Below, piece after piece: positions 1 to 64,000 of a stretch of 64,000 bases of DNA. The stretch lies in assembly GCA_017643585.1 (NCBI GenBank), contig JAEPND010000010.1, positions 36,535 through 100,534 of the forward strand, read 5' to 3'. Numbering within the stretch: position 1 is the stretch's first letter; every line of letters starts with the position of its first letter. The notes beneath the pieces were generated by a model that made no database searches, was not told where the DNA came from, and was given only the letters and a program-made list of their open reading frames with translations. Origin of the DNA: Maricaulis sp. (lineage in GTDB: Bacteria > Pseudomonadota > Alphaproteobacteria > Caulobacterales > Maricaulaceae). Both the position numbers and the translations under genes were made by a program.

Positions 1-71
1 GAAATACGGGCCTCCTGGCCAACATGTTCCGGGCGCAGTTCTGCGCAGGTGTGAGAGCGATAAGCGTGCAT
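1..71 (-). CDS. aspS: Aspartyl-tRNA synthetase, N-terminal fragment (cut by window edge)
   Basis: Reverse-strand reading from the ATG at 71 gives [18 protein letters not shown] and continues to the window edge with no stop. This matches the start of bacterial AspRS (typically M-h-x-Y-R-T-H-x-C-x-x-L), where the OB-fold anticodon-binding domain follows. The enzyme charges tRNA-Asp in the cytoplasm. Only about 23 codons are present, so the catalytic core cannot be seen. The proximity of rnd is a familiar alphaproteobacterial neighbourhood. The identification rests on this short stretch only. Confidence 0.8.
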
Positions 72-368
72 TTTGCGTCGTCCGTCAGAACAGAAATCGT
101 ATTGCGGCGACATGCCGGTTTGCAGCGCACAATGTCAAGGATAAGGGGCGATGGGCTGCAGTTCCGAATTTTCCGATCATCGGAAATTTGCGCTTACTCG
201 CCTCTCGCGCTAATGTTTCGTTAGACAATCAATCGCTGGGAGATCCCGTCGCTTTCAAATCCAGCCTATGCCGTGGTTTTGAATATCCTAAATTGACCCC
301 CTTTCTGGTCACGTCCACGGATCTCCCCGTCTCCTCCCCAACGAATTCCCCTTCAGTACAAATAACTT
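72..368. other. Intergenic region upstream of aspS
   Basis: No convincing gene. On the minus strand a TTGACA (133-138) lies upstream of aspS, without a clear -10 partner, so the aspS promoter is uncertain. A near-perfect inverted repeat sits at 167-189. The right part holds a short minus-strand reading frame (229-378, 49 codons) that I could not relate to anything. A plus-strand terminator hairpin at 369 implies that some transcript, perhaps a small RNA, ends here. Confidence 0.5.
167..189. promoter_or_regulatory. Inverted repeat upstream of aspS, possible operator
   Basis: AATTTTCCGAT (167-177) and ATCGGAAATTT (179-189) form 11-bp arms with one mismatch around a single central base. The inner 8-bp arms, TTTCCGAT and ATCGGAAA, pair perfectly. 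It lies about 100 bp upstream of the aspS start. The symmetry suggests a dimeric-regulator site; the regulator is unknown. Confidence 0.4.
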
Positions 369-397
369 GGGCGCTCATCCGGCGCCCTTTTTCTTTT
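369..397 (+). terminator. Rho-independent terminator
   Basis: GGGCGC (369-374) pairs with GCGCCC (382-387) across a 7-nt loop and is followed by TTTTTCTTTT. The T-tract is on the plus strand, so it ends a rightward transcript of unknown origin and insulates the tetR promoter. Confidence 0.7.
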
Positions 398-412
398 GCC
401 TGACGCCAAAAC

Positions 413-490
413 ACATCATGTAAGCAACTATTCACTTGCATCGCGAGTCGGATGCAGCTATACAACATGTAAATGATCGTTCACTTGCAT
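413..490. promoter_or_regulatory. Two 29-bp operator-like direct repeats before the TetR gene
   Basis: Copies at 413-441 and 462-490 share CATGTAA, seven variable bases, then TTCACTTGCAT; starts are 49 bp apart. Each copy has imperfect dyad symmetry (CATGTAA against TTGCAT(G/C)), as expected for a TetR-type dimer. The left copy covers the proposed -35 and the right copy covers the proposed -10/start region, so a bound repressor would block transcription. Autoregulation is inferred. Confidence 0.6.
436..464 (+). promoter_or_regulatory. Candidate promoter for the tetR-acyltransferase operon
   Basis: TTGCATC (436-442), a 14-nt spacer, then GCTATACA (457-464). This fits the Caulobacter-type housekeeping consensus (TTGaCgS, 10-14 nt, GCTANAWC). 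It sits between and partly inside the two operator-like repeats, about 40 nt upstream of the ATG. Confidence 0.5.
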
Positions 491-502
491 GAGGAACACA
501 CC

Positions 503-1126
503 ATGGCAGGCATGCTTCGCAAAGACATTTTCGACGGGACCGACGCCAATGTCGGCGTTACGGCGAGATATGGCAGCACCAAGGCCCGCATCGAACGCGC
601 CGCGCTGCAATTGTTCGCGCGCCACGGCATTGACGGGGTGTCGATCAAGCAGATCGCCGAAGCGTGTGTGATCTCGGATGGCGCGATGTACCGCCATTTC
701 AAGTCCAAGGACGAGCTGGCCCGCCTGATGTTCGAGGCGATCCATTCCAAACTGCAGGACCTGGTGACCGAGAATCTCAAGGCCGACGCGTCCATGGAAG
801 ATATCGCGCGGACGCTGGTCACGGCCTATTGCAAGCTGGCGGACGATGATCCGGCGCAATTCACCTATCACCTCGCCCACCGCAATCACTTCATCTCTGC
901 CACGGGCGATGGCGGCGCTGACCCGTCTGACTTCATGACTGCCTGCGTCCAGCAAGCCATGGACCGTGGGGAGATCCCTGAGGGCGATGCCGAGCTGCGC
1001 TCCGGCATGGCGCTGGGCGTGGTCATGCAGCCAGCGGAATACAGCCTTTACGGCCGCATCAACCCGCCCCTGTCCAATCACATCGAAGTATTCACGCGCG
1101 GCATCATGGCCGTGCTGCGGTCATAA
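503..1126 (+). CDS. TetR/AcrR-family transcriptional regulator
   Basis: A 207-residue protein with an N-terminal helix-turn-helix at about residues 46-69 (VSIKQIAEACVISDGAMYRH), typical of TetR repressors, followed by an all-helical ligand-binding and dimerisation domain. The ATG at 503 is chosen over an in-frame ATG at 473 because GAGGAA (491-496) lies at proper distance and the upstream start falls inside an operator-like repeat. It heads a run of genes for two acyltransferases and an LplT-like transporter, so it probably represses itself and that set in response to a lipid-related ligand. The ligand is unknown. Confidence 0.85.
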   Translation: MAGMLRKDIFDGTDANVGVTARYGSTKARIERAALQLFARHGIDGVSIKQIAEACVISDGAMYRHFKSKDELARLMFEAIHSKLQDLVTENLKADASMEDIARTLVTAYCKLADDDPAQFTYHLAHRNHFISATGDGGADPSDFMTACVQQAMDRGEIPEGDAELRSGMALGVVMQPAEYSLYGRINPPLSNHIEVFTRGIMAVLRS

Positions 1127-1152
1127 CCGCCGAGCCCCGAGGAGGCTGTCCA

Positions 1153-1923
1153 ATGCGCTCTTTCGTTTTCAATATTCTCTACTGGTCGATTTCAGCCGTT
1201 TATGCGGTGATCTGCGCCGTTCTCGCGCTCATCCCGGGCCGGTTCGCCCTGATGCATGGTCTGCGCTCCTACTGTCGCCTGACGGTCCTGCTGATGCGTG
1301 TTGTCTGCGGGATCAAGGTCGAGGTTCGCGGGACGCCTCCGAAGAACCAGTCCGTCGTCATCGCAGCCAAGCACCAGTCCTGGGGTGATGGCATCGTCAT
1401 GATGGCAAAATGCGGTGATGTGAATTTTGTCTGCGGCGATCACATGCTGAAATTCCCGCTGATCGGCTGGGTCCTCAAGCGTTGTGGCGCGATTGTCGTC
1501 AACAACCAGGGCGGTGCCGCTGCCGCTGAAAGCCTGAAGAACGGTATTGAACGCTCCGAGGGCGAAGGCGCGCCCCGCCCGGTTCTGATCTATCCGGAAG
1601 GACATCTGACCGAGGTTGGCACGGGAATGCGTTACCGCTCGGGCGCGTGGCGTCTGTCCAACCAGCTTGATCGTCCGGTCGTTCCGGTCGCCACCAATCT
1701 GGGCCAGTGCTGGCCACAGCAAAAATGGGGCAAATTCTCTGGCACCGCCGTCATCGAGTTCATGGAGCCGATGCAGCCCTCGGCCGACCGCAACAGCTTC
1801 TTGTCGCAGCTGGAATGCAATGTCGAACGTCAGTCACGCGCTCTGGAGGCAGAGTTTGCGCATCAGCACCAAGCACTGCAGTCTGTTCAGCAAACGGAGT
1901 ATCGGGCAGAGGCGTGCAGCTAG
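1153..1923 (+). CDS. PlsC-type lysophospholipid acyltransferase, copy 1
   Basis: A 256-residue membrane-associated acyltransferase of the 1-acylglycerol-3-phosphate acyltransferase superfamily. The catalytic HX4D motif is His74-Asp79 (HQSWGD), and the substrate-binding PEG motif is at 147-150 (YPEG). One N-terminal hydrophobic segment (about residues 8-28) should anchor it to the inner membrane. It starts 26 nt after the TetR gene and is followed by a paralogue. It probably transfers an acyl chain to a lysophospholipid or lysophosphatidate; whether this is de novo PlsC or a remodelling enzyme cannot be told from sequence. Confidence 0.85.
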   Translation: MRSFVFNILYWSISAVYAVICAVLALIPGRFALMHGLRSYCRLTVLLMRVVCGIKVEVRGTPPKNQSVVIAAKHQSWGDGIVMMAKCGDVNFVCGDHMLKFPLIGWVLKRCGAIVVNNQGGAAAAESLKNGIERSEGEGAPRPVLIYPEGHLTEVGTGMRYRSGAWRLSNQLDRPVVPVATNLGQCWPQQKWGKFSGTAVIEFMEPMQPSADRNSFLSQLECNVERQSRALEAEFAHQHQALQSVQQTEYRAEACS

Positions 1924-1967
1924 ACACGCCCGCCCGGGCTTTGATGGCGAAGCGGGGAGGCTCAGCC

Positions 1968-2693
1968 ATGCGATCCTTAGTTTTCAACGCCCTCTTCTGG
2001 GGGCTGGCGGCGGCGTTCGCCCTGATCTGCTACGCCCTGTCCTGGCTGCCCTGGCGCAAGCCGCTGGTCGCCTGCATGATCGGTTTCTGTCGCTCCGCAC
2101 GTTTCTGCCTGAACTGGGTGGCCGGCGTTCCGATCGAGGTCCGCGGCAATCCGCCGACCAATCAACCGGTGATCATTGCGGCCAAACACCAGTCCTATGC
2201 TGACGGCCCGATGATGATGGCCATCACCGGTGACATCAATTTCGTCATCGGCAATGGCATCGAGAAATTCCCGCTGATCAACCGTATCGTTCGACAGGCC
2301 GGCGCGACCATGGTGAACACCCAGGGCAATACGACCGCTCCTGGCGCCCTGGAAGCCGCGATCGAACGCAGCCACGGGGAAAACCGGCCGATCCTGATCT
2401 ATCCGGAAGGCGGCCTGGCCGCGATCGGTGAGACCAAGCGTTATCGCAAAGGCGTGCACAAAATCTATGAAACCCTCGGCCGGGACGTCATTCCCGCCGC
2501 CACCAATCTCGGCCTGCGCTGGAACCAGGATGACTGGCACAAGACACAGGGCCCGGCCGTGATCGAATTCCTTGACCCCATTCCCGCGGATTTGCCGCGA
2601 GACGAATTCATGCAGCGTCTGCAGACGAGCGTTGAAACCGCTACACGCGCGCTGGAAGCGGAAGGCATGGCCTTCCAGGAGGCATCGAAATGA
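1968..2693 (+). CDS. PlsC-type lysophospholipid acyltransferase, copy 2
   Basis: A 241-residue paralogue of the preceding gene with the same N-terminal pattern (MRS(L/F)VFN, hydrophobic segment), HX4D at 74-79 (HQSYAD) and YPEG at 145-148. The ATG at 1968 has a strong GGGGAGG ribosome-binding site (1954-1960); longer in-frame starts would run into gene 1. Its last bases overlap the MFS gene by 4 nt (ATGA), implying translational coupling. The pair looks like a tandem duplication that diverged, perhaps in acyl-chain or sn-position preference. Confidence 0.85.
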   Translation: MRSLVFNALFWGLAAAFALICYALSWLPWRKPLVACMIGFCRSARFCLNWVAGVPIEVRGNPPTNQPVIIAAKHQSYADGPMMMAITGDINFVIGNGIEKFPLINRIVRQAGATMVNTQGNTTAPGALEAAIERSHGENRPILIYPEGGLAAIGETKRYRKGVHKIYETLGRDVIPAATNLGLRWNQDDWHKTQGPAVIEFLDPIPADLPRDEFMQRLQTSVETATRALEAEGMAFQEASK

Positions 2694-3985
2694 GCCTGAA
2701 ACTCGCTTTTGGATTGATCGGCACGAAACGCTTCACGCCGATCCTCGCTGCCAGTGCCCTGGGCACGTTCAACGACAATCTGTTCAAGAACGCGCTCGTC
2801 GTCCTGGCGACCTATCACGGCCTGACCGTCGCCGGCCTCCCCTCGGACATGGTTGTGCCGATAGCGGCCACCATGTTCACAGCCGCCCTGTTCTTCTTTT
2901 CGGCCACCGCAGGTCAGATCGCCGACCGCTATGATCGGGCAATGATCATGCGACGGGCCAAGTTTGCCGAGATCGTATTGATGGTCATCGCGGCCATTGG
3001 CTTCCTGCTCGATTCCGGGCCAATCCTGATGCTGACCCTGTTTCTCATGGGGACCCAGTCTGCCTTCTACTCGCCGTCCCGCATCGCTTCGATGCCGCAC
3101 TATCTCAAACCCGAGGAGCTGGTGTCCGGCAATGCGATCTTCGGCGCCGTCTTTTTCCTGCTGTTGTTGGTCGGCCAGGCCAGCGGGCAATTGCTGCCCG
3201 CCATGGAGAATGGCCGCATCCTGATCGCAGGGATCCTGGTCGTGTTCGCGATTGTGGGCTGGTTGAGCATCCTGCCGACCCCGCCCTCTCCCGCGGGCAA
3301 TCCGAAACTGAAGATCCGCTGGAACTTCCTGTTCGAGACATTCAAGGCGATCTGGATGGCGACCAAACACCCGACGGTGTTCCGCCCGCTGATGGGCATG
3401 GCCTGGTTCTATCTGGCCACGGGCGGGCTGATCACGCTGATCCCGACCCTGGTGCGAGACACGCTGGGCGAAGGCGCTGACCTGGTCGCCCTGCTCTCGG
3501 TGCTTTTCGTCATCGGTGCGGCCGCGGGCTCGCTGGCCTGTGGCGCGTTCTCCCGCGGCAAGGATGCGATTATATTCACCATCATCGGTGGCTTCGGCAT
3601 GACCGTCTTCCTGCTGGATGTTGCCTGGCAGCTAGCCCATTGGGAAACGGCACTGGAGCCGGTTGGCGCCCTGGTATTTATGGAAAATCCCGACAACTGG
3701 CGCTTGCTGGCCGGCTTCTTCCTCACCGCGCTTGCCGCCGGCATGTACATCGTACCGCTGCAGGCCATGGCCCAGCATCGCGCCCCGGTCGACAAACGCG
3801 CCAGACTGCTGGCGACAGGCAATATCCTCAATGCCGGAGGCGCGTCTCTGGGCCAAATGGGGTTGCTCGCCCTGAGCATCAACACCCTGCCCAAATGGTG
3901 GGCGATCATCTTCGTCGCCCTGGGTACCTGTGTCATTGCTGCCGCATCTATGAGGTATTTACCCAAGTCCAACAGCCAAAGCTGA
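2690..3985 (+). CDS. MFS transporter, LplT-like (putative lysophospholipid transporter)
   Basis: A 431-residue protein with about twelve hydrophobic segments. The N-terminal FNDNLFKNAL (27-36) resembles the F-x-D-N-x-x-K-x-A signature of LplT-type flippases, which import lysophospholipids across the inner membrane for re-acylation; in E. coli lplT sits beside the acyltransferase gene aas. Here it overlaps an acyltransferase gene by 4 nt, which supports the same pairing. The family call is fairly strong; the substrate is inferred. Confidence 0.75.
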   Translation: MSLKLAFGLIGTKRFTPILAASALGTFNDNLFKNALVVLATYHGLTVAGLPSDMVVPIAATMFTAALFFFSATAGQIADRYDRAMIMRRAKFAEIVLMVIAAIGFLLDSGPILMLTLFLMGTQSAFYSPSRIASMPHYLKPEELVSGNAIFGAVFFLLLLVGQASGQLLPAMENGRILIAGILVVFAIVGWLSILPTPPSPAGNPKLKIRWNFLFETFKAIWMATKHPTVFRPLMGMAWFYLATGGLITLIPTLVRDTLGEGADLVALLSVLFVIGAAAGSLACGAFSRGKDAIIFTIIGGFGMTVFLLDVAWQLAHWETALEPVGALVFMENPDNWRLLAGFFLTALAAGMYIVPLQAMAQHRAPVDKRARLLATGNILNAGGASLGQMGLLALSINTLPKWWAIIFVALGTCVIAAASMRYLPKSNSQS

Positions 3986-4022
3986 TGGAAAAATGGGGCG
4001 GGTCGCGCTAACAACCCGCACC

Positions 4023-5180
4023 ATGAAAATGATTACAAAGACGGCAGAGCTGGCAGACGCTTGCGACGCGCTCCTGCAATGCGACTTTATCGCGGTCGAT
4101 ACAGAGTTCATGCGTGAAACCGTGTACTGGCCGGCCCTGTGCCTGATCCAGGCCGCTGGCGGCGACACGGAAGTGATCATCGATCCGCTGGCCGACGGCA
4201 TCGATCTGGAGCCCTTCTGGGAAGTGATGGCTGATGATCGCGTGATGAAAGTGTTTCACGCCGCACGCCAGGACCTTGAGATTTTCTTCCATCTCGGCGA
4301 GCACCTGATCCCGACCCCGATGTTCGACACCCAGGTCGGCGCGATGGCCCTGGGCCTGGGCGACAGCATTGCCTATGACGGCCTGGTACGCTCTTTCCTC
4401 AAGCGTTCGATCGACAAGGGCCCGCGCTTTACAGACTGGTCCCGTCGGCCGCTGAGCCAGAAACAGCTCGACTACGCCATCGCCGATGTGACGCATCTGC
4501 GCGATCTCTATCCGATCATGCGCGAACGTCTGGAAGCGAAGAAGCGGGATGCCTGGCTGGCCGAGGAAATGGCTGTCCTGACCCGGGCCGAGACCTACCG
4601 CCTGGAGCCGGAAGATGCCTGGAAACGCCTGAAGCTGCGCAAGACCCACCCCAAATGGGTCGCCGGCCTGCGGGCTGCCGCCTGCTGGCGCGAACGTGAG
4701 GCTCAGACCCGCGACATGCCGCGTCAGCGCGTGATGAAAGATGATGCGCTCTACGAGATCGCTGCCGTCGCTCCGCTCAAGCCGGACGATCTCAGCGGTC
4801 TGCGCGGTGTGCCCAAGGGATTTGAACGCTCCAAGCCCGCCGAACGCCTTTACGAGATCATGAAAACGGCCATGGCAGACCCGGAAGCCTATGCGCCCAA
4901 GGTTGAGAAACCGACCCCGCCACCCAGTGGCATTGGTCCGACCGTTGAACTGCTCAAGGTCTTCCTGAAACTGGTTGCCGAAGACGCAGGCGTGGCCTCA
5001 CGCCTGATCGCCACGGTTCCGGATCTTGAAAAGATCGCTGCCGACGACAAGGCCGACATCCCGGCCATGCATGGCTGGCGTCGCGAAGTATTCGGAGAAC
5101 CGGCCCTGCGGCTCAAGAAGGGCGAGATCTCGCTGGCGCTGGAAGACGGCAAGGTCGTGGCGAAGGATTTGAAGGCTTAA
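4023..5180 (+). CDS. rnd: Ribonuclease D
   Basis: A 385-residue 3'-5' exoribonuclease that trims tRNA precursors. DEDD-type exonuclease motifs are visible: Exo I DTE at 26-28, Exo II around Asp84 (VFHAARQDLE), and Exo III YxxxD at 151-155 (YAIAD). An HRDC-like region follows at about 210-290. The ATG at 4023 follows the MFS gene closely; an ATG two codons later is also possible. Its stop shares a TTAA palindrome with the stop of the convergent membrane-protein gene. Length fits the alphaproteobacterial family. Confidence 0.92.
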   Translation: MKMITKTAELADACDALLQCDFIAVDTEFMRETVYWPALCLIQAAGGDTEVIIDPLADGIDLEPFWEVMADDRVMKVFHAARQDLEIFFHLGEHLIPTPMFDTQVGAMALGLGDSIAYDGLVRSFLKRSIDKGPRFTDWSRRPLSQKQLDYAIADVTHLRDLYPIMRERLEAKKRDAWLAEEMAVLTRAETYRLEPEDAWKRLKLRKTHPKWVAGLRAAACWREREAQTRDMPRQRVMKDDALYEIAAVAPLKPDDLSGLRGVPKGFERSKPAERLYEIMKTAMADPEAYAPKVEKPTPPPSGIGPTVELLKVFLKLVAEDAGVASRLIATVPDLEKIAADDKADIPAMHGWRREVFGEPALRLKKGEISLALEDGKVVAKDLKA

Positions 5181-5596
5181 TCCTTCGGCGGTCGGTCGAA
5201 AAACGGTGCTGAGACGGACCTCTCGCCGGAACGCAACACAATGCCAAGAGCAATGATGTTTGGGGCACTTGCCCAAAAATAGAAAAAGAACGCATGCAGG
5301 AAGGAAGCCTGTACAGGCCATGTTCCGGGCCACGCCGCTTCCAGCGCGGCGAATCCGCCCCAGATCGCGGTCAGAACAGCTCCCCAGACGGCCACCAGAG
5401 CAGCGCTCTTTAGCAGCCCCTCTCTCCGAACGACGCTCAAGAAAGGGACTATGGCAATTCCCTGGAGAGCGAGGACCGCAATCCGTATATGTATCGCATC
5501 GAAAGCGCCACCCCGTTCTAAAAAGACCGGCGCGTAAACGCTCGCTGCTACTCCACCCGCAAATGCGAAATCGATCCACCACGCGCGGGACATCAC
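5177..5596 (-). CDS. Small four-TM membrane protein, unknown function
   Basis: A 139-residue hydrophobic protein with about four membrane segments (near residues 7-24, 38-55, 66-86 and 98-121). It starts immediately upstream of, and on the same strand as, the ppx stop codon order (ppx then this gene), so it may be translated from the ppk-ppx message. Its stop lies in the TTAA palindrome shared with rnd. I recognise no family; it might be a small inner-membrane protein conserved only in relatives. Confidence 0.6.
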   Translation of the reverse strand: MMSRAWWIDFAFAGGVAASVYAPVFLERGGAFDAIHIRIAVLALQGIAIVPFLSVVRREGLLKSAALVAVWGAVLTAIWGGFAALEAAWPGTWPVQASFLHAFFFYFWASAPNIIALGIVLRSGERSVSAPFFDRPPKD

Positions 5597-7123
5597 CTAC
5601 TCCACATACCGAACTTCGGTTTCGACGCCGATAAGTCCGCCGATGGTCTTGAGCTGCGTCACCGAACGCTCGACATAGAGATCACGAACGCTTTCGTGCA
5701 CGGTGACACACAGGCTTCCCTGTTCAAACCCGATCCTGAACCGTTCGAGCAGACGAATGGACCGGCCGGACAGCTTTGACCCCAGTCTGAGGCACAGGCC
5801 GAGGCATTCTGCCTTCCGGCGCTGGTCTGCATTCATCAGACGGGCGACCGGGTGCTGGTCGAGTTCGCTGGCCGTTCCGCCGTGTCGAAAATGCAAGGCG
5901 GTGCCCAGAAAACCCCGCTCGGGATGCGATAATCCCGCGAAGGGCGCATATAGCACGGTGTCACGGGCCAGTTCCGCGCGATGGTCAGGATGCATGCGGG
6001 CGCCGAAATCAGCCAGGCGGCAGGCCGCCTCCTGCAGGATCTGGTCCCTGCGCGGCGCAAAGACCGGCTCCAGCTCACTCAACATCGGGCGCAGCCAGTG
6101 CGCCAGGGCGACCCCAAATCCGGGCGTGGGCGCAATCGGTCGCGCCAGGGCTTCAGCGCCGGCAATCAGCGGATCCTGGTCTCGAATGGCGTCCGGCATG
6201 TTCTCCAGAAGAACGCCTTCACGCAGTCCGTAGGCAGAAAAACAGACATTCGCGAAATTACCCTTCCTGACGATACGGCGCAGCAGAAGCGCCGCATAAG
6301 GCAATGTTACGGCCCTTCGCCGGGAGATGCCGGGCGTTCCCACCAAGGAGGCCGGGCTAAGCTGTGTGGCCAGTTGTGTGATCTTGCGGACCTCGGCCGC
6401 GGTCATCGCATATTGGTGCACGACTTTCAGCGGGTGACTGTTATGAGCAAACGCCAGATGCGCCAGGGTTCGCCAGGCGCCACCAACCGCATAGAAGGTT
6501 TGCCCCGGGCGGTCATCCAGACCGAATTTGTCCAGTCGTTTGTCGATCTTGCGACGGGCCTGATCGTAGTCCCATTCGCTGTTGCCCAGGACTTCCTGCG
6601 GCCCAAGCGCCAGCGTCGTCCCCGCTCCGGCGACCCCATTATTGATCGGGGTCAGCTCCAGGCTCGACCCACCCAGATCCCCCGTCATGCCGTGCGCGTC
6701 GGGAATGCCTGCAAGAAGTCCCAAAGCAGAAATTTCGCCTTCCTCACGCCCTGAGAGAATGCGAACCTCCAAGGCCGTCAGATCGGCGATTTCACGAACA
6801 AACTCGGCGCCATCCTCGGCATTGCGGACTGCCGCTGTGGCCACGACATGAATATCCGTCACACCTTTGGCCTCAAGGATGCGCTGGAAGCGTTTCAGCG
6901 CGCGCAGCGCGATGTCCCGACCGTCGGCGTTCAGAAGACCGGTGGCACGAACCCCCTGCCCCAGCCCGGCCATCACCTTTTCATTGTAAACTGGCCAGAT
7001 GGCCCGTCCCTGCAGACGGAAATGCACCAGGCGCACCGTGTTGGAACCGATATCGATGACGGCGATATCACGTTCAACGGCGAGTTCCTGGGAAACCGCG
7101 GAGAGGTCAGGTATCTGCGTCAA
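5597..7123 (-). CDS. ppx: Exopolyphosphatase, Ppx/GppA family
   Basis: A 508-residue ASKHA-fold phosphatase that hydrolyses terminal phosphates from polyphosphate, and in GppA-type members pppGpp. The phosphate-1 loop IDIGSNT is at 23-29, the phosphate-2 loop DLGGSS at 149-154, and the catalytic-region Glu in REEGE near 127-130. A C-terminal HD-like region follows. It overlaps ppk1 by 4 nt, so polymer synthesis and degradation are co-expressed. Ppx and GppA activities cannot be separated from sequence; the context favours Ppx. Confidence 0.9.
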
Positions 7124-9300
7124 TTGTCTTTGCCATGGCCTGTAAGCACTGGTGGCTGATCATCCTTGAGCGCTTCGCCGCGGCCGGAAAGGCTGGGATT
7201 TGTCATGAAATAAGCGTGGGCACTGAAGGGGTCATCGATGGCACTGATGTCGACGCGGCGATAATCACCATCACCGTCCATGTACCAGCTGTTCACCTCG
7301 TCATTGAGGTTGGCCACCATGATCTGGTCGAGAATCTGACGATGTACCGTCGGGTTCTGGACGGGGCAGAGATGCTCGACGCGCCGGTCCAGATTGCGCG
7401 GCATCCAGTCTGCGGACGAAATGAAGACTTTCGCCTTGGGTGACGGCATCGACTCCCCGTTGGCAAAACACACAAGCCGCGTGTGTTCGAGGAAGCGACC
7501 GACAATGCTCTTCACGCGAATATTGTCGGACAGTCCGGGAATGCCCGGCCGCAGGCAACAGATCCCGCGCACCACCAGTTCGACTTTCACGCCGGCCTGG
7601 CTGGCACGATACAGAGCGTCGATGATTTCAGGATGTACCAGCGCGTTCAGCTTGGCCCAGACCGCCGCAGGCTTGCCCGCCTGTGCATTGGCTATCTCGT
7701 TGCCGATCATCTCGATTAGATTGTCCTTGAGATTGATCGGCGAAACCGACAGGCGCTCCAGATTGGCCGGCGGCGCATAGCCCGTCACATAATTGAAGAC
7801 GCGACCGGCATCGCGACCATAGGCCGGATCGGCGGTAAACACGGAGAGGTCCGTATACACCTTGGCGGTGATCGGGTGGTAGTTTCCGGTCCCGAAGTGG
7901 GAATAGGTGCGAAGGTCATTGCCCTCGCGCCGCACCACCAGCGAGATTTTCGCGTGCGTCTTGTACTCGATGAAGCCATAGACCACCTGCACGCCCGCAC
8001 GCTCGAGATCGCGCGCCCATTTCAGATTGGCTTCCTCATCAAACCGCGCCTTTAGCTCGACAAGCGCCGTCACATTCTTACCGGACTCCGCCGCCTCCAC
8101 GAGTGCAGCGACAATGGGTGAGTTTTTCGACGTGCGGTACAGCGTCTGCTTGATCGCCACCACATCCGGATCCGCTGCCGCCTGACGCAGGAATTCCACC
8201 ACCACATTGAAGCTCTCATAGGGATGGTGGACGACAATATCTTTTTCCTTGATGGCAGCGAAACAATCACCGCCATGATCCATCACACGCTCGGGATAAC
8301 GCGGCTCATAGGCTGGGAAGAGCTGGTCCGGGTTGTCGTCAGGAATGAGTTCATTGGCCTGCGACAGCCCCAGAATGCCGGAGATCGGCACGACGTCCTG
8401 ATCTTCCGCATTGAGGTGGGCAAGGATGAAATCGCGCAGATAGTCCGGCATCGCCGCGTCCATCTTGAGACGCACAATGACGCCGCGTCGACGTTGCTTG
8501 AGGACCTTCTCGAATTCGAGAACCAGATCCTCGCTTTCTTCCTCGACCTCGATATCGCTGTCGCGAATTACGCGAAACGAGCCCTGCGCCAGAACGTCAT
8601 GCCCCGGGAAGAGCGTGTCGAGATACATCGCCATCACTGTTTCCAGGGGAATGAAACGACGTTCCGGGCGGCCACGGTCATTGACCGAACGCGACGGCAA
8701 TTCCACAAACCGCCGGACCCCGCTCGGCATGGGGATCAGCGCATACATCTCCTTGGCGGTCTTCTTGTTGCGCAAATGCAGCGCCAGGGCGAAGCCGAGA
8801 TTGGGAATGAAGGGGAATGGGTGAGCCGGGTCGATCGCCATCGGCGTGATCACCGGCAGGGTGTGCGAGAGGAAATCCCCGCGCAGCCAGGCCTCATCCG
8901 TCTTCGAGAGCTCATCTGCCGACTGCACCGACACGCCATGTTCGCGCATCTCGTCGCGCAGGCCATTCCACAGGGCTTGCTGCTTGCCCATCAACTCGCT
9001 GGCCAGCACGTGGATCTGTTCGATCTGTTCGGCCGGTGTCAGGCCGTCAATGCTCGGCTTGGTGACCCCATTGCGAACCAGGGCGCGCAGGCCCGCCACG
9101 CGGACCATGTAGAATTCGTCGAGATTGCTGGCGGAAATCGACAGGAAGCGCAGACGTTCGAACACGGGCAATGCCGGGTTCTCGGCCTCCTCGATGACCC
9201 GCATGTTGAAGCGCAGCCAGGAGAGTTCGCGATTCAGGAACCGCGAGGGCGAGGTTTTCAGAGCGTCAATATCGGCATTCTCAACTGCTGGGGACGTCAT
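7120..9300 (-). CDS. ppk1: Polyphosphate kinase 1
   Basis: About 726 residues, the usual Ppk1 size. It makes inorganic polyphosphate from ATP. The N-terminal segment [12 protein letters not shown] is diagnostic. The autophosphorylated-His motif is visible as EYKTHAK, and the second active-site region as [12 protein letters not shown]. The ATG at 9300 is chosen because GGAG lies about 8 nt upstream; an in-frame TTG two codons earlier has no room for a ribosome-binding site. The 5' end overlaps hda by 20 nt and the 3' end overlaps ppx by 4 nt, indicating one operon. Confidence 0.95.
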
Positions 9301-9976
9301 CCTCAAGCTCCGTTTGAGACCAGGTTTCCAGGATTTCGCGAGCGATGGCCCGCGTGATCGGTGTTTGCTTTACAAGCGCACGTTTGTCCATGCGCTCGAC
9401 AACTTCCCGCGCCGCGCTGACCGATCGCTCCATGCGCGGGAGAAGATACTCGATCACGCCTTCCTTGACCGGCGCGCGCCGGTCCTGGAGGTGTTTCTGC
9501 ATGAGGCCGGTCAGCATCTCATCATCCGGCTCTGCGAGAGCGACCTGGGGGGTGGCACGCAGCCGCGACACGAGATCCGGCAATTCTGCCCCCCACTGCG
9601 CAGGCGGCGTGCGCGCCGTCAACAACAGCGCACTGATGTCCGCTTCGCTGGCCCGGTTGATGGCATGGAACAATGCCGCTTCCGGAAAGGAACCATCCAG
9701 CCCTTCGACAACCAGCGCTGCGCCGCTCGGCAGCGTGTCGAGCGTGGCTTCAAGGGTTTCCCCCGTGCAGATCTGCGCGTCCATCTGCCAGGCCCAGATA
9801 TGGCTGAGGTGGGATTTTCCAGCGCCCGCGGGACCGATCAGCGCCATGCGCCGGTCCGGCCAGTCACGCCAACGGTTCAGGGCCGCTCTCGCGTCCTGAT
9901 TGGCGGGGCTAGCGATATAGCTTTCAGGGCTGAAATCGACCTCGATGGGCAAGTCCAGCGCCAGTTGCTCGGTCAT
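9281..9976 (-). CDS. hdaA: Hda/HdaA-type regulatory inactivator of DnaA
   Basis: A 231-residue single AAA+ module related to DnaA domain III. It has Walker A at 48-55 (GPAGAGKS), an arginine-finger region (LVSRLRAT), and an N-terminal QLALDLP (4-10) resembling the beta-clamp-binding motif. In E. coli and Caulobacter, Hda with the DNA-loaded clamp stimulates ATP hydrolysis by DnaA and prevents re-initiation. It follows a DUF2066 gene by about 21 nt and overlaps ppk1, a common alphaproteobacterial arrangement that ties replication control to polyphosphate genes in one transcript. Confidence 0.88.
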
Positions 9977-9997
9977 TCTCAGATCCGTTTGGAAGGG

Positions 9998-11089
9998 CTA
10001 GAATGCTGTCCGGATGATCCAGCCCAGCTCCGGCTGTTCCTCCAATACGGCCCCTCTTTCCGCAAGTTCGCTGATCAGTTGCTCGCGCGCACCACGGAAA
10101 TTCACCGTCATCAGGGCGCCGTCCCGCGACATCGCATCCAGCCGCGCCGCTTCCACCAGCGATGCGCCGGTCAGGGCATCCTGGAGGCTGCGCCATTCGC
10201 CGATACCGCCATAAAGCACGGTCACGCGGAATTCCTCGGTCTCCAGATCGCGCACGATGGATTGCTGTTTCCAGTCGGTCTCGCGCTCTGTGACGAAACG
10301 CGCGGCAGCATCACGCCAGCCACCGAAAACATTTTCCGGCCCCCAGGTCGACACCTCGAACGTGCCGTCCGAGGCGATGCTGACCAGATAGCCGCCAAAC
10401 CGGCGAAGGCCGTCGCGTTCCTCAGCTCGCAAAACGGCAATCCGATTGACGTTGTACGCGCCGGCCAGGCTTGCGAGCGCCGCCTCGTTCAGGGTCAGGG
10501 CATCACGCGCGCTGAGCAGGGCCTCGCCCTCTTCCGGCACAAACATCGGGGTCAGTGCATTGGAGAAATTCTGCGCTTGCCAGGCCTCGCGCCAGACATT
10601 GTCTTCCCAAAGCAGGAACTGCCCGCCCTCGTTGAAAATCGGCAGCACCATGGTCGGCCGGGACTGGGCCTCGACATAGGGAACGCCATAATTCGAGAAG
10701 ATCCGCTCGACTACACGTGGATCAAAGCTGATCGTCAAATCGGCCAGGTAGCGGGTCGCACTGCGCTGCTCATTCTGGATCTCGATGCCTGAAATCATTT
10801 CCGCAACAACGGAGAGATCGAGCGCATTGTCCTGCACCATCTCGCCAAACTCATTCATGCGCGGCGTGAAATCGAAGGCCGTCTCGAACCGGTCTTCCTC
10901 AAGCGTCAGGCGTTCAATCAGGCGGTGAACGGCCAGCTCCTGGCCCTGGCGCATGGCCTCGGTCTGGGCCGTCAACGCATTATCCGCGCTCGCATCGATG
11001 GCGACATTTGTCACTGTGTAAGGGTCATCGGCCTGCGCAATGGAAAACGCGGCTAAGGTCAGGCAGATGGCAGAAACAATAGAACGCAC
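9998..11089 (-). CDS. DUF2066 domain-containing exported protein
   Basis: A 363-residue protein with an N-terminal signal peptide (hydrophobic core about residues 4-18, cleavage likely near AQA-DD at 19-21). The body matches the DUF2066 type by its opening repeats of the form (A)LxAQxEAMRxGQELAVxRLIxRL and by gene context between purM and hda. It is predicted periplasmic, function unknown. It is divergent from purM and is the first gene of the hda-ppk1-ppx run. Confidence 0.8.
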
Positions 11090-11216
11090 GACGAGCTCCC
11101 ATGGCGTTGGTTCAGTGCACTATACCGCGACACTGTCACGCGTGAAGCCCATGACTTGCGTTGAAAGCCGCTTTGCACTGTACTCCGCGCAAATTTTACA
11201 GGGCCAGGGAATCAGC

Positions 11217-12257
11217 ATGTCCAGCAACGGGGCTTCCTCCACATCCAAAGGACTGACGTACGCAGACAGCGGTGTCGATATCGATGCCGGTGACGCACTG
11301 GTCGACCGTATCAAACCGCTGGCGGCGTCGACGCGTCGTCCAGGCGCCGCTGCTGACCTTGGCGGGTTTGGTGGCGCCTTCGACCTCAAGGCCGCAGGCT
11401 ATGACGACCCGATCCTGATTTCCGGCACGGATGGCGTCGGTACCAAGCTGAAACTGGCGATCGCCACGGGCAAGCTGGATACGGTCGGTATCGACCTGGT
11501 CGCGATGTGCGTGAACGACATCCTCGCCCAGGGCGCTGAACCGCTCTTCTTCCTCGACTATCTGGCCACATCCAAGCTGGACCCGTCGCGTGGGGCCGAC
11601 ATCGTCTCCGGCATCGCAGCGGGCTGCCGCGAAAGCGGATGTGCGCTGATTGGCGGTGAGACTGCCGAGATGCCGGGGATGTATGAAGGCGATGATTTCG
11701 ACCTCGCAGGCTTTGTCGTTGGCGCAGCCGAACGTGGAAGTCTTCTGCCGGACCATAACCGCATGCAGGCCGGCGATGTCCTGATCGGGCTCGCCTCCTC
11801 CGGCGTTCACTCGAATGGCTATTCCCTGGTGCGCAAGGTCGTGGAAGTCTCCGGCCTGGACTGGAGCGATGCAGCGCCGTTCGCACCCGGGCAGACGCTG
11901 GGCGAAGCCCTGCTCGCCCCGACACGCCTGTATGTGAAATCCTGCCTGCCACTGATCAAGTCCGGCCTGGCCAATGGCCTCGCCCACATCACCGGTGGTG
12001 GCCTGGTCGAGAACCCGCCACGCATGACGCCAGACCACCTGGTCCCAGTCATCGACTACACCCGTTTCGACTTGCCGCCGGTGTTCAAGTGGATCGAGGA
12101 AACAGGCGGTGTCGCCCGCGAGGAAATGCACCGGACATTCAATTGCGGCATCGGCATGCTGATCAGCATCGCTGCAGCAGACGCCGATGCGGCAATCGCG
12201 AAACTTGCAGAAGCCGGCGAGACCGGCATGATTGTCGGCACCCTCCAGTCGGCCTGA
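11217..12257 (+). CDS. purM: Phosphoribosylformylglycinamidine cyclo-ligase
   Basis: A 346-residue AIR synthetase, the fifth step of purine synthesis, converting FGAM to AIR with ATP. The segment around residues 69-80 ([12 protein letters not shown]) is the PurM signature, with [11 protein letters not shown] and a glycine-rich HITGGGL further on. The ATG at 11217 gives family-typical length; upstream in-frame codons would extend it 59 residues into non-conserved sequence. It is followed by purN after 22 nt, the classical purMN pair, and is divergent from the DUF2066-hda operon. Confidence 0.95.
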
Positions 12258-12279
12258 CCGGGCACGAAAAGAGATCAAG

Positions 12280-12930
12280 ATGGCGAAGACCAAGATCGCC
12301 GTGCTCATTTCCGGGCGCGGCTCGAACATGCAGGCAATTGTCGAAGCGGCCGAGGCCGAAGACTATCCGGCCGAGATTGCGCTCGTCGTCTCCAACAACC
12401 CCGATGCGGCAGGCCTCGCCTGGGCTGCAGATCGCGGTATCGAGACAGAGGTTCTCAATCACCGGGATTACGAGACGCGGGAGGGGTTCGAAGAAGCGCT
12501 CGACATCCTCATCCGTCTTTATGGCGCCCGCATTGTCTGCCTCGCCGGGTTCATGCGGATCCTGACTCCGTACTTCACCGAGAAATGGCGGGACCTGCTG
12601 GTCAATGTCCACCCGTCGCTGCTGCCGTCCTTCAAGGGGCTTCACACCCATGAACGTGCGCTGGAGGCCGGCGTCCGCATCCATGGATGCACTGTGCACT
12701 ATGTGCGCCCTGAGATGGATGATGGTCCGATCATCGGCCAGGCTGCCGTACCCGTCCTGCACGGTGATACGCCGGACACGCTGGCCGCACGTGTGCTTGA
12801 GGCGGAACATCAGCTCTATCCGCAATGCATCGCCCTGGCCTGCTCCGGCAAAGCACGTGTCGCGGGCGAACGCGTGCGCCTGCAAGTGCGCGAATTCGGC
12901 GCTGACCTGCTGATGAACCCGCACGACTAG
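12280..12930 (+). CDS. purN: Phosphoribosylglycinamide formyltransferase
   Basis: A 216-residue GAR transformylase using 10-formyl-THF. The N-terminal nucleotide loop is LISGRGSNMQA; the catalytic Asn-His pair lies in NVHPSLLPSFKG, with the partner Asp in RPEMDDGPIIGQ. The ATG at 12280 fits both family length and the close coupling to purM. The next gene, arfB, begins 4 nt after the stop, so rescue factor and purine enzyme are probably on one message. Confidence 0.95.
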   Translation: MAKTKIAVLISGRGSNMQAIVEAAEAEDYPAEIALVVSNNPDAAGLAWAADRGIETEVLNHRDYETREGFEEALDILIRLYGARIVCLAGFMRILTPYFTEKWRDLLVNVHPSLLPSFKGLHTHERALEAGVRIHGCTVHYVRPEMDDGPIIGQAAVPVLHGDTPDTLAARVLEAEHQLYPQCIALACSGKARVAGERVRLQVREFGADLLMNPHD

Positions 12931-12934
12931 ACCA

Positions 12935-13354
12935 ATGCGCATCACCGAGACATTGGTGATTGATGAAGCGGAAATCGAGGAGCGTTACATGCGCGCCTCC
13001 GGTGCCGGGGGCCAGCATGTCAACAAGACCGAGAGCGCCATCCAGCTGCGCTTCAACGCCCTGGAAAACCGCAATCTGACGCCGGATCAGAAGACCCGGC
13101 TGAAAAAGCTGGCCGGTTCACGGATGACCCTGGGAGGTGAAATCCTGATCCGGGCGGAGAACTCCCGCTCCCGCGAGCGAAACCGGGCCGACGCACGCGA
13201 ACGGTTGCGCAGCCTGATCGAGCGGTGTCTGACAGCGCCAAAACCGCGCAAGAAATCCCGCCCCAGCCTCGCCTCGGTCCGTCGCCAGAAGGACGCCAAG
13301 ATGCATCGTTCCGGCCTCAAGGCTTCGCGACGCAAACCGGTGTCAGACGACTAG
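12935..13354 (+). CDS. arfB: Alternative ribosome-rescue factor ArfB (peptidyl-tRNA hydrolase)
   Basis: A 139-residue class-I release-factor-like protein without codon-recognition domains. The catalytic GGQ is at 25-27 within SGAGGQHVNKTES, and the C-terminal third is rich in Lys/Arg (KPRKKSRPS, KMHRSGLKASRRK), as needed for insertion into the empty mRNA channel. It hydrolyses peptidyl-tRNA on stalled ribosomes. Length and architecture match YaeJ/ArfB. Its stop overlaps the convergent DUF4197 gene in a CTAG palindrome. Confidence 0.9.
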   Translation: MRITETLVIDEAEIEERYMRASGAGGQHVNKTESAIQLRFNALENRNLTPDQKTRLKKLAGSRMTLGGEILIRAENSRSRERNRADARERLRSLIERCLTAPKPRKKSRPSLASVRRQKDAKMHRSGLKASRRKPVSDD

Positions 13355-14052
13355 CCGAACACCCGCCTCAAGATCGAGGAGGCCTGCCCCAGCGGATCAC
13401 GGCGAATGGCACGCTCCTCCTGGCCGACATAGTAGAAAACGCCATCCAGCGCCTTGTCGACCGCGTGATTGGACAGACGCTCGGCCAGATCGTCGGCGGA
13501 CGTTCCACCGATCCCGAAACGCCCCAAGAAGGAGTTGCCGCGATTGATATGCGGTTCGATGCGATCAAGCGCGCCATAAACACCCGCTGACGACATCGCT
13601 GATTGCATATGTGGCTCGAGGGCCCGCTCCAGCCGGGGACCCGACGAGCGCCGCAGATACTCGGTCGCAGCGGTATCGGAACCACGCACGATATCCACTG
13701 CATCGCTGACGCTCATATCGCGAATGGCCGAGACGAATATATCGCGCGCGGCCGGCATGGCAGACTCCGCAGCGCGGTTGAGCCCGAGCTCAAGGTCATC
13801 GATCGCGCCCGACATCCCGACCCGCCGCAAGGTGGACTGGATTGACGCGACCTGACGCGGCAGCGGGATCCGCACTTGCGGATCACCCCAAAACCCGTCG
13901 CGACGCCCCAACCGGTTGGTCGCCAGTCGAGCGGCCTGGTCGAGCGCTGTTCGCAAACCGCGCGCCGCCTGGCCGTGACTGAGGCTCTGGGCCGAAGCTG
14001 GAAAACTCGCCAGAGCGGAAAGACTGGAAAACAAGAAAACGCGACGATCCAT
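13351..14052 (-). CDS. DUF4197 domain-containing exported protein
   Basis: A 233-residue protein with a signal peptide (MDRRVFLFSSLSALASFPA, cleavage near residue 22, ASA-QS). The body (GLRTALDQAARLA, VRIPLPRQVAS, LEHxMNRAAE-like segments, a C-terminal ALDGVFYYVGQEERAIRRDP) fits DUF4197, a helical periplasmic family of unknown function. The final bases overlap arfB convergently. The gene follows the deaminase by 18 nt on the same strand. Confidence 0.8.
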   Translation of the reverse strand: MDRRVFLFSSLSALASFPASAQSLSHGQAARGLRTALDQAARLATNRLGRRDGFWGDPQVRIPLPRQVASIQSTLRRVGMSGAIDDLELGLNRAAESAMPAARDIFVSAIRDMSVSDAVDIVRGSDTAATEYLRRSSGPRLERALEPHMQSAMSSAGVYGALDRIEPHINRGNSFLGRFGIGGTSADDLAERLSNHAVDKALDGVFYYVGQEERAIRRDPLGQASSILRRVFG

Positions 14053-14070
14053 GAAAGCCCCCGATACGAC

Positions 14071-15090
14071 CTAAGCCAACTCAGACGCGATGACCGCGTC
14101 AATCTCTGCCAGATGTCTAGCAATCGCATCCTGAGGCAAAAATGAACCGATGAAACTGTTGCGCGCCAGGGTGATGATTTCGCCAGCGGTCAACCCAACA
14201 GCCTCTGCAGTCCGCCGGAAATTGTCGTTCACATAGCCGCCGAAATAGGCCGGGTCATCGGAATTACAGGTTGCCAGCAGCCCCAGCTCCAGCATGCGCT
14301 TGAGCGGGTGGTCTTCCAGGCGCTCGACACCACACAGGCGCAGATTGGACAGCGGACAGACGGTCAGCGCCATCTTGCTGTCGACCAGGCGCTGGACCAA
14401 CTCGGTGTCTTCCAGGGCCCGGTTGCCATGATCGACACGGTCAATCTGCAACAGGTCGAGTGCCTCGTAGATGTATTCTGGCGGCCCCTCCTCACCGGCG
14501 TGGGCAACGCGCTTCAGCCCCAGCTCGCCCGCGCGTGCAAACACGCGCTCGAACTTGGATGGCGGATGTCCCATTTCCGAGGAATCCAAGCCCACACCAT
14601 CAATCCGCTCGAGATGTCCCATGGCCTGCTCGAGGGTCTCGAAAGCGGCGACCTCGGACAGGTGGCGCAGGAAACACATGATCAGCTGGGAGGTCAGCCC
14701 GCAACGGTCCTCCGCCTGCTCCAGCGCCCGTGTCAGCCCGTCAATGACAGTCGCGAAGGCGATGCCACGTTCGGTGTGCCCTTGGGGATCAAAGAAGATC
14801 TCGACATGGCGGACATTGTCCGCATGCGCCCGCTCGAGATAGGCCCAGGCGAGGTCAAAGAAGTCCTGCTCGGTCTGCAGCACGTTCATGCCGACATAGT
14901 AGATATCCAGGAAGTCCTGCAGATTGGAGAATTCATAAGCCGCCCGGATCTCCTCAACCGTCTTGTAAGGCAGCTCGATACCGTTTCGCTGCGCCAGGGC
15001 CATCATCAGTTCAGGCTCAAGCGAGCCCTCGATATGGAGATGAAGTTCAGCCTTGGGCAGGCGCGCGATCAGATCATTGAGTGCAGACAT
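14071..15090 (-). CDS. Adenosine/adenine deaminase family amidohydrolase
   Basis: A 339-residue TIM-barrel metal hydrolase of purine salvage. Zinc ligands are visible as HLH at 17-19 (AELHLHIEGS), HAGEE, a later catalytic His in DHGNRALED, and the SDDPAYFGGY segment. The last is characteristic of the adenine deaminase branch rather than classical adenosine deaminase, so adenine to hypoxanthine is the likelier reaction. The ATG at 15090 gives normal length. The upstream gene on the same strand is a CadC-like regulator 62 nt away. Confidence 0.85.
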   Translation of the reverse strand: MSALNDLIARLPKAELHLHIEGSLEPELMMALAQRNGIELPYKTVEEIRAAYEFSNLQDFLDIYYVGMNVLQTEQDFFDLAWAYLERAHADNVRHVEIFFDPQGHTERGIAFATVIDGLTRALEQAEDRCGLTSQLIMCFLRHLSEVAAFETLEQAMGHLERIDGVGLDSSEMGHPPSKFERVFARAGELGLKRVAHAGEEGPPEYIYEALDLLQIDRVDHGNRALEDTELVQRLVDSKMALTVCPLSNLRLCGVERLEDHPLKRMLELGLLATCNSDDPAYFGGYVNDNFRRTAEAVGLTAGEIITLARNSFIGSFLPQDAIARHLAEIDAVIASELA

Positions 15091-15152
15091 GAGGTGCTTT
15101 CTGTTGGAGAGGATAGAAAATGCGCCGAGCGGGCAGAGCTGGCAAGACCTGG

Positions 15153-16382
15153 CTAGTCGCCCCCAAGGCACGCCTCCAAGGTCGCCGGGTCGGTAATCGG
15201 CGCACACACTTCGCGCACGCCCGCCTGGTCCCCGCGCCCGGACAGGACCGCCGCCAGTCCCGTCAAGGCGATCGGATTGAGTGGATCCCATTGCAGAACA
15301 CGCCGGTACCAGCGCTCCGCAGTCGCAACGTCACCGCGCTGGCGATAGCTGTGCGCGACTGAAAGGCCCGTGTCGGAATACCAGGGCCGTACCAGGACGG
15401 CCTGGCGTTCATAGACACGGCTCATCGCCTCGAAGGCCAGCTCCATGTGGGCGAGTGCAAGGTCGGGCTGTCCTTGATGACCATAAAGGTCGGAGAGATT
15501 GATGAAGGCTTCCCAGGCATCCGGGTCCAGCGTGGCGGCCCGGTCATAACTGCGGATCGCGGCGGCGATCTCTCCCTGAGCGGACTGCACGAGACCGAGC
15601 GCACGATGACCAAGCGCGTAGGCCGGATCCTCGACAATGGCGGCCTCGGCGTACTGCCGCGCCTGCGCAAGCGCGGAGATCGCTGCCGGAGTTTGTGTCC
15701 GGCCATTGGCCAGGGCTGTCCGGATCCGCGAGCGCAGCCCCAGCTCTTCCCAATCACCGTCCGACCAACGAATGACGTGCTGGGTCAGGGTGTTGGCCAG
15801 CCCGGCCAGCGCCGGCGCAGAGTGCGGGTTATCCTGTACCGCCCCGCGATACAGTCGCTGGGCTGCTGCATTATCCGTGGCGGTAAACTGGTAATAGAAC
15901 TCATCGGCCCGGGCGAGACGCTGCCCTTCCTCGTCTGACCCGACCGGGCCTGACGGGCTCGGCATTGCGGCCCAGACAAGGGCCACGACCAGGGCCAGCC
16001 CTGCAAGAGCCACGGAGACATATCGCCAGTCGAAATTGAGTGGAACTGGTTCGGCCGGCATCACGGGACCTGGCTCAACCAGAAGCCGGTACCCCTTCTT
16101 GGGGACTGTGGCGACAAATCGTGGAGCGCGCGCATCATCGCCCAGCGCCTGCCGCAGTTTCCAGACGGTGCGCCCCAGGGCGTCATCATTCACAGTGACC
16201 CCCGGCCAGAGCCGCGCAAAAATCTCTTCACGGGTCATGGCCTGGCCCGGAGTTTGTGCCAGCAGGCAAAGCAGAGCCATGACCTTGGGTTCGAGATCGA
16301 CGACTTCGTCTCCGCGTAGCAGCCGGCCATTCGTCGGCTCGACGCGCATCTCACCGAGCTGGAACCCCTTGTCCAAATCCAT
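15153..16382 (-). CDS. CadC-like membrane transcriptional regulator with TPR domain
   Basis: About 409 residues: an OmpR/PhoB-type winged helix at about 1-105 (EPKVMALLCLLA, REEIFARLWP, RTVWKLRQAL, VPKKGYRLL), one membrane helix near 121-140, then a long helical region with several TPR-like units (for example YALGHRALGLVQSAQGEIAAA). This is the CadC/ToxR layout, in which a periplasmic domain signals to a cytoplasmic DNA-binding head. The ATG at 16382 is preferred to an upstream TTG. It is divergent from an exported S41 protease, which makes that gene a plausible target. Confidence 0.8.
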   Translation of the reverse strand: MDLDKGFQLGEMRVEPTNGRLLRGDEVVDLEPKVMALLCLLAQTPGQAMTREEIFARLWPGVTVNDDALGRTVWKLRQALGDDARAPRFVATVPKKGYRLLVEPGPVMPAEPVPLNFDWRYVSVALAGLALVVALVWAAMPSPSGPVGSDEEGQRLARADEFYYQFTATDNAAAQRLYRGAVQDNPHSAPALAGLANTLTQHVIRWSDGDWEELGLRSRIRTALANGRTQTPAAISALAQARQYAEAAIVEDPAYALGHRALGLVQSAQGEIAAAIRSYDRAATLDPDAWEAFINLSDLYGHQGQPDLALAHMELAFEAMSRVYERQAVLVRPWYSDTGLSVAHSYRQRGDVATAERWYRRVLQWDPLNPIALTGLAAVLSGRGDQAGVREVCAPITDPATLEACLGGD

Positions 16383-16516
16383 GAAATTCAACCTGTTTTA
16401 CGCGGTCAGAAAAAGGTCAGATGATCGGGAAGTCCGAGTCATTGCATTATCGAATGGCCAGGAGGAATTGCAAAGGGACCGCAGCAATCCCGCTGCCCCT
16501 ATTTCGGATCAACACC

Positions 16517-17959
16517 ATGTTGCGACATCTCCTGCCTGTGCTTCTTGCTGTGCTCGTTTTCCTCCCCATTGCTCACACCCAGCCGGGCGAGTTGATCTCG
16601 CCCGATGAACTGCGCTCTGATTTTGCAAACTTGCACGAGACCCTCGGGGCAGCGCACTTCGACCTCTACGCCCATACACCCCGCTCGGTATTCGACCAGC
16701 GGCGAGCAGAGATCTTCGCCGAACTTGTACACCCCCTCAGTCGGCGCGACGCCGCAGTGCTGTTTCAGACCTATGTCGCGCTGGCCCGTCATGGGCATGC
16801 GCGTATCGACTTCCCCTTCGACACCTGGTTCGACTGGGTCGGCAATGGCGGCGTCATCCTTCCGATTGATGTTCGGATCCGGGATGGTCAGGTCTGGCTC
16901 GCAGATCACCAGAGCGCATCGGACGCGCTGAGTGTGGGCGATGAGATCCTGTCACTGAACGGCATTCCCAACGCCGTCTGGCTCGCACGCTATACCCGCC
17001 ATCTGTCTGCCGACACGCCGCACATGGCCTACACGCTGCTTGAAACCTATCTGCCACTCATCTTCTGGGTCGAAAACCCCGACGCGACATCTGTTGAGCT
17101 GGAGGTCCGCAATCGCGCTGGCCAGATCACCACGCTGGCCGTTCCTCTGCTGAATCTGGAGGCGATCCGTGCCTCGCGTTCACCGGCCAATTCCTTCACC
17201 CTGCCCGAATACGATGCCCGCATGCTGGACGGCGATATCGCCTATCTGCGACCAGGCGCCTTCTCCAATTCCACCCCCGGGGAGATTCCGTGGGACCCGA
17301 CGCGTTACATCGCTCGCGTCGACGAGGCCCTGACAGACTTAATCAACGCCGACGCGCGCGCCCTGATCATCGACATTCGAGATAATCCGGGCGGCGACAC
17401 GTCCTTCTCCGACCCGATCATCGCCTGGTTCGCCGATCGCCCCTGGCGCTTCGCCTCACGTTTCCGGGTCCGCGTGAGTGACGCGACCACGGCATCAAAT
17501 GCCGCGCGCCTGTCGGAAGGCGCCAATGCCATCAGCCGGCGCTATGCCGAGCTTTTCACCCATGCGGAAAACGGAGACATTGTTGATTTCGAACTGGACA
17601 TGGAGCAACCGCGGGACGGTCAGCAATTCCAGGGCGACGTCTATGTCCTGGTCAACCGCTATTCCTACTCGAATGCGACGACCATGGCCGCACTGATCCA
17701 GGATTATGGTTTTGCGACGATCGCGGGAGAGATGACCGCGGACATGGCCACCACATTCGGTGCCCTGGAACGCTACACCCTGCCCAATACCGGGCTCGTG
17801 CTGGGTTATCCCAAAGCGCACATCATCCGCCCCAATGGCGAGGATCACCCTCACCCGGTCACACCGGACCTCGAACTGGACTTCCCGGTTTTGCGCGGTG
17901 AGACGGATGTCGTGCTGGAGCAATTGAGAGCCTTGATCTCAGAGCGCTCGCAAGACTGA
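16517..17959 (+). CDS. Exported S41-family (CtpA/Tsp-like) peptidase
   Basis: A 480-residue protein with a signal peptide (hydrophobic residues 3-20). A central PDZ-like segment (VGDEILSLNGI, 139-150) and the S41 protease core follow, with DNPGG (289-293) and the likely nucleophile Ser385 in YSYSNATTM. Domain order matches tail-specific proteases with an N-terminal helical region. The ATG at 16517 is selected because it begins a good signal peptide; longer in-frame starts add a hydrophilic tail. Substrate unknown; it is presumably periplasmic. Confidence 0.8.
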   Translation: MLRHLLPVLLAVLVFLPIAHTQPGELISPDELRSDFANLHETLGAAHFDLYAHTPRSVFDQRRAEIFAELVHPLSRRDAAVLFQTYVALARHGHARIDFPFDTWFDWVGNGGVILPIDVRIRDGQVWLADHQSASDALSVGDEILSLNGIPNAVWLARYTRHLSADTPHMAYTLLETYLPLIFWVENPDATSVELEVRNRAGQITTLAVPLLNLEAIRASRSPANSFTLPEYDARMLDGDIAYLRPGAFSNSTPGEIPWDPTRYIARVDEALTDLINADARALIIDIRDNPGGDTSFSDPIIAWFADRPWRFASRFRVRVSDATTASNAARLSEGANAISRRYAELFTHAENGDIVDFELDMEQPRDGQQFQGDVYVLVNRYSYSNATTMAALIQDYGFATIAGEMTADMATTFGALERYTLPNTGLVLGYPKAHIIRPNGEDHPHPVTPDLELDFPVLRGETDVVLEQLRALISERSQD

Positions 17960-17960
17960 C

Positions 17961-17991
17961 AAAAAACGGCCCGCGAAACATCGCGGGCCGT
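17961..17991 (-). terminator. Terminator of ndk
   Basis: ACGGCCCGCGA (17966-17976) and TCGCGGGCCGT (17981-17991) form an 11-bp perfect stem with an AACA loop. Read on the minus strand it is followed by TTTTT, so it ends the leftward ndk transcript; it may also stop rightward transcription of the S41 gene less efficiently. Confidence 0.85.
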
Positions 17992-18028
17992 TCTGATCTG
18001 CTATCTGACTGGGTCAGTTCAGATTGGC

Positions 18029-18451
18029 TTAGCCAACGATCTCGGCGTCGGTGAAGAAGAACTTGATCTCTTCCGCAGCGGTTTCCGGAGCGTCGGAACC
18101 GTGTACGGAGTTCTCGCCGATGGACAGGGCGAATTCCTTGCGGATCGTGCCGTCAGCCGCTTCAGCCGGGTTGGTCGCGCCCATGACTTCGCGGTTCTTC
18201 GCGATGGCGTCTTCACCTTCCAGGACCTGGACCACAACCGGCTCGGAGATCATGAAATCAACCAGCTCGCCAAAGAACGGACGCTCTTTGTGCACAGCGT
18301 AGAAGCCTTCAGCCTGTTCGCGCGTCATGTGGATGCGCTTGGAAGCAACGATGCGCAGGCCGGCGTCCTCGAACTTGGCAATGATTTTACCGGTCAGGTT
18401 ACGCTTGGTTGCGTCCGGCTTGATGATGGAGAAAGTGCGTTGGGTCGCCAT
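18029..18451 (-). CDS. ndk: Nucleoside diphosphate kinase
   Basis: A 140-residue enzyme that balances NTP and dNTP pools by phosphotransfer from ATP. It opens with [12 protein letters not shown] and has the active-site His in NSVHGSDAP. The length is standard. The ATG at 18451 has AAGGAAA about 6 nt upstream. It is monocistronic, with a strong hairpin terminator downstream and its own promoter-like -10 upstream. Confidence 0.97.
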
Positions 18452-18518
18452 GACAGGTTTCCTTGAACTCGAGTGTGTCATCACCTCGAGCACAGCCGAG
18501 GCATCAGGATTCGCGCGG

Positions 18519-18526
18519 CTTATAGC
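18519..18526 (-). promoter_or_regulatory. Candidate -10 element of the ndk promoter
   Basis: On the minus strand GCTATAAG fits the Caulobacter-type -10 (GCTANAWC). The -35 region is weak. Transcription would start near 18510, giving a leader of about 60 nt that contains two CTCGAG sites (18468-18473, 18485-18490). Confidence 0.4.
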
Positions 18527-18579
18527 GGGGGATGTGGGGAAAGTGAAGCAGTGTGACAGTACACCGCTTCAAAGCTTAC

Positions 18580-19344
18580 CTACTCCACCTCGGCCCACGC
18601 CCAGATCTCGTCCGGCGTTTGCTCTGACAGCGCCACGATATCCAGGCCGGAATTCTCCATCGCGCGCTGCACCAGGAAACGTCCGGTGCGATAGCCCACG
18701 CCCATCCGGCCATCGGGATGCTGGAACATCCAGGTGCCGTAATCCGCATCCACAGGCAGCTCGCGGATTTCCCGCGCCCATTCCAGCGATGTTGGTTCGT
18801 CGGGCTGCATATTGCCCGGCTTGGAAACACCGGTGATCGATTCCGCGAATATGACCGCCAGGCCCTCATTGATCGTCGCGATCTGGATACCGGGACCGTA
18901 GTGATTGCCCTCAATCGTCCAACCACGGCGCAAATGATGCAGCTCGTGGGCAAAAGTCCCGGCGAGCCCATCACGCGCAGCGACCTCGAGGCTTTCCGGA
19001 TGCAGGCTGGAAATCATGATCACGATCCGCCCCGGCGCCGCAGCCATGCCGGTTACATGTCCGACCATGGTCAGATCGCGCGCCAGCGTGCGCACAGATA
19101 CGCTGACTTCGTCAGCGAGATCAGGGTAGATCGCCTTCACCTGATCATAGGTGTCAGAGAGGATCGCCTCGATCGCCGCCTTCTCGCTTGCAGAGAAGGT
19201 GTGCTCCTCGCTGTCCTGGTAACTCACGGTGAGATTCCGGATCTCGTCCCTGTGAGAGACTGTGGCGGTTTCGGCCGTCAGTTCGATGGCGGTCGTCATC
19301 GACAAGACCGCCAGTCCAAGGCTCGCACCAATTTTTACAATCAT
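18580..19344 (-). CDS. Putative exported zinc metalloprotease (DUF2268-like)
   Basis: About 254 residues with a probable signal peptide (hydrophobic residues 4-20). An HELHH zinc motif is at 133-137 and a downstream Glu lies in INEGLA (159-163), a gluzincin-like arrangement resembling DUF2268 predicted proteases. The start is uncertain: ATGs at 19344, 19365 and 19377 are all possible; 19344 gives the best signal peptide. It is convergent with nothing and lies between ndk and a divergent ABC-F gene. The reading frame extends far upstream over the ABC-F gene, which I regard as a shadow. Confidence 0.65.
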   Translation of the reverse strand: MIVKIGASLGLAVLSMTTAIELTAETATVSHRDEIRNLTVSYQDSEEHTFSASEKAAIEAILSDTYDQVKAIYPDLADEVSVSVRTLARDLTMVGHVTGMAAAPGRIVIMISSLHPESLEVAARDGLAGTFAHELHHLRRGWTIEGNHYGPGIQIATINEGLAVIFAESITGVSKPGNMQPDEPTSLEWAREIRELPVDADYGTWMFQHPDGRMGVGYRTGRFLVQRAMENSGLDIVALSEQTPDEIWAWAEVE

Positions 19345-19500
19345 TCTTCTTGGTCCAGTTATCATGCTCCCCAGCATTCGAACCGGATAGCGCAAAGCAA
19401 GCCTGTCTACAAGTGTCGCATCTTTGCTATGAGCGGGACAATCAGGCGAACAATCCCCTCTCTTGCCCTTCTCCGCGCTGCGGCCTACACCGCCTCTCCC

Positions 19501-21381
19501 ATGTTGCACGTCAATGATCTCACCTACCGGATTGAAGGCCGGGTCCTGTTCGACAAGGCGACCTTTGCGCTTCGCGGCAAGGCCAAGATGGGTCTTGTCG
19601 GGCGCAATGGCACCGGCAAGTCGACCCTGTTCCGCCTGATCCGCGGCGAAGCCTCGCCGGAAAGCGGCGATACCAGTATCAAGAAGGGCGCACGTGTGGG
19701 CTGGGTCGCCCAGGAAGTACCCTCTGGCGATGAAACGCTGATGGATGTCGTACTGGCCGCTGATCTCGAGCGTGCATCTCTGCTGGAAGAAGCGGAGACG
19801 GCAACCGAGCCGAACCGGATTGCCGAAATCCAGACCCGTCTGGCCGATATCGAGGCCCACTCTGCCGAAGCCCGCGCAGGCTCTATTTTGTCCGGTCTGG
19901 GTTTCTCCGGGGAGGCCCAGCGTCGACCGTGCAAGGAATTCTCGGGCGGGTGGCGCATGCGTGTGGCCCTGGCAGCGACCCTGTTTGCGCGGCCGGACCT
20001 GCTGCTGCTCGACGAGCCGACCAACTATCTCGACCTGGAAGGCGTGATGTGGCTTCAGGCCTATCTGCGCACTTTCCCCGGAGCGGTGTTGCTGATCTCC
20101 CACGACCGCGACCTGCTCAATGGTGCCGTCAACAAGATCGCCCATCTCAAGGACGCCAAGATAAGCGTCTATGAAGGCGGCTATGATGATTTCGAAAAGG
20201 CCCTGCGCGAGAAACAGCGCCTGCAGATGAAACTGCTGGAAAAGCAGGACGCCCAGCGCCGCCATCTCCAGTCTTTCGTGGACCGGTTCAAGGCCAAGGC
20301 GTCAAAGGCGAAACAGGCGCAGTCCCGGGTCAAGATGCTCGAGCGTATGAAACCTGTCGCCACGATTGTCGATGATCCGGTCGCGCCATTCGAGTTTCCC
20401 AATCCCCAGCGCCGCATGGCGCCGCCGATCATCCGCATGCTGGACCTCAAGGCGGGCTATGAGCCAGGCAAACACATCCTGCGCGACGTGAACCTGAATA
20501 TCGATCCGGATGATCGCATCGGCATTCTCGGTCGCAATGGCGCGGGCAAGTCGACCATGGCGAAACTGCTCTGTGACAAACTGGATCCACAGGATGGTTT
20601 CCTGCGCAAACACAAGAAGCTCAAGATCGCCTATTTCGCCCAGCACCAGATCGACATGCTCTCGCCAGAAGTCTCGGCTTATCAGCATGTCGTCGAGCGC
20701 ATGGAAGACGCTACCGAGGCACAGCGCCGCGCCCGCCTGGCCACGTTCGGCCTGCCGGGCGACCGCCAGGAAACGCCGGCCAAATCACTGTCCGGTGGCG
20801 AGAAGGCCCGGCTGCTTTTCAACCTGATCACCTTTGACGGCCCGCACCTGCTCATCCTCGACGAGCCGACCAACCACCTCGACATGGACAGCCGCGCCGA
20901 GCTGATCAACGCAATCAACAATTACGAGGGCGCTGTCGTGCTGATCTCCCACGACCGATATCTGATCGAGGCCTGTGTTGACCGGCTCTGGCTGGTCGGG
21001 GACGGAACCGTCGCGCCCTATGGCGAGGATATCGAGACCTATCGCCAGTCCTGGCTGGGGCGAGGCCCGAAGGAGAGCTCCGGCAGGAAAAGCGTATCGA
21101 CGGATGAAAAATCCGTCGCGCGCCGGTCTGCGGCCGAGCAACGAAAACTGCTCAAACCCCTGCGTGATGAGGTCGCCCGCTGGGAAAAGGAAAGCGATCG
21201 CCTGCGCGGAGTGCTGGACGTGATCGACAAGGGTCTGGCCACGCCGGGCCTCTACGAGAAAGATCCCAAAACCGCGACGGACCTCCAGATCAAACGCGCC
21301 AAGGCCGTCGAGCTCCTCGACGCCGCCGAGACACGGTGGCTGGAAGCAGAAGAAAAGCTCGAAAACGCCCAGACGGACTGA
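19501..21381 (+). CDS. ABC-F family ATPase (Uup/YheS-like)
   Basis: A 626-residue soluble protein with two ABC cassettes: Walker A GRNGTGKS (34-41) and GRNGAGKS, signatures FSGGWRMR and LSGGEKAR, and Walker B LLLLDEPTN and LLILDEPTN. A charged linker between the cassettes and a C-terminal Lys/Glu-rich coiled coil complete the ABC-F plan. These proteins act at the ribosome or on DNA rather than in transport. The ATG at 19501 begins with MLHVNDLTYR, the natural start. Which ABC-F subgroup it belongs to is not certain. Confidence 0.9.
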   Translation: MLHVNDLTYRIEGRVLFDKATFALRGKAKMGLVGRNGTGKSTLFRLIRGEASPESGDTSIKKGARVGWVAQEVPSGDETLMDVVLAADLERASLLEEAETATEPNRIAEIQTRLADIEAHSAEARAGSILSGLGFSGEAQRRPCKEFSGGWRMRVALAATLFARPDLLLLDEPTNYLDLEGVMWLQAYLRTFPGAVLLISHDRDLLNGAVNKIAHLKDAKISVYEGGYDDFEKALREKQRLQMKLLEKQDAQRRHLQSFVDRFKAKASKAKQAQSRVKMLERMKPVATIVDDPVAPFEFPNPQRRMAPPIIRMLDLKAGYEPGKHILRDVNLNIDPDDRIGILGRNGAGKSTMAKLLCDKLDPQDGFLRKHKKLKIAYFAQHQIDMLSPEVSAYQHVVERMEDATEAQRRARLATFGLPGDRQETPAKSLSGGEKARLLFNLITFDGPHLLILDEPTNHLDMDSRAELINAINNYEGAVVLISHDRYLIEACVDRLWLVGDGTVAPYGEDIETYRQSWLGRGPKESSGRKSVSTDEKSVARRSAAEQRKLLKPLRDEVARWEKESDRLRGVLDVIDKGLATPGLYEKDPKTATDLQIKRAKAVELLDAAETRWLEAEEKLENAQTD

Positions 21382-21385
21382 ACGA

Positions 21386-21727
21386 CTAACCGCAGGTGAT
21401 GCTTTCAATCCGGTCGCGGCGGTCGATACGGATGGTCAGACGCTCGGCGCGGTATTCCATCGTCGTTATCGTATCCGGTCCCAGAACGCGGAAATTGGCC
21501 GGCAGGACATCACGTGACACCGTCGTGCGCTGGCGCCCCACATATTGCTGCAGATCTTCCATGCCACAGGTTCCGGTGATCGGACGCTGTACATTGGACG
21601 AACCCAGTTCCTGCACGGGCATCATGGGCGGCAAGGCGTCGGCAGCCTGAGGCTGTCGTGCCGGCTCATTGCTAGAGGCAAAGCATCCCGAAAGAAACAA
21701 AACCGATCCCAGGACCAAGACGCGCAT
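21386..21727 (-). CDS. I78-family peptidase inhibitor lipoprotein
   Basis: A 113-residue protein with a lipobox (LFLSGC) putting the lipidated Cys at about residue 15, then a Pro/Gln-rich linker and an I78-type domain: TCGMEDLQQYVG, LPANFRVLGPDT, TMEYRAERLTIRID, and a terminal Cys-Gly (ITCG). Such small inhibitors block elastase-like serine proteases; a periplasmic or outer-membrane location is inferred. The ATG at 21727 is preferred over a GTG at 21742. It ends 4 nt from the convergent ABC-F stop. Confidence 0.75.
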   Translation of the reverse strand: MRVLVLGSVLFLSGCFASSNEPARQPQAADALPPMMPVQELGSSNVQRPITGTCGMEDLQQYVGRQRTTVSRDVLPANFRVLGPDTITTMEYRAERLTIRIDRRDRIESITCG

Positions 21728-21875
21728 ATCACTCTCACCCACACTGATTACGCGGTAACCCTAGCGCCCACACAGCGAAGCTCAAGCGGCAAATTGGATA
21801 GGGCTAGCCAAGATCCGACGGACCTGCGAAAGCTAGGGGAGTTGAGTCCATCCCTTCCGCAATCATACATCGAAC

Positions 21876-22661
21876 ATGTTTGGCAAACCGAGACTTATCG
21901 ACAAACACACTGAAGCCTGGTTTTTCGACCGTTTCGCCTGGATCCTTGAGAATTTCAGCCAGGAAAAACCCGTCAACAGAACCGAGCTTGTCACGCCTTC
22001 GCCGGAGCATTTTCCGGTGGATCCGGACGGTGCGAGCGTGCCAGAGCAATTGTTGAGGCATGTCATCAACTACAGCGGCGTGGATCATTGGACGTTTTCA
22101 CTCGAGCGCGTTGACGAGAATGGCACCAAGGACCTCGGTTCAGCGCTGCTGCTATATCCACTTACCCAGGCAAGCCCAGTTGAGGCGAACGACAATGAGG
22201 ATGATTGTCTGCCCATCACCTATCCGGACCGGTACGACACTTCGGCCCAGCACCTGATTTCCTGCTTCAGCTCCCACATTGGTTGGTACCTGGCACAGAC
22301 TGTCGAAATGCCCGAGGAATTTGACGAGGAGGAGTTCCCGCTGATTGCCGACTTGATGGCAATCTATCTGGGCTTTGGCGTCACTCGCTCGAATACATCG
22401 TTCGACAGCCAGAGCGACGGCGAGTTTGGCTGGCATGCCTGGTCCACGGAACGCCAGGGCTTCCTGACCGAGGGCACGACCATCTTTGCTACCCTGGTTT
22501 TCGCGGAACTCGCCGGCATCGAAGTGGAGCGTGTTCGGACCGGCCTCAAACCTCGACTTCACAAACAGCTCGAAAAAGCTCGCCGACAGATCGTCCACAG
22601 CCAGGACGACATCGCCAGATTGCGGGCCTTAGAGCCTCGGAATCTGTCGATCGTAGACTAG
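21876..22661 (+). CDS. Hypothetical protein, unrecognised
   Basis: A 261-residue soluble, acidic protein without signal peptide or membrane segment. Notable segments are FGKPRLIDKHTEAWFFDRFAW at the start and IADLMAIYLGFGVTRSNTSF in the middle; the last 35 residues look helical and charged. I do not recognise the family and propose no function. Its stop overlaps the convergent holC stop in a CTAG palindrome. Codon use looks like that of its neighbours, so recent transfer is not obvious. Confidence 0.7.
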   Translation: MFGKPRLIDKHTEAWFFDRFAWILENFSQEKPVNRTELVTPSPEHFPVDPDGASVPEQLLRHVINYSGVDHWTFSLERVDENGTKDLGSALLLYPLTQASPVEANDNEDDCLPITYPDRYDTSAQHLISCFSSHIGWYLAQTVEMPEEFDEEEFPLIADLMAIYLGFGVTRSNTSFDSQSDGEFGWHAWSTERQGFLTEGTTIFATLVFAELAGIEVERVRTGLKPRLHKQLEKARRQIVHSQDDIARLRALEPRNLSIVD

Positions 22662-23125
22662 GCCTTCTTCTCCCAACGCCCGGCATCGGACTGGCGCCAG
22701 TAAGAGACTTTTGCGCCCACGCCACTGGCCGTCTTCCAGAGCCCCCGGGCGGCAACAACTGCGCTTTCATCATTGCCGTCAAACAGTACGATCGTGCGTT
22801 CAAATGCCTTGAAATCACCGGGCTCGGCCCGGTCCAGCAGAAACAGACATTGCGCACCGTTCGGATTGTCATCCGCCTCGGTCAGCAATACGGGTTGCCG
22901 CTCCGCATGCGCATCACCTGCCAGACCATGTGGCGTGAAGCTCTCCTCGCGCCAGGTCCACAACAGCGCATCGAGCGCCTTCAGTCGCGCCTCATCGGGC
23001 GACTTGATCAGCGCCCGCCAGCCGCGGGCGATGGTTTTTTCGACCAGCTCGGGCAAGACCTCTTCCACGCTCGATCGCTCGAGGTGATAGAACCAGAGTT
23101 CGCCGGCCTGATCGGATGGGGTCAT
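22658..23125 (-). CDS. holC: DNA polymerase III subunit chi
   Basis: A 155-residue small protein that fits HolC by ELWFYHLERSSVEEVLPELVEK at the start, ARGWRALI, LDALLWTWREESFTPHG and FLLDRAE. Chi links SSB to the clamp-loader complex during lagging-strand synthesis. Location just downstream of pepA on the same strand is the classical pepA-holC order. A hairpin with a T-tract lies directly against its start codon, so expression is probably well below that of pepA or uses its own start. Confidence 0.88.
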   Translation of the reverse strand: MTPSDQAGELWFYHLERSSVEEVLPELVEKTIARGWRALIKSPDEARLKALDALLWTWREESFTPHGLAGDAHAERQPVLLTEADDNPNGAQCLFLLDRAEPGDFKAFERTIVLFDGNDESAVVAARGLWKTASGVGAKVSYWRQSDAGRWEKKA

Positions 23126-23128
23126 GAG

Positions 23129-23151
23129 AAAAAGGGCGGCCGAAGCCGCCC
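23129..23151 (-). terminator. Hairpin terminator between pepA and holC
   Basis: On the minus strand GGGCGGC and GCCGCCC (23134-23140, 23145-23151) pair with a TTCG loop, followed by TTTTTC. Only 3 nt then remain before the holC ATG. The AAGGAG on the minus strand lies on the 5' side of the stem (23154-23159). Confidence 0.75.
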
Positions 23152-23166
23152 TCTCCTTGTGAGGCC

Positions 23167-24645
23167 TTAGCCTTCGTAGTTGTCACGCACAAAACGGTCG
23201 AGGATGCGCACACCCCAGCCTGTGCCCCAGCTCGGCTGGCGCGGATCGTCCCTCATACCGCCCATGGCCGTACCCGCGATATCGATGTGACACCACGGAC
23301 GGTCATTGACGAAACATTTGAGGAATTCTGCCGCCGAGATCGAACCCGCGAGACGCCCTTCGCCGACATTCTTGATATCAGCATTCTTGGTCTCGATGTG
23401 CTTTTCATAATCAGCACCCAGCGGCATGCGCCAGACCGGCTCATCAGACGCATTGCCTGCAGCGAAGAGCTGCTCGGCGATGGTGTCGTCATTGGAGAAA
23501 ATGCCTGCACGGCTATTGCCCAGGGCGATCAGCATGGCACCGGTCAGCGTTGCCAGATCAATGATCAGCTTCGGCTCGAAGCGACCCTGTGCGTACCAGA
23601 GCACGTCACCGAGAACGAGACGTCCCTCGGCATCGGTGTTGAGGATCTCGACCGTCTGGCCAGACATCGAACGAACGACATCACCCGGGCGCTGCGCATT
23701 GCCGTCCGGCATGTTTTCAACCAGACCGACGATACCAATGGCGTTGACCTTGGCCTTGCGGCCAGCGAGAGCACGCATCAGGCCGACAACGGCGGCGGAA
23801 CCACCCATATCGCCCTTCATCTCGTCCATGCCGGCACCCGGCTTGAGTGAGATGCCACCGCTGTCAAAGGTCAGGCCCTTGCCCACGAAGAGCAGCGGCG
23901 CCTCACCTTCTGCACCACCATTCCATTTCATGATGGCGATGTGGCTCTCATGCTCGGAGCCCTGCCCCACACCCAGCAGCATATCCATGCCCAGCTCGGC
24001 CATCGCAGCCTCGTCCAGGATTTCGATCTCCAGGCCATGCTCGGCCATGCCCTCAACCTTTTTGGCATAGGTCTCCGGATTGAGGACGTTGGGCGGCAGG
24101 TTGGTCACTTCACGCGCCAGGTCCACACCGGACGCTACCGCGCCCCAGCTGTCCCAGGCCGCGTTGGCAGCGGCAACGTCATCAGCCGTGATGGTCATCC
24201 CTGCCAGGGACGGTTTCTTGTCGTCCGTCAGCTTGGTGCGATACTCGTCAAAACGATAAGCGGCCATGCGGGCACCCAGGCCTGCGCGACCCGCACCCTC
24301 GGCGTCAGCGACACCATCCAGGCGCAGGGTGATTGAGGTTTCGCCGGAAAGCAGGACCTTGGAGGTCACAGCCGCAGCCGATTTCTCGATCGTTGCCGCT
24401 TTCACTTCATCCTGCTTGCCCAGGCCGAACAGCACGACGCGGTCGGCATTGGTGCCGGACGGAGCGAGCACTTCCAGCGTCTGCCCCGGCTTGCCGGAAA
24501 AGCGGCTGGCTGCGACAGCACGGGACAAAGCCCCGCCAGACGCATCATCAATCGTCTTGGCAGCGGCGGAAAAAGTCGAATCGGCAAAGACCGGTACGGC
24601 CTGGGAACCTGAAACGGAATCAGCCGAAGCGAATTCGATTTTCAT
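23167..24645 (-). CDS. pepA: Leucyl aminopeptidase (M17)
   Basis: A 492-residue cytosolic exopeptidase of the M17 family that removes N-terminal residues from peptides. The metal-binding core is clear: VGKGLTFDSGGISLKP and the NTDAEGRL signature, with a later GAMLIALGNS segment. The ATG at 24645 has GAGG at good distance. The length is typical. It is divergent from lptF and followed by holC behind a terminator. In other bacteria PepA also binds DNA; nothing here tests that. Confidence 0.95.
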   Translation of the reverse strand: MKIEFASADSVSGSQAVPVFADSTFSAAAKTIDDASGGALSRAVAASRFSGKPGQTLEVLAPSGTNADRVVLFGLGKQDEVKAATIEKSAAAVTSKVLLSGETSITLRLDGVADAEGAGRAGLGARMAAYRFDEYRTKLTDDKKPSLAGMTITADDVAAANAAWDSWGAVASGVDLAREVTNLPPNVLNPETYAKKVEGMAEHGLEIEILDEAAMAELGMDMLLGVGQGSEHESHIAIMKWNGGAEGEAPLLFVGKGLTFDSGGISLKPGAGMDEMKGDMGGSAAVVGLMRALAGRKAKVNAIGIVGLVENMPDGNAQRPGDVVRSMSGQTVEILNTDAEGRLVLGDVLWYAQGRFEPKLIIDLATLTGAMLIALGNSRAGIFSNDDTIAEQLFAAGNASDEPVWRMPLGADYEKHIETKNADIKNVGEGRLAGSISAAEFLKCFVNDRPWCHIDIAGTAMGGMRDDPRQPSWGTGWGVRILDRFVRDNYEG

Positions 24646-24768
24646 GGCAAAACCTCGCTAGTACAGTGGAACCGCCCGTGTGTGATTGGGGCGAAAAAGA
24701 TGGGTTGCGAAAGTGGTATCCGATCCGGAAGCGAGATAGAAGGCTGAACGCGCAGCTTTCAACCCGAC

Positions 24769-25887
24769 ATGATTCTTGTTCAGCGATATTTCTTCAGACA
24801 GCTTCTCTGGCCCTTCCTGACCTCGGTTGGCGCCTTTGCAGGCCTGTCCCTGCTCACACAGAGTCTGTCGAATACGGATCTGGTTTCCGGCTATTCCGAA
24901 ACGGCTTTCACTTTCTTCAAGGTGACATTGCTCGCTTTGCCGCATTTGACAGCCCTGTTGCTGCCAATCGCCCTGTTTGTCGCGACCCTGACCGGTCTCA
25001 GCCGACTGTCATCGGACAGCGAGCTGGTGGTCACCTCGGCCTCGGGCATGACGCGATGGGGCATGCTCTCCCCGCTCCTGCGCCTGGGCGTTTACGTGGT
25101 CATTGCCAATCTGGCGATCAATCTCTTCGTCCAGCCCATCTCCTATCGGGAAATGCGGCGCAGCCTGTACGACCTGCGTTCGGACGTCGCGTCCAGCCTG
25201 GTCACACCGGGGGCGTTTTCCCGTATTGGCGAGGGCGTGACCATCTATGCGCGCGAACGGTCTCGCGATGGACGTCTGCTGGACATCATGATCCACGACA
25301 CCCGCGGCCAGGACGGCGCTGTCACCTATACAGCCCGTGAAGGCGTCATCGCCCGCGGCGGCAACCGCACCGCCCTGGTCCTCATCAACGGCAATGCGCA
25401 ATGGCTCGATGAGAACCAGGAGATGAATTACACCACATTCGACCGGACCGAGCCGGACCTGGAAGAATTCTCCGGCATCGCGGACGCCATCTTCTTCAAG
25501 GAGAGTGACCGCTTCCTGCACGAATTGCTGTGGCCGGACAGTTCTATCCGGGCCCGCCCGGATGGTGAGGAACGTGCTCTGGCGGAGGCGCACTACCGCT
25601 TGTCCGCGCCCTTGTTCAATCTCGCCTTCATCCTGATCGCGGCCGCGGCCTATCTGGCCGGCGACTATTCCCGTCTTGGATACGGCAAACGCATCGCCAT
25701 CGCTGTTGGCGCAGGGCTGACACTGCGGCTGGTCGGCTTCAGCGTGCAATCGGGAGCGACCGATGACACGGCCCTGAACATCGCCCAATACCTGGTGCCC
25801 GTCATCGGCATTCTTGGCGCGCTGGCCGTCATCTACTGGCCCGCGCGCTCACGTCCGGACGCACCACCCGTCGTGGAGGCGCGCTAG
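24769..25887 (+). CDS. lptF: LPS export permease LptF
   Basis: A 372-residue inner-membrane subunit of the LptB2FG transporter that extracts LPS. It starts MILVQRYFFRQLLWPF, has three N-terminal and three C-terminal membrane segments, and a central periplasmic beta-jellyroll region (about residues 115-270). The next gene, lptG, begins directly after the stop codon with no spacer. The 123-bp gap to divergent pepA should hold the promoter of the lpt operon. Confidence 0.92.
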   Translation: MILVQRYFFRQLLWPFLTSVGAFAGLSLLTQSLSNTDLVSGYSETAFTFFKVTLLALPHLTALLLPIALFVATLTGLSRLSSDSELVVTSASGMTRWGMLSPLLRLGVYVVIANLAINLFVQPISYREMRRSLYDLRSDVASSLVTPGAFSRIGEGVTIYARERSRDGRLLDIMIHDTRGQDGAVTYTAREGVIARGGNRTALVLINGNAQWLDENQEMNYTTFDRTEPDLEEFSGIADAIFFKESDRFLHELLWPDSSIRARPDGEERALAEAHYRLSAPLFNLAFILIAAAAYLAGDYSRLGYGKRIAIAVGAGLTLRLVGFSVQSGATDDTALNIAQYLVPVIGILGALAVIYWPARSRPDAPPVVEAR

Positions 25888-26988
25888 ATGGCCGGCTTCA
25901 ACAATGTCCATCGCTACATGCTGACCCAGACCCTGGTGGGACTGGGAATGTCGGCAGGTGTGATCGGTGCGGTGATTATCCTGGTCGATTTTGTCGAGCA
26001 ATCGCGCGACATCGGCACGCGTGTCGAAATCAATGCCATGGAGCTGGTCGGCCTGACGGTGCTGAAATCACCCGCGCTGTTGGAAACCACGCTCCCGTTT
26101 ATCTTCCTGTTCGGCGTACTGACGGCTCTGTTCCGCCTCAACCGGCGCAGCGAGCTGGTCGTGATGCGCGCTTCAGGCATGTCTGCCTGGCGTATTCTCT
26201 CCGCGCCCATGATCCTTGCGCTTCTGGTCGGCATTTTTAGCGCGCTGGTCCTCAATCCGCTCGGCGCCGCCGGCAATGCCGCGTTTGAGGCGCGCCGCGA
26301 TGCGTTGATGAATGTCCGCAGGGACCCGAATGCCGCCGAACCGGTCTGGTTGCGGGAGACCAATGTCAACGGTTTCACGGTCATCGCCGCGACCTCGCTG
26401 GTCGAGGGCGATCGCGTTCTGCAAAATCCTGCATTCCTGTATTATGCGGTTGATGAAGACGGTGTGCCGGCCCTGGACCGTCGGATCGATGCCCGCGAAG
26501 CAACTCTGCAGGACGGGTTCTGGGAAGTCGCCGACGCGATCGAGCGCACGCCCAATACGCCGTCTGTCGAGCTGGGCCTGATTACCCTGCCGACCGGGAT
26601 TAACCGACAGGCCCTGTTCGAACGCTCACGATCACCTGAAGGCGTATCCTTCTGGGATCTTCCGACCCTGATTGTGTCCGCCAGCGAGGCGGGTCTGGCG
26701 ACCGAGCGCTATCAACTGCGACTGCACACTTTGCTCGCCATGCCTCTGACCCTTCTGGCCGCTACGCTGATCGCAGCTGCAGCAACCATGCGCTTGCAAC
26801 GCTTGGGCGGAGCTGCCGGCTTCGCGCTGGCCGGAGGATTGACCGGATTCGTGATGTTTTTCCTGCAGGAATTGCTCGGTTCGATCGGCGCTGCAGGGGC
26901 CTTGCCGCCCCTGACCGCTGCCTGGGCCGCACCTGCCATAACCGCCCTGTTGGCCCTGACCTATATCGCCTCGACAGAAGACGGTTGA
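25888..26988 (+). CDS. lptG: LPS export permease LptG
   Basis: A 366-residue partner of LptF with the same six-TM plus jellyroll layout. It opens HRYMLTQTLVG, with SELVVMRASGMSAWRIL in the coupling-helix region that contacts LptB. Immediate juxtaposition with lptF and the following lptD supports one OM-biogenesis operon. No lptB or lptA is in this window. Confidence 0.92.
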   Translation: MAGFNNVHRYMLTQTLVGLGMSAGVIGAVIILVDFVEQSRDIGTRVEINAMELVGLTVLKSPALLETTLPFIFLFGVLTALFRLNRRSELVVMRASGMSAWRILSAPMILALLVGIFSALVLNPLGAAGNAAFEARRDALMNVRRDPNAAEPVWLRETNVNGFTVIAATSLVEGDRVLQNPAFLYYAVDEDGVPALDRRIDAREATLQDGFWEVADAIERTPNTPSVELGLITLPTGINRQALFERSRSPEGVSFWDLPTLIVSASEAGLATERYQLRLHTLLAMPLTLLAATLIAAAATMRLQRLGGAAGFALAGGLTGFVMFFLQELLGSIGAAGALPPLTAAWAAPAITALLALTYIASTEDG

Positions 26989-27068
26989 CGGCGTGGACGA
27001 ACAGGCCGCTATCGGCTAGTCATGAGAACTCGGTCGGGTGGGGCCGATTAATTGAGGGAGTGACGCGC

Positions 27069-29255
27069 ATGGCGTCGCAAATCAGCTGCTACACAGCAGC
27101 ATTGTTCAGTTCAACCATTCTCGCGTTCTCCGCTCCCGCATTTGCTGTCCAGGACGAGCAGGATGATCTGCCTGTCTATCTGGAAGCCGATACGCTGGTC
27201 GATATCGCGACAGGTGAAGGCTATATCGCGCGCGGCAATGTACGTGTTCAGCAAGGTGACCGCCTGCTGATCGCCGACGAGCTGGAATATCGCCCCGAGG
27301 AAAACCGCGTCATCGCGCGCGGCAATGTCGAGATCCACGGCCAGGGTGAATACCCGCAGTACGCCGATCAGTTCGAACTCGACAACGAGATGTCCACCGG
27401 AATCGCCACCGGTTTCGCGACAATGATGGAAAACAATGGGCGCATGGCTGCTGCGACTGCAGCGCGCTCTGCTGATGGCTCCATCCGTCTGGATCGGGCC
27501 TATTACACCGCCTGCCCGCTGTGTGAAAATGGCGAGGAAGAACCGACCTGGCGTATCCGTGCGCGCGAGGTCGTCCAGGACGCCGAAGATCAGATGATCT
27601 ACTACAAGGATGCCCAGCTAGAATTCCTGGGCGTCCCGGTGCTTTACGCCCCGACTTTCGCGCACCCGGATCCCTCATCCGAACGCCGGTCCGGCTTCCT
27701 CTTCCCGGGTGTCGGCGCGTCCTCGCGTCTCGGTTTCAACTATCAGCAGCCCTATCTGTGGGCTATTTCTCCCCATCAGGACCTGGTCATCGCACCGCGT
27801 TACATGAGCAATGTAAATCCGCTTGTGTACGCCGAATACCGCAAACGATTCTGGTCCGGATCGATGGCGTTCGAAGGAAGCTTCACACGCGAATACGAGA
27901 TCGACAGCGACGGTGAACGCTTCGGCGAGGAGGAAGATCGCTGGCATGTTTTTGGTGGCGGCCGCTTCCGCATTACCGAGGACTGGCGTTGGGGCTTCTC
28001 GGTCCAGCGCGCCTCCGACGAGCTCCACCTTCGCCGTTATGATTTCTCCGAAATCGACCAGGACAGGGGCGCACCGCTATCGCCCGATACCCGGCGCCTG
28101 CTCAGTCAGATCTACGTGGAACACCGCTCGCGCAACGCCTTTGGCACGCTCATCTCCGCGTCCTTCCAGTCATTGCGGTCCCAGGCAGATGATGAAGTCC
28201 TGCCTGATCTCCTGCCCGTGCTGGAATACCGCCAGGTGATCAACGCCCCTGACGGTTGGGGACGGGTCAATCTCGGGCTCAGCGGCACGGTGCTCGAACG
28301 CGAAGTTGGCTCAGACTATCAACGCCTCAGCTCGACGATCGACTGGCGCACGCGCTGGGTGGGCCCGGCCGGTATCATTGCCGAGCCCTTCGCCCACGGT
28401 CGTGTGGATGCCTATGCCTACAGCGATATCCCCGATGGAAATGGTGGCACCTATGAGGATGGCTTCGACCGCCAGGTAGGCCTTGCTGGCGTCGAATTTT
28501 CCTGGCCGTTCATGCGGTCCGGAGAACAGTCCGACATCATCCTGGAACCTGTTCTGTCCGGCGTGATTGCTACCGACGATCCGGTCGCCAATCGCATTAT
28601 CAACGAGGACAGCCTGTCCATTGACCTCGACGAGACCCTGTTATTCCAGTCTGTACGGGCCCCTGGCTTTGACCTCTGGGAAAACGGGCAACGGATTACC
28701 GCCGGTGTCCGAGCGACCGCCTATTTCGGCGATGACAACATGGTCCGCGGCTTTGTCGGTCGGAGCGAACGTCTCGATGGCGAGGCTGTTTTCGGCGGCG
28801 CAAGCGGCCTGGCCACTGACAGTTCCGACTATGTGTTCTCCGGAGAGATCGACTGGGGCAGTTTTGGTGCCGAATTCCAGACCCGCCTAGACTCGGAAGA
28901 CATGGATATCGACCGTCTGAGTTTCTCGGCGAGTTATGAAAATGGCCGGTTTGAAGGCAATGTCCGGTATACGGACATCAGTGATGATGACTCCCCGCGC
29001 GGCCCACAACGCGAAGTCATCGCCGGTGTCTCCTATCAGCTGACCGAACGTTGGCAGTTGATCGGTAACGTGACCCAGGATCTCGATCTGAACACCTCTC
29101 GCCGCCTGCAGGCCGGTTTCCAGTACCGTGATGATTGCACGCAGATGGAAATCGTCTACGAACGCCAGGATCTGGGAATTGAACGGCTCGGGCCTTCCGA
29201 CTCCATTCAGTTCCGGATTTCCCTGTTCACCCTGGGCAGTGTCGCACCTGACTAG
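27069..29255 (+). CDS. lptD: LPS-assembly outer-membrane protein LptD
   Basis: A 728-residue protein with a signal peptide (about residues 1-26, ending AFAVQ) that inserts LPS into the outer leaflet. An N-terminal OstA-like beta-jellyroll (GEGYIARGNVRVQQGDRLLIADELEY) is followed by a large beta-barrel. Cysteines occur in YYTACPLCENG and near the C-terminus (DDCTQ), suggesting disulfides. The ATG at 27069 has GAGGGAG about 9 nt upstream; earlier in-frame starts overlap lptG and lack a signal peptide. It lies between lptG and surA, the barrel's chaperone gene. Confidence 0.92.
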   Translation: MASQISCYTAALFSSTILAFSAPAFAVQDEQDDLPVYLEADTLVDIATGEGYIARGNVRVQQGDRLLIADELEYRPEENRVIARGNVEIHGQGEYPQYADQFELDNEMSTGIATGFATMMENNGRMAAATAARSADGSIRLDRAYYTACPLCENGEEEPTWRIRAREVVQDAEDQMIYYKDAQLEFLGVPVLYAPTFAHPDPSSERRSGFLFPGVGASSRLGFNYQQPYLWAISPHQDLVIAPRYMSNVNPLVYAEYRKRFWSGSMAFEGSFTREYEIDSDGERFGEEEDRWHVFGGGRFRITEDWRWGFSVQRASDELHLRRYDFSEIDQDRGAPLSPDTRRLLSQIYVEHRSRNAFGTLISASFQSLRSQADDEVLPDLLPVLEYRQVINAPDGWGRVNLGLSGTVLEREVGSDYQRLSSTIDWRTRWVGPAGIIAEPFAHGRVDAYAYSDIPDGNGGTYEDGFDRQVGLAGVEFSWPFMRSGEQSDIILEPVLSGVIATDDPVANRIINEDSLSIDLDETLLFQSVRAPGFDLWENGQRITAGVRATAYFGDDNMVRGFVGRSERLDGEAVFGGASGLATDSSDYVFSGEIDWGSFGAEFQTRLDSEDMDIDRLSFSASYENGRFEGNVRYTDISDDDSPRGPQREVIAGVSYQLTERWQLIGNVTQDLDLNTSRRLQAGFQYRDDCTQMEIVYERQDLGIERLGPSDSIQFRISLFTLGSVAPD

Positions 29256-29321
29256 GAACAGTGTCTCGTCATTGCGTTGGAGGCAATCTTGAGTAATCTT
29301 CCGGCGGAACGGAAAGAACCG

Positions 29322-30584
29322 ATGTCACGCACCAGAAATTTCGTACTTGCTTCCTTTGCCGCCTTGGCCAGTCTTTTTGGCACGGGTGCGAGCGCTCAGA
29401 TTACCGAGGGTGTTGCCGCTCTGGTCAATGACGAACCGATCACCACGGTCGATGTTCGCAACCGCATGCGCCTGATCATTGCCTCGACCGGTCTCTCCAC
29501 GCTCGACCAAGAAGCCATGATCCGCGTCCAGGACCAGGCCATTCGTGGTCTGATCGACGAACACCTGCAGCTCCAGGCCGCCCGCGAGTTCGAAGTCCAG
29601 GTCGCTGAAGAAGAGATCATGCAGTCCTTCCTGGATCTCGCCCAGCGTAACAACTCCACCATTGATGCCGTTATCGCCGAACTCGAGCGCTCCGGTGTGG
29701 ATGTCCAGACCCTGCGTCATCAGATTGAGTCCGAAATCGCGTGGCAGATCCTGGTCAATGGTCGTTACGGCTCTCGTGTGCGGGTCTCCAACCAGCAAAT
29801 CGAACTGGCTCTGGAACGCCTCGCCGCAAGCGCGTCCCAGCCGCAGTTCCGTATTTTCGAAATGTTCTTCGAAATCCGCTCCGCTGCGGAAGAGGAAGAG
29901 GTCACACAGCGTATTATCGCCGTGATGAACCAGCTGCAGCAAGGCATCGGTTTCCCCCAGCTGGCGCAGCAATTCTCTGACGCGCCTTCGGCCTCGACCG
30001 GCGGTGATATCGGCTGGATCGCAGCCTCACAGCTGCAGCCGGAAGTCGCGCAAATCGTGCCCCAACTTGTCCCGGTCTTCCAGCAACAAGGTGGTGCGCT
30101 GTCCAATCCGGTCCGCGTTCCGGGCGGCTATATGATCATCGCGCTTGTGGGTGCCCGCGACGGCACGACCACGCTGCAGTATGACCTCGTTCAACTGACG
30201 GTCCCCAACAGCGCGGTCACCGACAGCACACGAGACGAAGTTGGCCAGGCCATGAGCGCCAATCCCACCTGTGACTCGCTTGACGCGATCGCAGCAGAGA
30301 TTGGCGGCGCAATCGTGACCCCCCTGGGTTCGATCGGCGCCGATGCGCTGCTGCCCCAGATCCGAGATGCGCTGGCGCCGCTGAACGAAGGTGAAAACAC
30401 GGGCGTGATCGACTCCGCTGCCGGCGTTCAAAGCATTGTCGTCTGCTCACGTGAAATCGCCGGCCCCGGCGTGCCGTCCCGCTCTGACCTGGAGAGCCAG
30501 TTGCGTGGCCAGCAATTGTCCTTGCTGTCCCGCCGTTGGTTGCGTGACCTTCGCCGCGACAGCACGATCGAGATCCGCAACTGA
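29322..30584 (+). CDS. surA: Periplasmic chaperone/peptidyl-prolyl isomerase SurA
   Basis: A 420-residue protein with a signal peptide (residues 1-25, ASAQ cleavage). It has a SurA N-terminal domain (EGVAALVNDEPITTVDVRNRM) and one clear parvulin domain (QFRIFEMFFEIRS, GGDIGWI), then a divergent C-terminal part. SurA escorts outer-membrane proteins, including LptD. The ATG at 29322 follows GGAAAGA. The stop overlaps the pdxA start (TGATG). Confidence 0.88.
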   Translation: MSRTRNFVLASFAALASLFGTGASAQITEGVAALVNDEPITTVDVRNRMRLIIASTGLSTLDQEAMIRVQDQAIRGLIDEHLQLQAAREFEVQVAEEEIMQSFLDLAQRNNSTIDAVIAELERSGVDVQTLRHQIESEIAWQILVNGRYGSRVRVSNQQIELALERLAASASQPQFRIFEMFFEIRSAAEEEEVTQRIIAVMNQLQQGIGFPQLAQQFSDAPSASTGGDIGWIAASQLQPEVAQIVPQLVPVFQQQGGALSNPVRVPGGYMIIALVGARDGTTTLQYDLVQLTVPNSAVTDSTRDEVGQAMSANPTCDSLDAIAAEIGGAIVTPLGSIGADALLPQIRDALAPLNEGENTGVIDSAAGVQSIVVCSREIAGPGVPSRSDLESQLRGQQLSLLSRRWLRDLRRDSTIEIRN

Positions 30585-31576
30585 TGACACGCCTCTCCCC
30601 CATCGGCGTAACGATGGGTGATCCGGCAGGTATCGGCCCGGAAATCATCAGCAAGGCCTGGAACAGCCTGCGCAACAGCGATCAGGTCTTCCTGGTTGTA
30701 GGCGATCCCGCCTGCTTTCCCGGTGGTCAGGTTATCGCGGCGCCGAGAGAGGCTGACAGGGTTTTTGGCTCAGCCCTCCCCGTCCTGCCACAGGCAACGG
30801 CTCTCGCACACCCGGTAACCGCTGGACGCCCGCAGGCTTGCAATGCGGCGGCCGTGCGCAGTGCCATTGAGGACAGCGTCAAGCATGCCGTGTCGGGCCA
30901 GCTTTCAGCGGTCGTGACCGCTCCGATCGCCAAATCCGTCATGTATGAAGCGGGTTTCGATTTTCCCGGCCACACGGAATTTCTTGCAGACCTTACGGCT
31001 ACGACCGCCATCCAGGGCCCTCGTGGCCCGCTGATGATGCTCTCCGGCGGGGGCTTGAGGGTCATCCTGACCAGTATTCACATTGCGCTGCGAGACGCTG
31101 TGAGCACGGTGAACGCAGATCGGATCTGTGAGGTCGCCCGGCTTGCTCACCACGCCCTCAAGCGGGATTTTGGCATCGCCCAGCCGCGGCTTGCTCTGGC
31201 CGGACTCAATCCACATGCCGGTGAAGACGGGTCCCTGGGGCGTGAAGAAATCAACATCATCAATCCAGTCGCGCGCGAGCTTCGCGATGAAGGCATTCTG
31301 ATTACGGACGCCCTGCCACCGGATACCATGTTCCACGCCGAGGCGCGGGCGGGCTATGACGCTGCGATCTGCCATTATCATGACCAGGGACTGATCCCCG
31401 TGAAAACGCTGGACTTTCACGGTGGCGTCAACACGACTTTGGGGCTGCCCATCATTCGCACCTCACCGGACCACGGCACGGCATTCGACATCGCGGGCCA
31501 GGGCATTGCTCGCCCTGACAGTCTGATCGCTGCGCTTCAACAGGCGCGAGAAATCGCGGGGAACAGAGCAGCATGA
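30584..31576 (+). CDS. pdxA: 4-hydroxythreonine-4-phosphate dehydrogenase
   Basis: A 330-residue NAD-dependent, metal-requiring enzyme of pyridoxal-phosphate synthesis. PdxA features are GVTMGDPAGIGPEI at the N-terminus, FPGHTEFLA with the metal-binding His, LNPHAGEDG, HYHDQGLIPVKTL, and RTSPDHGTA at the C-terminus. It overlaps surA by one base and rsmA by 4 nt; surA-pdxA-rsmA is a conserved order. Confidence 0.95.
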   Translation: MTRLSPIGVTMGDPAGIGPEIISKAWNSLRNSDQVFLVVGDPACFPGGQVIAAPREADRVFGSALPVLPQATALAHPVTAGRPQACNAAAVRSAIEDSVKHAVSGQLSAVVTAPIAKSVMYEAGFDFPGHTEFLADLTATTAIQGPRGPLMMLSGGGLRVILTSIHIALRDAVSTVNADRICEVARLAHHALKRDFGIAQPRLALAGLNPHAGEDGSLGREEINIINPVARELRDEGILITDALPPDTMFHAEARAGYDAAICHYHDQGLIPVKTLDFHGGVNTTLGLPIIRTSPDHGTAFDIAGQGIARPDSLIAALQQAREIAGNRAA

Positions 31577-32427
31577 TCGACGATCTCCCCCCGTTGCGCG
31601 AGGTCATCGCAGCCCATGGCCTGGGCGCGAACAAATCCTTTGGACAGCACTTTCTTCTGGATCTGAACCTGACCCGCAAGATCGCCAGCCTCGCTGGCGA
31701 CATCTCGGACCAGAACGCGATTGAAATCGGACCGGGCCCCGGTGGTCTGACCCGCGGAATTCTCGCTCACGGCACGGGCTCGCTTCTGGTCGTAGAGAAG
31801 GACAGCCGTTTCCTCGGCGCTCTGTGCGAAATCGGTGAAGCCTATCCCGGCACGTTGAGGACCGTTGAAGCGGACGCGTTGAAGGTCGATGAGCCGTCAG
31901 TCCTGCCCGACGGCCCATGCACCATTCTTTCCAACCTGCCCTACAATGTCGGAACACTCCTGCTGATCAAGTGGCTGGAGGCCTCTCCGATCTGGTGGCG
32001 ACGCGCTGTGTTGATGTTCCAGCGCGAGGTCGCTGATCGTGTCGTGGCGCAGCCGGGTAGCAAGGCGTATGGCCGGCTCGCGATCCTGTCCCAATCGGTC
32101 TGTGAGACACGCCTGGCGCTGAAGATTCCGGCCAGAGCCTTCACGCCTCCGCCCAAGGTGGAAAGCGCTGTCGTGGTCCTTGATCCGCTACCCGAAGACC
32201 AGCGGTTTGATGATCTCAAGGCGCTTGGCGAAGTCACGGCGTCGGCCTTTGGCCAGCGTCGCAAGACCTTGCGGCGGAGCCTCGCTGCGGCAGCCGGAAA
32301 GACCCGCGCGTCTGCGGAAGAATTGCTTCAGGCAGCCGATATCGATCCGGGTCTTCGCGCCGAGACAATTGATATTGCGGGATTCCAGAAGCTGGCACGG
32401 GCGTGGCGCGCCGCTACTGCTCCATAA
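31573..32427 (+). CDS. rsmA: 16S rRNA dimethyladenosine transferase
   Basis: A 284-residue SAM-dependent methyltransferase that dimethylates two adjacent adenines near the 3' end of 16S rRNA. Motifs are NKSFGQHFLLD, the SAM loop EIGPGPGGLT and the catalytic NLPYNV. The C-terminal helical domain is present, so the length is normal. It overlaps pdxA upstream and runs 14 nt into the convergent gmk. Confidence 0.95.
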   Translation: MIDDLPPLREVIAAHGLGANKSFGQHFLLDLNLTRKIASLAGDISDQNAIEIGPGPGGLTRGILAHGTGSLLVVEKDSRFLGALCEIGEAYPGTLRTVEADALKVDEPSVLPDGPCTILSNLPYNVGTLLLIKWLEASPIWWRRAVLMFQREVADRVVAQPGSKAYGRLAILSQSVCETRLALKIPARAFTPPPKVESAVVVLDPLPEDQRFDDLKALGEVTASAFGQRRKTLRRSLAAAAGKTRASAEELLQAADIDPGLRAETIDIAGFQKLARAWRAATAP

Positions 32428-33070
32428 GCGCGTCGACGAACTCACCCAGCCAGGGATGGCGATTGCGCTTGAGGCGCTCTGCATGCAGCGCCTGGTTCAG
32501 CTTTTCCAGGGCCCGCGCGAAGTCGTCATTGACGATGACATAGTCATACTCATCCCAATGCGAAATCTCGTCCTTGGCGCGGTTCATGCGATCGCGGATG
32601 ACTTCGTCGGAATCCTGGCCACGCTTGCGCAGGCGGTCTTCCAGCAAGGCCAGTGACGGGGGCAGGATGAAAATGCGTACCGTATCTTCAGGCGCCTGGT
32701 CGGCGATGATCTGAGCACCTTGCCAGTCGATATCGAAGATGACGTCTCGCCCTTCATCGATGGCTTCCATCACCGGGGTTTTCGGCGTGCCGTAATAGCG
32801 GCCAAAAACCTCTGCCCATTCAAAGAAATACCCATCATCGATGCGTTTCTTGAATTCCTCGACAGAAATGAAGTCATAGTCCTGGCCATTGATCTCGCCA
32901 GGGCGCGGCTTGCGCGTCGTGCAGGAGATGGAGAGCACCACATCCGGGTTCTGGCTGAGCAGGCGCTTGGAGAGTGTCGTCTTGCCGGCACCGGACGGGC
33001 TGGACAACGCGATCAGCACGCCGCGGCGACGTCCTCTGAAAATGGTTCCGGAAAAGCCGTCACTCGACAT
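32414..33070 (-). CDS. gmk: Guanylate kinase
   Basis: A 218-residue GMP kinase with a P-loop (SSPSGAGKTTL), the GMP-binding TRKPRPGE, and the lid region. It feeds GTP, dGTP and ppGpp pools. The start overlaps the yicC stop by 11 nt, so the two are translated as a unit; yicC-gmk is a common pair. The 3' end overlaps rsmA convergently by 14 nt. Confidence 0.95.
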   Translation of the reverse strand: MSSDGFSGTIFRGRRRGVLIALSSPSGAGKTTLSKRLLSQNPDVVLSISCTTRKPRPGEINGQDYDFISVEEFKKRIDDGYFFEWAEVFGRYYGTPKTPVMEAIDEGRDVIFDIDWQGAQIIADQAPEDTVRIFILPPSLALLEDRLRKRGQDSDEVIRDRMNRAKDEISHWDEYDYVIVNDDFARALEKLNQALHAERLKRNRHPWLGEFVDALMEQ

Positions 33071-33941
33071 TCTGGATCTGCTCCCTGAACTGATCGATCA
33101 CGTTCTTCAAATCCAGACCGATCTGCGTCAGCGACGAGTCAGAGGATTTCGAACACAAGGTGTTCGCCTCACGATTAAACTCTTGTGACAAAAAGTCGAG
33201 TTTGCGCCCCACCGGTGAGCCCTGCTTGAGCAGTTCCCGGGCAGACGCAACATGCGCACGCAAGCGATCAAGCTCCTCACGAACATCCATCTTGACCGTC
33301 AGCATCGCGATCTCGGCGGCAAGCCGGTTTTCCTCCAGCTCGGCATCGACCAGTTCCGCGATTTTGGCCGAGAGGCGGTCGCGGATGGCATCGATGCGTG
33401 TGGCGGCATTGGCCTCCGCCGCATCTGTCAGGCTCTCTACCTTGTCGATGTGACCGGACAGCACGGGCGTCAGGGCGGCGCCCTCTTCCTCACGCGCGGA
33501 CTTGAGACCGTCCAGTGCCTCGCCAAGCCCCGCCAGCAAGGCCTTCTCCAACGCTGCGCGCGCTTCAGGATCCGGGTCCGCAGACGTTTCGAGAATACCG
33601 TCGATCGCCAGCAATCCATCCAGACGCGGGCGCTCGACCTTGTTGGACAGGATCAGATCTTCGGCTTGCTCCAGCAAGGCATCTAGCGCCGCGCGGTTGA
33701 TCAGCGGAGCAGTCTGGCTGGCATCGCGCTTGATATTGAGCGAGGCCTGGAGGTTACCGCGGGTGAAACGCTTGCGTGCCTGTTCGCGGATCTTGAGATC
33801 CAGCCCGTCATGGCCAGACGGCACACGCGAGCGCATTTCCAGTCCCTTGCCATTGACGCTGCGCACTTCCCAGACCCAGCGGACATTTTCGTGCTGGCCT
33901 TCAGCGCGCGCAAAACCGGTCATGCCGGAGAGCTGGCTCAT
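33060..33941 (-). CDS. yicC: YicC-family endoribonuclease
   Basis: A 293-residue protein with the YicC N-terminal signature (SGMTGFARAEG) and the C-terminal DUF1732 segment (GRKLDFLSQEFNREANTLCSKS). Family members are reported as endoribonucleases affecting small-RNA turnover; the biological role here is inferred. It sits between mltG (2-nt gap) and gmk (overlap). Confidence 0.9.
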   Translation of the reverse strand: MSQLSGMTGFARAEGQHENVRWVWEVRSVNGKGLEMRSRVPSGHDGLDLKIREQARKRFTRGNLQASLNIKRDASQTAPLINRAALDALLEQAEDLILSNKVERPRLDGLLAIDGILETSADPDPEARAALEKALLAGLGEALDGLKSAREEEGAALTPVLSGHIDKVESLTDAAEANAATRIDAIRDRLSAKIAELVDAELEENRLAAEIAMLTVKMDVREELDRLRAHVASARELLKQGSPVGRKLDFLSQEFNREANTLCSKSSDSSLTQIGLDLKNVIDQFREQIQNVE

Positions 33942-33943
33942 CT

Positions 33944-34984
33944 CTAGTTCCCTGCCTGGCGGCGCTGCCGCTCGATCTGGCGCCAGCGGCGCACATTCTG
34001 CTGGTGTTCGGCATAGGTATCAGCAAACACATGTCCGCCTGTCCCGTCCGCCACAAAGAAAAGCGCGCTTGTCTCGGTCGGGTTCAGAACCGCGGCAATC
34101 GCCTCGCGGCCCGGATTGGCGATCGGCGTCGGCGGCAAGGCCGGGATCTGATAGGTGTTCCAGGCATTGTTCGGATTATCGATCTCGGACCGGCGCAGGC
34201 CACGCCCCAGCGGCTCACCCTGGGAAATGCCGTAGATGATTGTCGGATCGCTCTCCAGCCGCATGCCCCGACGCAGCCGGTTGACGAACACACCGGCCAC
34301 TTCACCGCGTTCGCCACCAATGCCGGTTTCCTTCTCGACGATCGAAGCCAGGATAATCGCCTCCTCGCGGGTCTCGAACGGCAGGTTTTCTGCCCGTTGA
34401 TCCCACAATGCGTCGAGCAGTTCGTCCTGGGCCCGTGCCATGCGCTCAATGATCTCCTGGCGAGAGGTACCGCGGGTCACCAGGTAGGTTTCCGGCAACA
34501 GCGCACCCTCGGCAGGGGTCTCACTGATATCGCCCGTCAGGACCGCTTCCTCGGCCAGGGAGCGCACGATCATGGCGCTGGTGAGCCCTTCTGCCAGGGT
34601 CACGGGGTGCTGAACGGTCTGACCGGATCTCAGGAGTTCATAGATCTGGGCCATCGATGCACCGGCCGGAATTTCGTATTCGCCCGCACGCAGCGAGCGG
34701 TCACCTTCATCCAGCGTGACGGCAAAGCGGAATATCCGCGCATCACTGATCAGGCCCTCGTTTTCCAGCTGGCTGGCGATGCGGATCAGTCCGGCACCGC
34801 GCGGCAATGTCGTCACCGTGGCCTCGGCGGTCGGTCCCGGTGCCGCAAACTCGTCCTGCATCCAGCGATAACCGGCATACATTCCGCCCGCCGCGAGCAG
34901 CGCCAGCACAACAAGCGCCACACCGCCCCAGATAAGGAGCTTCATCCACAGCGGCGCAGGTTTGCGCGCGTCCACTTCACCCAT
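33944..34984 (-). CDS. mltG: Endolytic murein transglycosylase MltG
   Basis: A 346-residue inner-membrane protein with one TM helix near residues 16-38 and a periplasmic YceG catalytic domain. The catalytic Glu is in ASIVEKETG, followed by VFVNRLRRGMRLESDPT. It cleaves nascent glycan strands and so sets their length. The gene lies 19 nt downstream of fabF, connecting fatty-acid and wall synthesis in the fab-mltG-yicC-gmk run. Confidence 0.92.
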   Translation of the reverse strand: MGEVDARKPAPLWMKLLIWGGVALVVLALLAAGGMYAGYRWMQDEFAAPGPTAEATVTTLPRGAGLIRIASQLENEGLISDARIFRFAVTLDEGDRSLRAGEYEIPAGASMAQIYELLRSGQTVQHPVTLAEGLTSAMIVRSLAEEAVLTGDISETPAEGALLPETYLVTRGTSRQEIIERMARAQDELLDALWDQRAENLPFETREEAIILASIVEKETGIGGERGEVAGVFVNRLRRGMRLESDPTIIYGISQGEPLGRGLRRSEIDNPNNAWNTYQIPALPPTPIANPGREAIAAVLNPTETSALFFVADGTGGHVFADTYAEHQQNVRRWRQIERQRRQAGN

Positions 34985-35003
34985 GACGTTTCCCCGTACG
35001 CGG

Positions 35004-36287
35004 TCAGTCAGCCGCTACAAATACGACCGAAGCATTTGTGCCACCGAATCCAAAAGAATTCGACAGTACAGCGCTGATGGATTTCTCAACCGGCGCCTTG
35101 GCCGCCAGATTGATGTCAGTCTCGACGGACGGGTTGTCGAGATTCAGCGTCGGCGGGCAAACGCCGTGTTTCATGGCAAGGATCGAGAAAATCGCCTCGA
35201 CAGCACCGGCAGCGCCCAGAAGGTGGCCGATGGCTGACTTGGTTGACGACATGACCAGATCATTCGAAGCGCCAGCAAACAATCGCTCAACGGCGCGCAA
35301 CTCAATCTCGTCACCCAGCGGCGTCGAGGTGCCATGCGCGTTGACATAATCGATGTCAAACGCCTCCAGACCGGCATCCTTGAGTGCGGCCTGCATGGAG
35401 CGATAGCCCCCATTGCCATCATCTGCCGGCGCGGTGATGTGATAGGCGTCTCCGGAAAGCCCGTAACCTTTCACTTCTGCATAGATCTTTGCGCCGCGCG
35501 CCTTGGCAGATTCGTAGTCTTCCAGCACGACCACGCCAGCGCCTTCGCCCATGACAAAACCATCGCGGTCCTTGTCGTAGGGGCGCGAGCCCGCGGTCGG
35601 ATTATCGTTGAAATTGGTCGACAGGGCCTTGAGCGAAACGAAACAACCAATGCCCAAGCGGCAAACGGCAGCCTCGGCGCCACCGGCGACCATCATGTCC
35701 GCATCCCCGCGCGCAACCAGACGCGCCGCATCCCCGATGGAGTGGGCGCCGGTGGAACAGGCCGTAACGACCGCGTGGTTGGGACCTTTCAGGCCATGCT
35801 TGATGGATACCTGTCCGGAGACGAGGTTGATCAGCATACCTGGGATAATAAAGGGAGAGAGGCGTCGCGGCCCCTTCTCGTGGAGCGTGATCGAGGCATC
35901 ATAGGTGGTCTCCAGACCACCGATGCCCGATCCGATCATGACGCCGGCCCGTTCCCGGGCCGCGTCATCTTCAGCCTCCCAGCCACTATCGGCGAGAGCC
36001 TGATCCGCTGCGGCGATGCCGTAGAGGATAAAGTCGTCGATCCGCTTTTGCTCACGCGGTGACATCACCGCATCCGGATCGAAAACGCCCTGCATATCCG
36101 CAGAGCCGCCACCGCGGCCGTCTACACGGGGAACAAGCCCGGCGATCCGGCAAGCCAGATCATCGGTTTCGAAGTGCTCGATCCGCCCCAGACCGGACTC
36201 ACCGTCAATCAACCGTTTCCAAACGGCATCTTGACCCTGGCCCAGTGGGGTAACGAGCCCAATCCCCGTGACAACGACGCGACGCAT
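35004..36287 (-). CDS. fabF: 3-oxoacyl-ACP synthase II
   Basis: A 427-residue condensing enzyme for fatty-acid elongation. The catalytic triad is visible: Cys in VTACSTGAHSIG, His in NAHGTSTPLGD, and His in SAIGHLLGAAG. It starts VVVTGIGLVTPLG. It follows acpP by 12 nt, the usual acpP-fabF order, and precedes mltG. Confidence 0.96.
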   Translation of the reverse strand: MRRVVVTGIGLVTPLGQGQDAVWKRLIDGESGLGRIEHFETDDLACRIAGLVPRVDGRGGGSADMQGVFDPDAVMSPREQKRIDDFILYGIAAADQALADSGWEAEDDAARERAGVMIGSGIGGLETTYDASITLHEKGPRRLSPFIIPGMLINLVSGQVSIKHGLKGPNHAVVTACSTGAHSIGDAARLVARGDADMMVAGGAEAAVCRLGIGCFVSLKALSTNFNDNPTAGSRPYDKDRDGFVMGEGAGVVVLEDYESAKARGAKIYAEVKGYGLSGDAYHITAPADDGNGGYRSMQAALKDAGLEAFDIDYVNAHGTSTPLGDEIELRAVERLFAGASNDLVMSSTKSAIGHLLGAAGAVEAIFSILAMKHGVCPPTLNLDNPSVETDINLAAKAPVEKSISAVLSNSFGFGGTNASVVFVAAD

Positions 36288-36299
36288 GGCGTGGGTCAG

Positions 36300-36536
36300 T
36301 TAGCCGACCTTTTCGGAGATGAACTTAACGGCGTCACCAACCGTCTGGATGTGCTCTGCAGCATCATCCGGAATTTCGATGTCGAACTCTTCTTCGAATG
36401 CCATTACCAGCTCAACATTGTCCAGGGAGTCAGCGCCCAGATCATCGATGAAGCTTGCATTGTCGGCTACTTTTTCAGCATCGACATCAAGATGCTCAAC
36501 AACGATTTTCTTTACGCGCTCGAGAACGTCAGACAT
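36300..36536 (-). CDS. acpP: Acyl carrier protein
   Basis: A 78-residue acidic four-helix protein. The phosphopantetheine attachment Ser lies in [10 protein letters not shown]. It carries acyl chains for the Fab enzymes encoded on both sides. It appears to have its own promoter, with a Caulobacter-like -10 (GCTATAGTC) about 30 nt upstream and an inverted repeat further up. Confidence 0.97.
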
Positions 36537-36565
36537 TTCAGACCCTCATAGTGATTCATCGCCAT

Positions 36566-36618
36566 GACTATAGCGATGCAGGAAAGGACGGGAAGTCGGG
36601 TTTTACCGTACTTTCCCG
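36566..36618 (-). promoter_or_regulatory. acpP promoter with upstream inverted repeat
   Basis: On the minus strand GCTATAGTC (36566-36574) fits the Caulobacter -10. Just upstream, 36589-36618 forms a long hairpin or operator: CGGGAA pairs with TTCCCG, then GT/AC, then GGT/ACC, with small internal mismatches. Because the dyad reaches the -35 region it is more likely a protein-binding site than a leader structure. Confidence 0.45.
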
Positions 36619-36666
36619 AAGATGCGCGGGCACCTAGCACACTTCATTCGCCGTGGCTAGCGAAGC

Positions 36667-36680
36667 TGCCGTATACGGCA
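36667..36680. promoter_or_regulatory. 14-bp perfect palindrome between fabG and acpP
   Basis: TGCCGTATACGGCA is identical to its reverse complement. It lies 14 bp past the fabG stop codon and about 130 bp upstream of acpP. It may be an operator or part of a weak fabG terminator; there is no T-tract. Confidence 0.35.
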
Positions 36681-36694
36681 CCCGCAGGATTCAA

Positions 36695-37432
36695 TTAAAT
36701 CATCGCCATACCGCCATTTACGTGCAGGGTCTGGCCTGTCACGTAGCCAGCTTCGGCGCTGGCGAGATAGACAACAGCAGACGCGATGTCATCACCGCTG
36801 CCCAGATCATTTGCCGGGATCTTGCTGAGGATGGCCGCGCGCTGCTCATCATTGAGCACGTCGGTCATCGGCGAGGCGATGAAGCCCGGTGCGACGCAGT
36901 TCACGGTGACGCCGCGTGCTGCAACTTCCTGGGCGAGCGACTTGGAAAAACCGATCATGCCCGCCTTGGAGGCACAGTAGTTGGACTGGCCCGGATTACC
37001 CATGACACCCACAACAGACGTAATGCCGATGATACGGCCGTGACGGGCCTTCATCATGCCGCGCAATGCTGCGCGAGACAGACGGAAATAACTGTCCAGG
37101 TTGATGCGGAGCACCTGGTCCCAGTCCTCGTCCTTCATGCGCATCAACAGCTGGTCCTTGGTGATACCGGCATTGGCCACCAGGATGTCCAGCGAGCCCA
37201 TGGCTTCCGCCGCCTGTTTCGGCAGCGCGTCAACGGCTTCCGCGTCAGACAGGTTGCAGGGCAGCACATGCGAGCGTTCGCCCAGCTCGGCGGCCAGTTC
37301 GGCGAGCACGTTTTCACGCGTGCCGGACAAGGCCACGGTCGCGCCCTGCGCGTGCAGCGCCTTGGCAATGGATTTGCCGATACCGCCGGTCGCGCCGGTC
37401 ACAAGGGCATTCTTGCCGGTAAGATCAAACAT
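36695..37432 (-). CDS. fabG: 3-oxoacyl-ACP reductase
   Basis: A 245-residue NADPH-dependent short-chain dehydrogenase of fatty-acid elongation. It has the cofactor loop TGATGGIGKS, NAGIT, and the catalytic Tyr-Lys in YCASKAG. Its place between fabD and acpP, and its length, support FabG over a general SDR. A damaged small gene lies upstream, between it and fabD. Confidence 0.95.
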   Translation of the reverse strand: MFDLTGKNALVTGATGGIGKSIAKALHAQGATVALSGTRENVLAELAAELGERSHVLPCNLSDAEAVDALPKQAAEAMGSLDILVANAGITKDQLLMRMKDEDWDQVLRINLDSYFRLSRAALRGMMKARHGRIIGITSVVGVMGNPGQSNYCASKAGMIGFSKSLAQEVAARGVTVNCVAPGFIASPMTDVLNDEQRAAILSKIPANDLGSGDDIASAVVYLASAEAGYVTGQTLHVNGGMAMI

Positions 37433-37456
37433 GAAAAAGCTCCGACTGGTTCTTCT

Positions 37457-37753
37457 CTAATAAGTCCAAGTTCCCAACGAATGGCCGAGCCCCCGGGCGA
37501 TGCCAAGGATCACGATCCACCCGATCAATGTCGGAAACTTCCATTGTGACCGCGCACCAATAAAGAACGCGACCGTGACGATTAATCCAAGCCAGCCGGA
37601 TGCATCAACAAAATTGATGACCCCGCCAACAATCAGTGCTGACGCGTCGAGCAAGCGCGCACGTCAGAGTTTGCCAATATTGTCGCCTCGCTTGGCCGAA
37701 ACGAGATCCCTGACGAGCGTGTCGTCATCCTCTTGATCACCGCCCGTCGTCAT
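37457..37753 (-). pseudogene. Small membrane-protein gene broken by an in-frame TGA (fabD-fabG gap)
   Basis: From an ATG at 37753 the frame reads 29 residues (MTTGGDQEDDDTLVRDLVSA, then KRGDNIGKL), stops at TGA (37664-37666), and continues in the same frame after the stop for 68 codons encoding two membrane segments (VGGVINFVDASGWLGLIV; LIGWIVILGIARG). A single C-to-T change from CGA to TGA would explain the break and would restore a basic cluster before the first TM. Alternatives are two separate peptides, the second from a TTG at 37654, or read-through. No family recognised. Confidence 0.55.
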
Positions 37754-37757
37754 GGTC

Positions 37758-38711
37758 TTACGCGTTTTCCTTCAAAGCCGCAGCAAACGCTTCCAGGTCC
37801 GCAGCGCTGTTGAGCGGCTGGCCCTTGGCGTCCTTGGTGGTGCGCTTGAGCATGGTGGACAGCACCTTGCCGGCACCGGCTTCGGCGAGCGTGGTGATAC
37901 CGCCCTCCTCGACCATCCACATCACACTCTCGCGCCAGCGAACCCGGCCAGTGACCTGTTCAACCAGCTGGCGGCGAATGGTCTCGACATCATCCGTCGG
38001 GCGCGCCGTGACGTTGGCGACCACCGGGATGGCGGGCGCATTGATCGTTGCCGCCGCCAGCGCTTCCGCCATGGCGTCAGCCGCCGGCTGCATCATCGGG
38101 CAATGGAAAGGTGCGGAGACCGGGAGTTTCATGGCCTTCTTCAGGCCCAGCTCGCCAGCCTTGGCGATCGCTGCCTCGATGGCCGCGGTGGCGCCGGAGA
38201 TCACGATCTGGCCCGGGGCATTGTCATTGGCGATGCCGCAGACACCGGCCGCCTGGCCTGCTTCGACCGCCTGGGCAGCGAGATCCTCATCCGCGCCCAG
38301 CAAGGCTGCCATCGTGCCCTCGCCGACCGGAACTGCCTTTTGCATGGCCTGGCCACGCAGCTTGAGCAGTTTGGCCGCGTCAGCGATGGACAGCGAGCCC
38401 GCTGCTGCCAGTGCTGAATACTCACCAAGACTATGACCGGCCACAAAGGAGGCCGCCGTGACGTTTACGTCAAAGTCGTTTTCCAGGACCCGCATGACGG
38501 CGAGGCTGGCAGCCATCAGAGCGGGCTGCGCATTCTCGGTCAGTGTGAGGTCTTCGATGGGGCCATTGGCCATCAGACCGGACAGGTCCTGGCCCAGGGC
38601 CGCATCGACCTCGTCAAGGACGGCCTTGGCACTGGCGAAGTTGTCGGCAAGTTCCTGGCCCATACCCACGGCCTGGGAGCCCTGACCGGGAAAAACAAAG
38701 GCGAGTTTCAT
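37758..38711 (-). CDS. fabD: Malonyl-CoA:ACP transacylase
   Basis: A 317-residue enzyme that loads malonyl onto ACP. FVFPGQGSQ opens the protein and the catalytic Ser is in GHSLGEYSALA; a later PVSAPFHCPMM holds the His. It is the first gene of the leftward fab cluster, divergent from rpsF across about 240 bp. Confidence 0.96.
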   Translation of the reverse strand: MKLAFVFPGQGSQAVGMGQELADNFASAKAVLDEVDAALGQDLSGLMANGPIEDLTLTENAQPALMAASLAVMRVLENDFDVNVTAASFVAGHSLGEYSALAAAGSLSIADAAKLLKLRGQAMQKAVPVGEGTMAALLGADEDLAAQAVEAGQAAGVCGIANDNAPGQIVISGATAAIEAAIAKAGELGLKKAMKLPVSAPFHCPMMQPAADAMAEALAAATINAPAIPVVANVTARPTDDVETIRRQLVEQVTGRVRWRESVMWMVEEGGITTLAEAGAGKVLSTMLKRTTKDAKGQPLNSAADLEAFAAALKENA

Positions 38712-38889
38712 TTAAATTTCCTCCCCTGAACTGGGTGCGAGAGCTCGATAGCCAATATTCCATGCGGAGCGCAAGCGTCCTTGCGGCTTGAATGTGGTCA
38801 CAAGATCGGATAAAGCCCGCGCTTCGCGTGATTGCGGTCCGTCCTCTTTATACGGCTCACATGGGGTGAGGCATGGAGACCGGAGCCAC

Positions 38890-38923
38890 CGCGGACCTGC
38901 CCGCCCCTTCGGCTTGGTCTGCG
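38890..38923 (+). promoter_or_regulatory. Leader hairpin before rpsF, possible S6:S18 site
   Basis: CGCGGACC (38890-38897) pairs with GGTCTGCG (38916-38923), including one G-T pair, and encloses a smaller hairpin with a CCTTC loop and an asymmetric internal loop carrying CCCG. It lies 26 nt upstream of rpsF. Leaders bound by the S6:S18 complex are known before rpsF in many bacteria and use a bulged CCG; the resemblance here is only general. The rest of the fabD-rpsF gap shows no gene. Confidence 0.4.
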
Positions 38924-38949
38924 CCGCAATCGACTTGAAGGGAGCCGAA

Positions 38950-39303
38950 ATGGCACTTTACGAGCACATTTTCATCGCTCGCCCGGACATGTCTCCGGCA
39001 CAGATGGAATCCCTCATCGAGGACGTCAAAACCCTCATCGAGGAAAAAGGCGGCAAGACCGGCAAGACCGAATACTGGGGTCTGCGCAATCTTGCTTACC
39101 GCATCAACAAATCCCGCAAAGGTCACTACGGCCTCATCGACATCGACGCTTCTGCTGACGTGATCGACGAGCTGGACCGTCTGCAGCGCCTGTCCGAAGA
39201 CATCATCCGTCACATGACGGTTCGTGTTGACGAGCACGTTGAGACGCCGTCCGCCATCCTGACCAAGAAAGACGATCGTCGCGGTCGTCGTGAACGCACC
39301 TAA
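38950..39303 (+). CDS. rpsF: 30S ribosomal protein S6
   Basis: A 117-residue small-subunit protein that binds 16S rRNA together with S18. It starts MALYEHIFIARPDMSPAQ, and YWGLRNLAYRINKSRKGHY is the S6 core. The C-terminal tail is basic. The ATG at 38950 has GGGAG 5-6 nt upstream; longer frames begin in the leader. It is the first gene of rpsF-rpsR-rplI. Confidence 0.97.
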   Translation: MALYEHIFIARPDMSPAQMESLIEDVKTLIEEKGGKTGKTEYWGLRNLAYRINKSRKGHYGLIDIDASADVIDELDRLQRLSEDIIRHMTVRVDEHVETPSAILTKKDDRRGRRERT

Positions 39304-39315
39304 GGAGAGCCGAGA

Positions 39316-39570
39316 ATGTCTTCTGGAAACATTTCCAATATCCCGGCACGCCGTCCGTTCATGCGTCGCCGCAAGGTCTGCCCGTTCTCCGGTGAGAATG
39401 CACCGAAGATCGATTACAAGGACCCCAAGCTCCTGCTTCGCTACATGTCCGAGCGTGGCAAGATCGTCCCGTCCCGCATCACCGCAGTTTCCGGCAAGAA
39501 ACAGCGTCAACTCGCTCGCGCCATCAAACGCGCTCGCCAGCTGGCTCTGCTGCCGTACGCTGCAGACTAA
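39316..39570 (+). CDS. rpsR: 30S ribosomal protein S18
   Basis: An 84-residue basic protein with the S18 core [20 protein letters not shown] and [21 protein letters not shown]. The partner of S6 in the central domain of the 30S subunit. It starts 12 nt after rpsF with an AAGGAGAG site, and rplI follows after 12 nt with the same AAGGAGAG arrangement. Confidence 0.97.
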
Positions 39571-39582
39571 GGAGAGCTGACG

Positions 39583-40206
39583 ATGAAACTGGTTCTCCTG
39601 GAACGCGTTGAAAATCTGGGCCAGATGGGTGACGTCGTCACCGTACGCCCGGGTTACGCCCGCAATTTCCTGCTGCCGCAGGAAAAAGCTCTGCGCGCAA
39701 CCGAAGCCAACCTGGCCCGGTTCGAAGCCGAGCGTGAAGCCCTGGAAAAGCGCAATGCCGAGCGTGCAGCAGCAGCTGCCACCGATGGCGAGAAGATCGA
39801 CGGCGAAAGCTTCGTTCTGATCCGCCAGGCAGGCGAAAGCGGTCAGCTCTACGGTTCTGTCACCTCGCGTGACATCGCCGAGATGATCTCTGAAGCCGGC
39901 GTTTCCGTGTCCCGCGGTCAGGTTGCGATCAATGCACCGATCAAGACCCTGGGTCTGCACGAAGTCCGCATCCGCCTGCACGCCGACGTTTCCGTGAACG
40001 TGACGATCAACGTGGCCCGTTCCGAAGACGAAGCCGAGCGCCAGGCTGCTGGTGAGGACGTTGTCGCAGCGGCAGCGGACGAAGAACGCGCAATTGCAGA
40101 CGCCCAGGCAGCCGAGCTGCACGAGGCCAATGCAGAGCGTGAAGACGACGAATTTGGCGCAGCGGCTCCGGCTGTTGACGCTGAAGAGGCTGCAACCGAG
40201 GAATAA
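39583..40206 (+). CDS. rplI: 50S ribosomal protein L9 with acidic C-terminal extension
   Basis: A 207-residue L9 (about 149 in E. coli). The N-domain is [19 protein letters not shown], followed by the connecting helix and a C-domain. From about residue 145 an Ala/Glu-rich tail is added ([20 protein letters not shown] and similar), as in several alphaproteobacteria. It binds 23S rRNA and helps keep the reading frame. A strong terminator follows. Confidence 0.96.
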
Positions 40207-40232
40207 TTCCTCCGGTTCCACTCGACCTGAAA

Positions 40233-40262
40233 GGGCGGCTCCGATGAGCCGCCCTTTTTTGT
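40233..40262 (+). terminator. Terminator of the rpsF-rpsR-rplI operon
   Basis: GGGCGGCT (40233-40240) pairs perfectly with AGCCGCCC (40247-40254), loop CCGATG, followed by TTTTTT. It separates the ribosomal-protein operon from dnaB. Confidence 0.92.
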
Positions 40263-40270
40263 TGTGGTGA

Positions 40271-40313
40271 TTGTCCACACTTATCCACAGCCCCGGGATT
40301 TCCCCGTGGACAA
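40271..40313. promoter_or_regulatory. Cluster of DnaA boxes upstream of dnaB
   Basis: TTATCCACA at 40281-40289 is the perfect DnaA-box consensus. TTGTCCACA (40271-40279) is one mismatch away, and the reverse-strand TTGTCCACG (40305-40313) two. TTGTCCAC and GTGGACAA also form an 8-bp inverted repeat. The cluster ends 49 bp before the dnaB start, where a GCTAGTTA (40349-40356) could serve as -10. DnaA control of dnaB expression is inferred. Confidence 0.65.
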
Positions 40314-40362
40314 GCCAATTGAGACCTCGCCGCCTTGGGTCGGATCAGGCTAGTTAAAGGGT

Positions 40363-41832
40363 ATGGAAAACGCGCTTCTGCCCTTCGACACCGAACCCGA
40401 ACTGGATACCGCTCCGCACAATCTGGACGCTGAACAGGCGTTTCTGGGAGCCCTGCTCTATGACAATGAGGTCTTCCACCGGGTTGCGGACTGGCTGAAG
40501 GCCGAGCATTTCTATGACCCGGTGCATGCGCGTATCTATGAAACCGCGACGGATCTGATCGGCAAGGGCTCGCTGGCCGATGCGGTCGTTCTGAAAACCC
40601 ATTTCGAGCGCGATGATGGCCTCAAGGAAATCGGCGGTGCGACCTATCTGGCGATCTTGATCGAGAGCGCGGCTGACAGCGCTGCCTCCCAGGAATATGC
40701 CCGGATCGTCTATGAACTGGCGCTGCGTCGCGAGCTGATCCGCATTGGTGACGAGCTCTCTAACAATGCCACCCAGCAATCGGATGCCCAGCCGCGCGAG
40801 CTGATCCAGCACACCGAGCAGAAACTCTACAATCTCGCAGAGGAAGGCTCCTCTTCACGCGGCTTCGTCGGCTTTAAACAGGCACTGGCCGAAGCCATCG
40901 AAACGGCTGCTGCTGCCTATGAGCGCGACGGCGGCCTTTCGGGTATTTCCTCGGGCCTGAAAGCGCTGGACGAGAAACTCGGCGGCCTGCACCCGTCAGA
41001 CCTCATCATCCTTGCCGGTCGTCCCTCCATGGGAAAGACCTCGCTGGCGACCAATATCGCGTTCGATGTTGCCAAGAACTACCAGTACGAGATCCAGCCG
41101 GACGGCACCAAGAAAACCGTCAATGGCGGCGTGGTCGGCTTCTACTCGCTCGAGATGTCGGCCGAACAGCTCGCAACGCGTCTGATCGCCGACTATACTG
41201 GCATTCCCGGCTACATGATCCGTCAGGGTACGATCGACGCGACCCAGTACGAGGAAATCCGCGACGCAGTCCTGGAAATCCAGAGCCTGCCGATGTTCAT
41301 CGATGACACTGGTGGCCTGCCCATTTCCGCACTGGCCGCGCGGGCACGGCGTCTCAAGCGAACCCAGGGCCTCGATCTCATCGTGGTCGACTACCTGCAG
41401 CTGGTGACCTCCTCGAAGAGTGGCGAAGGCCGGGTTCAGGAAATTTCCGACGTCACCCAGAACCTCAAGGCGCTGGCCAAGGAACTCAATGTTCCCGTCA
41501 TCGCCCTCTCCCAGCTCTCGCGTCAGGTCGAGCAGCGGGAAGACAAGAAACCCCAGCTTTCAGACCTGCGTGAATCCGGCTCGATCGAGCAAGATGCAGA
41601 CGTGGTGATGTTCGTTTATCGTGAAGCGTACTACAAGGAACGTGAGAAGCCGCGTGAGGACACGCCGGAATTCCTCGCCTGGGAAGAAGAATTCCGCAGG
41701 ATCGAGAAACTGGCCGAAGTCATCATCGGCAAGCAGCGTCACGGGGCAATCGGAACGGCCAAGGTGGCGTTCGACGGTGCCCGTACGAAGTTCCACGATA
41801 TCGAGACGCGTTTTGACGAACCGGAATATTGA
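40363..41832 (+). CDS. dnaB: Replicative DNA helicase DnaB
   Basis: A 489-residue hexameric 5'-3' helicase. The N-terminal collar domain starts PHNLDAEQAFLGALL. The RecA-like C-domain has Walker A GRPSMGKTS, the Walker B-like LDLIVVDYLQL, and SQLSRQVEQREDKKPQLSDL. Full length, no intein. The ATG at 40363 has only AAAGG at 2-nt spacing and a -10-like element 6 bp upstream, so a near-leaderless transcript is possible. alr overlaps its 3' end. Confidence 0.96.
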   Translation: MENALLPFDTEPELDTAPHNLDAEQAFLGALLYDNEVFHRVADWLKAEHFYDPVHARIYETATDLIGKGSLADAVVLKTHFERDDGLKEIGGATYLAILIESAADSAASQEYARIVYELALRRELIRIGDELSNNATQQSDAQPRELIQHTEQKLYNLAEEGSSSRGFVGFKQALAEAIETAAAAYERDGGLSGISSGLKALDEKLGGLHPSDLIILAGRPSMGKTSLATNIAFDVAKNYQYEIQPDGTKKTVNGGVVGFYSLEMSAEQLATRLIADYTGIPGYMIRQGTIDATQYEEIRDAVLEIQSLPMFIDDTGGLPISALAARARRLKRTQGLDLIVVDYLQLVTSSKSGEGRVQEISDVTQNLKALAKELNVPVIALSQLSRQVEQREDKKPQLSDLRESGSIEQDADVVMFVYREAYYKEREKPREDTPEFLAWEEEFRRIEKLAEVIIGKQRHGAIGTAKVAFDGARTKFHDIETRFDEPEY

Positions 41833-42910
41833 TCGACTGCCCCAGCCCGCGCCGCGCCTGATCGTCGATCTGGCGAAAATCCAGTCCAATTACAAAAAGC
41901 TCCAGGCCATGGCGCCGCAATCGGCTGTGGGTGCCGTAGTCAAGGCGAACGCCTACGGGCTGGGCGCAACGGAAGTCGTGCCGGCCCTGGCCGATGCGGG
42001 CTGCAAGCACTTTTATGTGGCCCACACGTCAGAAGGCGAAGAAGCGCGCCGCGCGTTGAAGGGCGTCGACGCCGAGATTTTTGTCTTCAACGGATTCTGG
42101 CCGGCCGAACTCCCGGCCCTGCGCGCGTTCGAGCTGTTCCCCGTCATCAATGACCTGGGCCAGGCGCAGCAACTCGATGCCCTTGCACAAGACCTGCCGT
42201 GCGCGGTGCATTTCGACAGCGGTATCAACCGGCTGGGGCTCGATGCCCGCGAGACGGCCGCCTATCTGGACGGCGAGCTGCCGTCCAGGCTTCAGGTGCG
42301 TCAGTATATCAGCCATCTGGCCTGTGCCGACGAACCGGACCACCCGCTCAACCGCACGCAGCTGGAACGTTTCAGCGCGGTCGCAGAACACGCTGAAAGC
42401 ACAATCCGTTGCAGCTTCGCAAATTCGGGAGGCGTGATGCTTGGCCCGAGTTATCATTTCGACGTTCTGCGTCCCGGCCTCGCGCTCTATGGCGGCGCCC
42501 CTAACCCGTCCCAACCCTCGCCCTTCAAGGTCTGCGTCAAGATCGAGGCTCCTATCCTACAGATACGCGACCTCCAGCCCGGTGACCCAATTGGCTACGG
42601 CGCGACCTGGACGGCGACCCGGCCGACCCGAACGGCGACCGTCGCAGCTGGATATGCAGATGGAATTCTCAGGGCTTGCGGCGAAGGTGGAATGGCCCGT
42701 CTGAACGGCCAGCCCGTACCGATTCTGGGCCGGGTCTCAATGGACCTGATTTCAGTCGATCTGTCAGACTATGTCGGCGAGGCACACCCCGGAGACCCGG
42801 TCTGTTTCCTGGGCGACGACCTCGACCCGCTGGCCAGCCATGCCGGTGCCGTCTCCTATGAGCTGCTGGTTCGGCTGGGCCTGCGCTTCAACCGGGTCTA
42901 CCGCCGCTAA
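41813..42910 (+). CDS. alr: Alanine racemase (non-ATG start)
   Basis: About 365 residues. PLP Lys is in VGAVVKANAYGLGA, with HFDSGINRLGL, and the catalytic Tyr region (IGYGATWTA) near the C-terminal domain. It makes D-alanine for peptidoglycan. There is no ATG or GTG near the conserved N-terminus (PRLIVDLAKIQSNY). The TTG at 41813, inside the dnaB 3' end, is the best available start and gives a 14-residue lead; an ATT at 41828 is a less likely alternative. Overlap with dnaB by 20 nt implies coupled translation. Confidence 0.88.
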   Translation: MTNRNIDRLPQPAPRLIVDLAKIQSNYKKLQAMAPQSAVGAVVKANAYGLGATEVVPALADAGCKHFYVAHTSEGEEARRALKGVDAEIFVFNGFWPAELPALRAFELFPVINDLGQAQQLDALAQDLPCAVHFDSGINRLGLDARETAAYLDGELPSRLQVRQYISHLACADEPDHPLNRTQLERFSAVAEHAESTIRCSFANSGGVMLGPSYHFDVLRPGLALYGGAPNPSQPSPFKVCVKIEAPILQIRDLQPGDPIGYGATWTATRPTRTATVAAGYADGILRACGEGGMARLNGQPVPILGRVSMDLISVDLSDYVGEAHPGDPVCFLGDDLDPLASHAGAVSYELLVRLGLRFNRVYRR

Positions 42911-42972
42911 TGCGACTTGCCACAATCGGAACATAGTGAGAACATTGTCATCCGGGCGATGGAGCGAATCTC

Positions 42973-44349
42973 ATGGCGAGAAGCGATAATGTATTTGTGT
43001 GCCAGTCCTGTGGCGCAGTTCATTCCAAATGGGCGGGACGCTGTGATGATTGTGGCGAGTGGAACTCGCTGGTCGAGGAAGCGCCGGCCGCACCGCTGGG
43101 TACACAGGCCTCGGCGCCCAAGAAACGCGGCCGGGCGGCCCGTCTCGACCTTGTGGATCTGGGCGCCGATACGCCGGAACCGCCACGCCTGATTTCCGGC
43201 ATGTCCGAGCTGGACCGGGTGTGCGGCGGCGGCCTGGTGCCGGGCTCGGCGGTCCTGGTCGGCGGTGATCCGGGGATTGGCAAATCCACCCTGCTTTTGC
43301 AGCTCATGGCGCGCCTCGCCATGGGCAAGCATCGGGCGATCTATATCTCCGGCGAGGAAGCCGTGGCCCAGGTGCGCCGCCGGGCCAAGCGCCTCGGCCT
43401 GGCTGACGCCCCGGTCTCGCTGGCGGCGGAGACCTCGCTCAACAACATCCTCGACGGGCTGAAATCGGAAAAGCCAGACGTCGTGGTCGTCGATTCGATC
43501 CAGACCCTGTGGTCTGACCAGCTGACGGCCGCGCCGGGTACAGTGGCCCAGGTCCGCGCCTGTGCGCAGGAACTGGTGCGTTATGCCAAGAAGCGCAATT
43601 GCACGGTCATCATCGTCGGTCATGTCACCAAGGACGGCCAGATCGCGGGGCCGCGTGTCGTCGAGCACATGGTGGATGCCGTTCTGTATTTCGAAGGTGA
43701 GCGCTCGCATCAGTTCCGCATCCTGCGCGCGGTCAAGAATCGTTTCGGCCCCACGGACGAGATCGGGGTGTTCGAAATGGGCGACAAGGGATTGGACGAA
43801 GTCGCCAACCCCTCCTCGCTCTTTCTCGACGGTCGAGAGGATGGAACAGCCGGCTCGGTCGTGTTCGCCGGAATGGAGGGCACACGGCCGGTTCTTTCCG
43901 AAATCCAGGCCCTGGTGGCTCCGGCCGCTTTTGGCAATCCACGCCGGGCCGTGGTCGGCTGGGACAACGGACGCCTCGCCATGGTGCTGGCTGTGCTGGA
44001 AGCCCGCTGTGGCGTATCGTTCGGTAATCACGACATTTTCCTCAATGTCGCTGGCGGTCTGAAGATCAATGAACCCGCTGCCGATCTCGCGGTTGCCGCA
44101 GCGATCGTGGCCGCCGCCTTCGAGGTGGCCCTGCCCGCCAAGACGGTTGTTTACGGAGAAATTAGTCTTTCCGGTGATGTTAGGCCTGTTGGACGCAGCG
44201 AAGCGCGCCTGAAAGAGGCCGCCAAGCTCGGATTTGAACGGGCCATCGCCCCGGAGAACGCCAAGAGTGATGCCGGTCACGTGACCATTGAAAGCGTGGC
44301 CACAGCGCTCGAATTGGTGCAAACTCTGAAAGCGTTGGCGGGCGAGTAA
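42973..44349 (+). CDS. radA: DNA repair protein RadA
   Basis: A 458-residue RecA-like branch-migration ATPase. It has an N-terminal four-Cys zinc finger (CQSCGAVHSKWAGRCDDCGEW splits as C-x2-C ... C-x2-C), Walker A GGDPGIGKST, the KNRFG motif typical of RadA, and a C-terminal Lon-like domain. It promotes recombination intermediates' processing. It lies 62 nt downstream of alr and 12 nt before cvpA. Confidence 0.95.
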   Translation: MARSDNVFVCQSCGAVHSKWAGRCDDCGEWNSLVEEAPAAPLGTQASAPKKRGRAARLDLVDLGADTPEPPRLISGMSELDRVCGGGLVPGSAVLVGGDPGIGKSTLLLQLMARLAMGKHRAIYISGEEAVAQVRRRAKRLGLADAPVSLAAETSLNNILDGLKSEKPDVVVVDSIQTLWSDQLTAAPGTVAQVRACAQELVRYAKKRNCTVIIVGHVTKDGQIAGPRVVEHMVDAVLYFEGERSHQFRILRAVKNRFGPTDEIGVFEMGDKGLDEVANPSSLFLDGREDGTAGSVVFAGMEGTRPVLSEIQALVAPAAFGNPRRAVVGWDNGRLAMVLAVLEARCGVSFGNHDIFLNVAGGLKINEPAADLAVAAAIVAAAFEVALPAKTVVYGEISLSGDVRPVGRSEARLKEAAKLGFERAIAPENAKSDAGHVTIESVATALELVQTLKALAGE

Positions 44350-44361
44350 GGAGACACCGCG

Positions 44362-45006
44362 ATGGACGGGTCTTTGAGTGCATTTGACGGTATTGGTTTC
44401 ACGATTGTCCTGGTGTCCGGTTTGCTGGCACTGGTCAGAGGCTTCGTCCGTGAAGCCCTCTCGGTCACAGCTTTCGTCGCCGCTGCCCTCGCCACGCTCT
44501 GGTCCCTGCCGGTTTTCATCAATCCCGCCCGTGACATGATTGATCCCGACTGGCTGGCCCCGCTGGCTGTTGGCGGGTTGGTCTTCGTCATCATCTATCT
44601 CGCCGTCACCTTCGTCACGAGCTCGCTATCGAGTGGGCTGGCCAAGGGCGAGGACGTGAACGTCGTCGATCGCACGCTGGGTTTCGCCTTTGGTGTGATC
44701 CGGGGCCTGGTGCTGCTGGGTCTGAGCGTGATCTTCATCGCCGCCATTTTCGGCGAGAATGGCCGCCCGCCGAGCTGGGTGACCACAGCGCGCATTTATC
44801 CTGTCGTCAACGCAACCGCGAGGGCCCTGCAGGTGCTGGCGCCGGAGACCTCCAGAATCGCCGAAACCGACCGCCTTCCGGCGGCCTCGGACGACCCGAT
44901 TGCAGAAACAATAAGAAATGATGACACTTCTTATGGCAGACGTGACCGAAACCGACTAGATGACCTCATCGGTTCGACCACGGATGACCAGGATGATGAT
45001 GGATGA
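44362..45006 (+). CDS. cvpA: CvpA family membrane protein
   Basis: A 214-residue inner-membrane protein with about four TM segments in the first 130 residues (LVSGLLALVRGFVREALSV is the CvpA signature) and a hydrophilic C-terminal tail. In E. coli CvpA is needed for colicin V production and envelope stress resistance. The gene overlaps purF by 4 nt, the classical cvpA-purF pair. Confidence 0.9.
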   Translation: MDGSLSAFDGIGFTIVLVSGLLALVRGFVREALSVTAFVAAALATLWSLPVFINPARDMIDPDWLAPLAVGGLVFVIIYLAVTFVTSSLSSGLAKGEDVNVVDRTLGFAFGVIRGLVLLGLSVIFIAAIFGENGRPPSWVTTARIYPVVNATARALQVLAPETSRIAETDRLPAASDDPIAETIRNDDTSYGRRDRNRLDDLIGSTTDDQDDDG

Positions 45007-46484
45007 GCGCTAATCAGGCATTCCCGGCTACGCTAACCTACGATCCAGAAACAGACCGCCCCCAGGAAGAATGCGGTGTATTTGCTGTCTACGGCGCGGA
45101 TGACGCTGCCGTCCTGACGGCGCTTGGCCTGCACGCCCTGCAGCACCGCGGTCAGGAATCCTGCGGGATTGCGACCCATGACGGATCCCGTTTCCACAAC
45201 GAGCGCTATCTCGGCCTGGTCGGCGAGAATTTCGCTTCTCCGGATCTGCCGCAGCGTCTGCCAGGTCGCAGTGCCATCGGCCATGCCCGGTATTCCACCC
45301 AGGGCGCCTCGGTCATGCGCAATGTCCAGCCGCTCTACTCCGATGTGCGCGGCGGCGGCGTCGCCCTTGCCCACAATGGCAATCTGACCAATGCACGCGT
45401 GCTTCGCGAGGAACTGGTCTCCAAGGGCGCCATCTTCCAGTCGACGTCCGACAGTGAAGTTGTGCTGCACCTCGCGGCCCAATCCACCAAGAACAAGTTG
45501 ACTAACCGCGTCCTTCACGCCCTCAAGCAAATTGAGGGCGCTTTTGCATTTGTCGTGCTGATCAATGACCAGATCATCGCGGCCCGCGACCCGTACGGCA
45601 TTCGCCCGCTTGTGATGGGCCGCATCGGCGACGCCTATGTGTTTGCGTCCGAGACCTGCGCCCTGGACATGGTCGGCGCAACGTTCGAGCGCGAGATCGA
45701 ACCAGGCGAAGCTGTAGTGGTCAACGAGAACGGGCTGCGTTCCGAGAGGTTTGCGCCCGAACGCACCGCCCGGGTTTGTGCATTTGAATACATCTATTTT
45801 GCGCGACCGGACTCGGTCATCGGTGGCCGTTCGGTCTATGAAGCGCGCAAACAGATGGGTCGTCAGCTGGCAATAGAGAACCCGGTAGATGTCGATGTCG
45901 TCATTCCGGTTCCCGATAGTGGCGTTCCCGCTGCCATCGGCTATGCCGAGGCCAGTGGTATTCCCTTTGAGCTGGGCATTATCCGTTCGCACTTTGTCGG
46001 CCGGACCTTCATCCAGCCGACCCAGGACCGCCGCGACCTCTCTGTCCGCCGCAAACACTCGGCCAATGCTGCTGCTGTGAAGGGCAAGCGCGTCCTCTTG
46101 ATCGATGATTCCATCGTGCGCGGCACGACGTCTCTAAAGATCGTGCGCATGATGCGCGAGGCGGGTGCCGCGGAAGTGCATTTCCGCTCGGCCTGTCCGC
46201 CGATCAAATTCCCGGACTTCTACGGCATCGACATGGCCGGTCAGAAAGAGCTGATCGCCGCCAATATGGAAGTCGAGGAAATGGCCGAGAAGCTCGAGGC
46301 CGACAGTCTCGCCTTTCTCACGGTCGACGGCCTGTACCAGGCCGTTGTCGGTGAACCGCGCAATAATCGTGTGCCGCAATTGTCAGATCACTATTTCACC
46401 GGCCAGTATCCGACGCGCCTGATGGATCACGACCGTGATCTCTCGGCCAAGGAATTCCAGCTCTCTCTCCTGGTAGACGCATGA
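45003..46484 (+). CDS. purF: Amidophosphoribosyltransferase
   Basis: A 493-residue enzyme for the committed step of purine synthesis. The N-terminal nucleophile Cys24 (EECGVFAVYG) follows a 23-residue propeptide, as in the Bacillus-type enzymes that are self-processed. The PRPP loop is RVLLIDDSIVRGTT. It overlaps cvpA and the next SDR gene, each by 4 nt. Conserved cysteines near the C-terminal half (SACPPIKFPDFYGIDM) may ligate an Fe-S cluster as in the Bacillus form. Confidence 0.95.
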   Translation: MSANQAFPATLTYDPETDRPQEECGVFAVYGADDAAVLTALGLHALQHRGQESCGIATHDGSRFHNERYLGLVGENFASPDLPQRLPGRSAIGHARYSTQGASVMRNVQPLYSDVRGGGVALAHNGNLTNARVLREELVSKGAIFQSTSDSEVVLHLAAQSTKNKLTNRVLHALKQIEGAFAFVVLINDQIIAARDPYGIRPLVMGRIGDAYVFASETCALDMVGATFEREIEPGEAVVVNENGLRSERFAPERTARVCAFEYIYFARPDSVIGGRSVYEARKQMGRQLAIENPVDVDVVIPVPDSGVPAAIGYAEASGIPFELGIIRSHFVGRTFIQPTQDRRDLSVRRKHSANAAAVKGKRVLLIDDSIVRGTTSLKIVRMMREAGAAEVHFRSACPPIKFPDFYGIDMAGQKELIAANMEVEEMAEKLEADSLAFLTVDGLYQAVVGEPRNNRVPQLSDHYFTGQYPTRLMDHDRDLSAKEFQLSLLVDA

Positions 46485-47209
46485 CCCAAATCGATCTTTC
46501 CGGACGCCTCGCCCTGGTCACAGGCGCGTCGCGTGGCATCGGCTATGCCACAGCCCTGGAGCTGGCCAAGGCCGGCGCTCACGTCATCGCCACGGCGCGC
46601 ACGACAGGCGGGCTTGAGGAACTAGATGATGCCATTCGCGCGGCCGGCGGCAGCGCGACCCTCGTACCGATGGACCTGATGTCGGAAGACGGTATCGAAC
46701 AGCTCGGCCAGATTGTCATGGAACGCTGGGAGAAGCTGGACATCCTGATTGCCAATGCGGGCGCCCTGGGCGTGCTGACCCCGGCTTCGCAAGTGAAAGC
46801 CAAAACCTGGCATGAGGTTATCGGTGTGAACCTGCTCGCGCCGGCGCGCATGATCCGCGCGTTCGAAGCACCACTTCTCGCGTCCGACGCCGGTCGCGCG
46901 GTTTTTGTCTCCTCCGGTGCTGCACGCTCACGCCGTGCCTTCTGGGCGCCCTATGCCGCCTCCAAGGCCGGCATGGATGCCCTGGTCCAGTCCTGGGCGA
47001 ATGAACACCAGCAGGACAGTCTGCGCATCAATATCGCTTACCCCGGTGCCGTCCGCTCACAAATGCGCGCCAAGGCCTTCCCGGGCGAAGACCCGATGAC
47101 ACTGCCTGCTCCTGCAGATCTGTGGCCGCATTTCGCCGAACTGGTCTCGCCTGAGTGCACGCGACATGGCGAGATCATCGACTTCGCCGCAGCCCTGCAA
47201 TCGGCCTGA
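46481..47209 (+). CDS. Short-chain dehydrogenase/reductase
   Basis: A 242-residue classical SDR with the cofactor loop TGASRGIGYA, NAGALG, and catalytic Ser-Tyr-Lys (VSSGAARSRR..., YAASKAG). It overlaps purF by 4 nt and is followed after 3 nt by the TyrA-like gene. Substrate unknown; in relatives a similar gene follows purF. General oxidoreductase role only. Confidence 0.85.
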   Translation: MTQIDLSGRLALVTGASRGIGYATALELAKAGAHVIATARTTGGLEELDDAIRAAGGSATLVPMDLMSEDGIEQLGQIVMERWEKLDILIANAGALGVLTPASQVKAKTWHEVIGVNLLAPARMIRAFEAPLLASDAGRAVFVSSGAARSRRAFWAPYAASKAGMDALVQSWANEHQQDSLRINIAYPGAVRSQMRAKAFPGEDPMTLPAPADLWPHFAELVSPECTRHGEIIDFAAALQSA

Positions 47210-47212
47210 CCC

Positions 47213-47917
47213 GTGAAACTCGGCTGGATCGGATACGGCGCTTTCGGGCGCCTTGCCTGCAACCACCTCGGACCGCATTTCGACGTGGTCATCCATGATG
47301 CCCAGCCGGGGCGCGCGGCTTCTGCCAGCCTGGAAGACGTCGCTGCCTGCAAGCGCATCGTCATCGCCGCGCCGGTCCAGGCGATCGGCGAGGTCGCGGC
47401 GGCGCTGGCTCCGATGGTCCAGCCCGGCACCCGCATTTACGACGTCGGCTCGGTGAAGCTGCGCCCCATGCAGGCCATGCGCGACGCCCTGCCCGACCAT
47501 TGTGAGATCGTCGGCACGCACCCGCTGTTCGGCCCGCAATCGGCCGTGACCGGCCTTGAAGGCCTGCCCATCGTGCTCTGCCCGTCCAATGGCGAAGATG
47601 TCAGCTGCGAGCGCGACTTCCTGGCCGAGCGCCTCAAGCTGGACGTGCATGTCTCCGACGCCGACACCCATGACAGGACCATGGCCCGCGTTCAGGGCCT
47701 CACCCACCTTGTCGCCAAGGTCATCACCGAAATCGATGCCACCCCGGCCGCCTACACCACACGCAGCTACGACCTCCTGATGGAAGCCGCCGGCCTGGTC
47801 GCCCAGGACAGCGACGCCCTCTTCCGCGCCATCGAGAAACACAATCCCTATTCCGCGGAGTTGCGAGAGCGGTTCTTTGAAAGTGTCGAGACGCTGTCGA
47901 AGCGGCTGGGGGACTGA
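47213..47917 (+). CDS. Prephenate/arogenate dehydrogenase-like protein
   Basis: A 234-residue NAD(P)-dependent enzyme with a Rossmann start (KLGWIGYGAFGRLACNHL) and the TyrA motif GTHPLFGPQS containing the catalytic His. TyrA oxidatively decarboxylates prephenate or arogenate toward tyrosine. It is shorter than many TyrA proteins (about 280) and lacks an ACT domain. The GTG at 47213 is the only suitable start after the SDR stop. Confidence 0.8.
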   Translation: MKLGWIGYGAFGRLACNHLGPHFDVVIHDAQPGRAASASLEDVAACKRIVIAAPVQAIGEVAAALAPMVQPGTRIYDVGSVKLRPMQAMRDALPDHCEIVGTHPLFGPQSAVTGLEGLPIVLCPSNGEDVSCERDFLAERLKLDVHVSDADTHDRTMARVQGLTHLVAKVITEIDATPAAYTTRSYDLLMEAAGLVAQDSDALFRAIEKHNPYSAELRERFFESVETLSKRLGD

Positions 47918-47919
47918 CC

Positions 47920-48243
47920 TTGAACGTCTTCAAGGTGCCCTACTCAGAAACAATGGTTCTCTTTGAGAGGTCCTTGGGAGCGGTCAATTTGGCTCCGGAA
48001 CTGATCGCCGGCGCGTTTGATTTCTCCGTTGATTCCGGCTGGGACGAGCTCGATGAGTTCACAATTATTGTGCTCAACATTCAGGCGGCAGATGTCGCCT
48101 TTTTCCGCCACAAGGGCGATCCGGCAAATATCTCACTCGTCTGTCCTTTCAACGACATGACCGTCACCGCACTGCAAAAACGCCTCGATAGCCTGCGGCC
48201 AAAACTGTCATTCGAGTTCAAGGTATTTGAGGAGCCTTGGTAG
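47920..48243 (+). CDS. Hypothetical protein, unrecognised
   Basis: A 107-residue soluble protein read from a TTG at 47920, 2 nt after the tyrA-like stop. It has no signal peptide, TM segment or motif I recognise; the C-terminus is TALQKRLDSLRPKLSFEFKV. It is more AT-rich than its upstream neighbours. It begins the accessory-looking stretch that runs to der. Confidence 0.55.
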   Translation: MNVFKVPYSETMVLFERSLGAVNLAPELIAGAFDFSVDSGWDELDEFTIIVLNIQAADVAFFRHKGDPANISLVCPFNDMTVTALQKRLDSLRPKLSFEFKVFEEPW

Positions 48244-48341
48244 GCACACGAAAGAGTGTTTTCGTTAGTGGAGACGGTAATACGCGAACCTTTTAACCCC
48301 AAAAGAGCGCAACCGGCGCGTGACTGACTGGACCCCCATCT

Positions 48342-48377
48342 GGACACGGCATGATTGATGCGTGTCCATTTATTTTA
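48342..48377 (+). terminator. Possible terminator
   Basis: GGACACG (48342-48348) and CGTGTCC (48361-48367) pair perfectly, with CAT/ATG extending the stem past a bulged G, and are followed by ATTTATTTTA. It could end the transcript of the upstream orphan gene or serve as an operator for the downstream one. The remaining 48244-48412 gap shows no gene. Confidence 0.45.
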
Positions 48378-48412
48378 CACAGTAGTTCCTGTTCGAATTG
48401 GGGGAGACAATC

Positions 48413-48778
48413 GTGCGAACGATACACATCGGGTATACGACGGAAAAAAGTGGCCACGAGCTCTTGGAATTCTTCGACTACGATGAAAGCCACCCTGAAG
48501 GGCTTTCCAGGTTCGAACAAACGATCGGGTGCAGTCCGATGCGGCCGGAGGGTTATGAAGCATATGACCGAGATGTGGTTGGCGACGAAATATTCAATAG
48601 GAAGATATTTGAGAAGTACTCGCCATTTCGGGTTACGGATCAGAGCGTTGTAGACCGGATCGATTTTGCCACAGCACGGTATGTATTTTTCATTGAGACA
48701 GACGAACCGCGTGGCAGAGAGGCCGATGGCGTGCACTTCGTCGGGTGTTTGACTATTTCAGGATATGACTTTGAATAA
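48413..48778 (+). CDS. Hypothetical protein, unrecognised
   Basis: A 121-residue soluble acidic protein. The GTG at 48413 has GGGGGAG (48400-48406) at proper distance; an upstream TTG lies inside that site. It has no signal peptide or TM. The segment YDESHPEGLSRFEQTIGCSP is distinctive but I know no family for it. Low GC and isolation between a hairpin and repeat remnants suggest recent acquisition. Confidence 0.6.
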   Translation: MRTIHIGYTTEKSGHELLEFFDYDESHPEGLSRFEQTIGCSPMRPEGYEAYDRDVVGDEIFNRKIFEKYSPFRVTDQSVVDRIDFATARYVFFIETDEPRGREADGVHFVGCLTISGYDFE

Positions 48779-48829
48779 GCCGACCATCGATAGCGGCCAC
48801 CGCACTCTCATGTCTGCAAAATTGCCAAC

Positions 48830-48845
48830 ACAGACACATTTCTCC
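48830..48845. repeat. Distal copy of an ACAGACACATTT repeat
   Basis: ACAGACACATTTCTCC at 48830-48845 matches the core of three copies on the far side of a gene fragment (49150-49304), in the same orientation. It thus flanks the truncated gene with direct repeats. Confidence 0.5.
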
Positions 48846-48893
48846 GCGATAACGCCCTGCCCTGCAGGGAAATCACGGGCGCGCGCCTGTATC

Positions 48894-49163
48894 TCATTTC
48901 TCTAGGCGCGGGCGATGGAAGACCGTCCTCACCAGCCAGAACAGGATCAGCACGGCCGTCACCGCCTCAGGCAGGGCCAGCATGCCGCTGGCGCGCAGGG
49001 CTTCGGGGAAGACGCTGGCGCCCGGGCCTGTGAAGGCCGAACCCACCGCGATGAAAAAGGCCAAACCCATGCGCCAGAGATGACGGGCGATGCGGCGCCG
49101 GTCGGACATGCGCTTGCGGAAGACGAGTGTGATGTCGCTGAAAAAAACAGGGACACACACCAT
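48894..49163 (-). pseudogene. 5'-truncated membrane-protein fragment
   Basis: The frame gives 89 residues, of which those from about SDITLVFRKRMSDRR (49140 leftward) look like a genuine C-terminal part of a polytopic membrane protein, with two hydrophobic segments (MGLAFFIAVGSAF; AVTAVLILFWLVRTVF). The first eight residues are read from repeat sequence, and no earlier membrane segments can be found upstream. I infer loss of the 5' part at about 49142. It resembles the C-termini of DUF2306-like membrane proteins, with low certainty. Confidence 0.6.
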
Positions 49164-49304
49164 TTATTATATGCAAACTGGGACAGACACATTTTCCCCG
49201 GCGCATGCCGGGGTCTGGTTGATCCTGAAACGCATGCCAGGCCCCGGAACACGTCCGGGGGAAAGGCGTAGCGCGAACAAACAGGGGGAGACACATTTTC
49301 CCTG
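49150..49304. repeat. Array of degenerate GGGACAGACACATTTT-type repeats
   Basis: Three related copies in one orientation: 49150-49170 (GGGACACACACCATTTATT), 49180-49200 (GGGACAGACACATTTTCCCC), and 49284-49304 (GGGGGAGACACATTTTCCCT). Sequences of this kind often surround transposon or REP-associated transposase relics; no transposase is left here. The stretch to 49370 has no gene. Confidence 0.6.
49196..49260. repeat. Two-palindrome intergenic repeat element
   Basis: CCCCGGC/GCCGGGG (49196-49202, 49207-49213, loop GCAT) and CCCCGG/CCGGGG (49242-49247, 49255-49260) with about 28 bp between. The layout resembles dispersed alphaproteobacterial palindromic repeats whose arms read CCCCGGACNNGTTCCGGGG. 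It sits inside the degenerate repeat array. Confidence 0.6.
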
Positions 49305-49370
49305 CTTAATCGACCTCTTCGAAAAACACAGTTCCCGGCCCCGTGACGTCTCTGCGCTCAGCGAAACACC

Positions 49371-50750
49371 CTAGGTCCGCTTGGTCCTTGCGTCCGGGTT
49401 TTTCCGGTCCGCATACGGGTTCTTGCCTGACTTCACGATCAGGCGGATCGGGATGCCGGGCATCTCGAACGCCTCGCGGATACCGTTGATCAGATAGCGT
49501 TTATAGCTGTCCGGCAGGGCATAACCACGTGAACACATCAAAACGAAGGTCGGCGGACGGCCCTTGGTCTGGGTCAGGTAACGCGGACGGATACGGCGAC
49601 CAGCCACGGAAGGTGGCGGGTGGCGCTCGATCATCTCCTGCAGCCAGTCATTGAGATCGCGCGTCTTGATCTTGGCGTCCCAGTCCTTGTGCAGGCGAGA
49701 CAGGGCCGGCATGATTTCATCCAGCCCCTTGTTCTTGACCGAGGAGATCGGCAGCAAGGGCGCTCCGGTCATCTGCGGCAGGAGGCGTTCGAACTCCAGC
49801 TGCATTTCCTTGAGGAAAGCCGTGCGATTGGGCACCAGGTCGAACTTGGAAATGGCAATCGCGACAGCGCGGCCTTCCTTGTAGGCCATGTCCGCCAGGT
49901 GCAGGTCCTGTTTCTCCAGCGGATGCTGTGCATCGACGAGCAGCAGCACAACTTCGGCGAACTTCACGGCGCGCAGCGTGTCCGCTGCACTCATGCGTTC
50001 GAGGCGGTCCTTGACCTTGCCGCGCCTGCGCAGGCCGGCGGTGTCGTGCAGGCGCACGCGGCGACCATCCCACATCCAGTCAACGGCAATGGCGTCTCGG
50101 GTGATACCGGCCTCGGGACCGGTGATAAGGCGTTCTTCGCCGATCAGCGTATTGATCAGCGTCGACTTGCCGGCATTGGGACGACCGATCACGGCGATGC
50201 GCAGCGGCGGCTCCTCGTCCTCATCCTTCTTGCGGCGGCGCTTGGGCGAACCCAGCGCTTCGTAGACGGCCTGGTAGAGATCGCTCATGCCGTCGCCATG
50301 CGCTGCGGACAGGCCGATCGGCTCGCCCAGACCCAGCGCATAGGCATCCATCAGACCGCCCAGCCCCGCCTTGCCCTCGGCCTTGTTGGCACACAGGATG
50401 ACCGGCTTGCCGGACTTGCGCATGACATCAGCAAAGATCTCGTCGAGCGGCGTGATTCCGGCGCGGGCATCAATCAGCAGCAGGCAGACATCGGCATCAT
50501 GGATGGCCATTTCGGTCTGGGTGCGCATTTCAGCGTCCAGCCCGTCCTTCTCGGCATCGTCATAACCGGCGGTGTCGATGAGCAGAAGCTCCATCTCACC
50601 CAGGCGGCCACGCGCCTCTCGCCGGTCCCGCGTTACGCCGGGACGGTCATCCACGATCGCCAGCGGCTTGCCCGCCAGACGATTGAACAGGGTCGATTTG
50701 CCCACATTGGGACGTCCAACGACGGCAATGCGGGGCAGATTATCAGTCAT
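49371..50750 (-). CDS. der: Ribosome-assembly GTPase Der (EngA)
   Basis: A 459-residue protein with two tandem GTPase domains (P-loops GRPNVGKST near residue 10 and GRPNAGKST in the second) and a C-terminal KH-like domain (RRIRPRYLTQTKGRPPTFVL). It is essential for 50S maturation. Length is typical. It follows bamB by 11 nt on the same strand, a conserved der-bamB neighbourhood. Confidence 0.96.
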   Translation of the reverse strand: MTDNLPRIAVVGRPNVGKSTLFNRLAGKPLAIVDDRPGVTRDRREARGRLGEMELLLIDTAGYDDAEKDGLDAEMRTQTEMAIHDADVCLLLIDARAGITPLDEIFADVMRKSGKPVILCANKAEGKAGLGGLMDAYALGLGEPIGLSAAHGDGMSDLYQAVYEALGSPKRRRKKDEDEEPPLRIAVIGRPNAGKSTLINTLIGEERLITGPEAGITRDAIAVDWMWDGRRVRLHDTAGLRRRGKVKDRLERMSAADTLRAVKFAEVVLLLVDAQHPLEKQDLHLADMAYKEGRAVAIAISKFDLVPNRTAFLKEMQLEFERLLPQMTGAPLLPISSVKNKGLDEIMPALSRLHKDWDAKIKTRDLNDWLQEMIERHPPPSVAGRRIRPRYLTQTKGRPPTFVLMCSRGYALPDSYKRYLINGIREAFEMPGIPIRLIVKSGKNPYADRKNPDARTKRT

Positions 50751-50761
50751 TCGGTTTTGGC

Positions 50762-52141
50762 CTATCGCAGCGCGATTACCCGCGCTTCGTCAGTGACGAT
50801 GTAAATCGTCTCGTTGGCAATAACGGGCGCGACAAAGACATTGTCACGCAGCTGGTACTCACGCATTTCCGAACCATCATAGGCGTTCAGCAGAACAGCC
50901 TCGCCATGGCTGGAGGTGACAAATACGCGACCACCCGCCAGTACCGGACCCGACCAGGCAATGCGGTCTTCACGCTTGCGCATGTTCTCGAACTGCTGAA
51001 GCTGGGTGATCCAGTGCACCTGACCGGACTGACGATTGATGCAGACCACCTGGGCCTCGGTCGTGACGACATAAAGATAATCGCCCGCGACCCACGGCGC
51101 ATGCAGACCACCGGCCGGCAATTCCCACAGACGCTCCCCCGAACGCAGTGAAATCGCCACCATCGTGCCCGAATGGCTCATCGCGTAAACCGTGTTGTCG
51201 ACGATGATCGGGCTGCCTGCGACATCATTGATTTCGGACATCGCCGTCATCGTACCCGAGCCGCTCAGACTGTCAGACCACAAGGGGTTACCGTTCTGGA
51301 CACGCAGGGCAACAATTTCGCCGGATGCGAACGGTGCCACCACGATATCCCCGAGAACCGCCGGGCTGGGCGATGTGATCAGGCGTGCAGACTCGATGAT
51401 GCCCTGATAGGTCCAGTTTACATTGCCGTTGGAGGCGTCAATCGACAGCATTTCGTTGTCGTCCGAGGCCACGAAGATCCGGCCATCGGCGACCGTCGGT
51501 GCACCGTGGAACGGGACGATGATCTCGCTGCGCCAGATTTCGCTGCCGCTCTGGGCGTCGAGAGCGACCAGATAATTGTATCCGGAATGGGCATAAATGC
51601 GACCGCTGTCAAAGGCGATACCGCCGCCAAAGGACATGCGGTCACGCTCGTTCGGGCCTTCCAGGCGGCGCGACCAGAGGCGCTCGCCGGATTCGGCATC
51701 AATCGCGGACACCTCGCCTCGCGCGTCGATCATGTAGACCCGGCCTTCCGCGACAACCGGGCGTGCGTTCAGGCGCTGGTTGTGGTCAGAGCCCTCGCCG
51801 AAAGTCTGGCGCCACATAATGTCCAGCGAACCCGTTGCCTGGGTGTGCTGCAGCGCGTGGGTCGGATATCCATCCGGGCCCGGCCAAACGCTGTTCACGT
51901 AAGCCGTCGGCAATTGAACCGGCGGAAGCGCTTCACCCGATGCGGCCTGCAAGCCGGTCTCGAAATCGAGGATGGAAATCCGACCATCCTGCGGCGCGGT
52001 GTCTTCCGGCGCATCGTCATTGCCGCCAATACCCGGAATGAAGTCCAGGGCATCGCCCGGGTTCGGGATTGAGGAACAGGCTGCAATCGGCGCCAGGGCC
52101 AGAGCAAGCAGGAGTGAACGCGTACGCTTTACATCAATCAT
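50762..52141 (-). CDS. bamB: Outer-membrane assembly lipoprotein BamB (PQQ-like propeller)
   Basis: About 459 residues with a lipoprotein signal (APIAACSS, Cys about residue 22) and repeated beta-propeller blades (for example VYMIDARGEVSAIDAESGERLW, LVALDAQSGSEIW). In the BAM complex BamB helps deliver outer-membrane proteins to BamA. The ATG at 52141 is chosen; an extended frame has no signal. It overlaps the YfgM-like gene by 8 nt. Confidence 0.9.
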   Translation of the reverse strand: MIDVKRTRSLLLALALAPIAACSSIPNPGDALDFIPGIGGNDDAPEDTAPQDGRISILDFETGLQAASGEALPPVQLPTAYVNSVWPGPDGYPTHALQHTQATGSLDIMWRQTFGEGSDHNQRLNARPVVAEGRVYMIDARGEVSAIDAESGERLWSRRLEGPNERDRMSFGGGIAFDSGRIYAHSGYNYLVALDAQSGSEIWRSEIIVPFHGAPTVADGRIFVASDDNEMLSIDASNGNVNWTYQGIIESARLITSPSPAVLGDIVVAPFASGEIVALRVQNGNPLWSDSLSGSGTMTAMSEINDVAGSPIIVDNTVYAMSHSGTMVAISLRSGERLWELPAGGLHAPWVAGDYLYVVTTEAQVVCINRQSGQVHWITQLQQFENMRKREDRIAWSGPVLAGGRVFVTSSHGEAVLLNAYDGSEMREYQLRDNVFVAPVIANETIYIVTDEARVIALR

Positions 52142-52877
52142 TGCCGGCTTCCTCAGCAGCATTGTCCGGAGTGTCTTCGGTAGCAGTCGGGCCTGCCGCG
52201 TTCGTGTCGTCCAGCGGTTCTTCCTGAACCGAGGTCAGCGAAGCGATCAGGGCCAGCGCTTCCTGCCCACGTCGCTGAACGCCTTGCGGCGCATCCAGCG
52301 AAAAGGCAAGCAGCTGATATTCCGATTGTGCGCGGTCGTAATCGCCGGCACGCAAGGCGGCGGCGCCGATGGTCTCCCGCGCCAGCAAGCGATACGGCGC
52401 AGAGGCGGCAGCCAACGGGCTGACGCGAATTTCCACATCCGCGAAGCTCAGCTCGTCCCAGCGCGCCCAGACGGCCTTGAGCTGGGCCAGATCATCGATG
52501 AGCGGGTCGTTGGAGGCCGCTGCGACCTGGTCATAGAGCGAGGCGGCTTGCGCATTATCGCCGTTTTCCAGTGCGATCTCGGCACGGCGCATCAGCGACA
52601 ACAGGGCATAACCATCAGACCCGTCGCGCGACAGCGTGTCGAAACCAGCGTCCGCGAGAGCGAGTTCACCCGCCTCGAGATTGGTCATGGCCTCGATGAA
52701 GGCGTCCGACGACTCTTCCAGCTGCGAGGTGCGCCAGTAATCCCAGAATTGCAGACCCGCCGCGCCCAACACGATCGCGGCAGCAGCGCCCCCAACCCAG
52801 GGACCCCATTTCTTCAGCGCTTCCTGATATTTGTCGTTGCGAAGCTCTTCTTCGACTTCTTCAAAAACATCGACCAC
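52134..52877 (-). CDS. YfgM/TPR-like inner-membrane protein
   Basis: About 247 residues, beginning with GTG at 52877 (VDVFEEVEEELRNDKYQEALKKWG). One TM helix near residues 28-46 is followed by TPR-like periplasmic repeats and an acidic, Ala-rich tail. This is the tetratricopeptide (YfgM-like) type found beside bamB and der, where it associates with the Sec translocon and periplasmic chaperones. A much longer frame upstream overlaps panB and is rejected. Confidence 0.82.
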   Translation of the reverse strand: MVDVFEEVEEELRNDKYQEALKKWGPWVGGAAAAIVLGAAGLQFWDYWRTSQLEESSDAFIEAMTNLEAGELALADAGFDTLSRDGSDGYALLSLMRRAEIALENGDNAQAASLYDQVAAASNDPLIDDLAQLKAVWARWDELSFADVEIRVSPLAAASAPYRLLARETIGAAALRAGDYDRAQSEYQLLAFSLDAPQGVQRRGQEALALIASLTSVQEEPLDDTNAAGPTATEDTPDNAAEEAGND

Positions 52878-52947
52878 TGCGGCCAGACTCCCTGAAACAG
52901 ATATTGGGGCGGACCCTAACCGTCTCAGCGCCTTGCGGCAACAGGCG

Positions 52948-53775
52948 TCAACCGTCCTTGCGCTTGAGGGTGTAGACCTCGGCACTGGACGGGAAGGCCC
53001 GTGAGCGCACTTCCTCGGCATACCGTGCCACTGCGGCGTCGGTCCGCTCGGCCATGTTGTCGTATCTCTTGACGAATTTAGGTGTCCACTCGAATACGCC
53101 GAGCATATCCTGAGTGACCAGGATCTGACCGTCGCAGGCCGATGAAGCACCGATACCGATCGTGGGCACATCGACCGCCTGGGTGATCTCATCCGCCAGG
53201 TCCTCGGCCACGCCCTCGATGACGATGGCGAAGGCCCCGGCATCAGCCGTGGCACGCGCTTCATCGATGACGCGCTGACGCTCGGCATCCGTACGCCCCT
53301 TGGCCTTGTAGCCGCCGTCGGCCAGTGCCGCCTGGGGGCGCAGGCCGATATGGCCAACAACCGGAATGGACCGTTCCGCCATAAAGGCTATGCTTTGTGC
53401 GGCATATGTACCGCTTTCGATCTTGATCGCCTGGCAGCCGGTCTCCGACATGATGCGCGCCGCATTCTCGAACGCCTGTTGCGGGCTGGATTCGTAGGAA
53501 CCGAACGGCATGTCGACGGCCACCAGGGCCCGTTTCGACCCGCGCATAACCGCCTTGCCGTGCATGATCATCATGTCGAGCGTGACGCCGATCGTGCTGT
53601 CGAGACCATGCACAACCATGCCGACGCTGTCGCCGACCAGAAGCAAGTCGCAATGGGGGTCAAGAATACGCGCCATCGGCGCATCATAGGCCGTCAGGCA
53701 GACCAGCGGCTCACCGCTCTTGCGGGCACGAATATCCGGAGCCGTAATGCGGCGAACTTGAGTTTGTGCAGACAT
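52948..53775 (-). CDS. panB: 3-methyl-2-oxobutanoate hydroxymethyltransferase
   Basis: A 275-residue TIM-barrel enzyme for the first step of pantothenate synthesis. The signature GDSVGMVVHGLDST and the catalytic Glu region (IEGV, 'VIEGVAEDLADEI') fit PanB. The ATG at 53775 is abutted by the T-tract of a hairpin; GAGG on the minus strand lies in the 3' arm of that hairpin. It is probably expressed with the yfgM-like gene and bamB. Confidence 0.92.
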   Translation of the reverse strand: MSAQTQVRRITAPDIRARKSGEPLVCLTAYDAPMARILDPHCDLLLVGDSVGMVVHGLDSTIGVTLDMMIMHGKAVMRGSKRALVAVDMPFGSYESSPQQAFENAARIMSETGCQAIKIESGTYAAQSIAFMAERSIPVVGHIGLRPQAALADGGYKAKGRTDAERQRVIDEARATADAGAFAIVIEGVAEDLADEITQAVDVPTIGIGASSACDGQILVTQDMLGVFEWTPKFVKRYDNMAERTDAAVARYAEEVRSRAFPSSAEVYTLKRKDG

Positions 53776-53808
53776 GAAAAGGCGGCCTCAAAGCAATTTG
53801 AAGCCGCC
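53776..53808 (-). terminator. Hairpin directly upstream of the panB start
   Basis: On the minus strand GGCGGC/GCCGCC (53781-53786, 53803-53808) and TCAAA/TTTGA pair around a 4-nt loop (TTGC on the minus strand), with one mismatch, followed by TTTTC and then the panB ATG. It looks like a terminator for the sigma-factor gene cluster and may also hide the panB ribosome-binding site. Confidence 0.7.
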
Positions 53809-53844
53809 AATCTATACGATAATGTTGCAGTGCAAAAGAGTGGC

Positions 53845-54195
53845 TTATCCGCCTTGGAGAATCCGGCGAGGCAAGACCAGAGCAACCATGCCGGCAGCGA
53901 GTGCCATTGCGGCAGCGGCCATGGTTTCCGGTGACATCAGGAAGGAAGCATTGGCCATAATGCCCTCGGCCGGGATCTGGATATTGCCCAGAACACTTTC
54001 GAGCTGCGTTCCCGCAATCGCCGATCCGGTGGACCCGGCTCCGCCCAGGATCAGCACCCGCTTGCGATCCGGGTTGTTGAGCTTGGCGATCACGCTCTGC
54101 GCGAAGGCATCAGCACTTTTATCTTCTTCAAGCGGTTTCGCAGCTGCGGCGAAAGCGGCTTTCAGGCGTGCGTCAAATGCATCTTCCATGGTCAT
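53845..54195 (-). CDS. Small two-TM protein of ECF cassette A, putative anti-sigma
   Basis: A 116-residue protein that overlaps the sigma gene by 4 nt (ATGA) and so is translationally coupled. A cytoplasmic helical head (MTMEDAFDARLKAAFAAAA) is followed by two hydrophobic segments and ends in ALVLPRRIL. The cassette B counterpart ends LPRRVF and has the same layout. No zinc-binding HxxxCxxC motif of classical anti-sigma factors is seen. Anti-sigma function is inferred from coupling and topology. Confidence 0.65.
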   Translation of the reverse strand: MTMEDAFDARLKAAFAAAAKPLEEDKSADAFAQSVIAKLNNPDRKRVLILGGAGSTGSAIAGTQLESVLGNIQIPAEGIMANASFLMSPETMAAAAMALAAGMVALVLPRRILQGG

Positions 54196-54734
54196 CTCAC
54201 AGTTACCTCCGCTTCGGTGAAAAAAGCCTGGAGCTTGGCTCGACCCCTGTTCACGTGTGACTTTACAGTCCCCAGCGGCATTCCTGTCGCCTCTGCTGCC
54301 TCCGAATGTGACATTCCACAAGAATAGCACATAACGACGGCAACACGTTCTTCATCTTCGAGTGTAGCGAGCGCGCGATCAAGGTCTACGACATTTCCCA
54401 TGTCACGTGGCGCTTCACTCTCCTCTGCACCCTGCTGGTATTGCTCCAGCAAACGGTCGGCGGATTTGCGTTTCCTGGCTGACTTCAAGAACTCTGTATA
54501 GGCAATCGAACAGAGCCAGGATTTGAATGAGCCGGTGCCCTTGAAACTGCCGATCTTCTCGAAGGCCCGGATAAAGGTATCCTGGGCAAGATCATCGGCA
54601 AGGGCGTGGTTCCGGCACATCCGCTGCAGCATGGCCCGGACCAGGGTCTGGTGGCGCCGGACGAGCTCGCCAAAGGCTGCGCTGTTGCGCGTGGCAACAA
54701 CCAGTGCCGTGAGTTCTTCGTCCGATGCCGCCAT
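54192..54734 (-). CDS. ECF-type RNA polymerase sigma factor, cassette A
   Basis: A 180-residue sigma-70-family protein with only regions 2 and 4. Region 2 has HALADDLAQDTFIRAFEKI and GSFKSWLCSIAY; region 4 has SHSEAAEATGMPLGTVKSHV. It is likely released to drive its own regulon. It lies 29 nt downstream of a three-TM protein gene and overlaps a small two-TM protein gene. 26 nt at its region 4.2 are identical to the cassette B sigma gene. Confidence 0.92.
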   Translation of the reverse strand: MAASDEELTALVVATRNSAAFGELVRRHQTLVRAMLQRMCRNHALADDLAQDTFIRAFEKIGSFKGTGSFKSWLCSIAYTEFLKSARKRKSADRLLEQYQQGAEESEAPRDMGNVVDLDRALATLEDEERVAVVMCYSCGMSHSEAAEATGMPLGTVKSHVNRGRAKLQAFFTEAEVTVR

Positions 54735-54763
54735 GACTTAAGTCCCGGTTCCCAGCCCGCGGC

Positions 54764-55156
54764 TTACGCCGCGTTTTCCTGCTCTTTTTTACGGCCCATC
54801 AGACCGAAACCGATCAGAACAAGGCCAATAAAGCCCGGGAATGAAGCGACAGCTGTCATAATCGCCAGGAACCCGTCACCCCAGAAAGATTCGGTCGCCC
54901 ATCCCAAAAACAGGATCGCCGCGGCCACGGCCATCAGGATCATGCCAGACTTGAGGTCACCATTGGCGTTCGACTTGGCCGGCATACCGAGAGCCTTGAT
55001 TGTTTCAGGAGTCATTTGCTGACCGCCACGAATGGCTTCCTCGATGGTGGACAGCGTCGCCTTGCGACGTTGGGTGTTTGCGTTGAACGCGATCCAGACA
55101 ATGGCAACAACCATCAGGAACGGTGACATCGCGACCAGCATAACGGCGATTTCCAT
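54764..55156 (-). CDS. Three-TM membrane protein of ECF cassette A (DUF6249-like)
   Basis: A 130-residue protein with one N-terminal TM helix (about 5-25), a charged cytoplasmic linker (TIEEAIRGGQQMTPETIKAL) and two C-terminal TM helices, ending in a Lys-rich tail (GRKKEQENAA). This fits the DUF6249 type, often beside ECF sigma genes. It could be a sensor; that is inference. Cassette B's first gene has the same plan. Confidence 0.7.
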   Translation of the reverse strand: MEIAVMLVAMSPFLMVVAIVWIAFNANTQRRKATLSTIEEAIRGGQQMTPETIKALGMPAKSNANGDLKSGMILMAVAAAILFLGWATESFWGDGFLAIMTAVASFPGFIGLVLIGFGLMGRKKEQENAA

Positions 55157-55240
55157 TTTTATTCTCCTTGTACTCGACCGGCGCGCTGCACGCCGTTTCT
55201 GACCATTAGATGCGGGTCAGGGCGATTTTGGATGCACAGA

Positions 55241-55798
55241 TCATCCAATAATCGCCACGCCGAACAAATACATGTGTATATTCATTAAGATAAGCGCTGC
55301 AAGAACGCCCAGGACAATGGCCGTCAAATCACCACCCCAGCCCTTGACGATGGGTGGCGGGGTCTCACGCATCCAGGACGCAATGAAGGTGATTGCCGAC
55401 CAGACGAAGAAAGATCCAAACAGCAACACCGCGCTCAGCTCGCCATTCGCCATCAGGTGTCCAAACGCCCACAACATGGTGCCGGCCAGCATGGGATGGC
55501 GCACCCAGCGGCGAATATGTCCCGGTGCATAGGCTGAAACGATCAGGATCAGCGCCAGCGGAACCAGTGTGAAGGCGAGATGGCGTGTCCAGACCGGCGG
55601 ATACCAGATCACGACCGGCGGATGCGCGATGATCTTGCCATAGATGATCAGGGCAAAGCCCAGCAGGGAGATCACGGTATAGCCCAGCTTGTAGGGCGTT
55701 GCCCCGAGCTGGTCCTGCAGCTTGTCCCGGGCTCCGGGAATGAGGCGCAAGGAATGGACGCCGAGGAACAAAACTAATCCGGCAACCAGTACAAGCAT
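55241..55798 (-). CDS. NnrU family membrane protein
   Basis: A 185-residue protein with about five to six TM segments. The NnrU features are FLGVHSLRLIPGARD at the start and RRWVRHPMLAGTMLWAFGHLMANG in the middle. NnrU was first seen in nitrite/nitric-oxide gene clusters, and some relatives are linked to membrane isomerase or methyltransferase folds; no denitrification gene is in this window. It lies between the two ECF cassettes on the same strand. Confidence 0.75.
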   Translation of the reverse strand: MLVLVAGLVLFLGVHSLRLIPGARDKLQDQLGATPYKLGYTVISLLGFALIIYGKIIAHPPVVIWYPPVWTRHLAFTLVPLALILIVSAYAPGHIRRWVRHPMLAGTMLWAFGHLMANGELSAVLLFGSFFVWSAITFIASWMRETPPPIVKGWGGDLTAIVLGVLAALILMNIHMYLFGVAIIG

Positions 55799-55869
55799 AA
55801 ACGCCTCCCCTATCTGACCGCCGACTATAGGTGATTCAGATCAGAACCCAGAATTTGGATGTGGATATC

Positions 55870-56184
55870 CTAGAAGAAAACCCGCCGGGGCAGGCTGATC
55901 GCGCGGGTCACCAGGGCGTGCCCGAGGAAAGCAACCCCTCCGGCGATCACCAGGGTCAGCCCGGCCATGTCCATACTGCTCAGCATCTGAGCCGCAGCAG
56001 CTGCCAGGGCCTCTCCCGAGGCAAACAGGACGATGAGCAAAACCACCGACACACACGCCAGGATCGCCAACTCGATCAGAAAGCGTCGTTGAGCGACCGC
56101 ACGCATGACACCCGCCCGGAAGGCCGGATCAACAGCGGGCGCCTCGTCCAGTGCAAACAGGTTTTCGAGCGTATCATTGCTCAT
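55870..56184 (-). CDS. Small two-TM protein of ECF cassette B, putative anti-sigma
   Basis: A 104-residue protein overlapping the sigma gene by 11 nt. A short helical head (LENLFALDEAPAVDPAFRAG) is followed by two TM segments (about 36-57 and 71-90), and it ends LPRRVFF, like cassette A's ALVLPRRIL. No Zn-binding anti-sigma motif. It probably sequesters its sigma factor at the membrane; this is inferred. Confidence 0.65.
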   Translation of the reverse strand: MSNDTLENLFALDEAPAVDPAFRAGVMRAVAQRRFLIELAILACVSVVLLIVLFASGEALAAAAAQMLSSMDMAGLTLVIAGGVAFLGHALVTRAISLPRRVFF

Positions 56185-56710
56185 GCGCATCTCCGAGTAT
56201 CTCTTCAAGCCGCGCCCGGCCGCGACTGACGTGTGACTTTACAGTCCCCAGCGGAATTTCCAAAGCCCTCGACGCCTCGTCATGCGTCCACCCCCCGGCC
56301 AGGCAGAGCGCGACAGCCGCGCGCTGGTCCTCGGACAAGGTGCTCAGGGCCCGGTTAAGCGCCAGCCGGAGATCATTGGTCGGCACCTGCTCTTGCGGCT
56401 GCAATTCGTGCCAAGCCTCGTCCCGGGCCCGCCGCCGCGCTGCACTGCGCTTGAATGTCTTGCTCATGCGCCAGGCCATGCCAAACAGCCAGGAGCGGAA
56501 CATGTCCGGCGATCGCAAGAGCCGGAGCTTGGTCCAGGCGGCCAGGAATACCTCCTGCGCCAGCTCGTCGGCGTCAGCATCGTTTCCGCTGACCCGACGA
56601 AGGAAACTGCGAAGTGCTTGCTGGTGCCTGTCCACCAGACGTGAAAAGGCTGCGTCAGACCCCGCCAGGGATGCAGACACTAGGTCTGCATCCGTCCGAG
56701 CTGCTTGCAT
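56174..56710 (-). CDS. ECF-type RNA polymerase sigma factor, cassette B
   Basis: A 178-residue sigma with regions 2 (NDADADELAQEVFLAAWTKL, FRSWLFGMAWRMSKTFKR) and 4 (THDEASRALEIPLGTVKSHV). The ATG at 56710 has GGAAAG about 9 nt upstream and lies 4 nt after the preceding stop; a longer frame overlaps that gene. Its region 4 DNA shares 26 identical nt with cassette A, so the two may be recent paralogues or have undergone gene conversion. Confidence 0.9.
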   Translation of the reverse strand: MQAARTDADLVSASLAGSDAAFSRLVDRHQQALRSFLRRVSGNDADADELAQEVFLAAWTKLRLLRSPDMFRSWLFGMAWRMSKTFKRSAARRRARDEAWHELQPQEQVPTNDLRLALNRALSTLSEDQRAAVALCLAGGWTHDEASRALEIPLGTVKSHVSRGRARLEEILGDAHEQ

Positions 56711-56714
56711 CAGC

Positions 56715-57110
56715 TTATTTCTTTCCGCCCTTGAACAGGCTGCCAAAGAGGAAAGCCACGGCCAGAACGCCCATGATCATGGCGACAAAATAGGCCTCCT
56801 CGCCCATGCCGATCAGGCCGCTATAACCTTCATAGGCAAACACGGCTGACAGACCGACAAAGAGTACGACGAGGAAGGCATTCCCACCGCCACCGCTGTC
56901 ACTATCACTGTCATGCCAGTCATTGCGGTCATGGGTTTCGATCTTTTCCAGGCTTTCAACCAGGGAGGCCGGCGGTTCCTTGCCCGCGGCCGCATAGGTC
57001 TTCAGCAGGTCGATCTTGGCCTTGGTCTGCTGATAGCTCATGAAGCTGTTCCAGCCTGCGATCAGGAAAAAGCCCAGGGGGAAGAGCAACCACCAATAAT
57101 GTTGGAACAA
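56715..57110 (-). CDS. Three-TM membrane protein of ECF cassette B
   Basis: About 131 residues from a TTG at 57110 (FQHYWWLLFPLGFFLIAGW). TM1, a charged linker (KAKIDLLKTYAAAGKEPPAS), an Asp/Ser/Gly-rich patch, then two TM helices and a Lys-rich end (FKGGKK). The layout matches the cassette A membrane protein. The start is uncertain: upstream ATGs (57167 and later) would add residues read through an older gene's remnant. Confidence 0.65.
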   Translation of the reverse strand: MFQHYWWLLFPLGFFLIAGWNSFMSYQQTKAKIDLLKTYAAAGKEPPASLVESLEKIETHDRNDWHDSDSDSGGGGNAFLVVLFVGLSAVFAYEGYSGLIGMGEEAYFVAMIMGVLAVAFLFGSLFKGGKK

Positions 57111-57114
57111 ATAC

Positions 57115-57249
57115 GCCACGCGGATTGGCCGTCGCGCGAACATTGAGCACATCGAAACTGTCGACATTGACGACGCGGTAGAGACTGGGCTGCGCCTCGG
57201 CGGCGAACGTCGCGAGAAGAAGAAGGAAAACGCTGCTCAACCACTTCAT
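57115..57249 (-). pseudogene. Truncated exported SH3-like gene remnant
   Basis: From the ATG at 57249 a good signal peptide (MKWLSSVFLLLLATFAAEAQ) leads to PSLYRVVNVDSFDVLNVRAT, which looks like the first strands of a bacterial SH3 domain (the LNVR motif). After about 45 codons the frame runs into the out-of-frame start of the next gene. I infer a deletion fused the gene's 5' end to the cassette B membrane gene. Confidence 0.5.
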
Positions 57250-57288
57250 GGGATGATCTTGTTGCGAGGCGAAAACTGCGGCGGCACG

Positions 57289-58371
57289 CTAGCGTTTGCG
57301 CCAGCGATGGTCGAGCGGTTCTTTTTTGCTGGGCCGCGCGGGAAGCTCGACCTGCGACGTCGTCGTGTCCGCCAACACAGTGTAGGCATCGCCGACCAGG
57401 ATGCGGATGACTTTCTGGGCCGGCTCTTCCAGCTTGGCGAAATGCTGCTTGAGAACTTCCAAACAGCGGGCCCGGTAAGGATTGACCGGCACTTCCCAGC
57501 GGATCCCGTCCTCCTCCCATCTCACCACCTCCTGACCCGTCGCCATCGCGATCGTATTGGCCTGGAGATAAGGCAGGTACTGGCGCCCGATCAGCGCAAA
57601 GATGGGTCCGAGATCGGGCGGAATGCGCTGTGCGGCAACACTGTCCCGCAGGCTTTCCGGTGTCGTGGCCCAGAGCCGCGCCGTCCAGTTGAGCGTGTGT
57701 GGTGCCTTTTCACGCAACAGGGCGTGGGGTGTCGGATCATAGGAGAAATGACGATGCATCGCCCCGAACAGGCCGAAATCGGCCTCGCAGGGCCGGTCTC
57801 CGAACAGGAAGAGGCGATCCTCGAAGACCACTTCCAGCATATCGAGGACCTCTAGCAGGAGGTTCTCGATCAGCGGCGCCGTCTCGGCGGTGACACCATC
57901 CTGTTTAAGGAACTGCTTTTGCTGGCGATGGCGAATGAAACGCTGCCGGACAAAACGCGGTGCCTTGACGTCCCGCAGCAATCCATCGGCCAGCTGTCCG
58001 CTCATCAACTCCGCATCCGGCTTGAAGGCCCAGCGATAATAGAGCGCCGGGCGCCATAACCACTCATCGAAGAAGTCTTCCAGTAACAGGCTGGCGAAAG
58101 CGACGGCGGGCGGGCCCGGCTTGAAGCGCGGATTGGGCCAATAGGCCTCGAAATGGGCGATGATATCGGATGTGTCTGTCATCCAGCTGCCGTCTTCGCA
58201 TTCCAGCTGGGGCATTTGCGAGATTCCGGTCTCTGCGGCGCAGGACCGGAACGTCGCCATATCCATCTCGACATAGTCATAGGGCACGCCCTTGGCGCGC
58301 AGATAGCCTTCAAGCTTTCCCGTGAAATAGGAAAGCTTGAGGCCGTAAAGTCTATAGAGCGGGCGAGACAT
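57289..58371 (-). CDS. Glutathione S-transferase-like protein
   Basis: A 360-residue protein with an N-terminal thioredoxin-like domain (LYRLYGLKLSYFTGKLEGYL, MPQLECEDGSWMTDTSDIIAHFE) and a longer helical C-domain (FLFGDRPCEADFGLFGAMHRH). It is longer than most GSTs (about 200-230), so it is a two-domain member of the broader fold superfamily. Substrate unknown; cytoplasmic. Confidence 0.75.
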   Translation of the reverse strand: MSRPLYRLYGLKLSYFTGKLEGYLRAKGVPYDYVEMDMATFRSCAAETGISQMPQLECEDGSWMTDTSDIIAHFEAYWPNPRFKPGPPAVAFASLLLEDFFDEWLWRPALYYRWAFKPDAELMSGQLADGLLRDVKAPRFVRQRFIRHRQQKQFLKQDGVTAETAPLIENLLLEVLDMLEVVFEDRLFLFGDRPCEADFGLFGAMHRHFSYDPTPHALLREKAPHTLNWTARLWATTPESLRDSVAAQRIPPDLGPIFALIGRQYLPYLQANTIAMATGQEVVRWEEDGIRWEVPVNPYRARCLEVLKQHFAKLEEPAQKVIRILVGDAYTVLADTTTSQVELPARPSKKEPLDHRWRKR

Positions 58372-58411
58372 CAGGCCATACGACCCGATTCTCGCCTCTC
58401 ACGCGAGTTGC

Positions 58412-59863
58412 CTAGAACGGCAATTGCGTCATGTCGGGCAAATCGACCGTGATATCATCGGGCAACCCACCCTCGCGGCGCATGAAGCGATGGATCGCGT
58501 CATGGACCTCTTCCGAGCTCATGAACAGGTTGTGGCCGGCATTGTGGACCGTGACGATGTGAGCGTTCGGCAGGCCGGCGACAGCCTCTGCCTGGCTTTC
58601 GACATAGGTCCGACCGTCGAGGGTACCGGACAGGACCAGCACTTCGGTGTCGCCCGTCGGGGCCTGGCGGAATTCATCACCCAGATCAAACCCGTCCCAC
58701 GCGCCGAACACCTGCGGCATGGGGAAGTTGAGATAGCCACCGACAAGGCCAGTCGCGGCTTCGCGCTGGAAAGCCGCCAGCCGCGCGCTGTCGATACCCG
58801 ACGCCAGGTCCATTGCGGTCGGCATGGGGCGCAAGCCGATCGTCTCGTTGGGCCTGTGCAGACGCTGCAGCAGGCCCGTCAGCAGACGCGTATCCCCTGC
58901 ATCCAGCGAGGCAAACAGGGCCAGCAGGATAGCGGCGTTCTGCGGATCGGAGATCAGCATGGATGAAAATTGCTGCGCGTGATGACGTTGCACCAGCAAT
59001 TGGGCGACAGACCCGTCACGCTGCGGGATATCGAGCAACATCGGTTCAGCCTCTAGGCGCTCTAGCACACGCCGCACCATGCCCGCGATGTCGGGATAAC
59101 GCGCTGCCGCGGCGGGCTGGGAATTCACGGCAGCCTGCAGGCGCGCGAAATAGGCGTCGGTCCGCGCCGGCATCTTCACGGTCTGGTCGAGACCTTCCAC
59201 CGAAGCCAGTACGACCTGGTCAATCTCGTCCGGGATGTCCTTGATCGCAGCCAGGGCGAGGTGGGATCCATAGGAAATGCCCCACAGATCCAGCTGCCGG
59301 GCGCCGAGATGTTCGCGCAGGTCCGAGAGATCCCGGGCGCTTTCGCGTGTCGTGTAGCCGTCCAGGTCGACACCCGCTTCGCGCCAGAACGCCCCACATT
59401 CCTCGATGGCATCCCGGTGATCCTGCGCAAACTCGGCATCGGTTTGACGCGCCAGGTCATCGCCACCGAAACTGGACTGGCAACGCGGCAGATCGTTTTC
59501 CGACAGGCCGGTACCGCGCTGGTCATAGGCGATCACATCGCCATGTTCGCGCATGGCCATAAACAGCGGGAAACGCTGGCCGCGCGCCGTGCCCGTGCCG
59601 GTACCGCCCGGTCCACCAGCGAGATAAACAATCGGATCGCCCGGGTTATCGCTTGTGGACGGGAAACGCACATAACCAATGGTGATCATGCGGCTGTCCG
59701 GGTCCGTGCGGTTTTCAGGCACTTCAAAGGACCCCCGAAACGCCTCGACCGTTTCGCCATTGCCCGCTTCAAAGGTGATGCTTTCTTCGACCTGCGCCAG
59801 CGAGGCCGTGCTCATAACCGTGCTCGCCATCAGGGCGCTGATCCAGGTCCAACCGTTTTTCAT
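58412..59863 (-). CDS. Exported alpha/beta hydrolase (TAP-like/proline iminopeptidase-type)
   Basis: About 483 residues with a signal peptide (residues 1-23, MSTASLAQ). Oxyanion-region GGPGGTGTG, nucleophile GISYGS, catalytic Asp in GTLDGRT and His in HNAGHN form the hydrolase triad, with a cap-like insertion. It resembles tripeptidyl-aminopeptidase/prolyl aminopeptidase-like enzymes that act in the periplasm. The ATG at 59863 has GGAG about 9 nt upstream. It is divergent from a LytTR receptor. Confidence 0.82.
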   Translation of the reverse strand: MKNGWTWISALMASTVMSTASLAQVEESITFEAGNGETVEAFRGSFEVPENRTDPDSRMITIGYVRFPSTSDNPGDPIVYLAGGPGGTGTGTARGQRFPLFMAMREHGDVIAYDQRGTGLSENDLPRCQSSFGGDDLARQTDAEFAQDHRDAIEECGAFWREAGVDLDGYTTRESARDLSDLREHLGARQLDLWGISYGSHLALAAIKDIPDEIDQVVLASVEGLDQTVKMPARTDAYFARLQAAVNSQPAAAARYPDIAGMVRRVLERLEAEPMLLDIPQRDGSVAQLLVQRHHAQQFSSMLISDPQNAAILLALFASLDAGDTRLLTGLLQRLHRPNETIGLRPMPTAMDLASGIDSARLAAFQREAATGLVGGYLNFPMPQVFGAWDGFDLGDEFRQAPTGDTEVLVLSGTLDGRTYVESQAEAVAGLPNAHIVTVHNAGHNLFMSSEEVHDAIHRFMRREGGLPDDITVDLPDMTQLPF

Positions 59864-59996
59864 TATTATCGCTCCAAGCTTTGCTCCGGCTGTTGAAACA
59901 CGCTCGGGCATGACAGATCACGGCTGAATCTGTGAACGGTAGCGCCCTGCCGACAAGCGGCGAGACGCCGGTAACCGGCGCCGCTATGATCAGGCC

Positions 59997-61517
59997 ATGC
60001 TTCGTCTTCTCCTCCTCCCGCTGGCCCTGCTTGCCAGCCCCCTCGCCGGCCCGGCCCAGGCGCAAAGCTTCCAGTGGATCGACGACCGCCCCGTCACGGT
60101 CTGCCCCGTGGCTGCGGGCGAAACCCAGCCACCAGACTTCACGGGTGCGGAGTGCCAGGAAATGCCGCTCGGCCAGGTCGATCCCCAGGGCGAGCATTTC
60201 TGGATGCGCACCAGCATTACGCCCAGCGAGGCCTTGAGGCAGGGCCTGTCACCGCTGGGCTTTTATATCTCGGGCAAGGCCTCCAGCCGGGTCTGGATCA
60301 ATGGCCATGAACTGGAGAGCAATGGCACCCCCGGGGTCGATCGTGACCGCGAGGTCGCCGGGCTGATGGATGCCGTGCTCTATGTCCCGCGCGAGATCCT
60401 GGTGACGGGTGAGAACACGGTCGTACTGGAGATGTCCGGCCATCACAGCCTGATCCACCTGCACGCGCCCATGCATACGCTTGGCATGGCGCAATACACC
60501 AATCCCACGCTGCTGATCCTCGGCGCCTACTGGCCGTCCCTGATAACATTCGGGGTGTTCATCCTGGCGCTGGTGTTTTTCGGGGTCGTCGCCCTGCGCG
60601 AGGAAAAATGGGAAGGCCCCTTCCTGCTTGCCCTGCTCGCCGCCGTCGCCGGTTGCCAATTATTCGCGGAAAGCGCACGCGGCCTGATTTATTACGCCTA
60701 TTCCCTGCATGACTACCGCTTGATCGGTATCGCCACCGGCGCCGTACTGGCCGGCCTGCTGCTCGTGGCCTGGCTGTTACAGCGCTTTTCCGGTTTGAGC
60801 GCGGCACAGCGTTATCTGCGGCTGGGCGGCGTGGTCCTGGCCTGCCTTGTGATCGTCCAGCTCTCCCCGGGCTTTGATGCCAAGGCCGGATACGGCTTCA
60901 TGACCGCCGCCCTGTTCGCGACCGCCTGGTGCGGGCTGTGGAGCTGGCAGAAAAAGCCCGGCGCCCTGACCTATCTGGCCATTTCGGGCGGTTTCTCGCT
61001 TCTGCTCCTCCTGTTCCAGGGCGAGTTCCTCGATTTCTATTTCTTCTATGCCTTTGCCGGGTTGCTGCTCTTCCTGATCCAGCAACAGGCTGCGGAACTG
61101 GTCCGCACCCGCCGGGAAAAGCGCGCCGAGGCGGTCCGCGCCGACAAGCTGGAACTCGCGCTCGCCCAGGCTCGTCAGCGCACGGCCCCGGAACAGATCC
61201 AGCTGGTCTCCAGCGGGCGGGTGGATTATCTCGCCACCGACACCATCACCCAGTTCAAGGGTGCCGGCGATTATGTCGAAGTCCATCTCGAAGGCGGCAA
61301 GACGGCGCTTTACAATGGGGGGCTTTCCGCGCTTGAGAGCGATCTTCCACCCACCTTCCTGCGTGTTCACCGCTCCCACATCGTCAACACGGCCTTTGTC
61401 TCTGCCCTGGAACGCGATGCCAGCGGGATCGGCCGCCTGCTCCTGTCCAACGGCCAGGAAGTCCCCGTCTCCCGCCGCATCATGCCCAAGGTCAGGAGCG
61501 CACTGGCGGAAGGATAG
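59997..61517 (+). CDS. Membrane receptor with LytTR DNA-binding domain
   Basis: A 506-residue one-component regulator. Signal peptide (1-22), a periplasmic beta-rich domain (about 23-160, with WINGHELESNGTP) of the type paired with 7TM signalling proteins, six to seven TM helices (about 165-370), a coiled linker, then a C-terminal LytTR domain (about 400-500: VDYLATDTITQFKGAGDYVEV, LRVHRSHIVN, LLSNGQEVPVSRR). It probably binds DNA while membrane-anchored. The ligand and targets are unknown; the divergent exported hydrolase may be a target. Confidence 0.82.
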   Translation: MLRLLLLPLALLASPLAGPAQAQSFQWIDDRPVTVCPVAAGETQPPDFTGAECQEMPLGQVDPQGEHFWMRTSITPSEALRQGLSPLGFYISGKASSRVWINGHELESNGTPGVDRDREVAGLMDAVLYVPREILVTGENTVVLEMSGHHSLIHLHAPMHTLGMAQYTNPTLLILGAYWPSLITFGVFILALVFFGVVALREEKWEGPFLLALLAAVAGCQLFAESARGLIYYAYSLHDYRLIGIATGAVLAGLLLVAWLLQRFSGLSAAQRYLRLGGVVLACLVIVQLSPGFDAKAGYGFMTAALFATAWCGLWSWQKKPGALTYLAISGGFSLLLLLFQGEFLDFYFFYAFAGLLLFLIQQQAAELVRTRREKRAEAVRADKLELALAQARQRTAPEQIQLVSSGRVDYLATDTITQFKGAGDYVEVHLEGGKTALYNGGLSALESDLPPTFLRVHRSHIVNTAFVSALERDASGIGRLLLSNGQEVPVSRRIMPKVRSALAEG

Positions 61518-61570
61518 ACAAGAATAATGCAACCATTAATCTCTGTCGGGCTTTGCCCTGGAGGGAACTG

Positions 61571-61930
61571 GTGAAACTGAAGGTCGTTGACTCCCGCCTG
61601 TCACTTGGGAGCGCCTACAAGTTAATAGTAGTCGGGTGGGTTCTTTCGTGGGGCGCACTGTTCGGCACCATTTTCGGCTTCGTGGTGATTGCCGCGATTA
61701 CGAGTGGAAGCATGACGATCAACGGTGAAGTCGTTGAAGGCATCGGAGCAATTGCGGTGCAAATTCTGCCGTTCGTTATCATGCTCCCGCTCATTATCGT
61801 GTTCCACGCATTCGTTTTCGGCGGACTACTTGTCGCCGGCCTTGCTCTCTATCGGCTGTATCGACCGATTGAAGTTGTTCACTTTACTGAGACGGATAAA
61901 CCGTTACCTCACCCTTCCAACGGCACATAG
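61571..61930 (+). CDS. Small two-TM membrane protein, unrecognised
   Basis: About 119 residues from a GTG at 61571 with GGAGGG upstream. Two hydrophobic segments (WVLSWGALFGTIFGFVVIAA; ILPFVIMLPLIIVFHAF) surround a short loop, and the C-terminus is soluble. Family unknown. It overlaps the convergent AraC-type gene by 22 nt. Confidence 0.6.
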   Translation: MKLKVVDSRLSLGSAYKLIVVGWVLSWGALFGTIFGFVVIAAITSGSMTINGEVVEGIGAIAVQILPFVIMLPLIIVFHAFVFGGLLVAGLALYRLYRPIEVVHFTETDKPLPHPSNGT

Positions 61931-62760
61931 ACATCCGAGCGCGGTTCCGCCGCCGGGCGGGTTTCCGGATCATCGACATAATTGACGATCATCGAGCGAT
62001 CCGCGAAGGCGTGTTCGCTCTCGACCAGGATCCGCGCGTACAGCGCATCGATCGTGTCGTGCAGGCTGGCATAATCTCCGATGTGGCGCTGGCGTGCATA
62101 GGCACCACCAGCCATTTCCATCACCTCGACCGGAGCACCCGGCGACACATGATCGCCGACATCGATGGCGCAGTCGAAATGCAATTGATCGGCGGGGGTA
62201 AAACGCGGGTCTTCGTGCCAGACACCCCAGATGCCGCGCAGGGTTTCAATGGGCAGTTCCGCGAACACCGCGCCGAACAGGGCCTCATAACTCTTGTTGA
62301 GTTCCTCATAGGCGCCGACATTGCGGATCGCCAGCAGGCGGAAGGGCTCCAGCGAGACAATCTCCACCGGCATGGGAACAGGCTCGCCGCTTGACGCGGG
62401 CTTGAGCAGTCGATCGAGCAGGCCGGTCTGCCCGGCCCGCAGCTCGCTGGCCGTGCCGCCGGTCACGGACCGGAAGGCCCGGGCAAAGGACTGGCTGGTG
62501 GAAAAGCCCGAAGCGCCCGCCGCTGCGGTGATGGTGACGCTTTCGTCCTGCAATTCAGGCACAGACCGGCCCAGGCGCACGCGCTGGACGGTTTCAGCGA
62601 CGTTTTCTCCCGTCATCAACCGGTAGATACGATGGAAATGATGCGGTGACAGGGCGGCGACAGAGGCCAGCTGATCGAGATCAGCGTCCTCGGCCTGTTC
62701 CAGGTGGGCGATAACCCGGTCGATCTTGTCGGCATATCGCAGGCGGCTGGTCGGTTTCAT
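61909..62760 (-). CDS. AraC-family regulator with GyrI-like ligand domain
   Basis: A 283-residue protein with two N-terminal AraC helix-turn-helix motifs (LDQLASVAALSPHHFHRIYRL; ITAAAGASGFSTSQSFARAFR) and a C-terminal GyrI-like small-molecule-binding domain (from about 130). This is the Rob/TipA-related class that senses drugs or other small ligands. Cytoplasmic. It follows slyX on the same strand. Confidence 0.88.
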   Translation of the reverse strand: MKPTSRLRYADKIDRVIAHLEQAEDADLDQLASVAALSPHHFHRIYRLMTGENVAETVQRVRLGRSVPELQDESVTITAAAGASGFSTSQSFARAFRSVTGGTASELRAGQTGLLDRLLKPASSGEPVPMPVEIVSLEPFRLLAIRNVGAYEELNKSYEALFGAVFAELPIETLRGIWGVWHEDPRFTPADQLHFDCAIDVGDHVSPGAPVEVMEMAGGAYARQRHIGDYASLHDTIDALYARILVESEHAFADRSMIVNYVDDPETRPAAEPRSDVYVPLEG

Positions 62761-62837
62761 GCGTGTCTCCCTTGGCTAACTCTGCCAAGGGATAACCAGA
62801 CTGCCAAATCGGGGCGTTCCCGATCTTGCGGACTTCA

Positions 62838-63047
62838 CTACCAGTGCGGCGGTTTTTTCGCTTCCAGTGCGGGCATGAATTCTTCGAGATCACCCACCCG
62901 GCCCATCAGCTTGTTCAGCCGCCGGGTCAGGCGTTCGATTTCCTCGCCCTGGGCCAGTATGACCGCATTCATGTCCTCGATGGACTGGTCCTGGTGAGCG
63001 ATGTGCATTTCCAGCGCATCAACGCGCTGATCAATAGTATCTGTCAT
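62838..63047 (-). CDS. slyX: SlyX family protein
   Basis: A 69-residue protein starting MTDTIDQRVDALEMHIAHQD, a nearly continuous coiled coil ending in EAKKPPHW, the PPHY/W tail typical of SlyX. Function unknown. It is 7 nt downstream of a GNAT acetyltransferase gene. Confidence 0.85.
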   Translation of the reverse strand: MTDTIDQRVDALEMHIAHQDQSIEDMNAVILAQGEEIERLTRRLNKLMGRVGDLEEFMPALEAKKPPHW

Positions 63048-63054
63048 TTCGGCC

Positions 63055-63735
63055 TCAATCGGCGCGTTCAACCACCGCCGCATTGACATGGCACCTAATG
63101 GAAAAGCCGAGACTTTCATAGAGGCCGATCGCTGTCGCATTGTCCGCCCAGGCGTGAAGGAAGGGAGTATCGCCGCGCTGGATGATCTCGTTGGTCACAT
63201 TGGCAGACAGACGCTTGGCCAGCCCTTGGCCACGGAAATCGGGATGTGCGCACACACCGCTCACCTCGGTATAACCCGGGAAACGCATGCGTTCGCCGGC
63301 CATGGCGGCAAGCCGACCATCAATCCGGATGCCCCAGAACTGGCCCATCTCATGGGTCCGGGCCAGGAACGGCCCCGGCTTGGTCTCGGTCGCCAGTGCC
63401 AGCATTTCCGGCGCATCTTCCTCACCCAGCGCAATCATGTCCGATGGATCAACAGGCAGGAATGACGGGTCTTCACGCACCATCTGCACCCCAAGCGCCT
63501 GGAAAGTCGCGGTCAGGCCATCGGGAATACGGATTTCCTGAACCTGCAGGAAATAGGCCTCCTCGCCCTTCCCCACCAACGCGCTGGCGGCCCGCATCGC
63601 CGCTTCACCATCATCGACGCCACAGACGAACTTGTTCACATCCGGCAGGAAACGCCGGGCCAGGTCACCGCCCCTCGAGAAGCGCTCGTGATGCGTTGTC
63701 AGGCTGGACCAGATCGGTCGGTCAAGCAGGGTCAT
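63055..63735 (-). CDS. GNAT family N-acetyltransferase
   Basis: A 226-residue protein with a C-terminal GNAT/FR47-type fold: VCAHPDFRGQGLAKRLS binds acetyl-CoA, and the terminal ATAIGLYESLGFS is the usual last strands. The N-terminal half is less conserved. Substrate unknown. It overlaps the upstream small gene by 4 nt. Confidence 0.82.
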   Translation of the reverse strand: MTLLDRPIWSSLTTHHERFSRGGDLARRFLPDVNKFVCGVDDGEAAMRAASALVGKGEEAYFLQVQEIRIPDGLTATFQALGVQMVREDPSFLPVDPSDMIALGEEDAPEMLALATETKPGPFLARTHEMGQFWGIRIDGRLAAMAGERMRFPGYTEVSGVCAHPDFRGQGLAKRLSANVTNEIIQRGDTPFLHAWADNATAIGLYESLGFSIRCHVNAAVVERAD

Positions 63736-63995
63736 TGTGTTGCGCCTCTCTCTTCGGCCTTCCGGTCCAGCAGGTCCTGCATAACGCCCGACGACAGCCG
63801 GGCCTCCAGGGCTGCGATCTGATCGATAAAGCCCCCGTCCAGGTCAGCGCACAGCTCTGCCACAGCCGCATCAATCACAGGCCACAGGTCCCTGGCAGCG
63901 CGCGCCGCAAGTGCCTTGCCGCTGTCATGTGTGGACGGCCCCTGTTCTGCAAGGTCTGATTTGAGTGATTTCTGATCATTGCGGGTTGCGGTCAT
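63732..63995 (-). CDS. Hypothetical protein, unrecognised
   Basis: An 87-residue hydrophilic protein with two helical stretches (ALAARAARDLWPVIDAAVAE; IDQIAALEARLSSGVMQDLL). No motif recognised. The ATG at 63995 lies five bases from the window end, so a longer form or an upstream operon partner is possible. It overlaps the GNAT gene by 4 nt. Confidence 0.6.
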   Translation of the reverse strand: MTATRNDQKSLKSDLAEQGPSTHDSGKALAARAARDLWPVIDAAVAELCADLDGGFIDQIAALEARLSSGVMQDLLDRKAEERGATQ

Positions 63996-64000
63996 GTGTC

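Follow-up and report, generated by a model that had tools for sequence, protein, structure and literature searches.

Two tandem cassettes, each encoding a membrane protein, an ECF sigma factor and a small two-TM protein, lie on one strand of the window (the whole 64,000-nucleotide stretch of Maricaulis sp. DNA that was analyzed), and the cassette is an old, widely conserved bacterial signaling unit. The gene order, its conservation, the homology of the parts, two promoter-like motifs and an enrichment of one of them, the A site, were observed, and we consider it probable that both cassettes are envelope-stress switches that regulate their own expression, in each of which a short membrane protein acts as anti-sigma and DUF6249 as transducer.

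Layout and relatedness of the two cassettes

Reading of the ORFs in the window gives the transcription order memB - sigB - smallB - NnrU - DUF6249 - sigA - smallA on the minus strand, with the following features:

57121..57295, minus strand: 175 bases differing from the near relative L356, at the place of its B promoter (blastn break)
56715..57119, minus strand: memB, 134-aa membrane protein, first gene of cassette B, apparently a divergent DUF6249 relative
56174..56710, minus strand: sigB, ECF sigma of cassette B (Sigma70_r2 and r4_2)
56229..56254, minus strand: 26-base stretch in sigB, common to sigA, coding PLGTVKSHV in sigma region 4
55870..56184, minus strand: smallB, 104-aa two-TM protein, candidate anti-sigma
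55241..55798, minus strand: NnrU-family membrane protein (PF07298, 172 bits), upstream neighbor of cassette A
55208..55235, minus strand: predicted sigma-A autoregulatory promoter, GCATCC-N16-GCATCT, exact motif match
54764..55156, minus strand: DUF6249 membrane protein of cassette A (PF19762, 36 bits)
54192..54734, minus strand: sigA, ECF sigma of cassette A (Sigma70_r2 and r4_2)
54253..54278, minus strand: 26-base stretch in sigA, common to sigB, coding PLGTVKSHV in sigma region 4
53845..54195, minus strand: smallA, 116-aa two-TM protein, candidate anti-sigma, two short helices predicted at its N-terminus

The preliminary description of this DNA had proposed that an ECF cassette is duplicated, that it includes membrane partners and that its putative anti-sigmas lack the zinc motif; this is supported, with the small proteins kept as candidates for the anti-sigma role. 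ORFs and Pfam agree on two sets of the same order and strand (membrane protein, ECF sigma, overlapping two-TM gene), the overlap being 4 bases for smallA/sigA and 11 bases for smallB/sigB, and they agree on the NnrU protein between the copies, which scores above the PF07298 cut-off. The NnrU gene lies 5' of DUF6249 in 23 of 41 loci among those listed; it is a family-level neighbor that goes with cassette A. The described protein ends needed correction: a Lys-rich end of the three-TM proteins is found in memB and not in the DUF6249 protein of cassette A, and the LPRR said to end the small proteins is present near the C-terminus without being terminal (LPRRILQGG, LPRRVFF). The likeliest start of memB is the GTG at 57119 rather than 57110, since ORF and start are homologous to those of L356.

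The label of DUF6249-type sensor likewise holds in part. The cassette A protein (P0003) is a DUF6249 member, exceeding the Pfam cut-off of 33 for PF19762; memB (P0007) has no Pfam match and hence does not reach that cut-off, and pairwise BLAST detects no likeness between the two. Aligned by profile they score 46-56, whereas 100 block shuffles reach no more than 20, and memB is by this measure a distant DUF6249 homologue. The small proteins behave similarly: pairwise BLAST of smallA against smallB detects no likeness and their homology is visible only by profile, with hhalign scores of 41-47 where 400 column shuffles never exceed 24, and is confined to the N-terminal ~38 residues. Profile comparison had been set beforehand as one refuting test of the cassette idea, and at both positions it found the sets to be related. 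The AlphaFold model of the cassette A DUF6249 protein (pLDDT 90) is read by us as three long helices with a cytoplasmic linker and no periplasmic domain, the conserved linker being GQxLxPExIxALG...DLRxG; Foldseek with this model returned nothing at E up to 0.001, the best match being ArnC at 0.32.

The sigma factors are paralogues with 38% identity. Both score above cut-off for PF04542 and PF08281 and comprise regions 2 and 4 only in about 180 aa, which makes them ECF (group IV) sigmas, and both exceed the TIGR02937 cut-off of 42.9 bits (92.3 and 77.8); of the NCBIfam equivalog and subfamily models among the matches listed, none reaches its cut-off. The ECF classification comprises 157 groups. 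In the sigma tree the B sigmas form one clade, separate from the A sigmas. The 26 identical bases reported for the two sigma genes do exist, and a 25-base pattern derived from them occurs twice in the window and in 0 of 100 shuffles. The corresponding 27 nt agree at 18-23 positions in a first set of 21 tandem loci, the window (26) excepted, and at 18-25 positions in 19 named tandem loci, with 24 in the near-identical relative L356. Because agreement is lower at the other tandem loci and the stretch codes a conserved sigma-4 motif, the identity is best put down to chance within this lineage or to a very small conversion event; in view of the tandem-locus comparison and the sigma tree, we reject it as a sign of recent duplication.

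Conservation of the cassette

The gene order of the cassette is recovered both within this taxonomic order and beyond, by a search of the kind that the preliminary description had suggested. In 249 Pseudomonadota genomes, window included, all 12 of 12 above-cut-off DUF6249 loci precede an ECF sigma. Among 167 HMM matches (from 171 sources, 40 of them fetched by sigma and a few repeated), DUF6249 lies 5' of an ECF sigma in 155, while in 10 loci it stands alone, with no sigma. The cassette is present in 80 of 80 named loci that were fetched by sigma, and each of their 103 sigmas has DUF6249 or memB upstream. Within this order, DUF6249 matches occur in 200 of 249 genomes; the tandem arrangement is also present in Caulobacter (L302, L307), and the control genome of C. 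vibrioides has DUF6249.

Small two-TM proteins as candidate anti-sigmas

The small proteins are proposed as the anti-sigmas because their gene overlaps the sigma gene and because their N-terminus alone is retained in both A and B. The small gene in 178 of 180 cassettes starts at most 20 bases from the sigma stop, and it overlaps the sigma gene in 150 of 180, an upper figure since the start-codon rule favored overlap. Phe31 is conserved in 95% of 258 sequences. The AlphaFold model of smallA (pTM 0.31) has helices at 6-19, 25-39, 44-71 and 89-107, the first two short and placed before TM1, so that the model predicts a class II type of layout: a cytoplasmic segment of <50 aa with two helices, ahead of a TM1 beginning at residue 44. 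The length before TM1 is about 45 aa in smallA and 35-40 aa in smallB. The usual zinc anti-sigma motif had been described as lacking, and on reading the sequences we find the same: neither protein has a His or Cys before TM1, and the class I features (Hx3Cx2C, a domain of 50 aa or more) are absent. Class II binding would place helix 1 on sigma-4 and helix 2 on sigma-2. A PDB profile search with the small protein at E up to 10, of low power for so short a sequence, returned no known anti-sigma; a match to TatC was discarded as one chance hit. The amphipathicity of the short N-terminal helices is not significant.

Mean-field coevolution of the sigma with the small N-terminus (258 pairs) gives stronger coupling for the real pairing than for within-cluster shuffles, and its top couplings outline no clean interface. 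The sigma-DUF6249 coupling also exceeds shuffles, and so the sigma-small coupling is no evidence of contact. An unlikely alternative is that DUF6249, through its cytoplasmic linker, is the anti-sigma, with the small two-TM protein as co-factor, signal receiver or anti-anti-sigma: DUF6249 is linked to the sigma as tightly as the small gene is, and its couplings with the sigma equal or exceed those of the small protein, peaking at columns 50-83 (the linker end and the start of the second long helix), a result that leans, if at all, toward this alternative. However, it is the small gene and not DUF6249 that overlaps the sigma gene, and the small N-terminal part is what A and B retain. Anti-sigma genes usually adjoin the sigma gene or sit in one unit with it, according to the part of PMC8103513 available to us.

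Two promoter-like motifs that differ in the -10 element

A motif TGCATCC-N16-GCnTCT was found de novo in ~90% of 146 A-type upstream regions, with a log-likelihood gain of 1748 against 127 for shuffled regions, a gain inflated by related rows. The B motif differs from it in the -10, which is GCnAC, but not in the -35 or the spacer, and was found de novo in ~68% of 28 regions (gain 327 against 86 shuffled, likewise inflated by related rows). These motifs are best read as promoters, each used by its own sigma. With relaxed patterns in the named loci, the upstream tandem position has a B site in 16 of 22 cases and an A site in 0 of 22, whereas the A or single position has an A site in 46 of 81 and a B site in 1 of 81. 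L338 has the reverse order, its upstream sigma grouping with the A-type in the tree; with this locus set aside, a B site is present at 15 of the 21 positions that are truly B. No A site was found in 16 of the 28 named rows from L354 upward.

The window itself contains one exact A-site match and, with at most one mismatch, 4 matches against 2.6 expected; upstream of memB it has no B site. The blastn alignment of the window with L356 breaks at the 175 bases listed above, and the B promoter region of the window strain is replaced; the ORF starting within this segment presumably encodes a signal peptide and an SH3-like domain.

The sigma pair had been described as possibly cross-talking, a suggestion that the differing -10 elements of the two promoter classes weigh against. 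Cross-talk, whether through one small protein holding back the two sigmas or through each sigma firing the two promoters, is in our estimate improbable: adjacent paralogues with a common -35 and spacer, homologous N-terminal domains in the small proteins and an identical sigma-4 motif would favor it, but the promoter classes are sharply apart in the named loci and the B sigmas form a clade of their own. Since the -10 elements differ, insulation would act at the promoter step, and the common -35 would make weak cross-talk possible.

Genus-wide, the A pattern gives 133 sites in 19 genomes; the same genomes give 20 with a spacer of 14, 41 with a spacer of 19 and 1 with the pattern read backwards, the last being a weak control owing to its different dinucleotide make-up, and the wrong-spacer controls reduce the excess seen relative to it. 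Among the first genes after A sites (20 scanned) are 5 DUF2807 and 3 S41 genes, one of the latter below cut-off; some A sites precede genes for DUF2807 "toastrack" and other probably exported proteins, and class C hydrolase genes are among the predicted targets. The B pattern occurs 26 times genome-wide, no more often than the wrong-spacer A controls, and B sites are therefore credible at the cassette only. A search of 9 Caulobacter genomes gave 18 A sites and 5 with the pattern read backwards, no clear enrichment, and the Maricaulis regulon was not recovered. Two published systems were set aside as matches: in Sinorhizobium RpoE8 promoters GCATCC sits, on our reading, on the -10 side, and they are unrelated; Caulobacter SigV/CaBP has a different promoter and a different neighbor in the portion of its published account available to us.

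That the sigmas are under transcriptional control only, with the membrane proteins as regulon cargo (e.g. membrane-stabilizing proteins), would suit the autoregulatory promoter motif and the DUF6249 loci lacking a sigma, but such loci are few among those seen and the small gene is coupled to the sigma almost throughout, making this a very remote prospect.

A proposed mechanism

In the autoregulated-switch reading that we favor, each cassette would be a complete ECF switch in itself, activating its own transcription and responding to stress of the cell envelope or membrane. The small two-TM protein would be anchored in the membrane and act as anti-sigma, its cytoplasmic two-helix segment of ~40 residues tethering the sigma there, a hold that may resemble that of the short class II domains (CnrY, NepR). 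DUF6249, cytoplasm-facing and with a conserved linker, would detect or relay a membrane change and so relax this hold. Freed sigma-A would use TGCATCC-N16-GCnTCT to drive its own operon together with a small set of envelope genes; freed sigma-B would drive chiefly its own operon from the GCnAC -10 element. The old duplicates would be insulated mainly through -10 recognition. Several results weigh against this reading: the coupling that DUF6249 shows as well, the non-significant amphipathicity, the lack of a known anti-sigma among the PDB matches, the pTM of 0.31 for smallA, the B pattern being no commoner than wrong-spacer controls, the Caulobacter genomes without clear enrichment, the named rows lacking an A site, the missing B promoter of the window strain and the DUF6249 loci that have no sigma.

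Relation to known systems

CnrY is membrane-bound, and the Cnr system has a CnrX-like sensor, the place that DUF6249 would occupy here. CnrY-CnrH of Cupriavidus metallidurans and NepR-EcfG likewise put a short two-helix anti-sigma segment on an ECF target (in the available parts of PMC7406223 and PMC8103513), but the small proteins here have no sequence match to these class II systems in the PDB profile search, and they have two TM helices and hardly any periplasmic part. Class I systems such as RpoE-RseA and SigW-RsiW likewise have a membrane-protein gene adjoining the sigma and an autoregulated promoter motif; here, in contrast, there is no zinc motif, no periplasmic sensor domain, and a near-constant third partner. 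The N-terminal part is ~45 aa, against 101 +/- 33 aa for class I domains, in which zinc is not obligatory (both from the accessible part of PMC7406223).

A likeness to Psp is seen in 16 of 45 DUF6249 members, which match PspB (best 2.4e-5), the matches examined in detail being below the curated cut-off and covering residues 4-37 at most. Membership in PspB itself (PF06667, cut-off 25.6) is rejected: P0003 reaches only 12.2 bits and the best relative seen in detail 24.8. Some predicted A targets carry DUF2807/DUF4097, which PMC11237479, in the part available, unifies as Toastrack, mentioning an operonically linked sigma factor; it argues that Toastrack is intracellular, whereas the targets here start, on our reading, like exported proteins. 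For DUF5056 (PF16479), 7 of 38 smallA members match (best 1.2e-4); the window's small proteins fall short of it (smallB 0.093), and their own genome gives no match (0 of 1). Bacteroides ihuae has a DUF6249 match and, at a lax E of 0.5, a DUF5056 match, as one of 4 among 14 control genomes.

More tentatively, DUF6249 and the two-TM protein with its short anti-sigma domain may together be an undescribed intramembrane module without periplasmic domains, Psp-sensor-like, coupled to an ECF sigma of its own and, through it, to envelope proteins of the toastrack type, and spread across Pseudomonadota and other phyla, with an old Caulobacterales tandem copy insulated by a -10 change (mainly T to A) while -35 and spacer were kept.

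DUF6249 thereby gains a testable role; a search of the available literature on it yielded one paper, which to judge from its listing concerns bean kinases. The small proteins are candidates for a family of membrane anti-sigmas of very small size, which standard family models overlook. Each branch comes with a clear promoter motif, and the two cassettes offer natural paired paralogues for studying how sigmas come to read separate -10 elements.

Gene content of the tandem cassettes

The window carries two ECF sigma cassettes in tandem, with an NnrU gene between them and, after the second, a gene that we read as panB; the order along the minus strand is as follows.

56715..57119, minus strand: memB, membrane protein of cassette B
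56174..56710, minus strand: sigB, ECF sigma
55870..56184, minus strand: smallB, two-TM candidate anti-sigma
55241..55798, minus strand: NnrU gene
54764..55156, minus strand: DUF6249 gene, membrane protein of cassette A
54192..54734, minus strand: sigA, ECF sigma
53845..54195, minus strand: smallA, two-TM candidate anti-sigma
then, minus strand: panB-like gene

The set recognized in the preliminary description, a membrane protein, an ECF sigma and an overlapping small gene, is seen in both cassettes, with sigma/small overlaps of 4 and 11 bases. Pfam matches both sigmas, NnrU and, in the A copy only, DUF6249. The three remaining sigma matches in the window's genome have no such cassette neighbour. 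Among the named loci (the best 80 of at least 548), that of Maricaulis sp. HCUG1439-2 (L356) comes nearest, with sigA 99% and sigB 84% identical. At 59997-61517 (plus strand) lies a multi-TM protein whose C-terminus resembles, by eye, a LytTR DNA-binding domain.

Distribution of the cassette

A search for the cassette order, as proposed in that description, found it across the window's order, among 249 Pseudomonadota genomes, and in Verrucomicrobiota and Deltaproteobacteria metagenome bins, the latter by record title among the named loci (the best 80 of at least 548 fetched by sigma, several strains recurring from the first set). DUF6249 is above the Pfam cut-off in 12 of the 249 Pseudomonadota genomes, with a same-strand ECF sigma downstream in all 12 loci (the window's included); in the window's order it is matched in 200 of 249 genomes, 171 of them above cut-off. 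In 171 sources (the window, 40 sigma-fetched and 130 DUF6249-fetched loci; six duplicate another place), a sigma lies immediately downstream of 155 of 167 DUF6249 matches, the other 12 including one at a contig end and one weak match. Among the best 80 named loci a DUF6249 or memB gene precedes 103 of 103 sigmas, and the downstream gene overlaps the sigma in 94 of 102 cases, a count biased toward overlap since in both sets the start codon closest to a 4-base overlap was taken. Tandem cassettes occur in 27 of 157 sigma-bearing sources and 23 of these 80 loci.

Ten loci carry DUF6249-like proteins with no adjoining sigma: eight with a PRE-containing tail (L126, L163, L171, L188, L189, L190, L191 and L199), and L196 and L197. 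In 3 of 7 neighbourhoods (L163, L190, L199) the sigma-less gene is followed by a multi-TM protein, which we take to be PnuC-like. At L048 (genome G017) two consecutive DUF6249-type genes precede one sigma.

Relatedness of the two cassettes

The sigmas share 38% identity; BLASTP found no likeness between smallA and smallB or between memB and the DUF6249 protein. Profile comparison, however, indicates that both sets are related. Profiles from 39 smallA and 11 smallB relatives match at the N-terminus, over some 38-41 residues (hhalign score 41-47 at 92-95% probability; top score in 400 column shuffles, 24), with no match between the membrane parts, and memB matches the DUF6249 alignment across 111 columns (score 46-56 at 92-96% probability; top score in 100 block shuffles, 20; small-protein controls scored 13-21).

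In a tree of 135 sigmas, whose bootstrap was not fully converged, 32 of 33 B-labelled rows group with three rows labelled A by the assignment rule in a single 35-row clade (support 100/98); the 33rd comes from a reversed-order locus. Barring horizontal transfer, the duplication is older than the divergence of three or more families of the order, Caulobacteraceae and Maricaulaceae among them. The reversed tandem, A-type first and B-type second, is seen at L338, a Caulobacteraceae bin.

Predicted promoter motifs

Unseeded expectation-maximisation on 174 upstream regions (180 minus identical ones; 146 A-type, 28 B-type) recovered one motif per class: in A tGCATCC-N16-GCnTCT, at ~90% occupancy, and in B TGCATCC-N16-GCnAC(T), at ~68%. 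In the best 80 of at least 548 named loci, searched with slightly relaxed patterns, 16 of 22 upstream tandem members carry a B site and none carries an A site; of 81 A or single positions, 46 carry an A site and one a B site. The A motif is not universal, because 16 of the 28 rows from L354 upward in this set, mostly outside Caulobacterales, lack it (12 have it).

In the window strain, 175 bases at 57121-57295 (minus strand) are unrelated to L356 and stand where L356 has its predicted B promoter, with the homologous GTG start of memB retained; this is a natural loss of cassette B's predicted autoregulatory promoter, and the cassette may be silent or otherwise driven. The segment includes the start of an ORF, reading MKWLSSVFLLLLATFAAEAQ...

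Predicted regulon

A count of the exact A pattern over 19 genus genomes gives 133, against controls of 20 (14-base spacer), 41 (19-base spacer) and 1 (read backwards), so that some two thirds of the sites, or more, may be genuine; the wrong-spacer controls reduce the excess. The window's own genome has 9, against 0 and 1. The B pattern (26 versus 7 backwards) does not exceed the wrong-spacer A controls, so B sites away from the cassette look like chance. Nine Caulobacter genomes show no clear enrichment of the A pattern (18 versus 5 backwards).

Forty A sites, picked by eye, were fetched; four are cassettes themselves (L286, L287, L292, L299).

First genes after A sites (20 scanned)
DUF2807: 5 (one with DUF4097 too)
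Peptidase_S41: 3 (one below cut-off)
AraC regulators: 2
Class C beta-lactamase-like: 1
DUF5694: 1
Outer-membrane efflux protein: 1
M1 peptidase: 1
Bactofilin: 1 (below cut-off)
Without family: 5

By our reading, some of the predicted target proteins begin with signal peptides. Of 8 non-cassette A sites in the window's own genome, four were fetched: L264 lies before a DUF2807 protein, L265 before a class C hydrolase and L263 before a protein without family, and L262 has no clear gene near it. In three genus genomes (L281, L283, L294) an A site precedes what by eye is seemingly the same outer-membrane efflux gene; the family match is from L281, where an adaptor-like gene is next.

Predicted structure and mechanism

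We think it probable that the cassettes are autoregulated ECF switches responding to envelope or membrane stress, with the small protein as anti-sigma, DUF6249 as transducer, and A and B insulated mainly by the -10. In the AlphaFold model of smallA (pTM low, 0.31) two short helices, 6-19 and 25-39, precede those at 44-71 and 89-107; the model of DUF6249 is confident (pLDDT 90, pTM 0.61; helices 2-43, 50-55, 64-92, 96-129), and a structure search found no solved structure resembling it. By the positive-inside rule we read the small-protein N-terminus and the DUF6249 linker as cytoplasmic, with the periplasmic part nearly nil. The small protein would act through a short, membrane-tied, two-helix cytoplasmic segment translated together with the sigma, a build to be expected, by analogy, in a class II-like candidate anti-sigma; DUF6249, being almost always present, is the likeliest transducer of the signal.

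A coevolution test did not single out the small protein as the sigma's partner: DUF6249 columns 50-83 couple to the sigma at least as strongly, so that DUF6249 itself being the anti-sigma, although unlikely, stays viable. Cross-talk between the two systems, whose motifs have the -35 and spacer in common and differ in the -10, appears more doubtful still.

The predicted targets include Toastrack proteins, and the first DUF6249 helix weakly resembles PspB (16 of 45 members); both features are reminiscent of phage shock systems and may point to membrane stress as the signal of the autoregulated switch. Literature searches on DUF6249, DUF5056 and NnrU with ECF sigmas found no description of the cassette (the full ECF classification may list the sigma groups): the one paper found for DUF6249 is listed as work on plant kinases, and nothing was found for DUF5056 or for NnrU with an ECF sigma. 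It is possible, and we put it tentatively, that DUF6249 and the two-TM small protein form an undescribed, Psp-like intramembrane module wired to an ECF sigma, whose tandem copies would be insulated from each other through the -10.
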